From a virus, in the IMG/VR virus record IMGVR_UViG_3300007960_000141, positions 1-27,321 of that record: a stretch of 27,321 nucleotides of DNA; one strand, given 5' to 3'. A program made the position numbers and the translations under genes. Positions 1-27,321 of the stretch are shown piece by piece; within the stretch, counting starts at the first letter, position 1; each line of letters begins with the position of its first letter. The notes beneath the pieces were generated by a model, which had not been told where the DNA came from, searched no databases, and saw only the letters and a list, made by a program, of their open reading frames with translations.

Positions 1-1581
1 AAAAAAATGTTTACCGATAAAGTCGTGCCTATATCGATTAATTATCCTTTCTTCTTCAAGCCTATCCAAGATGGTATGGATAGACCCAAATCAGAGCTGG
101 CTTATCGTGTTCCAGCTAGTAAACTTACTCGTAAAAAAATTACAAATAACGAGCAAGTTGAAGAGCTTGAAGGCCTTGATACGACGATAGACTGGAAGAA
201 TACTGGAGATAATAGTTATGATGGTGAAAAATTAAATCTACTAGTACACGACGAAAGTGGTAAGTGGGAAAGACCAGATAATATATTAAATAACTGGCGA
301 GTAACAAAAACCTGTTTACGACTAGGTAGTAGGATTATAGGTAAATGTATGATGGGATCAACATCTAACGCATTAGATAAAGGTGGTGATAACTTCAAAA
401 AACTTTATAATGATAGTGATGTAACTAAAAGAAATAGAAATGGTCAAACAAAATCTGGTTTATATGCTTTGTTTATTCCAATGGAATGGAACTTTGAAGG
501 ATTTATTGATGAGTTTGGACGACCTGTCTTTACTACTCCAGGACGAGATGTTTATGGACCAGACGGTGAATTAATAGATATAGGTGTTATAGATCATTGG
601 GAAAACGAAGTTGATGGTTTAAAAGACGATCAAGACGCTTTAAATGAATTTTATCGTCAGTTTCCAAGAACAGAAGAACATGCATTTAGAGATGAAACAA
701 AAAATAGTTTATTTAATCTAACTAAAATATATGAGCAAATAGATTATAATGAAGGTATGAGAAGTTCAGCGGCTGTTACAGTTGGTAGTTTTCAATGGAT
801 GAGTGGTATAAAAGATTCAAGAGTTATATTTACCCCAGATCCAAATGGCAGGTTTAAAATTAGCTGGGTTCCAGATATAAACTTGCAGAATCGAGTAATA
901 ATAAAAAATGGAATTAAATACCCTGGAAATGAACATATTGGCGCTTTTGGCTGCGATAGCTATGATATTAGCGGTACTGTTGATGGTAGAGGATCCAACG
1001 GATCTCTTCATGGATTGACTAAGTTTTCTATGGAAAACGCTCCGCCAAATCATTTTTTCTTAGAATATATAGCGAGACCACAAACCGCTGAGATATTCTT
1101 CGAAGATATATTAATGGCTTTGCATTTTTATGGTATGCCGCTACTAGCGGAAAATAATAAACCTAGATTATTATATTATTTAAAACGTAGAGGTTACAGA
1201 GGTTATTCAATGAATAGACCTGATAAAGTTTGGAATAAATTATCTACAACTGAAAAAGAAATAGGTGGTATTCCAAACTCTAGTGAAGATATTAAGCAAG
1301 CTCATGCTGCTGCAATTGAAATGTACATTAATGATCACGTTGGAATAATGCCTAACGGAGATTATGGGAATATATACTTTAATGAGACTTTAAACGACTG
1401 GGCTAAGTTCAACATAAACAACAGAACTAAGCACGATGCATCTATAAGTTCTGGTCTAGCAATAATGGCATGTAATAGACATTTGTATTCACCTGTAATA
1501 AAGAATAATAGAAAACAAGTAAATTTAAGTGTAGCTAGATATTCAAACGACGGCTATTCATCTAAACTAATAAACAACTAA
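1..1581 (+). CDS. terL: Terminase large subunit, C-terminal part (5' end outside window)
   Basis: DNA-packaging motor: an ATPase that pumps DNA through the portal, fused to a nuclease that cuts concatemers. The frame is open to the left edge (two Lys codons precede the ATG at 7), so the true start and Walker A lie upstream. Numbering from the Met at 7: LLVHDE (D82, E83) is a Walker B with catalytic Glu, followed by the motif III-like GKCMMGSTSNA and a KGGDNFKKLY stretch usual after it in Bacteroidota-phage terminases. The RNase H-like nuclease follows, with candidate metal ligands D317 (GCDSYD), E382 (LLAENNK) and D477 (KHDASISSGLAIMA). Catalytic residues of both halves that fall in the window look intact. 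The stop is one base before the portal ATG, so the genes are co-transcribed and probably translationally coupled. The ATG at 7 lies inside the ATPase fold and is unlikely to be a real start. Confidence 0.9.
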   Translation, partial: KKMFTDKVVPISINYPFFFKPIQDGMDRPKSELAYRVPASKLTRKKITNNEQVEELEGLDTTIDWKNTGDNSYDGEKLNLLVHDESGKWERPDNILNNWRVTKTCLRLGSRIIGKCMMGSTSNALDKGGDNFKKLYNDSDVTKRNRNGQTKSGLYALFIPMEWNFEGFIDEFGRPVFTTPGRDVYGPDGELIDIGVIDHWENEVDGLKDDQDALNEFYRQFPRTEEHAFRDETKNSLFNLTKIYEQIDYNEGMRSSAAVTVGSFQWMSGIKDSRVIFTPDPNGRFKISWVPDINLQNRVIIKNGIKYPGNEHIGAFGCDSYDISGTVDGRGSNGSLHGLTKFSMENAPPNHFFLEYIARPQTAEIFFEDILMALHFYGMPLLAENNKPRLLYYLKRRGYRGYSMNRPDKVWNKLSTTEKEIGGIPNSSEDIKQAHAAAIEMYINDHVGIMPNGDYGNIYFNETLNDWAKFNINNRTKHDASISSGLAIMACNRHLYSPVIKNNRKQVNLSVARYSNDGYSSKLINN

Positions 1582-1582
1582 T

Positions 1583-3919
1583 ATGGCTAATTCAACAGGA
1601 GTGGTTAGTAATTACTTCCCAAGTCAAGCTGTTAGTGATCTCGAAAAGATTAGCTACGACTACGGATTAAAGATAGCTAAAGCTATCGAGAACGAATGGT
1701 TTAACGATTATATTGGTAGTGGAACAAAATATACCGGTAGCAACAATAGATATTCTGGAAATCAAACAGAGTTCCATAGATTAAGACTATACGCTAGAGG
1801 TGAACAATCAGTTAGTAAATATAAAGATGAATTATCAATTAACGGTGATTTATCTTATTTAAACTTAGACTGGAAACCTGTGCCTATTATACCTAAATTC
1901 GTTGATATTGTAGTTAATGGTATAGCTGAAAGAACTTACGATATAAAAGCTTATTCTCAAGATCCTTTTGGGGTTCAAAAAAGAACAGATTACATGAACT
2001 CTATTCTTGAAGACATGGCCACGAAAGATCTCAACAATAAGGTTCAAAAAGACTTTGGAATAAACTTATACAATAATAACCCAGACACACTGCCTGAAAA
2101 CGAAGACGAATTAGCGCTTCACATGCAATTAAACTATAAGCAGGCTGTAGAAATAGCCGAAGAGCAAGCCATAAATGTTTTGATGGACGGTAGTAGATAT
2201 GAGCTTATAAAGAAAAGATTTTATTATGATTTAACAGTGTTAGGTATTGGCGCTGTAAAAACCACGTTTAATACATCCGAGGGAGCTAAAGTTGAATACG
2301 TTGATCCAGCTAACTTAGTATATTCTTATACTGATTCTCCATACTTTGATGATATATATTACGTTGGTGAAGTTAAAAATATTCCAATAAACGAATTGGT
2401 AAAAGAATTTCCACATCTTAACCAAGATGAAATAGAAGAAATACTTAAAACAAATAATCAAACCGCGGGGAGATACAGAAGCTACGAAGAAATTGACAAT
2501 AATAAAGTTCAAGTTCTTTACTTTAATTATAAAACCTATATGAATGAGGTTTACAAAGTAAAAGAAATGGCTACTGGCGCTGAAAAAGCTATCGCGAAAG
2601 ACGACACATTTAATCCACCTGAAAATCTTGAAGGTAATTTTTCTAAATTACAAAGAGCTGTAGAGGTTTTATACGATGGAGCTTTTATATTAGGCACTAA
2701 TAAACTTATAAAGTGGGAGATTTGCAAGAATATGTTAAGGCCAAAAAGTGATTACACTAAAGTCAAGATGAATTATTCTATTGTTGCTCCAAGAATATAT
2801 AAAGGTAAGATTGAATCTTTAGTCGGTAGAATTACTACTTTCGCAGATATGATTCAGCTTACACATTTAAAAATACAACAAGTAATGTCAAGAATGGTTC
2901 CTGATGGAGTTTATCTTGACGCAGATGGTTTAGCTGAAATAGACTTAGGCAACGGAACAAACTATAGTCCGCAAGAAGCTTTAAACATGTTCTTCCAAAC
3001 TGGCTCTGTTATTGGTAGATCATTCACGCAAGACGGCGACATGAATCCTGGTAAAGTTCCAATTCAACAAATACAATCAGGTGTTGGAGCAAATAAACTA
3101 CAAGCTTTGATTGGAAATTACAATTATTATCTAGGCATGATACGTGATGTTACCGGGTTGAATGAAGCTCGTGATGGTAGTATGCCAGATAAAAACGCTT
3201 TAGTTGGCGTTCAAAAATTAGCCGCAGCTAATAGTAACACAGCAACTAGACACATACTTCAGTCAGGTCTTTTCTTAACAGCTGAAGTTGCTGAAGCGTT
3301 ATCATTGAGAATATCTGATATTATTGAATACTCTCCAACTGCCGATGCGTTTATACAAGCTATAGGCGCTCATAATGTTGCTACACTAGAAGAAATGAGT
3401 AATTTACACTTATATGATTTTGGTATATTCATAGAGTTAGCTCCAGATGAAGAAGAAAAAGCTAAGCTAGAAAATAATATTCAAGTAGCATTAGCTCAAC
3501 AAAATATAGATCTTGAAGACGCGATTGATATTAGAGAAGTTAGAAACGTTAAGTTAGCTAATCAATTGTTAAAAATAAAAAGAAAGAGAAAGCTAGAAAG
3601 AGATAGAGTAATAGCTCAACAAAACGCTCAGATGAATGCTCAAGTTTCAACTCAAGCAGCCCAAGCAGCAGCACAAGCAGAAATGCAAAAGCAACAAGCT
3701 AAAGCTCAAACTGAAGCTCAACTATTACAATTAAAGTCTCAATCTAAAATGCAAGAATTGCAGCAAGAGGCTAAACTTAAAAAAGAGTTAATGGAAGCAG
3801 AGTTTAGATACAACATGCAGTTACGTCAAATGGATGCTGATATTAAGGCTCAAGGTGAAAAACCTAAAGAAAGTTTTGAATCCAGAGGTAATGATGTTTT
3901 TGGAGGAATAACAGTTTAA
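1583..3919 (+). CDS. Portal protein
   Basis: A 778-residue protein directly behind the terminase. It should form the dodecameric ring at one capsid vertex through which DNA enters and leaves and to which the tail attaches. No catalytic motif is expected or seen. The length exceeds that of T7-type portals (about 540) and fits the larger portals of crAss-like Bacteroidota phages. The body (residues about 30-640) is mixed alpha/beta. From about 650 to 760 it becomes a long Gln/Ala-rich helical tract with heptad character (many QAQ, AQAA and EMQKQQAKAQ-like stretches), which could be the barrel or crown helix projecting into the head. The start is the ATG at 1583, one base after the terminase stop in an A/T-rich leader. 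Position, length and the terminal barrel-like helix support the call; family assignment is from recollection. Confidence 0.82.
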   Translation: MANSTGVVSNYFPSQAVSDLEKISYDYGLKIAKAIENEWFNDYIGSGTKYTGSNNRYSGNQTEFHRLRLYARGEQSVSKYKDELSINGDLSYLNLDWKPVPIIPKFVDIVVNGIAERTYDIKAYSQDPFGVQKRTDYMNSILEDMATKDLNNKVQKDFGINLYNNNPDTLPENEDELALHMQLNYKQAVEIAEEQAINVLMDGSRYELIKKRFYYDLTVLGIGAVKTTFNTSEGAKVEYVDPANLVYSYTDSPYFDDIYYVGEVKNIPINELVKEFPHLNQDEIEEILKTNNQTAGRYRSYEEIDNNKVQVLYFNYKTYMNEVYKVKEMATGAEKAIAKDDTFNPPENLEGNFSKLQRAVEVLYDGAFILGTNKLIKWEICKNMLRPKSDYTKVKMNYSIVAPRIYKGKIESLVGRITTFADMIQLTHLKIQQVMSRMVPDGVYLDADGLAEIDLGNGTNYSPQEALNMFFQTGSVIGRSFTQDGDMNPGKVPIQQIQSGVGANKLQALIGNYNYYLGMIRDVTGLNEARDGSMPDKNALVGVQKLAAANSNTATRHILQSGLFLTAEVAEALSLRISDIIEYSPTADAFIQAIGAHNVATLEEMSNLHLYDFGIFIELAPDEEEKAKLENNIQVALAQQNIDLEDAIDIREVRNVKLANQLLKIKRKRKLERDRVIAQQNAQMNAQVSTQAAQAAAQAEMQKQQAKAQTEAQLLQLKSQSKMQELQQEAKLKKELMEAEFRYNMQLRQMDADIKAQGEKPKESFESRGNDVFGGITV

Positions 3920-3921
3920 CA

Positions 3922-3944
3922 AATAATTTTTTATATTTTATATT
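3922..3944 (+). promoter_or_regulatory. AT-rich leader, copy 1 (before scaffold gene)
   Basis: The short gap holds a pure A/T leader, AATTTTTTATATTTTATATT, running into ATGGA. An almost identical leader precedes the gene at 6768, where it directly follows a terminator. The shared sequence may be a phage promoter core, a translation-initiation leader, or both. No Bacteroidota -33/-7 pair (TTTG / TAnnTTTG) is evident, so the function is inferred only from the repetition. Confidence 0.3.
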
Positions 3945-5159
3945 ATGGACAAAAAAGTAGAACAATCAATGGCAGATAACGCCGTTGAAAAACAAACAAT
4001 TAAAAAGCCTAGAGCTAAAAAGTTCGCTAACAAAGGTGATACAATAAAAGTAGATCTTAGTGAACAAGTAGCTCCTAAGGTTGAAGAAGAGACAATTAAA
4101 GTAGATTTAACAAATGCCAATCAAGAGCAAGAGGCAACAGACGTGGTTACAGATCAACAAGCCGGAGCTGTACAAGAAGTGGTTGAAGAAGTACCACAAA
4201 GGGAAGAGACCGTTCAAGATGAACAACCCGCTGTTGAAGAAGTAGTTTTAGAAGAAGTAACTGAAGAACCTACAGAAGCTCTAAAAGAACTTGTTGAAGA
4301 AGTAGAAAGAGTTGAAGTTGAGTCTACACAAAATATGCTACCAGAAAACATCCAAAAGTTAGTTGACTTTATGGAGGAAACTGGTGGAACTATTGAAGAT
4401 TATGTAGAATTAAATAAAGATATTGATTCTTTAGATAGCATGACAGTTCTTCAAGAGTATTATAAAAAAACAAAGCCACATTTGTCGGCTGAAGAAATAA
4501 GTTTCATGATGGAAGATGAGTTCAACTATGACGAAGACACTGATAGTGAACGAGACGTGAAACGTAAAAAGCTAGCCTTTAAGGAGCAAGTTGCTAAGGC
4601 TAAAGCCTACTTAGACGGGCAAAAGTCTAAATATTATGAAGAGATTAAAGCTGGATCTCGCTTAACGCCTGAGGCGCAAAAAGCGATGGAATTTTTTAAT
4701 CGCTACAACAAAGAATCAGAAGAAACCAAAACCATTGCTGAAAAACAAAAACGAATTTTTGAGCAAAAAACTAATCAGCTTTTTAACGACTCATTCAAAG
4801 GTTTTGAATATAAAGTTGGAGATAAAACTTATAGATTAAATGTTAAAGACGCTCAAAAAATTAAAGAAACCCAAAGTGATATTGGAAATATGGTTAAGAT
4901 GTTTTTAGCCGAAGACAACACAATATCAGACGCTAAAGGGTATCACAAATCTTTGTTTACAGCTATGAATCCCGACATGATAGCCCAACACTTTTACGAG
5001 CAAGGAAAAGCCGATGCTATCAAGGATAGTGTTGCAAAAGCGAAAAATGTTAACATGGACGCTAGAAAATCACACGGCGAAGTAAATGTAAATGGGACTA
5101 AATTTAGGGTTTTAAGTGGTGACAGTTCTAATGATTTTAAAGTGAAAATTAGAAAATAA
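3945..5159 (+). CDS. Probable capsid scaffolding protein
   Basis: A 404-residue protein immediately upstream of the major capsid gene, the standard place for a scaffold. The N-terminal quarter is low-complexity and very acidic (runs such as VEEVVLEEVTEEP), after a short basic patch (KKPRAKKFANKG). A duplicated TIKVDL element occurs at residues 33-38 and 50-55. The rest is charged and helix-forming, ending in a basic tail (FKVKIRK), consistent with the capsid-binding C-terminus known for scaffolds. There are no cysteines, transmembrane segments or recognisable protease catalytic residues, so a fused head-maturation protease is not supported. The start is the ATG at 3945 behind an A/T-only leader. 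The assignment is by position and composition; another internal head protein is possible. Confidence 0.65.
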   Translation: MDKKVEQSMADNAVEKQTIKKPRAKKFANKGDTIKVDLSEQVAPKVEEETIKVDLTNANQEQEATDVVTDQQAGAVQEVVEEVPQREETVQDEQPAVEEVVLEEVTEEPTEALKELVEEVERVEVESTQNMLPENIQKLVDFMEETGGTIEDYVELNKDIDSLDSMTVLQEYYKKTKPHLSAEEISFMMEDEFNYDEDTDSERDVKRKKLAFKEQVAKAKAYLDGQKSKYYEEIKAGSRLTPEAQKAMEFFNRYNKESEETKTIAEKQKRIFEQKTNQLFNDSFKGFEYKVGDKTYRLNVKDAQKIKETQSDIGNMVKMFLAEDNTISDAKGYHKSLFTAMNPDMIAQHFYEQGKADAIKDSVAKAKNVNMDARKSHGEVNVNGTKFRVLSGDSSNDFKVKIRK

Positions 5160-5185
5160 AAATTAACAATTAAAACTATTTAAAA

Positions 5186-6694
5186 ATGGCTTATACTGCT
5201 GGAACTAATTTGAATAGTGTACCTGCTCCTTTTAAGCAAACACTATCTTCGAATTATATCGATTTTACTGCGTCAGGCACTGCTGGCTGGGCGCAACAAT
5301 ATTTACCGGATCTACTTGAACAAGAAGCTGAAGTATTTGGTAATAGAACTATTAGTGGCTTCTTATCTATGGTTGGAGCTGAAGAAGCGATGACTTCTGA
5401 TCAAGTTATTTGGTCTGAGCAAGGTCGTCTTCACTTATCTTTCAAAGCTACTGTTGCTGATATAAATGATATGTCTGGAAGCTTAGATCTTAACGGAGCC
5501 ACAGACGATGGTGGTGGTGGTACACTTACTATCACTAAAGACATTGATGGCAATACTGATAACGTTGCTAACAATGGTATTCGTATAAATGACACTGTAT
5601 TAATTGCTCAAGCTGGTGGTTCTTGTACTGCTTTAGTTGTTGGTGTATCTGGCGCTACGATCAGCGTTGCTCCTTATGGTTACGCAACTTTAGAAGACGC
5701 TGGAATCACTCTTACTACAGCAGACGCTACTAGAGTATTAGTTTATGGATCTGAGTTTGGTAAAGGTAAAAATGGAAGAAGTCAAGCTAACAAGCCTGCT
5801 TTCAAATCTTTCACTAACAAACCTATTATCCTAAAAGATTACTATGAAATTTCTGGATCTGATGCATCTCAAATTGGCTGGGTTGAAGTTTCTGGTGAAG
5901 AAGGACAATCTGGTTACTTGTGGTACTTAAAAGCTGAAGGTGATACTAGAGCTCGTTTTGCTGATTACGTAGAAATGGCTATGCTTGAGGCTACTAAGCC
6001 AGCTGCAGCTTCTGTTATTGATGACGCTACTATAGTTGCTGCTACTGGACTTCCTGCTAACTTTGGTACTGAAGGTTTATTTGCTGCTATTACTGATAGA
6101 GGTCACATTTTTGACGGTATTAATGGTACAACTGCCACTACTGACTTAGCTGAATTTGATGCTATCTTGGCTAAATTTGATGAAAACGGTGCTATCGAAG
6201 AAAACATGATGTTCTTAGATAGAGCTACTTCTTTAGCTATTGATGATATGTTAGCTGGCATGAACTCCTATGGTTCTGGTGGTACATCTTACGGAGTATT
6301 CAACAACTCTGAAGATATGGCATTAAACTTAGGTTTCTCTGGATTCCGTAGAGGATCTTATGACTTCTATAAGTCTGACTTTAAATACTTGAATGACTTA
6401 TCTACTCGTGGAGGTATTAATGCTATCGCTACAGCTGATAAAATTCACGGTGTATTTATTCCTGCTGGTGTTTCTTCTGTGTATGATCAGACTTTAGGTA
6501 AAAACCTAAAACGTCCATTCTTACACGTTAGATACCGTGCTTCTCAAATGGAAGACAGACGATTCAAAACTTGGATCACTGGTTCTGTTGGTGGAAACGT
6601 TACATCTGATATTGATGCAATGGAGGTGCACTACTTATCTGAAAGATGTTTAGTTGTACAAGGTGCTAACAACTTTGTAATGATTCAAGACTAA
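5186..6694 (+). CDS. Major capsid protein
   Basis: A 502-residue protein that should form the icosahedral shell (HK97-like fold). The N-terminal region, with AQQYLPDLLEQEAEVFGN and a downstream VGAEEAMTSDQVIWSEQGRL block, resembles major capsid proteins of marine Bacteroidota podoviruses as I recall them. A Gly/Thr-rich beta segment (about residues 95-190) looks like an inserted surface domain. The C-terminal part (FLHVRYRASQMEDRRFKTW) is typical of a capsid-core strand and helix. Codon choice differs visibly from neighbouring genes: many GCT, GGT, TCT and ACT codons and a less extreme A/T content, as expected of the most abundant virion protein. The start at 5186 follows TTTAAAA and has no Shine-Dalgarno. 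The gene ends 12 bases before a strong intrinsic terminator. Confidence 0.88.
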   Translation: MAYTAGTNLNSVPAPFKQTLSSNYIDFTASGTAGWAQQYLPDLLEQEAEVFGNRTISGFLSMVGAEEAMTSDQVIWSEQGRLHLSFKATVADINDMSGSLDLNGATDDGGGGTLTITKDIDGNTDNVANNGIRINDTVLIAQAGGSCTALVVGVSGATISVAPYGYATLEDAGITLTTADATRVLVYGSEFGKGKNGRSQANKPAFKSFTNKPIILKDYYEISGSDASQIGWVEVSGEEGQSGYLWYLKAEGDTRARFADYVEMAMLEATKPAAASVIDDATIVAATGLPANFGTEGLFAAITDRGHIFDGINGTTATTDLAEFDAILAKFDENGAIEENMMFLDRATSLAIDDMLAGMNSYGSGGTSYGVFNNSEDMALNLGFSGFRRGSYDFYKSDFKYLNDLSTRGGINAIATADKIHGVFIPAGVSSVYDQTLGKNLKRPFLHVRYRASQMEDRRFKTWITGSVGGNVTSDIDAMEVHYLSERCLVVQGANNFVMIQD

Positions 6695-6706
6695 TCATTC
6701 ATATTT

Positions 6707-6744
6707 AAACTACCCTGCCTTATTGGTGGGGTAGTTTATTTTTA
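6707..6744 (+). terminator. Intrinsic terminator after the capsid gene
   Basis: AAACTACCC (6707-6715) and GGGTAGTTT (6729-6737) pair perfectly. The inner TGCC/GGTG adds four pairs (two G-U), giving a 13-bp stem with a TTATT loop. It is followed directly by ATTTTTA and a longer T-rich tract. This is the only clear rho-independent terminator in the window, placed so that most transcripts would end after the capsid gene. Confidence 0.85.
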
Positions 6745-6767
6745 TTAATTTTTTATTATATTATATT
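6745..6767 (+). promoter_or_regulatory. AT-rich leader, copy 2 (after terminator)
   Basis: A/T-only leader (AATTTTTTATTATATTATATT then ATGGA, give or take one base) nearly matching the leader before the scaffold gene. Because it lies between a terminator and the next start, it is where a re-initiating promoter would be expected. It overlaps the T-rich tail of the terminator, so part of the similarity may only reflect composition. Confidence 0.3.
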
Positions 6768-7505
6768 ATGGAAACAAATGAAAAATGGGAGATAAAAGAT
6801 AGAACTTATTTCCTAAGAAAAAACAAAAAACCATTAACTTATACTCTTAAGTCAACTAACATTTATTGGTTTGATGAAGAAAAAGGTTATGAAAGAGAGT
6901 TGAAAAATACATCTAATCAAAGAACGCCGTTTGTAGATGAAATGACAGGTGATCAAAGATTAGAGCATATTGTATTTAGAAACGGAGCTTTATTTATACC
7001 TAAAGAGAAAACGATTACGCAAAAGTTACTTTCACTTTATCATCCTTACAAAGATAATGTTTATGAAGAATATAAGCCGGCTGCTATAGCGGCTACGCAA
7101 TTAGAATCTTTAGAGACAGAAGTAGAGGCTTTAATTATTGCTAAACAGTTAGATATTGATCAAGCTGAAGCAATAATGCGTGTAGAATTAGGATCTAAGG
7201 TATCTAGCATGAGTTCTGGTGAACTTAAAAGAGATTTACTATTATTTGCTAAAAGAAACCCCGTACTATTCTTAGAATTAGTCTCTGATGATAATGTTGG
7301 TCTTAGAAACTTTGGTATTAAAGCTGTTGAAGCTAAAATAATAAAACTTTCTAATGATCAAAGAACTTTTGTTTGGGCTAGTAATGGTCGAAAATTAATG
7401 ACTGTTCCTTTTGATGAGCATCCATATTCTGCGTTAGCGGCCTGGTTTAAAACAGATGAAGGATTAGAAGTTTACAATAGCATTGAAAAGCGATTAAACG
7501 CGTAA
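6768..7505 (+). CDS. Conserved structural-module protein of unknown function
   Basis: A 245-residue protein between the capsid gene and the connector genes. The N-terminal part (about 1-90) looks like a small beta-rich domain (YFLRKNKKPLTYTL, YWFDEEKGYERELK). A central stretch (about 105-165) is strongly helical, and the C-terminal part (about 165-245) is a compact alpha/beta region ending in PFDEHPYSALAAWFKTDEGL. No enzyme motif, transmembrane segment or cysteine is seen. I have an impression that the C-terminal block recurs in Bacteroidota phages, but cannot name a family. By location it may be a capsid auxiliary, head-closure or packaged protein. It is separated from the capsid gene by a terminator and followed by a large RNA hairpin, so its expression may be set apart from both neighbours. 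Confidence 0.7.
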   Translation: METNEKWEIKDRTYFLRKNKKPLTYTLKSTNIYWFDEEKGYERELKNTSNQRTPFVDEMTGDQRLEHIVFRNGALFIPKEKTITQKLLSLYHPYKDNVYEEYKPAAIAATQLESLETEVEALIIAKQLDIDQAEAIMRVELGSKVSSMSSGELKRDLLLFAKRNPVLFLELVSDDNVGLRNFGIKAVEAKIIKLSNDQRTFVWASNGRKLMTVPFDEHPYSALAAWFKTDEGLEVYNSIEKRLNA

Positions 7506-7510
7506 TTACT

Positions 7511-7552
7511 TATAGAAGAGTAGCCGCTCTTCGGGGTGGTTACTCAACTATA
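7511..7552 (+). other. Large intergenic RNA hairpin with UUCG tetraloop
   Basis: A 12-bp stem (7518-7529 with 7534-7545, including G-U pairs) is closed by a C(TTCG)G tetraloop at 7530-7533, an exceptionally stable loop in RNA. Beyond a symmetric AA/AA internal loop, a second 5-bp stem, TATAG (7511-7515) with CTATA (7548-7552), extends it. It is followed by an A-rich sequence rather than a T-run on either strand, so it is not a classical intrinsic terminator. A role in mRNA processing or stability (for example an RNase III-type site) is inferred. Confidence 0.75.
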
Positions 7553-7564
7553 AAAAATAATTAA

Positions 7565-8281
7565 ATGGCAGTAAACATAAACACAGTATATCAAAGAGTA
7601 TTGGCTATTGCCAACAAAGAGCAAAGGGGTTATATAACACCTCAAGAATTTAACATACTTGCAAATCAAGCTCAATTGGATGTTTTTGAGCAATACTTCT
7701 ATGATCAACATCAATTCTCTAGAGCTAGAGGCAGTCAACCAAAACAGCTTGATCCCGTAGAGATATTAAAAGATAAAATAAGTTTATTTGAAGTTTTCAA
7801 TTCTCTGAGAACTCACGATGGTAACGCTTATACATTTCCAACTGACATGTATAGATTATCTAACGTAAAATATGATGACGTTATAGCTGATTACGTTTCA
7901 ATACGAGAATTTGAAGCTATGAAAGGTCATCCGTTACTTAGACCGCACGCTAATCGTCCGTTATATATAAAAACTAAAGATGGCGTTAAAGTTTATACTG
8001 GCGCTGCTTCTGACAACTCTGTTACTCAAGTGACTGCTGCTGATAAAGTATATATTGACTATATCAAAAAGCCAGCGACGGTATCATGGGGATATATAGT
8101 TGTTAGTGGTTCAGCTTTATACAATTCTGGCAACTCAACAAACTTTGAACTTCACGAATCTGAAGAAGTTAACTTAGTAAATAGAATATTGGTGTTAGCT
8201 GGTATAATGATTAAAGATCCAACTCTTTACCAAACAATATCTGGTGAAGAAATGAAAGACATTCAACAAGAAAAACAATAA
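7565..8281 (+). CDS. Probable head-tail connector / tail ring protein
   Basis: A 238-residue protein in the stretch between capsid and tail nozzle genes where adaptor or ring proteins are encoded in podoviruses. It begins with a helical segment (VYQRVLAIANKEQRGYITPQ, then FNILANQAQLDVFEQYFYD), a signature I associate with neck or ring proteins of crAss-like and marine Bacteroidota phages. The middle and C-terminal parts alternate beta-rich stretches with short helices. No cysteine or enzymatic motif is seen. It lies 4 bases upstream of the next gene, with which it shares the leader AATAATTAAATGGCA, suggesting matched translation of two partner proteins. The exact ring position in the tail cannot be told from sequence alone. 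Confidence 0.6.
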   Translation: MAVNINTVYQRVLAIANKEQRGYITPQEFNILANQAQLDVFEQYFYDQHQFSRARGSQPKQLDPVEILKDKISLFEVFNSLRTHDGNAYTFPTDMYRLSNVKYDDVIADYVSIREFEAMKGHPLLRPHANRPLYIKTKDGVKVYTGAASDNSVTQVTAADKVYIDYIKKPATVSWGYIVVSGSALYNSGNSTNFELHESEEVNLVNRILVLAGIMIKDPTLYQTISGEEMKDIQQEKQ

Positions 8282-8285
8282 TTAA

Positions 8286-9161
8286 ATGGCATTATTAAAC
8301 GAATCACAAAACGCTTATTATGGCGGGTCTGGCGAAGACTACGGTAGCTATCAGTTTACATCGCTTACCAATATTATTAATGCTTTTGAAGTTGTATATG
8401 TTGGAGAAGGCAAACTAATAAGCAAAGCTTCAAGAAGTGAAATTGCGTTTCATGCTCAAAGAGCTTTACAAGAACTAAGTTTTGATACTCTTAAGTCTGT
8501 TAAGTCTCAAGAGATTGAAGTTCCGTCAAGTTTACAAATGGTGCTTCCTCAAGACTACGTTAACTATGTTAAAATAACTAGAATGGATGCTGATGGTATA
8601 GAAAGAATACTTTATCCAGCTAGACATACTAGCAATCCTACAGCTATATCTCAAGATGCGGATGGAACGTACCAAACTGATGGTACAGATTTAACTTTGC
8701 AAGCAGAATCTGATACATGGACAAATTATAAAAATTTATCACCAAACGAAGTTGATGATGATTCATACGATACTGAATTGTTCGATTTATTACTAGGTCA
8801 AAGATACGGGATATCTCCAGAGCACGCTCAAGTTAACGGTAGCTTTTATATTGATGAAAATGCTGGTAAAATTCATTTTAGTTCTATAAACGCCGGCGGA
8901 ACTGTTATACTAAAGTATATTAGCGATGGTCTTGGGACTGAAGCTGAAATGAGAGTTCATAAGTTCGCCGAAGAAGCTATGTACAAACATATTGCTTATG
9001 CTATAGCTAGTGCTCAAGCAAATATTCCAGAGTATGTAATACAAAGATTTAGAAAAGAAAAAATAGCTTCTACAAGAAAAGCTAAATTAAGACTTTCTAA
9101 CATTAAAATAGAAGAAATAGCTCAAGTTCTTAGAGGTAGTTCTAAACATATTAAACACTAA
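8286..9161 (+). CDS. Probable tail adaptor / connector protein
   Basis: A 291-residue protein 5 bases upstream of the nozzle gene, matching the position of the adaptor gene (T7 gp11-like role) before the nozzle gene in podoviruses. Visible blocks are FEVVYVGEGKLISKASRSEI then FHAQRALQELSFDTL (helical), a beta segment VPSSLQMVLPQDYVNYVKIT, and a C-terminal helical bundle beginning EAEMRVHKFAEEAMYKHI and rich in Lys/Arg (RFRKEKIASTRKAKLRL). This resembles adaptor proteins with an N-terminal helical bundle and a beta insert, but the analogy is by layout, not by a sequence match I could compute. No cysteines. It probably works with the 238-residue protein just upstream, with which it is tightly linked. 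Confidence 0.62.
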   Translation: MALLNESQNAYYGGSGEDYGSYQFTSLTNIINAFEVVYVGEGKLISKASRSEIAFHAQRALQELSFDTLKSVKSQEIEVPSSLQMVLPQDYVNYVKITRMDADGIERILYPARHTSNPTAISQDADGTYQTDGTDLTLQAESDTWTNYKNLSPNEVDDDSYDTELFDLLLGQRYGISPEHAQVNGSFYIDENAGKIHFSSINAGGTVILKYISDGLGTEAEMRVHKFAEEAMYKHIAYAIASAQANIPEYVIQRFRKEKIASTRKAKLRLSNIKIEEIAQVLRGSSKHIKH

Positions 9162-9166
9162 AACTA

Positions 9167-12100
9167 ATGCCAGAGTTAAAAAGAAATTTTCTGAAAGGTA
9201 AAATGAATAAAGACCTTGATGAAAGGTTAGTTCCTAATGGTGAATATAGAGATGCTTTAAACATAGAAATATCTACGTCAGAAAGCTCTAATGTTGGCTC
9301 TGCTCAAACATTAAGAGGGAACTCTAAGATTACCACTTCTTTAAATTTATCTTCAAACGCTATAGCTGTTGGTCATTATGTTGATAATGAAAATTCATTA
9401 ATATATAGCTTTATACATAAAGCAAGTGATTTTGACTCTAATGGTTTAGGCGTTAGATCTGACGCTATCATTGTAACAGATCCAAAAACAAGCATTTCAA
9501 GATTTGTTTTTGTTGATGTTTATGACGTTAGATATATACCAGACGCAATTAGTGATATAACTATAACTGGGATTAGTGGCCAATCAGTTACCGCTGATTC
9601 TGGTATACTTTTTAGTGGACCAATAGGTATTAGAGTTGGAATGAGAGTTCAAGCTATTGACACTAATGGTAATGATTTGTGGGGTATTCAAAATGATGTT
9701 AAAGTAAAAAGAATTAATGTAAACGCTTCATCAATAAAAATCACTGAAGTTAATGGTATAGCTACACCTTATACTGCTCAAAATATATCAGATGAAGTAT
9801 ATATTAAGTTTACTTCTGAAAGAGTATTAAATTTTCAAGCTGGTACAACAGAAGAAGAAAGTAATGTAACTGGATCTAGCGGAGCTAAATACACTCCAAA
9901 TAACAACATAATAACAGGTATAAACATAGTAGATGATTTTCTATTATTTACAGATGGTAGAAATGAGCCTAAAAAAATAAATATAACAAGATTTTTAAAC
10001 AGCGCAGCAAACCTAACCACTCATTCTAAATTAAGATTAATAAATAACGAAAGTATTGTAGATACTTATGAATACGCTGATGAATCTCATATAACTGTCA
10101 TACGTAAAAATCCAACGCTACCGTTATTGATAGAAAACAAATATTCTGAATCTTACGGCGCTACATTCACTCAAGTAACTGGCAATACATCTGGCTTCGC
10201 TAGTTTTTTTGAAGCTAATTTTGCACTGCATGATGGTGCAACCTTGTTAGATACTGGAGATTATTTTTATATAAAAACAATAGCTAATACTAATTATCCA
10301 ACGAATATATTACTAAAATTAGTTGGTAGCAGTTCAGGTACAATTGTTTATGCCTATGTATCTAGTGTTAATCTTGATGGAGATAATGAATATAAATTAA
10401 GGCTAACTTCAACTCCAGAGGGCTATACAACTAGTGAAGGTGCAGAATCATGGACAGTTAGTGTTGTGAATAATTCAGAGTTATACAAAACTTCTTTTGT
10501 TAATTTTACTTATAGATATAAATATACAGACGGAGAGTTATCTTGCTTAGCGCCATATTCTTTACCAGCTTTTTTACCTAGCGTTTACTCCTACAGTCCT
10601 AAAGACGGATTTAATTTAGGAATGGAAAATCAAGTTAGTGAAATTAAAATAAAAGGATTTAATAACTTTAATATACCAAAAGACGTCGTTGGCATTGATA
10701 TAATTATAAAATCTAGCTCTTCAGAAAACCATTACATTATTAGAAGCATAAATAAAGAAGACGAAGAATTTTCTGAAGGTATATACAATGACGGTGTATT
10801 TAATAGTAATTATAGAAGAGGGTCTATAACGTTAACCAGCAAGGCTATAGGTAGAACTTTAGAGTCATCTCAAATAACAAGAATATTCGACAACGTACCC
10901 AGAACTGCTTTAGCGCAAGAGTTTTCAGCGGGTAGATTGCTGTACGGCAATTATTTAGAAGATTATAATTTATCTGCAGCTGGTAAAAAAATAAATCCAA
11001 AAATTGGTATTAATGCTGTTAAAAATAGTAGCGCGTTTTCCGCAACGTATGCTGGTGATTACCTATTTGAAGCTAACGCCAACGCAAGCGATAACAATTC
11101 AGTTGTGTATAACGATGTAGTACCGTGCACGACAGAGTTTGACCCTTCTAATAGCTATGATAATTCTAACTATGTATTTGATGTTCCAGAAGACGGCACA
11201 TATGGCTTTGAAGCTAGCATTGATATTATGGGTTATTTTGACCCTACTGGAGCAGGTAATTCTAATAACTGGGTACCATCGGATTTTTATTTGGCTTTAT
11301 GTGAATCTAACTCTACTGGCTCTGTAATAGGCGACGAATTAATAACCGGTAACATAAATGGTAATACTAACGAGTATGTTTCTTTATACTTGAATGGTGA
11401 GGTTGCTTTAACCTCAACTCAATATGTGTGTTTGGTTCTTAAATTAAATAATACTGTAGATCAATATGACGCTAAAAACGCTCGTTTTCAATGTGTAAGT
11501 AGTCCTTCTACGACTTACACATTAACTACACTAAAAGGAGTTCCATCAATTAAATCGCTGCGAACTTATAAAGTTGGTATAGTATATGCTGATAAATATG
11601 GAAGACAATCAACAGTTGTTGTAGAAGAAAAATCATCTTTATCTTTATCAAAAACATGGGCTCAATACCAAAGTAAACTACAAGTAACAGCTAGACATCT
11701 AGCTCCATACTGGGCTGAAACTTATAAGTTTTTTATAAAAGAGGTTTCAAAGCAATATTATAATCTAATATTAGACGCTGCATTTGATAACAACGATAAC
11801 GAAACAGCGTGGCTAGTATTTAATAGTGCCGATAAAGATAAAGTAAAAATAGGAGATTATTTAATTCAAAAAAAATTACATAATTCTATTTCTCCAGTAA
11901 CGTCTGAAGACGCTAAATGGAAAGTGTTAGATATACAAGGCACAGCAACTAATTTTTCTAATCCTTCGGGCGATAATGCAGGTGATAGTTCATTTTCTAT
12001 AGGAGATAATAATATTACAATATCTAACGCGATAATAAGTCAAGCTTCAGATTTAATAAGTAAGTTTTTTGTTAAAGTAAATTTAGACGCTAACTTTACT

Positions 12101-15100
12101 ACTTATATTGGAAATGATTTTGCTGACTTAGGCTTAATTGGAAATAATAATGGGGCTGCTTTTGAGACAGAGCCAAAAGAAACTTTTGACTTAGATGTGT
12201 TCTATGAAGTATCTAAAGCGTATCCTATTAAACTAACAAATAAAAATGCTTACGAATACATAGAGATAGGATCTAGTGTTAGTTTTTTTAGTTCAGATCC
12301 AGATACAGAAGAATTAGAATTTCTAGTAGATAACTTAATAGATACTTACGGTGGTCAATATGGAAAAGTAATTCGTGTAGATGGAGCTTCATCTTTTCCT
12401 ATAGGATTAGATTGGACTTCGTCTACTCCAAATTCTGCAGTATGCACAATAAAACTAGATCAAAACCTTCCATTTAACTTAATTAGCTCGTATAATATTA
12501 GACTTAAGTTTAAAAGCTTAGATGGTAGTTATGTTACTGCTAAAGTTATTGATTCAGCTTTAGATACCATTAGAGTAATACCATATACACATCCAACGGC
12601 ATTACATCAAGACGTTACTTGCTCTATAGCTTTACCATTCAGTAATTGTTACGCTTTCGGTAATGGAGTTGAATCTGATACTATTCGTGACGACTATAAT
12701 GCTGAATCAATATTTCCTTATGTTCAAACTGGAAAACAAAGTGGATTTAGATTTAGCCTTCCTGACGATGGGTATAAAGAATTAAAAGAGTCTACTAAAA
12801 TTATATATTCAAACATCTACAACGAAGACACTAAAGTAAATAAAATTAATCAATTTTTAGCTGGAGAAAATATAGTTAAGTCTATTAATCCAGAAAATGG
12901 TAGTATTCAAAAATTATTCTCAAGAGATACTGATATAATAATATTTTGCGAGAAAAAAGTTTTAAGAGGTCCAATAAATAAAAACATTCTATACAATGTT
13001 GATGGCACATCTCAATTAGCGGCTACACAAAAAGTAATTGGAGATGTATATCCTTATGCTTCTGGCGATCATGGTATATCAAGAAATCCAGAATCATTCG
13101 CTGTTGACGAGTTTAGAGCTTATTTTGTAGATAAAGCAAGAGGATCTGTTTTAAGATTATCTAATAACGGATTAACAGTTATTAGCGATTATGGAATGAA
13201 TGATTGGTTTAGCGATAAACTTAAGACCGCGCAATCTATAATTGGTAGTTTTGATACAGATAAAAACGAATATAATATTACAGTACACGAAGTAACTAAT
13301 CCTGGTTGGAAAAAGAATGTGTATACTTTAAGTTTCAACGAAGATACTAATGGATGGGCATCGTTTAAATCTTATATAAAAGAGCAAGGGTTTTCTTTAG
13401 ATAATAGATACTACACTTATAAAGCCGGCCATATCTGGGAACATGAAAGTGACACTGTTAATAGGAATAACTTTTACGGCACAGACAATAATTCTACAAT
13501 CACTTTATTATTTAACGATCAACCTGGACTTGTAAAAGAGTTTACAACAATAAATTACGAAGGTACACAATCAAGAATTGTAGAATTTACAAATGAATCT
13601 GGATATGATGACGGTGAATATTATAATGTTTCCGCTAAAACTGGTTGGTACGTTAATAATATAACAACAGATTTGCAAGATGGATCTGTTCCAGAGTTTA
13701 TTGAAAAAGAAAACAAATGGTTTAATTACATACAAGGTAGTTCCACTACTTTTGATAATAGTACTGGATCTGGTACTCTAGACACCAAAGAATTTTCTGT
13801 TCAAGGTTTAGGATTATTACAATCTGATGCTACAATAATAGAAGGTTCTATAAATGATTCTGGAAGTAATTTAATATTTAATAATGCTACAGGTTTGTCT
13901 ACAGTTGGATGGACTACTACAGGATTATCTTTATATGGTGTTTACGCTTTAGATGGAACCCAAGATAATACTTTCACTATAGAACCTCAGCCTGGTTATG
14001 TAGTTTCTGCTAGTGACTTTTACAATGATACCACGTCAATTTATTATAGTGATGTGACTTTTAGTGATACAGGTGTTGCTGGAACTCCTAATAATACAAT
14101 AACCGTAACAATAACATTTATAAATCAAACTCTAGGTAATGAGAATGTTCTTGATTTAGATTTAGATATACAATCCCCAGATCCAACGGCACAAACTTAT
14201 GATGTTTGTTATAGATTTGCAGTCGCGAATGTTTCAAGCGCCAATCAAGGATATAATTTATCAAGTAACCTAGCCGATTGGAGTGTTGATGAGGTTTATA
14301 ATGATTTTTTTGAGCAAAATTATACGCTTAGCGGGCAAGCTAATTATGGCGTGCAACAAGTTTTTAATTTAACGATTTATGCCGAAAATGGTTACTTTTT
14401 TAGTCAGGCACCGGAAGTATCTACAGAAAGTAATACAGCCTCTTATACCGTAAGTTATTCAACTAATACTGAAAATGAAATAATAGAATATAATTATGTT
14501 TTCAGTGATTTAGTTTACTATGATGTAGATATTGCCAACGCTGCTGCAATCTTCGTGATAGGAGGTCAAGTAACAGCTAATTCAGCTACTTTTGAATACG
14601 ATCAATATTATTTAGATAATTCAGCGGTAACAGATTATTTTCTTCCAATAATAAACAACGGTTCAATACCTCAAGTAAGTTTAGATCCAGCTGATACTTG
14701 GATTAGTATTTCTAGTGTATTTCTTGATGGTATATATTTCGATATTGATGCTAATGCTGGCGCTGATAGAGACGCTATAATAACAATGTATGATTCATAT
14801 GATATTGCGCAGTCGGATGCTCAAACAACAACTATAAACCAAGCTACTGCAAGTTTAATTTCTATAGCATCTATTTGGAACCCAGGAGTTTATTATAACG
14901 CTATTCAAACTAATACGTTTATATTAACGTCAAATGGATCGGCTCCTGTTGTTGGTGATTTTTCTATAGCATATACAGACGGATCTGGATGGCTGTCCAT
15001 AGACAGTATAAATGATTTAGGTGACAATCAATATGGCGTTGTTGCTTCGTTTACTGAAAATACATCTGGCGCAGATAGATCCGCTACAGTAACAGTAACG

Positions 15101-16081
15101 CACTCAGATACTGTTACAACTAGCAATGTCGATATTACTCAACTACGTAATTATAACTCATCATTAGATACGATTGACATATATTCAGATTCTGATTGTT
15201 CAGCGTTTACTACGTTTGGATCGGATGTTATTAAAGAAGTTGTAAGTTCTAGTAGTAGTTTTAATATATACGCTAAAAGTAGTAGCGGCTTAGCACCAAC
15301 GGCTATAATACAATACGATAATGTTCTTTCGAACTGGAATAATACAGATGAAAATGTCCCAGAAGTTTTAGTTGGCACACAACAAGAAGGTAATCCTGAT
15401 CTTGAAATACAGCTTAATCAATCAGATCAACAACAAGCATTGACTTGCGGTGGTAATGGATGGGTTTATACTGTGGATGTTTCAGAAAACTATAAACGAA
15501 ATCTTAGAATAGCTCAAGTACATTTCTTTTTTGAAGGTAGTAATTATATATCAAATAATACCGGAACACCTGACGCGACTTTATATGTACGGCAAGAAGG
15601 CATGCACAAAGCATATTTTTACTCTGTAAATAACGTTCTTGTTAACACGTATTCAAGCTTATGGCCAAACGCCTCGTCTGGACAAGAACCGTTATATTGC
15701 CCGGTGGTATCAGTAGATTCTGCAGCAACAACTATTAATGTACAGTTTAAGACTGAGATAAATGAAGCTACAGCGCCAACAATAAAATGGTTTTCGATAT
15801 CACCTCTTTCAGCTGGAGAAAGTTATGATTGGGACACACTATGGAGCGGTTCTGCTTTAATGTACCCAGATACTACTGCCCCGTCGTATGTTAATACTGT
15901 AAGTGAAACTTACAATGATAGCGAAGGTCTTGGCACGTATAGTTTATCATTCGACGCTTACAATGATGCTGGTGGGTCTACGTATAGATCTATAAGATTA
16001 GGTATTTGGCATCCTAGCACCACTGGAGACACAAGACCAAACTTTGAAATAGAAATAAGACAAGATAACGCAGCTTTGTAA
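9167..16081 (+). CDS. Tail nozzle/stabilization protein (T7 gp12-like role) with C-terminal Ig/BACON array
   Basis: A 2304-residue tail protein. The N-terminus (FLKGKMNKDLDERLVPNGEY, then RDALNIEISTSE) is the hallmark, as I recall it, of the 'stabilization' or tail-tube-B-like proteins of crAss-like and marine podoviruses, which form the beta-propeller-rich end of the short tail. That core appears to run to about residue 1520, ending GWYVNNITTDLQDG...KENKWFNYIQG. Beyond it, about 780 residues form an appended array. First come Ig-like stretches around PGYVVSASDF (1609-1618) and NGYFFS (1741-1746). Four BACON-like repeats follow, with anchors W1845/R1868/Q1892, W1942/R1971/Q1992, W2099/Q2143 and W2208/Q2299. 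No signal peptide or transmembrane segment. The array probably contacts surface polysaccharide, making this protein both nozzle and receptor-binding element. It ends one base before the next gene. Confidence 0.78.
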   Translation: MPELKRNFLKGKMNKDLDERLVPNGEYRDALNIEISTSESSNVGSAQTLRGNSKITTSLNLSSNAIAVGHYVDNENSLIYSFIHKASDFDSNGLGVRSDAIIVTDPKTSISRFVFVDVYDVRYIPDAISDITITGISGQSVTADSGILFSGPIGIRVGMRVQAIDTNGNDLWGIQNDVKVKRINVNASSIKITEVNGIATPYTAQNISDEVYIKFTSERVLNFQAGTTEEESNVTGSSGAKYTPNNNIITGINIVDDFLLFTDGRNEPKKINITRFLNSAANLTTHSKLRLINNESIVDTYEYADESHITVIRKNPTLPLLIENKYSESYGATFTQVTGNTSGFASFFEANFALHDGATLLDTGDYFYIKTIANTNYPTNILLKLVGSSSGTIVYAYVSSVNLDGDNEYKLRLTSTPEGYTTSEGAESWTVSVVNNSELYKTSFVNFTYRYKYTDGELSCLAPYSLPAFLPSVYSYSPKDGFNLGMENQVSEIKIKGFNNFNIPKDVVGIDIIIKSSSSENHYIIRSINKEDEEFSEGIYNDGVFNSNYRRGSITLTSKAIGRTLESSQITRIFDNVPRTALAQEFSAGRLLYGNYLEDYNLSAAGKKINPKIGINAVKNSSAFSATYAGDYLFEANANASDNNSVVYNDVVPCTTEFDPSNSYDNSNYVFDVPEDGTYGFEASIDIMGYFDPTGAGNSNNWVPSDFYLALCESNSTGSVIGDELITGNINGNTNEYVSLYLNGEVALTSTQYVCLVLKLNNTVDQYDAKNARFQCVSSPSTTYTLTTLKGVPSIKSLRTYKVGIVYADKYGRQSTVVVEEKSSLSLSKTWAQYQSKLQVTARHLAPYWAETYKFFIKEVSKQYYNLILDAAFDNNDNETAWLVFNSADKDKVKIGDYLIQKKLHNSISPVTSEDAKWKVLDIQGTATNFSNPSGDNAGDSSFSIGDNNITISNAIISQASDLISKFFVKVNLDANFTTYIGNDFADLGLIGNNNGAAFETEPKETFDLDVFYEVSKAYPIKLTNKNAYEYIEIGSSVSFFSSDPDTEELEFLVDNLIDTYGGQYGKVIRVDGASSFPIGLDWTSSTPNSAVCTIKLDQNLPFNLISSYNIRLKFKSLDGSYVTAKVIDSALDTIRVIPYTHPTALHQDVTCSIALPFSNCYAFGNGVESDTIRDDYNAESIFPYVQTGKQSGFRFSLPDDGYKELKESTKIIYSNIYNEDTKVNKINQFLAGENIVKSINPENGSIQKLFSRDTDIIIFCEKKVLRGPINKNILYNVDGTSQLAATQKVIGDVYPYASGDHGISRNPESFAVDEFRAYFVDKARGSVLRLSNNGLTVISDYGMNDWFSDKLKTAQSIIGSFDTDKNEYNITVHEVTNPGWKKNVYTLSFNEDTNGWASFKSYIKEQGFSLDNRYYTYKAGHIWEHESDTVNRNNFYGTDNNSTITLLFNDQPGLVKEFTTINYEGTQSRIVEFTNESGYDDGEYYNVSAKTGWYVNNITTDLQDGSVPEFIEKENKWFNYIQGSSTTFDNSTGSGTLDTKEFSVQGLGLLQSDATIIEGSINDSGSNLIFNNATGLSTVGWTTTGLSLYGVYALDGTQDNTFTIEPQPGYVVSASDFYNDTTSIYYSDVTFSDTGVAGTPNNTITVTITFINQTLGNENVLDLDLDIQSPDPTAQTYDVCYRFAVANVSSANQGYNLSSNLADWSVDEVYNDFFEQNYTLSGQANYGVQQVFNLTIYAENGYFFSQAPEVSTESNTASYTVSYSTNTENEIIEYNYVFSDLVYYDVDIANAAAIFVIGGQVTANSATFEYDQYYLDNSAVTDYFLPIINNGSIPQVSLDPADTWISISSVFLDGIYFDIDANAGADRDAIITMYDSYDIAQSDAQTTTINQATASLISIASIWNPGVYYNAIQTNTFILTSNGSAPVVGDFSIAYTDGSGWLSIDSINDLGDNQYGVVASFTENTSGADRSATVTVTHSDTVTTSNVDITQLRNYNSSLDTIDIYSDSDCSAFTTFGSDVIKEVVSSSSSFNIYAKSSSGLAPTAIIQYDNVLSNWNNTDENVPEVLVGTQQEGNPDLEIQLNQSDQQQALTCGGNGWVYTVDVSENYKRNLRIAQVHFFFEGSNYISNNTGTPDATLYVRQEGMHKAYFYSVNNVLVNTYSSLWPNASSGQEPLYCPVVSVDSAATTINVQFKTEINEATAPTIKWFSISPLSAGESYDWDTLWSGSALMYPDTTAPSYVNTVSETYNDSEGLGTYSLSFDAYNDAGGSTYRSIRLGIWHPSTTGDTRPNFEIEIRQDNAAL
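14633..16063 (+). repeat. Four BACON-like protein repeats encoded in tandem
   Basis: Coding repeat at the 3' end of the nozzle gene. Each unit has a Trp-containing strand (DTWISI, SGWLSI, GNGWVYTV, IKWFSI), a central strand pair, mostly with an Asn/Arg-centred turn (ANAGADRDAI, NTSGADRSATV, SENYKRNLRI), and a final strand ending in Gln (TTINQA, VDITQL, YVRQEG, EIRQDN). The first two are clear. The third and fourth are weaker and lengthened by inserts. BACON domains are known from Bacteroidota proteins and a crAssphage tail protein. Confidence 0.6.
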
Positions 16082-16082
16082 T

Positions 16083-16436
16083 ATGGCAACAATAAATTTA
16101 GAACTAGGTTATAATATTAGTGAATTACTACAAATTGGAGACACGGTGTACGCTTGTACACCTTCTGCTAGTGGAGACTTTTCTTATCAAGAATTAAGCA
16201 ACGCTACAAAACTAGGCACATGCTCTTCAATATCTTCAACTTCAATAGAAGTAGATACTGGAGCTTTAGCGATACCTTTACCAACAGCTAGTGATTTTAT
16301 ATTTTTTAGTAAAGACAATCAAACTAATTTAAGTTCGCTAAAAGGATATTATGCTGAGGTGCAATTTACAAACACATCTAAAACTTACGCAGAGCTATTT
16401 AGCGTTGGTACTCAAGTAGTAGAAAGCAGTAAATAA
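16083..16436 (+). CDS. Small conserved virion-associated protein
   Basis: A 117-residue beta-rich protein starting one base after the nozzle stop. The first half alternates short strands (INLELGYNISELLQIGDTVY). The second ends in a block, LKGYYAEVQFTNTSKTYAEL followed by FSVGTQVVESSK, that I recall from small proteins next to tail genes in marine phages. It has two cysteines and no membrane segment, signal peptide or enzymatic motif. Tight linkage to the nozzle suggests a structural partner such as a tail or capsid decoration, but the function is not known to me. The start ATG is the first in frame after the previous stop and fits the TAATATGGC context used elsewhere here. Confidence 0.65.
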   Translation: MATINLELGYNISELLQIGDTVYACTPSASGDFSYQELSNATKLGTCSSISSTSIEVDTGALAIPLPTASDFIFFSKDNQTNLSSLKGYYAEVQFTNTSKTYAELFSVGTQVVESSK

Positions 16437-16466
16437 GTGTAATTATTAAACAGTAATTAAATAATA

Positions 16467-17096
16467 ATGGCAAATAAAAAAACACCATATAAATTTCTTG
16501 ATCCAATAACTATGATGGCCGTAAACGCTGGTATAAATATACTTGGCGCTGGCGCTAATCTAATAGGTGGATTTTCTGAAAGAAAAAAAGCAAAAAAACA
16601 AGTCGCTGAATATGAACAGCAACTTGCTAAAAGTAGAAGAGCATACGAGCAATTTGATTACGGTAATATAGCTAATCCATACGCTAATATGCAAATAGAC
16701 ACTAGAGCTCAAGAATTAGCTAGCGAACAATATGCTCAATCACAGGCTGATATACTCTCCCAATTAGGTGGAACTGTTAGCGGTAGCGCTGGTGTAGCCG
16801 CGTTAGCTACAGCTATGTCGAGACAAGCTTCTCAGCAAGCCGCAGAAACAAGAGCTACAACGGCCCAACAAGAAATGGCGTTAAAAGAGCAAGCTGCGGC
16901 AACACAATTAACTATAGATACAGCGGCTCAAGAAGCTGAAGCCGAAAGAATAGCTACACTATACGGAATAGACATGGAACAGTTAGCCGGAGCCGAGCAA
17001 AGACTAGGCGCGGCAAACGAAGCTATATATAGTGGTATTGGTGATTTAACTGGTGGTATTGGCGATCTTGCTGGATCAGGAATTTTTAATAAATAA
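16467..17096 (+). CDS. Probable internal virion (ejection) protein
   Basis: A 209-residue Ala/Gln-rich helical protein. Residues about 14-36 (TMMAVNAGINILGAGANLIG) form a glycine-rich hydrophobic helix, followed by a basic patch (SERKKAKKQ). A coiled-coil section leads to NPYANMQID, then a Gly/Ser/Ala-rich hinge (LGGTVSGSAGVAALATAMSR). The rest is long helix ending in a Gly-rich hydrophobic tail (YSGIGDLTGGIGDLAGSGIF). The NPYAN...SGxAALA pattern recurs, in my recollection, in internal or tail-associated proteins of marine phages. Composition and layout fit T7 gp14-type ejection proteins that insert into the cell envelope. It precedes two further probable ejected proteins. No cysteines. A role as minor structural protein without ejection is possible. 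Confidence 0.6.
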   Translation: MANKKTPYKFLDPITMMAVNAGINILGAGANLIGGFSERKKAKKQVAEYEQQLAKSRRAYEQFDYGNIANPYANMQIDTRAQELASEQYAQSQADILSQLGGTVSGSAGVAALATAMSRQASQQAAETRATTAQQEMALKEQAAATQLTIDTAAQEAEAERIATLYGIDMEQLAGAEQRLGAANEAIYSGIGDLTGGIGDLAGSGIFNK

Positions 17097-17100
17097 TACA

Positions 17101-18105
17101 ATGGCAAACGAAAGTTTAATAAAATCAGCAGGAAAATTAGCTAAAGCACAAGCTGAATCAGCTGAAAAAAAGACAGATTTTTCTAAGATAACAGAACCAA
17201 TAACAAAAGCTATAGGTGGTAGAATTAAATTAGCTACAGATACTACAAAATCGTTTTTAAACTCAATGCCAAGCGATTTTAAAGCTGAAAAAGTTCCCGC
17301 TGAATTTCAAACAAAACTTCAAACATTCTTAAAAGAAAACAAAGCTGAATACGCTAGATTAGCTAAAGAAGCTGGTAAGTATGCTAATGATCCGTCTAGT
17401 CAAGAGTACATTAATGCTGTAGAAGGCATGGATAAAATAACAGCTGGATTTGATAGGATTAATAATAGTTTAACTTCACTAGCTAATAAAAGAACGCAAG
17501 AAGCAGAAAATTATGGTGAGCTTTCCCCAGGAGCTACATTTGAAGATCAAGTAAGAAGAGAAGAACTTATTGGTAAAAAATTCTACGACAATATAGAGTT
17601 GAGTTTAGATGGATTATCTTATACTGATGCTTTAGGTAATAAAACTAACACAGACGACTATAATGTATCTCCAGTAACTGACCCAAAGTGGTCAATAGGT
17701 ATACTAGAAACTTTTGAAGATTATTCTGATAAAAAACTTGAGTTTGATGAAGATGGTAATCCTAAAAATATAGAAGCTATGAGCGCGGCGAACAAAATAG
17801 GTAATATACTTCAAGAAAAAGGAGCCGCTGCAGATTTAATTTTTGGAGGTATACCAACTGACACCTCTGGAAAAACAATATACATCGATACGTATTTAAA
17901 AGAAAATCCAGAAATATCTGGAGGTGTTCCGAAGCTAGAAAACGGTGAATTAGATAAAGATAGTCAAGAGTACAAAACTATGATTAATGAAATCAAAAAA
18001 AATCCACCTGTAAAAGAATATACTAAGTTTCTTATGAATACATTAGGCGCTACTACAAGTGATACTAATACTAGTAACTCAGCCGCTGGCGATTTAGACT
18101 ACTAA
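17101..18105 (+). CDS. Probable internal virion/cargo protein, unknown family
   Basis: A 334-residue protein. The start is taken as ATG 17101 (MANESLIKS), 4 bases after the preceding stop and in the AATACAATGGC context used by the other genes. An upstream in-frame ATG at 17053 would add 16 residues and overlap the previous gene by 44 bases, so it is less likely. The N-terminal half is charged and helix-rich with coiled-coil character (KLAKAQAESAEKK, then QTKLQTFLKENKAEYARLAK). The C-terminal half is more acidic and mixed, ending in a Ser/Thr/Asn-rich tail. No cysteine, transmembrane segment or catalytic motif is seen. The place between an ejection-type protein and the giant polyvalent protein suggests a packaged or ejected partner; I do not recognise a family. 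Confidence 0.6.
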   Translation: MANESLIKSAGKLAKAQAESAEKKTDFSKITEPITKAIGGRIKLATDTTKSFLNSMPSDFKAEKVPAEFQTKLQTFLKENKAEYARLAKEAGKYANDPSSQEYINAVEGMDKITAGFDRINNSLTSLANKRTQEAENYGELSPGATFEDQVRREELIGKKFYDNIELSLDGLSYTDALGNKTNTDDYNVSPVTDPKWSIGILETFEDYSDKKLEFDEDGNPKNIEAMSAANKIGNILQEKGAAADLIFGGIPTDTSGKTIYIDTYLKENPEISGGVPKLENGELDKDSQEYKTMINEIKKNPPVKEYTKFLMNTLGATTSDTNTSNSAAGDLDY

Positions 18106-18114
18106 TACAATAAC

Positions 18115-21100
18115 ATGGATCAAGTAAAAAGACTATACGACGTCTTGGTAAGAGACGGTCATTATACTAAATCATTTGAAGAATTCAAGGGCAGGTTTGA
18201 AAACGAAGATTATCAACAAAGAGTTTTTGACGTTGTTTCAAAAGAAGGTTTATTTACGAAAGGTATAAATGAGTTCAAAAGCAAGTTCGTGGTAAAAAAA
18301 CAAAGCGTTACACCGCCAAGCATAAGTTTTGCATCGGATGAAATTTCTTTAGGTACACCAGAGAGTCAGTTTGATCTTACGGCTCCAAAATCTTATTCTG
18401 ATATATTAAAAAATCAAGCCGTTGATGAAAGTGATGAGGGTAATATAAGAAAAAGCAGATCAATAGAATTACAGCAAATACAACAAATAGCTGAAGCTTT
18501 AGGGCTACAAGATACTAGTGAGAAATCTGTTCTTGATGAATTAGATAAGATAAATCAATTTGAAAAAGATTTAAAAGCCAAGTCTGGACAACAAGAAAAA
18601 TTTGGTAAATTTGACAAAAGTTTTTTTGATTCAGAAGAGTATAAAGACTATAGAGTCAAAAAGGACGCTATAAAAGATTTAGATTGGAATAATAAAAAGT
18701 TTGAATCAGCAAAGAAAAACTTTTTAATTGAAGACACAGCTAGAAGATCTTACGTTCAAAATTTAGCTTTACCTAAATATATAAAAACAAAAGGCTTAGA
18801 TTTAGAAGGATTAAGTAAAGAAGATAAAGAAGCTGAGGTTTCTAAAATATTAAATAGCGAAGAGTATAAAGTTTTTGAAGGTAATATAGCAAACAATCTT
18901 ACTGACGAGCAAAAACAAGAGCAAAAAGATGAGGTCAACCAAACATTCTTGCAAAATAAAACTAGTTCTTTATTAGAAGATAGAATTTCTAAAGAATTAG
19001 AAAAGCAAGAAGAAGAAAGCGGTATGAGCGGTTTACTTTATGATGTGGTAGAATTTGCTAAAAAAGGTTTTACTACTAGCTATGGTGTTTCTTTGCCGTC
19101 AGAAAGAGAAGTAAAAAGAGGTTTGCTAGAAAAAGAAGCTAAGGCAGATTTAGAAAATATAAACAAAGAGTTTAAAACTTATTCAGATAACTTAAGTATT
19201 ATAAATAAAGACATGCTTACTATTCAAAAGCAAATGTCTGATATAAACAATTACTTTGAAAAAACTGATCCTAAATCTTTTACTGAGCAATCTCAAGTAG
19301 ATGAATATAATTCTAAAGCTGAAACTTTCAATAAGTTAAGAGCGAAAGCAAAACAATATCGAGCTACTGCTGATAAAATGTATGATAGAATGGAACCTCT
19401 CTCAGAAAAAGCTGGAGAGATAGATTCATATTTAAAAGCCGTAACAAGAAGCCCAAACTATATAACTGCTTTTACAGGTAATTTGGCTAATTCAGCTATT
19501 GATTTAGCACAAGGTATAGCCGGAGCAGCTGATATGATATTTTATCATTTGCCAGCTCAAATATTAGAAGATATAGATGATATACAAACAAAGGGTTTTG
19601 CCGACGCCTCTGACAATGTTCCAAGAAGCTCTGCGGTAGGTAGACTTAATGAAAAAATAGACAATTTTCAAGAAGAAAATATTACTAGTCAAATAAGAAA
19701 GCCAGTAGAATTTAGCGAAATAGAAAGCGCTACAGATGCTGTTGAATGGGGAGCAAATTTATTAGCTACTCAAGCACCACAGTTAGCGTTAATGACAGTT
19801 ACCGGAGGAGCATCACTATACGTTATGGGTGCTAGTAGTGCTGGTAATAAATTTTATGAATTACAAAATCAGAAAGTCTTATACTACAAAACTGGTGGTT
19901 TATATGGTAGTAATCATAACTTCTACACAATGGCTCTTAATGCTAGTTTTTCTGGCGCTGCTGAAGCTTTATCTGAGAAAATTACTTTAGGCTCAATTAA
20001 TAAAACTAAAAGTATACTAGGTGGTTTATCAAAAGAGACCGTTAAAGATGGATATTTTAATTATCTAAAGAAAAATGTATTTACTTGGCAAAATACAAAA
20101 GCTAATGCAATTGAGTTTTTCGAAGAAGGCGCTAGTGAATCTGTATCTACAATATCTAGTAATTTTGCTGATATTTTAAGTGGAGATAAAGAAAAAAATA
20201 TATATGATGGTGTTACAGAAAGTTTTGTTAGTGGCGTTGCTATCAGTGGCACTATACAAAGTCCAAGACTTTTCGCTGCTATGTCAGCTCCATTTAAAAG
20301 TGAAGAAACAAATAGAAGAACAAGTGATATAGCTGCTGAATTAAATGCTATATCAATAGAAATGGTAAAACTTCCAGAAAGCTTTGAAGGAACGGAACTT
20401 GACAAAAAAAGATCTGAACTAGAAGATAGATACGCTGCTTTAGTCGAAGAAGCAAATCAAGCTATAGAACAAGATGTAAAAAGAGTCAACGTATTAACTG
20501 ATCAAGAAAAAGCAGACTTAATAAATATAGAGCGGGGTAATCAAAAAATAAGATCTCAAGTATCTAAAATAAACGCTAATTCTGAATTAACTGAAGATCA
20601 AAGAAAAGCTAAGTTAGAGGATTTAAAGCAACAATGGGTTGATAATGCTAACAAAAAACAAGATATATTGTCTAAATACCCTGTTACAGAAGTTGACGCT
20701 AAGTATAAACAAGATATTGAAGGTGTAAAAGCTTATCAAAAAGAAGTTAACGATAGAGGTGTTGTAGAAATAAATGTGGCAGAGCGTAGTCAGCAGGAAT
20801 TTGAAGATATGATTTCTAAAGATGTTTCAGACGCTTCACTCGCAGAACTCGAGGACTTTACTATGGAAGTAGGTGGCATGGCTATAGGTTATGAAGCTAT
20901 AGTAAAAGATCCTGATTCAACGCTTGAGGAAAAAGCTGAAGCGCAAGCTGCATTAGAAGATCTTGCTAATAAAACGATGTCCGGTATAGAAGCCGTAGAC
21001 TTTATAAAAGGTAACGCTCGTAACTTTGGAGCTATGACACCAAGGTTTAATGAAAAAGGTCACGTTGTTGGTATGGACATTAATATCAACAAAGACAGAG

Positions 21101-24100
21101 CGTTAACTAAAGGAGAGTTTAACGTTGCTTCTCATGAGTTTGTTCACGTAGCGTTTTCTAATACGTTAAAAGCAGACCCAATAGCTAGAGAAAAATTAGG
21201 TGGCGTTATAGATGACATAATAGATAGTGGTGATATTAAGTTTGAAGAAGGTCAAAGAGAAGCTTTTGATAAAAAAATAAACTTATATGACGCTAGCAAA
21301 AAAGGTGAAGAAAAACTAACGTTTTTAACAGAGTTTGTAAGAGCAAATAAAGCTACTATAACTGAAACAGGTTTTGATAAATTAAAAGGTATGTTTAGAC
21401 GTTTTGCTCAAACTTACCTTGGTCGTGATATTAAATTAGATACTAAGCAAGATATAGTAAACTTTATAAAAGACTACGACATATCTATACAGAACAATAA
21501 ACCTAATAAGGCGATTATTCGTATGCTTGAAAACGGAGCTAAAGGTAAAATGTTCAAAGACGCTAGAACTCCACAAGAAGTAAAAGCTCAAACAGAATAT
21601 TCTAGGGCTTTAGAAGCTAACATGAAGTCTAAGCCAGATTTAAAAGAAACATTCGACAAGCATGTCCAAAATCCTGACGGCACTCCTAAATATAACTCTC
21701 AAGCAGAGTTTGCTGTTGCGCCTGACTTTACAGACGCTTATTTTGCTATAGTAGAAGGTAGATCATTAGACGCTTTAATACAACAAGGCATGACGGCTCA
21801 AGGCTTACCGCCTGAAGCTTTACGTGAGTTTACTAGAAAAGTAAAAGAAGAGTTAGGTAGAAGATTTTTACAAAACTTTAACTTAGACAAGAATAAAAGT
21901 CTATTCGGTTGGTTGACCGGTGTATCTGGCGGAGCTGGTATGTCAATTATATATAGAGCTAAAGGCGATGTGATGAATCAATATAAAGCTGAGCAAAAAG
22001 CTGAAACTGTTTCCACAGATGCTCCAATTGGTGAAACTGGCACAATAGCAGATGTTATAGCTGAAGATAGTTCTGTATTAGACTTTTTGGAAGACCAAGA
22101 TTTAAGTGTAGGTAGACGTGACGCTATAAGAGACGTTGCTACAACAGAATTAATAGCTAAAGACGCTTTAAATTTTGATCAAAACGCTAAAGACGCTATA
22201 GCTGAATTAGCAGCTGAATCTGGTATATCATTAGATGATTTAACATATAAGGGCTTTAAAAAGCTTATGGTTGACGCTATGAAAGTAGACAAAAACGGTA
22301 AGCTAAAACCACCAACAAAAGAAGCTGATGTAACGCCAGTAGGAGCGCTTTATAACATCTTAGAGATAGTTTCTTCTGAATTTGGTGTTGATCCATTAAG
22401 AATACTAGCAAATCAAGATTTGGACAGTGAGATGAGACGCGCTGCTCAAGAGTATATATTAGACAGATCAACTAATCAAGACGGTAGCTTTAACGATATT
22501 ATATTTAAACTACTACCAGAGGGCGAAACTAGAAGTGGTGAAGCTACTGGTGTTGCTAATACTAAGCTTGGAGATTTTTACGAAACTGGTGAGAGAGTTA
22601 AGGTCTCTGAAGGTGCGGCTAAATCTTTAGGTCAAAAGAAAGCTCAAAATAAAAAGTCTAAAATTACTAAGCAAGAATTTTTAGACATGTTTAATATAAA
22701 CGCGGATGGCACCTTTAGATCTGATAAGTCTGCTGACGGAGCTATAAAAGCTTTGATAGTTCAAATGGCTCAGCTAACAGCTAACCAAGAGTTAAGAATA
22801 CAAAAGCTTGCTAACGGTACGGTGTCGGAAGCTATAGCTGCTAAACTTGCTGATGGTAGATCTGAAATGGTGTTTTCAGCAGATAATCCTGCTCAAGATA
22901 TAGTTAATGATAGATGGCCAGAGTTAGTTGGAGTAGTCACGGGCGTTAGAGAAGAAGAAGGTGTAAGACAAGCTGTTGATAACGTATATGGCGAAGATAT
23001 AAATAGTGAGGAAAAAGAAAAAATAGTAAAACAAATTACTAAAGATATTCAAGCGTTTATAGAGGTTGACCAAGTTTTAAAAGGTAAGTTTGATGAAATA
23101 GCTATACAAACTGAAACTGAATTTATACTTAACCAATGGGAAAGTAGAAACTGGGAGCAAGGCATTAACGCAGCGGCTAAAGGTCTACCTAATATACCTA
23201 AAGGCTTCAAGGCTGGTAATGTTGCTAAAGATATTGAAGGCGCTACTAAAGCTAGAGGAAATTTAAAAATATCTGCTAGAAATATATTTAACAAACATGG
23301 CGTTTCTAAAGGTTTGAAACTTATAATAGGTCATTTGCAACCTTCGTTTGCTGGGGCTGGTAAAATGGGAACTGGAGGCCTAACGGTTGACAAACCAGGT
23401 GGAAACGTTATAGTAAATAAAAATCTAACAAGAGGTACTGAAAACAGATACCAAGTTGTTGAAAGTAAAGAAGATTTTGATGCTTTAATAAAACAAGCAC
23501 TGCCAATTGGGTATTCATTTGAACAAGTTGGTAAAGGCAAATATAAAATAACAAATCCTGACGGAACTACAGAGATAATAAAAACTACTCTACCTAGTGA
23601 AAGTACTAGTTCTTTCTTAAAAGACATGGATTATGAAGGTAGAAAGAAGGACGCTGAAGATGCTAGGGCTATAACAGAGGATATGTTAGATGAAGCTTGG
23701 GCCAGATCTCAAGATCCTAAAGATCCATTTAACGAGCAAGACTTTGTGTTTTTGGTAATGACATTAGGATCTAGCATGAACGCGCCAATAAGAAAAAGTG
23801 CTAATCCTGAATATATTCAAGACGGTATACAAGAGTTGTTTGAAAAAAATCCTAAAAAAATAAACCAGTTAACTCAGTATGAGCACATGAAGTCAAAAGA
23901 ACTTGCCTCTACTGAAATAATTCAAGGATATAAAAGAAACGGAAAGTTTGATAGATCGGTTTGGGATGGTTATAATGTTCAAATAATAACTAAACAACAC
24001 GATAAACTTATAAATAAAGCTGGCTATCAAGTTAAAAGCACTCCAGACGGTTCGTTTAGAGCTTATAGCGTGGGAGTAATGGTTGAGATACTAAAAGATC

Positions 24101-27100
24101 CGGCTAAACTTAAGTTTGTGAGACCAATGAGAAGTCTTGATCCTGCTAAAAAGGGTACTGATCAAGAAATAGTTGGTCAAGGTTTTGTTGATTCTGTGAC
24201 AGATCTTATTACTAGACCTACTCAAGTAATTGCTCAAACTTTTGCTAGAATACAAAGAACTCAGGACATGATGATGAGTAAAGCGGAGCCTGAAACTAGA
24301 GGCGCTTCTGTCTTTGACTTTGACGAAACATTAATCATAGATGGCGAAAACTTTATTATTGCTACAAATCCTGACACAGGTGAACAAACTAAGATAAGCA
24401 GTGGTGACTGGCCAATAAAAGGACCTGAATTAGCTGATAAAGGTTACACGTTTGACTTTAAAGACTTTGTAAATGTAAGAGGTGGAGTTGAGGGACCTTT
24501 ATTCCAGAAGTTATTAAATAGAATTGAAAAGTTTGGTCCTGAAAACGTGTTTATATTAACTGCTAGACCAGCTGAATCCGCTCAAGCAATACACGAGTGG
24601 CTTAAAACTAAGGGTATTGAAATACCTTTTGATAATATAACTGGCTTAGGAAACAGCACTGGTGACGCTAAAGCACAGTGGATGCTTGAAAAATACGAGG
24701 AAGGCTATAATGATATGTATTTTGTTGATGACGCTCTGCCCAATGTTGAGGCTGTTCAGCACGTATTTAATCAACTTGACAATAAAGGTAAAGCTGTCCA
24801 AGCTAGAATAGAGTTCAGCAAACAAGCGGCCGATGAGTTTGATCGTATAGTACAAGACGCTAAACCAGTACAAGATGATAGATTAGACTTTAACGTTATT
24901 TTAGAACAAACAAAAGGCGTTGATAGAAGAAAAAAATTCTCTCAAGCTGACGCTAGAAATAAAGGTAAAAAGAAAAATCCGTTTAAATTTTTCCTACCAC
25001 CAAGTGCAGAAGACTTTAAAGGTTTAGTGTATTCTTTTTTAGGTAAAGGAAAACAAGGTGAAGCTCATCATAAGTTTTTTAAAGACAAACTATTTGATCC
25101 ATACGCAAAAGCTATAAGAGCTATAAACTTATTAAAGCAATCTGCTGCCGCAGATTATAAACAACTAAAAAAGAATAATAAAGATTTAGCTAAAACTCTT
25201 AAAAAGTCTGTGCCTGGAACTGACTTTACTATAGAGCAAGCTGTAAGAGTTTATAACTATGATAAAGCTGGATATGAAGTACCAGGTATAACTCAAGCTG
25301 AAAAAGTTAAACTATTAAGTCATGTAGGTACTAACTCAGAGCTTAGAGATTTTGCTAATGCTGTTCAAGCTATAACCTATAAGTCTGGTGGTTTAGTTGA
25401 ACCTACTAGTATTGAATGGTTATCTGGAACAATATCTTCAGATCTTAATGAATCTACAGAACTAACAAGATCAACACTTCTTGGAGAGTGGGAAAACAAT
25501 ATAGCTGAAGTATTTGGTACGTTGGATTCAAATGGTAACTTACAAGGCGAGAATATTGAAAAAATAAGGGCTATATACGGAACTGACTTTGTAGAAGCTT
25601 TGAGTGACGTTATATATCGAATGAAAGAAGGTACTAATAAGCCTTCTGGTCAAGGTAGACTTGTTGGTCAATTTAATCAGTGGATAAATGGTTCTATCGC
25701 GTCTACTATGTTCGTTAACGCTAGATCAGCCGTACTTCAAACGTTATCAACTGTTAACTTTGTCAACTGGAGCGATAACAATCCATTAAAAGCTGGAAAA
25801 GCATTTGCTAATCAAAAACAATTTTGGTCGGACTTTTCAATGATATTTAACTCTCCTTTTCTTAAGCAAAGAAGATCTGGTGTCCAGCAGGACGTTAATG
25901 CTAGAGAGATGGTTGAGAGTTTAAAAAATGCTAAAAGTCCAGTTAGAGCCGCCATAGGTTACTTATTACAAAAAGGATTTTTACCAACGCAAATAGCGGA
26001 TAGTTTTGCTATAGCGTTTGGTGGAGCGACATTTTATAGAAATAGAACTGAAAGTTATTTAGCAGAAGGTATGACTCAAGAAGACGCAGAAGCTAAGGCT
26101 TTTGAAGATTTTCAAGAAATAGCAGAAGAAACACAACAGTCTGCTAGACCAGATCGTATCTCTATGCAACAAGCATCTCCACTTGGAAAACTTATATTAG
26201 CTTTCCAAAATACGCCAATGCAGTATAATAGATTAATGAAACGTGCGGCTCAAGATTTAATAAACAATAGAGGTAGCAAAATAGAAAATTTATCTAAAAT
26301 AGCTTATTACGGCGCTATACAAAACGCTATATTCTATAGCTTACAACAAGCATTATTTGCTTTAGCTTTTGGTGATGATGATGAAGATGAAAAATCTAGC
26401 GAAAAGAAAAACGAAGGATATGCTAGAGTGACCAACGGAATGCTTGACACTTTGCTAAGAGGTTCTGGTATAGCTGGAGCCGTTGTATCTACGGCTAAAA
26501 ATATGATATTAGAATTCTTAGAACAAGAGGAAAAAGGCTATAGAGCTGATCACGCTTATACTCTTCTTGAAATGCTTAATCTTTCACCTCCAGTAGGTAT
26601 TAAAGCTAGAAAACTATATTCAGCGACTCAAACATGGGAGTTTAATAGAGACGTTATAAGCAAAATGTCAAAAACAAATATTGACAATCCAATGTATGAC
26701 GCCGCGTTCTCTGCTATTGAAGCTACAACAAATATACCTCTGTCTAGAGCTTATTCAAAAATGAATAACGTTAGAGAGGCTTTAAACTCTGATAATGAAG
26801 CATGGCAAAGAGTTGCAATGTTCTTGGGTTGGTCGTCTTGGAATTTTGGTATACAAAATCAAGATGTAATAGCGGCTAAGCAAGAGGTTAAAGTAATTAA
26901 AGCTGAAAAATCAAAAGAAAAAGCAGAAAAAAGAAAAATTGAAAAACAAAAAGAAAACGAAGCTATTGTTAAAGAAAACTTAGAAAAACAAAAAAAAGAA
27001 GGCGATAAAGCAACTTGCGCGGCTATAGGTACTGATGGAGCTAGATGTAAAAGAAAACCTGTTAAAGGAGGGTTTTGTACCATACATGAAAAAGTCGATC

Positions 27101-27207
27101 AGCGAAAAGATGGCAAAAAAATAAGATGTAAAAAAATAAAGTCTGATGGCACAAGATGTAAGGTTGAAACATCTAACAAGTCGGGTTTTTGTTACTATCA
27201 CGATTAA
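18115..27207 (+). CDS. Giant polyvalent virion protein (zincin, sigma-like, HAD phosphatase, zinc modules)
   Basis: A 3030-residue protein resembling the multidomain 'large polyvalent proteins' of phages, which are thought to enter the host with the genome. In order: a duplicated 30-residue motif (7-58); charged helices (70-440); hydrophobic, Gly-rich segments (about 445-475, 543-575, 690-715); coiled coils (740-860); a zincin-like site H1007-E-F-V-H1011 with possible third ligand E1073; a sigma-70-like stretch (1217-1318); an HAD phosphatase with D2068/D2070/T2072, T2149, K2186 and D2205/D2206; and a conserved helical region (about 2500-2860, RSAVLQTLS at 2537 and NFVNW at 2548, perhaps LPD38-like). 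A Lys/Glu coil and two CX9CX9-10CX2H modules (2968-3029) end the chain. Residues 1-2967 contain no cysteine. No lysozyme or RNA polymerase motif was found. Likely roles are channel formation and takeover of the host on entry; these are inferred. Confidence 0.75.
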   Translation: MDQVKRLYDVLVRDGHYTKSFEEFKGRFENEDYQQRVFDVVSKEGLFTKGINEFKSKFVVKKQSVTPPSISFASDEISLGTPESQFDLTAPKSYSDILKNQAVDESDEGNIRKSRSIELQQIQQIAEALGLQDTSEKSVLDELDKINQFEKDLKAKSGQQEKFGKFDKSFFDSEEYKDYRVKKDAIKDLDWNNKKFESAKKNFLIEDTARRSYVQNLALPKYIKTKGLDLEGLSKEDKEAEVSKILNSEEYKVFEGNIANNLTDEQKQEQKDEVNQTFLQNKTSSLLEDRISKELEKQEEESGMSGLLYDVVEFAKKGFTTSYGVSLPSEREVKRGLLEKEAKADLENINKEFKTYSDNLSIINKDMLTIQKQMSDINNYFEKTDPKSFTEQSQVDEYNSKAETFNKLRAKAKQYRATADKMYDRMEPLSEKAGEIDSYLKAVTRSPNYITAFTGNLANSAIDLAQGIAGAADMIFYHLPAQILEDIDDIQTKGFADASDNVPRSSAVGRLNEKIDNFQEENITSQIRKPVEFSEIESATDAVEWGANLLATQAPQLALMTVTGGASLYVMGASSAGNKFYELQNQKVLYYKTGGLYGSNHNFYTMALNASFSGAAEALSEKITLGSINKTKSILGGLSKETVKDGYFNYLKKNVFTWQNTKANAIEFFEEGASESVSTISSNFADILSGDKEKNIYDGVTESFVSGVAISGTIQSPRLFAAMSAPFKSEETNRRTSDIAAELNAISIEMVKLPESFEGTELDKKRSELEDRYAALVEEANQAIEQDVKRVNVLTDQEKADLINIERGNQKIRSQVSKINANSELTEDQRKAKLEDLKQQWVDNANKKQDILSKYPVTEVDAKYKQDIEGVKAYQKEVNDRGVVEINVAERSQQEFEDMISKDVSDASLAELEDFTMEVGGMAIGYEAIVKDPDSTLEEKAEAQAALEDLANKTMSGIEAVDFIKGNARNFGAMTPRFNEKGHVVGMDININKDRALTKGEFNVASHEFVHVAFSNTLKADPIAREKLGGVIDDIIDSGDIKFEEGQREAFDKKINLYDASKKGEEKLTFLTEFVRANKATITETGFDKLKGMFRRFAQTYLGRDIKLDTKQDIVNFIKDYDISIQNNKPNKAIIRMLENGAKGKMFKDARTPQEVKAQTEYSRALEANMKSKPDLKETFDKHVQNPDGTPKYNSQAEFAVAPDFTDAYFAIVEGRSLDALIQQGMTAQGLPPEALREFTRKVKEELGRRFLQNFNLDKNKSLFGWLTGVSGGAGMSIIYRAKGDVMNQYKAEQKAETVSTDAPIGETGTIADVIAEDSSVLDFLEDQDLSVGRRDAIRDVATTELIAKDALNFDQNAKDAIAELAAESGISLDDLTYKGFKKLMVDAMKVDKNGKLKPPTKEADVTPVGALYNILEIVSSEFGVDPLRILANQDLDSEMRRAAQEYILDRSTNQDGSFNDIIFKLLPEGETRSGEATGVANTKLGDFYETGERVKVSEGAAKSLGQKKAQNKKSKITKQEFLDMFNINADGTFRSDKSADGAIKALIVQMAQLTANQELRIQKLANGTVSEAIAAKLADGRSEMVFSADNPAQDIVNDRWPELVGVVTGVREEEGVRQAVDNVYGEDINSEEKEKIVKQITKDIQAFIEVDQVLKGKFDEIAIQTETEFILNQWESRNWEQGINAAAKGLPNIPKGFKAGNVAKDIEGATKARGNLKISARNIFNKHGVSKGLKLIIGHLQPSFAGAGKMGTGGLTVDKPGGNVIVNKNLTRGTENRYQVVESKEDFDALIKQALPIGYSFEQVGKGKYKITNPDGTTEIIKTTLPSESTSSFLKDMDYEGRKKDAEDARAITEDMLDEAWARSQDPKDPFNEQDFVFLVMTLGSSMNAPIRKSANPEYIQDGIQELFEKNPKKINQLTQYEHMKSKELASTEIIQGYKRNGKFDRSVWDGYNVQIITKQHDKLINKAGYQVKSTPDGSFRAYSVGVMVEILKDPAKLKFVRPMRSLDPAKKGTDQEIVGQGFVDSVTDLITRPTQVIAQTFARIQRTQDMMMSKAEPETRGASVFDFDETLIIDGENFIIATNPDTGEQTKISSGDWPIKGPELADKGYTFDFKDFVNVRGGVEGPLFQKLLNRIEKFGPENVFILTARPAESAQAIHEWLKTKGIEIPFDNITGLGNSTGDAKAQWMLEKYEEGYNDMYFVDDALPNVEAVQHVFNQLDNKGKAVQARIEFSKQAADEFDRIVQDAKPVQDDRLDFNVILEQTKGVDRRKKFSQADARNKGKKKNPFKFFLPPSAEDFKGLVYSFLGKGKQGEAHHKFFKDKLFDPYAKAIRAINLLKQSAAADYKQLKKNNKDLAKTLKKSVPGTDFTIEQAVRVYNYDKAGYEVPGITQAEKVKLLSHVGTNSELRDFANAVQAITYKSGGLVEPTSIEWLSGTISSDLNESTELTRSTLLGEWENNIAEVFGTLDSNGNLQGENIEKIRAIYGTDFVEALSDVIYRMKEGTNKPSGQGRLVGQFNQWINGSIASTMFVNARSAVLQTLSTVNFVNWSDNNPLKAGKAFANQKQFWSDFSMIFNSPFLKQRRSGVQQDVNAREMVESLKNAKSPVRAAIGYLLQKGFLPTQIADSFAIAFGGATFYRNRTESYLAEGMTQEDAEAKAFEDFQEIAEETQQSARPDRISMQQASPLGKLILAFQNTPMQYNRLMKRAAQDLINNRGSKIENLSKIAYYGAIQNAIFYSLQQALFALAFGDDDEDEKSSEKKNEGYARVTNGMLDTLLRGSGIAGAVVSTAKNMILEFLEQEEKGYRADHAYTLLEMLNLSPPVGIKARKLYSATQTWEFNRDVISKMSKTNIDNPMYDAAFSAIEATTNIPLSRAYSKMNNVREALNSDNEAWQRVAMFLGWSSWNFGIQNQDVIAAKQEVKVIKAEKSKEKAEKRKIEKQKENEAIVKENLEKQKKEGDKATCAAIGTDGARCKRKPVKGGFCTIHEKVDQRKDGKKIRCKKIKSDGTRCKVETSNKSGFCYYHD
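18133..18288 (+). repeat. Two tandem 30-residue motifs at the N-terminus of the giant protein
   Basis: Residues 7-28 (LYDVLVRDGHYTKSFEEFKG...) and 37-58 (VFDVVSKEGLFTKGINEFKS...) align with a period of exactly 30. Pattern: hydrophobic-aromatic-D-V, three residues, G-x-aromatic-T-K, three residues, E-F-K, two residues, F. It is a short helical repeat with no catalytic residues, and may serve as a packaging or docking tag. Confidence 0.75.
27016..27201 (+). other. Coding segment for two C-terminal zinc-binding modules
   Basis: Module 1: C2968, C2978, C2988, H2991 (CX9CX9CX2H). Module 2: C3005, C3015, C3026, H3029 (CX9CX10CX2H). Both share the core DGxRCK and GFCxxH. Similar short Cys/His modules occur in assorted viral and phage proteins; zinc binding is inferred from ligand spacing. 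Confidence 0.7.
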
Positions 27208-27227
27208 TTATGTAATAATAAAAAGTA

Positions 27228-27321
27228 ATGGCACCTGTAGATAAAGAAATAGCTTTAATGCAACAAAGAATGGATCAACTAGACAACAAACTTGATAAGT
27301 TAGATGAAAAGTTAGATATGT
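27228..27321 (+). CDS. 5' part of a short coiled-coil protein gene (cut by window end)
   Basis: ATG at 27228, 20 bases after the giant gene's stop, in the usual AAGTAATGGCA context. The 31 visible codons encode MAPVDKEIALMQQRMDQLDN followed by KLDKLDEKLDM, a regular heptad pattern predicting a coiled coil. Small hemolysin XhlA-like lysis accessory proteins start this way and then carry one membrane helix, and lysis genes often follow structural modules, so that is one guess. A coiled-coil virion protein is equally possible. The rest lies outside the window, so no function is assigned. Confidence 0.6.
   Translation, partial: MAPVDKEIALMQQRMDQLDNKLDKLDEKLDM

Follow-up and report, generated by a model that had tools for sequence, protein, structure and literature searches.

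Phage-encoded sigma factors are common, and packaged RNA polymerases are known. For phages without a packaged polymerase, early takeover has mostly been assumed to depend on "strong host promoters". The model for the possible role of the giant protein described here is gp50, the virion RNA polymerase of N4 and other schitoviruses, a giant (~3,500 aa), multi-domain protein that is carried in the virion, ejected, and used for early transcription (PMC12633501). While gp50 is itself a polymerase, the present protein has a sigma-like module only; no polymerase was detected, and we infer its virion location. A second point of comparison is the late sigma factor gp55 of T4, whose sigma2-like domain is not accompanied by a canonical region 4 and whose structure (7d7c_F) was among our top fold matches. 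Unlike the present module, which belongs to a giant and probably packaged protein, gp55 is small, free, and produced during infection.

A further parallel is with the polyvalent proteins encoded by phages and conjugative elements, which are described as huge and multi-domain. The giant protein resembles these descriptions in both respects and in having a possible metallopeptidase motif. To our knowledge, their described components do not include a domain like sigma region 2. In the literature searched, we found neither a packaged sigma factor nor a sigma-like domain within a giant virion protein. For the phiEco32-like phage SU10, the ECF sigma was reported from a PEG-concentrated sample on the basis of a single peptide, and this is no demonstration of packaging (PMC4281155).

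The giant ORF and its neighborhood

The window, meaning the whole 27,321-base virus record analyzed here, is from an uncultured marine phage and contains a block of terminase, portal, and structural genes with the giant ORF as the last gene. The features of this ORF are listed in Table 1. The portal protein is nearest to those of podovirus-like Bacteroidota phages, namely Maribacter phage Panino, the Flavobacterium elemo phages, and Cellulophaga phi38:1. The giant ORF occupies the gene position of phi38:1 gp101 (Pervagoviridae), which likewise follows the structural module and is annotated as "structural protein". The match between the two proteins is restricted to residues 513-852 of the giant (24.5% identity). 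gp101 has 1691 aa compared to 3030 aa, and the sigma-like segment was not detected in it; in the stretches examined of phi38:1, elemo, Panino, and ctfjg026, which have the syntenic giant gene, there was no detectable sigma-like copy. Based on the gene position, the structural annotation found there in phi38:1, and the analogy with N4 gp50, the giant protein is probably virion-borne, and from the same evidence we infer that it is ejected. No member of the exact family has so far been observed in a virion.

Table 1. Features of the giant ORF and its sigma-like segment, with positions in the window
Feature	Residues	Coordinates	Strand	Basis
Giant ORF, multi-domain	3030 aa	18115..27207	+	Single 9,093-base ORF, preceded by genes for terminase, portal, and virion structure
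HEFVH (HExxH), possible metallopeptidase motif	1007-1011	21133..21147	+	Motif
Predicted sigma-70 region 2-like domain	~1155-1297	21577..22005	+	AF2, Foldseek, profile chain
SLDALIQQG, putative equivalent of the region 2.1 helix	1217-1225	21763..21789	+	hhalign registers
Helix ALREFTRKVKEELGRRFLQN, putative equivalent of the sigma 2.2 helix	1233-1254	21811..21876	+	AF2 helix 79-100; window family-A9 alignment
NFNLDKNKSLFGWL, putative equivalent of sigma 2.2-2.3	1254-1267	21874..21915	+	Alignments; F1255-W1266 spacing of 11
Glycine-rich loop TGVSGGAGMS	1268-1277	21916..21945	+	Alignment, AF2
Helix IIYRAKGDVMNQYKAEQKAET, putative equivalent of the region 2.4 helix	1278-1298	21946..22008	+	AF2 helix 124-144; near-invariant YRAKGDVM
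TDAPIGETGTIADVIAED, sigma 3.2-like acidic linker	1301-1318	22015..22068	+	Sigma 3.2 HMM; AF2 confidence low
Downstream helical domain, C-terminal end LPEGETRSGEATGV		22102..22554	+	Without sigma region 4 signal
C-terminal domain used to find sister giants	2498-2755	25606..26379	+	Matches at least 569 IMG/VR stretches

Several other features of the neighborhood were recorded. An HExxH-type motif is present in 95/117 long giants, and the copy in the window begins at residue 1007. A DFDET HAD-like motif lies at residue 2068 (nt 24316-24330), and the extreme C-terminus (27013-27204) has two Cys/His repeats, the first of which resembles DUF5763 (Pfam PF19067, 1.3e-6). A second very large protein of the window (9167-16081, 2304 aa) matches the PHROG virion structural protein phrog_14478. 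A homologous giant in BFVD, A0A218MLT5, is named "UDP-N-acetylglucosamine kinase", a name that looks doubtful for a protein in such a position. The syntenic giants Panino CDS0069 (L077) and UOF82488.1 (L079) have the equally doubtful names "tRNA methyltransferase" and "reticulocyte binding/rhoptry protein".

The sigma-like segment and its predicted fold

Sequence comparison and structure prediction identify residues ~1155-1297 of the giant protein as a diverged, sigma-70 region 2-like domain; region 2 is the core part of bacterial sigma factors that melts DNA. This part of the protein is strongly conserved, and the alignment of 46 non-redundant IMG/VR homologs has the near-invariant core SLFGWLTG...IIYRAKGDVM. 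An earlier note had suggested a sigma-70-like segment here from three strings, and these were found at the residues it gave: SLDALIQQG from residue 1217 (nt 21763), NFNLDKNKSLFGWL at 1254-1267, and TDAPIGETGTIADVIAED at 1301-1318. The note had equated SLDALIQQG with the sigma motif "LDLIQEG", which is one helix out of register. Alignments that run from the window to the sister groups A9 and A8 and then to sigma factors place SLDALIQQG on "LRLVISIAKKY" instead, and sigma LIQEG...F corresponds to the helix that follows it in the window (residues 1233-1255, ALREFTRKVKEELGRRFLQNF). The string at 1301-1318, likened by the note to a region 3 segment, resembles the region 3.2 linker; the sigma 3.2 HMM has its best match of the whole protein there. 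The observation of the earlier note is thus partly confirmed, and its interpretation is partly supported.

F1255 and W1266 are separated by 11 residues, identical to F419-Y430 of E. coli RpoD. The same spacing is present in 59/59 A8 and 54/56 A9 members, counting the members where the pattern was found. The glycine-rich loop that follows splits the 2.3-2.4 helix, which is unbroken in sigma factors; the loop is shorter in distant relatives.

For structure prediction, AlphaFold2 was given residues 1155-1350 with 50 sequences. The mean pLDDT was 80, and block means were mostly 84-98 over the first 143 model residues. When the model was compared to the PDB with Foldseek, the nine highest-probability matches (0.20 to 0.38) were all sigma factors. 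On isolated region 2, the TM-score (target) reached 0.61 at 3.5 Å with 8b3z_A and 0.59 with 4lup_A. An earlier, broader model built from 28 sequences likewise had sigma factors on top. No E-value against the PDB was significant (best 1.4 for the 50-sequence model, and >0.1 throughout for both models). Against viral models, a homologous giant was first and the phage sigma factor RIO-1 was second (probability 0.72), followed by T4-type and ECF sigmas. Since the sigma hypothesis predates the searches, this ranking is a prediction that was passed and not a proof. The two checks that the earlier note had named point in different directions: the window sequence has no significant profile match, but the AF2 fold has the region 2 arrangement.

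The link to sigma factors through sister giants

The window sequence did not match a sigma factor in Pfam, NCBIfam, PHROGs, or PDB sequences, and neither did the window-family profile or the window homologs when searched likewise. When the window family was compared directly to sigma profiles, hhalign gave 11% in the expected register, with a score that exceeded every one of 200 column and 200 block shuffles. This match disappeared once the sigma profile was enlarged to 78 sequences with the region 3 columns retained. Because the direct comparison is weak and unstable across sigma profiles, it was not relied on.

Sister giants, found through the C-terminal domain, gave a clearer picture. In 55/71 long giants among the best 80, the sigma-like segment was found by a window-, A8-, or A9-type profile, and in every one of those 55 it lies before the C-terminal domain. 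The window family aligns to A9 (hhalign 99.2%, pairwise E-value 6e-20), A9 aligns to A8 (96.7%, 4e-10), and A8 aligns to eight host sigma-70s (65%, 6e-5). The score of this last step was 39.8, compared to a mean of 16.5 and a maximum of 25.7 for 100 block shuffles. With 64 A8-type members and region 2 of 26 sigmas, hhalign gave 77% and 2e-5. The same sister comparisons were weak with larger or ECF-only sigma profiles, and therefore the signal is to primary-type sigmas. As an example, the A8-type segment of one sister (L393), ILEAFKPITTRIARRFRDVPGYDEQLVIDEIETGKRGIFDLIREYKPESGVPLAAYINKFLPARSIEA, aligns on RpoD MVEANLRLVISIAKKY. A8 and A9 appear to be versions of one slot, because members of the two groups can share nearly identical downstream sequence, as L453 and L525 do.

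Individual sisters also match sigma models. The A9 member L520 matches TIGR02937 (5e-5), TIGR02952 (8e-4), TIGR02479 (1e-3), and CAS_III-E_sigma (4e-3), and another A9 member, L371, matches PF04542 (1.4e-3). L453 matches SigK (0.013), and in a search over 146 ORFs it matches an HMM of host sigma-70 with a domain E of 4.8e-6. All sister matches to curated sigma models score below the curated cut-offs, the best being 18.9 bits compared to the PF04542 cut-off of 24; the window has no match. Among 177,635 PDB sequences, the top two matches of the A8 profile were sigma factors (E 0.12 and 0.27). The A9 profile found no sigma factor in the PDB sequences, and with the A11 profile sigma factors were mixed with unrelated matches, none of them significant.

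The resemblance to sigma factors is more than chance in these sequence comparisons, although it is clear only through the sister families. A chance likeness of a short helical stretch would agree with the lack of a significant match for the window sequence alone and with the Foldseek E-values against the PDB. It is the least probable explanation we considered, given the transitive steps of 6e-20 and 4e-10 with their shuffle controls, the direct matches of sister members to sigma models, the position of sigma factors as top non-self matches in two structure libraries, and the exact 11-residue spacing.

The location of the signal was examined by asking where in the whole giant each HMM scores best; the members are related, so the counts are not independent. 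An HMM of region 2 from 26 primary-type sigmas scored best at the segment in 8/24 sisters (0.8 expected by position) and in 6/44 of the window family (1.4 expected). When region 2 of all 78 sigmas was put into one broad HMM, the best match fell at the expected place in 0/44 of the window family and 0/24 of the sisters. The sigma 3.2 HMM was best at 1301-1318 in 14/44 of the window family, including the window itself (0.78 expected), and at the linker position in just 2/24 sisters. Since so few sisters show it, the 3.2-like linker may be specific to this branch, or it may have arisen by convergence. We rejected the idea that the downstream domain is a sigma region 4: the region 4 HMM scored best there in 4/44 (3.1 expected by position), in agreement with the earlier note, which had found no region 4.

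The module is present in hundreds of IMG/VR contigs from related uncultured phages, at the same place in the giant. No carrier was found in the bacterial genomes searched for the domain. The annotated collection of cultured and deposited phages that we searched had no match to the giant family with the C-terminal domain (25606-26379), and no record in it had the sigma-like giant family. The result also offers an initial reading, at the level of domains, of a large protein family that is unannotated.

Functional residues and possible roles on entry

The contacts of sigma-70 with the beta' clamp, which we take to be D403, Q406, E407, N409, and M413, correspond in the chain register to F1239, K1242, V1243, E1245, and R1249 of the window. 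The clamp contacts are not kept in the window branch, while the A8 sister group retains acidic residues and glycines in region 2.2. W1266 aligns with Y430, and the W433/W434 pair that reads the -10 element is missing from the window branch. ECF sigmas are also without this pair.

Compared to sigma-70 region 2 (PF04542; TIGR02937), the module has the same helical arrangement, the F-x10-aromatic spacing, the 2.1 to 2.4 register, and a 3.2-like acidic linker after it. Unlike sigma-70, it comes without regions 4, 1.1, and 3.0-3.1, has lost the clamp contacts and the W pair, has a glycine loop within 2.3-2.4, is embedded in a 3030-aa protein, and stays below every curated cut-off. What is novel is a new architecture and a new branch of a known fold. 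Because the clamp contacts are lost and relatives have a separate sigma factor, we call it a sigma-2-like module within a protein that is probably virion-borne.

The explanation we rank first, with a little less than an even chance, is that the module is a partial sigma, consisting of a diverged region 2 and a 3.2-like linker, that docks on the host polymerase at entry. The giant protein, probably carried in the particle of a podovirus-like Bacteroidota phage, would enter the host cell. There the target of the module would be host core RNA polymerase or else melted DNA, and by docking it would hold or divert the polymerase for the incoming genome until the separate ordinary sigma factor of the phage, once expressed, takes over. 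Since region 4 is absent, no ordinary -35 recognition would be involved. We count in favor of this explanation the profile chain, the sister matches, the AF2 and Foldseek results, the 3.2-like linker, the synteny with phi38:1, and the stand-alone sigmas. Against it we count the lack of a direct window match, the weak direct profiles, the Foldseek E-values, the lost clamp and W residues, the lack of a virion sighting, and the presence of a dedicated sigma already. RNA-polymerase capture on entry is plausible, and the presence of the domain at one place in hundreds of related phages suggests that the virion may contain a part with which to take over host transcription.

In second place is the possibility that the fold was retained while the function was lost. 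The domain would then descend from sigma region 2 and now be a structural or DNA-handling module with no contact to RNA polymerase. We consider this quite possible, as the window branch keeps neither the clamp contacts nor the -10 W pair, a conserved glycine loop breaks the 2.3-2.4 helix, region 4 is absent, and relatives have a separate sigma factor. On the other hand, the 2.2 helix that the A8 sisters keep in this slot (EIETGKRGI..LI) is far closer to that of sigma factors, and the window branch has the 3.2-like linker. The lost clamp-contact residues also bear on a competitor role, in which the domain would replace host sigma on core polymerase and shut off host transcription at entry. Having a 3.2-like finger but no region 4, a sigma2-like fold could fill the clamp without supporting promoter recognition, but with those residues lost in the window branch this role is very improbable.

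The docking explanation can also be stated for the whole group: a large uncultured marine phage clade would pack a sigma-like factor in a giant ejected protein and seize host RNA polymerase on entry. In this broad form the claim is unlikely. If true, it would be a third solution, beside reliance on host sigma and the packaging of a phage polymerase. A sigma-like module in a probably ejected giant would make physical capture of the polymerase at entry testable.

Near-complete relatives have a separate ordinary sigma factor of ~250 aa, sigma-70-like, with regions 2 and 4. This stand-alone sigma was found in 11/34 and 16/30 records of relatives; the window is too short to reveal a stand-alone sigma gene of its own. 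Because relatives encode an ordinary sigma factor, the phage group uses a sigma-based takeover, and the module of the giant would act either earlier, on entry, or not on polymerase. The earlier note had gone further than docking: if real and ejected, the segment could steer host RNA polymerase to early phage promoters, as a working packaged sigma. Region 2 and a 3.2-like linker are present, the top fold matches include T4 gp55, a sigma factor that lacks a canonical region 4, and the T7-type RNA polymerase profile PF00940 was found in 0/20 related records, although control genomes likewise gave no match. However, the module is without region 4 and without the -10 reading residues, no known promoter motif is tied to the domain, the window contains no early genes, and the genomes of relatives hold an ordinary sigma factor elsewhere. 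We therefore consider a working packaged sigma quite improbable, and any promoter-directing activity is putative.

The stand-alone sigma loci are L177-L186 and L426-L437, from the records behind L002, L004, L008, L016, L023, L024, L026, L027, L053, and L073, among others. In the nearest relatives, a gene for a conserved protein of ~206 aa lies directly upstream of the stand-alone sigma gene.
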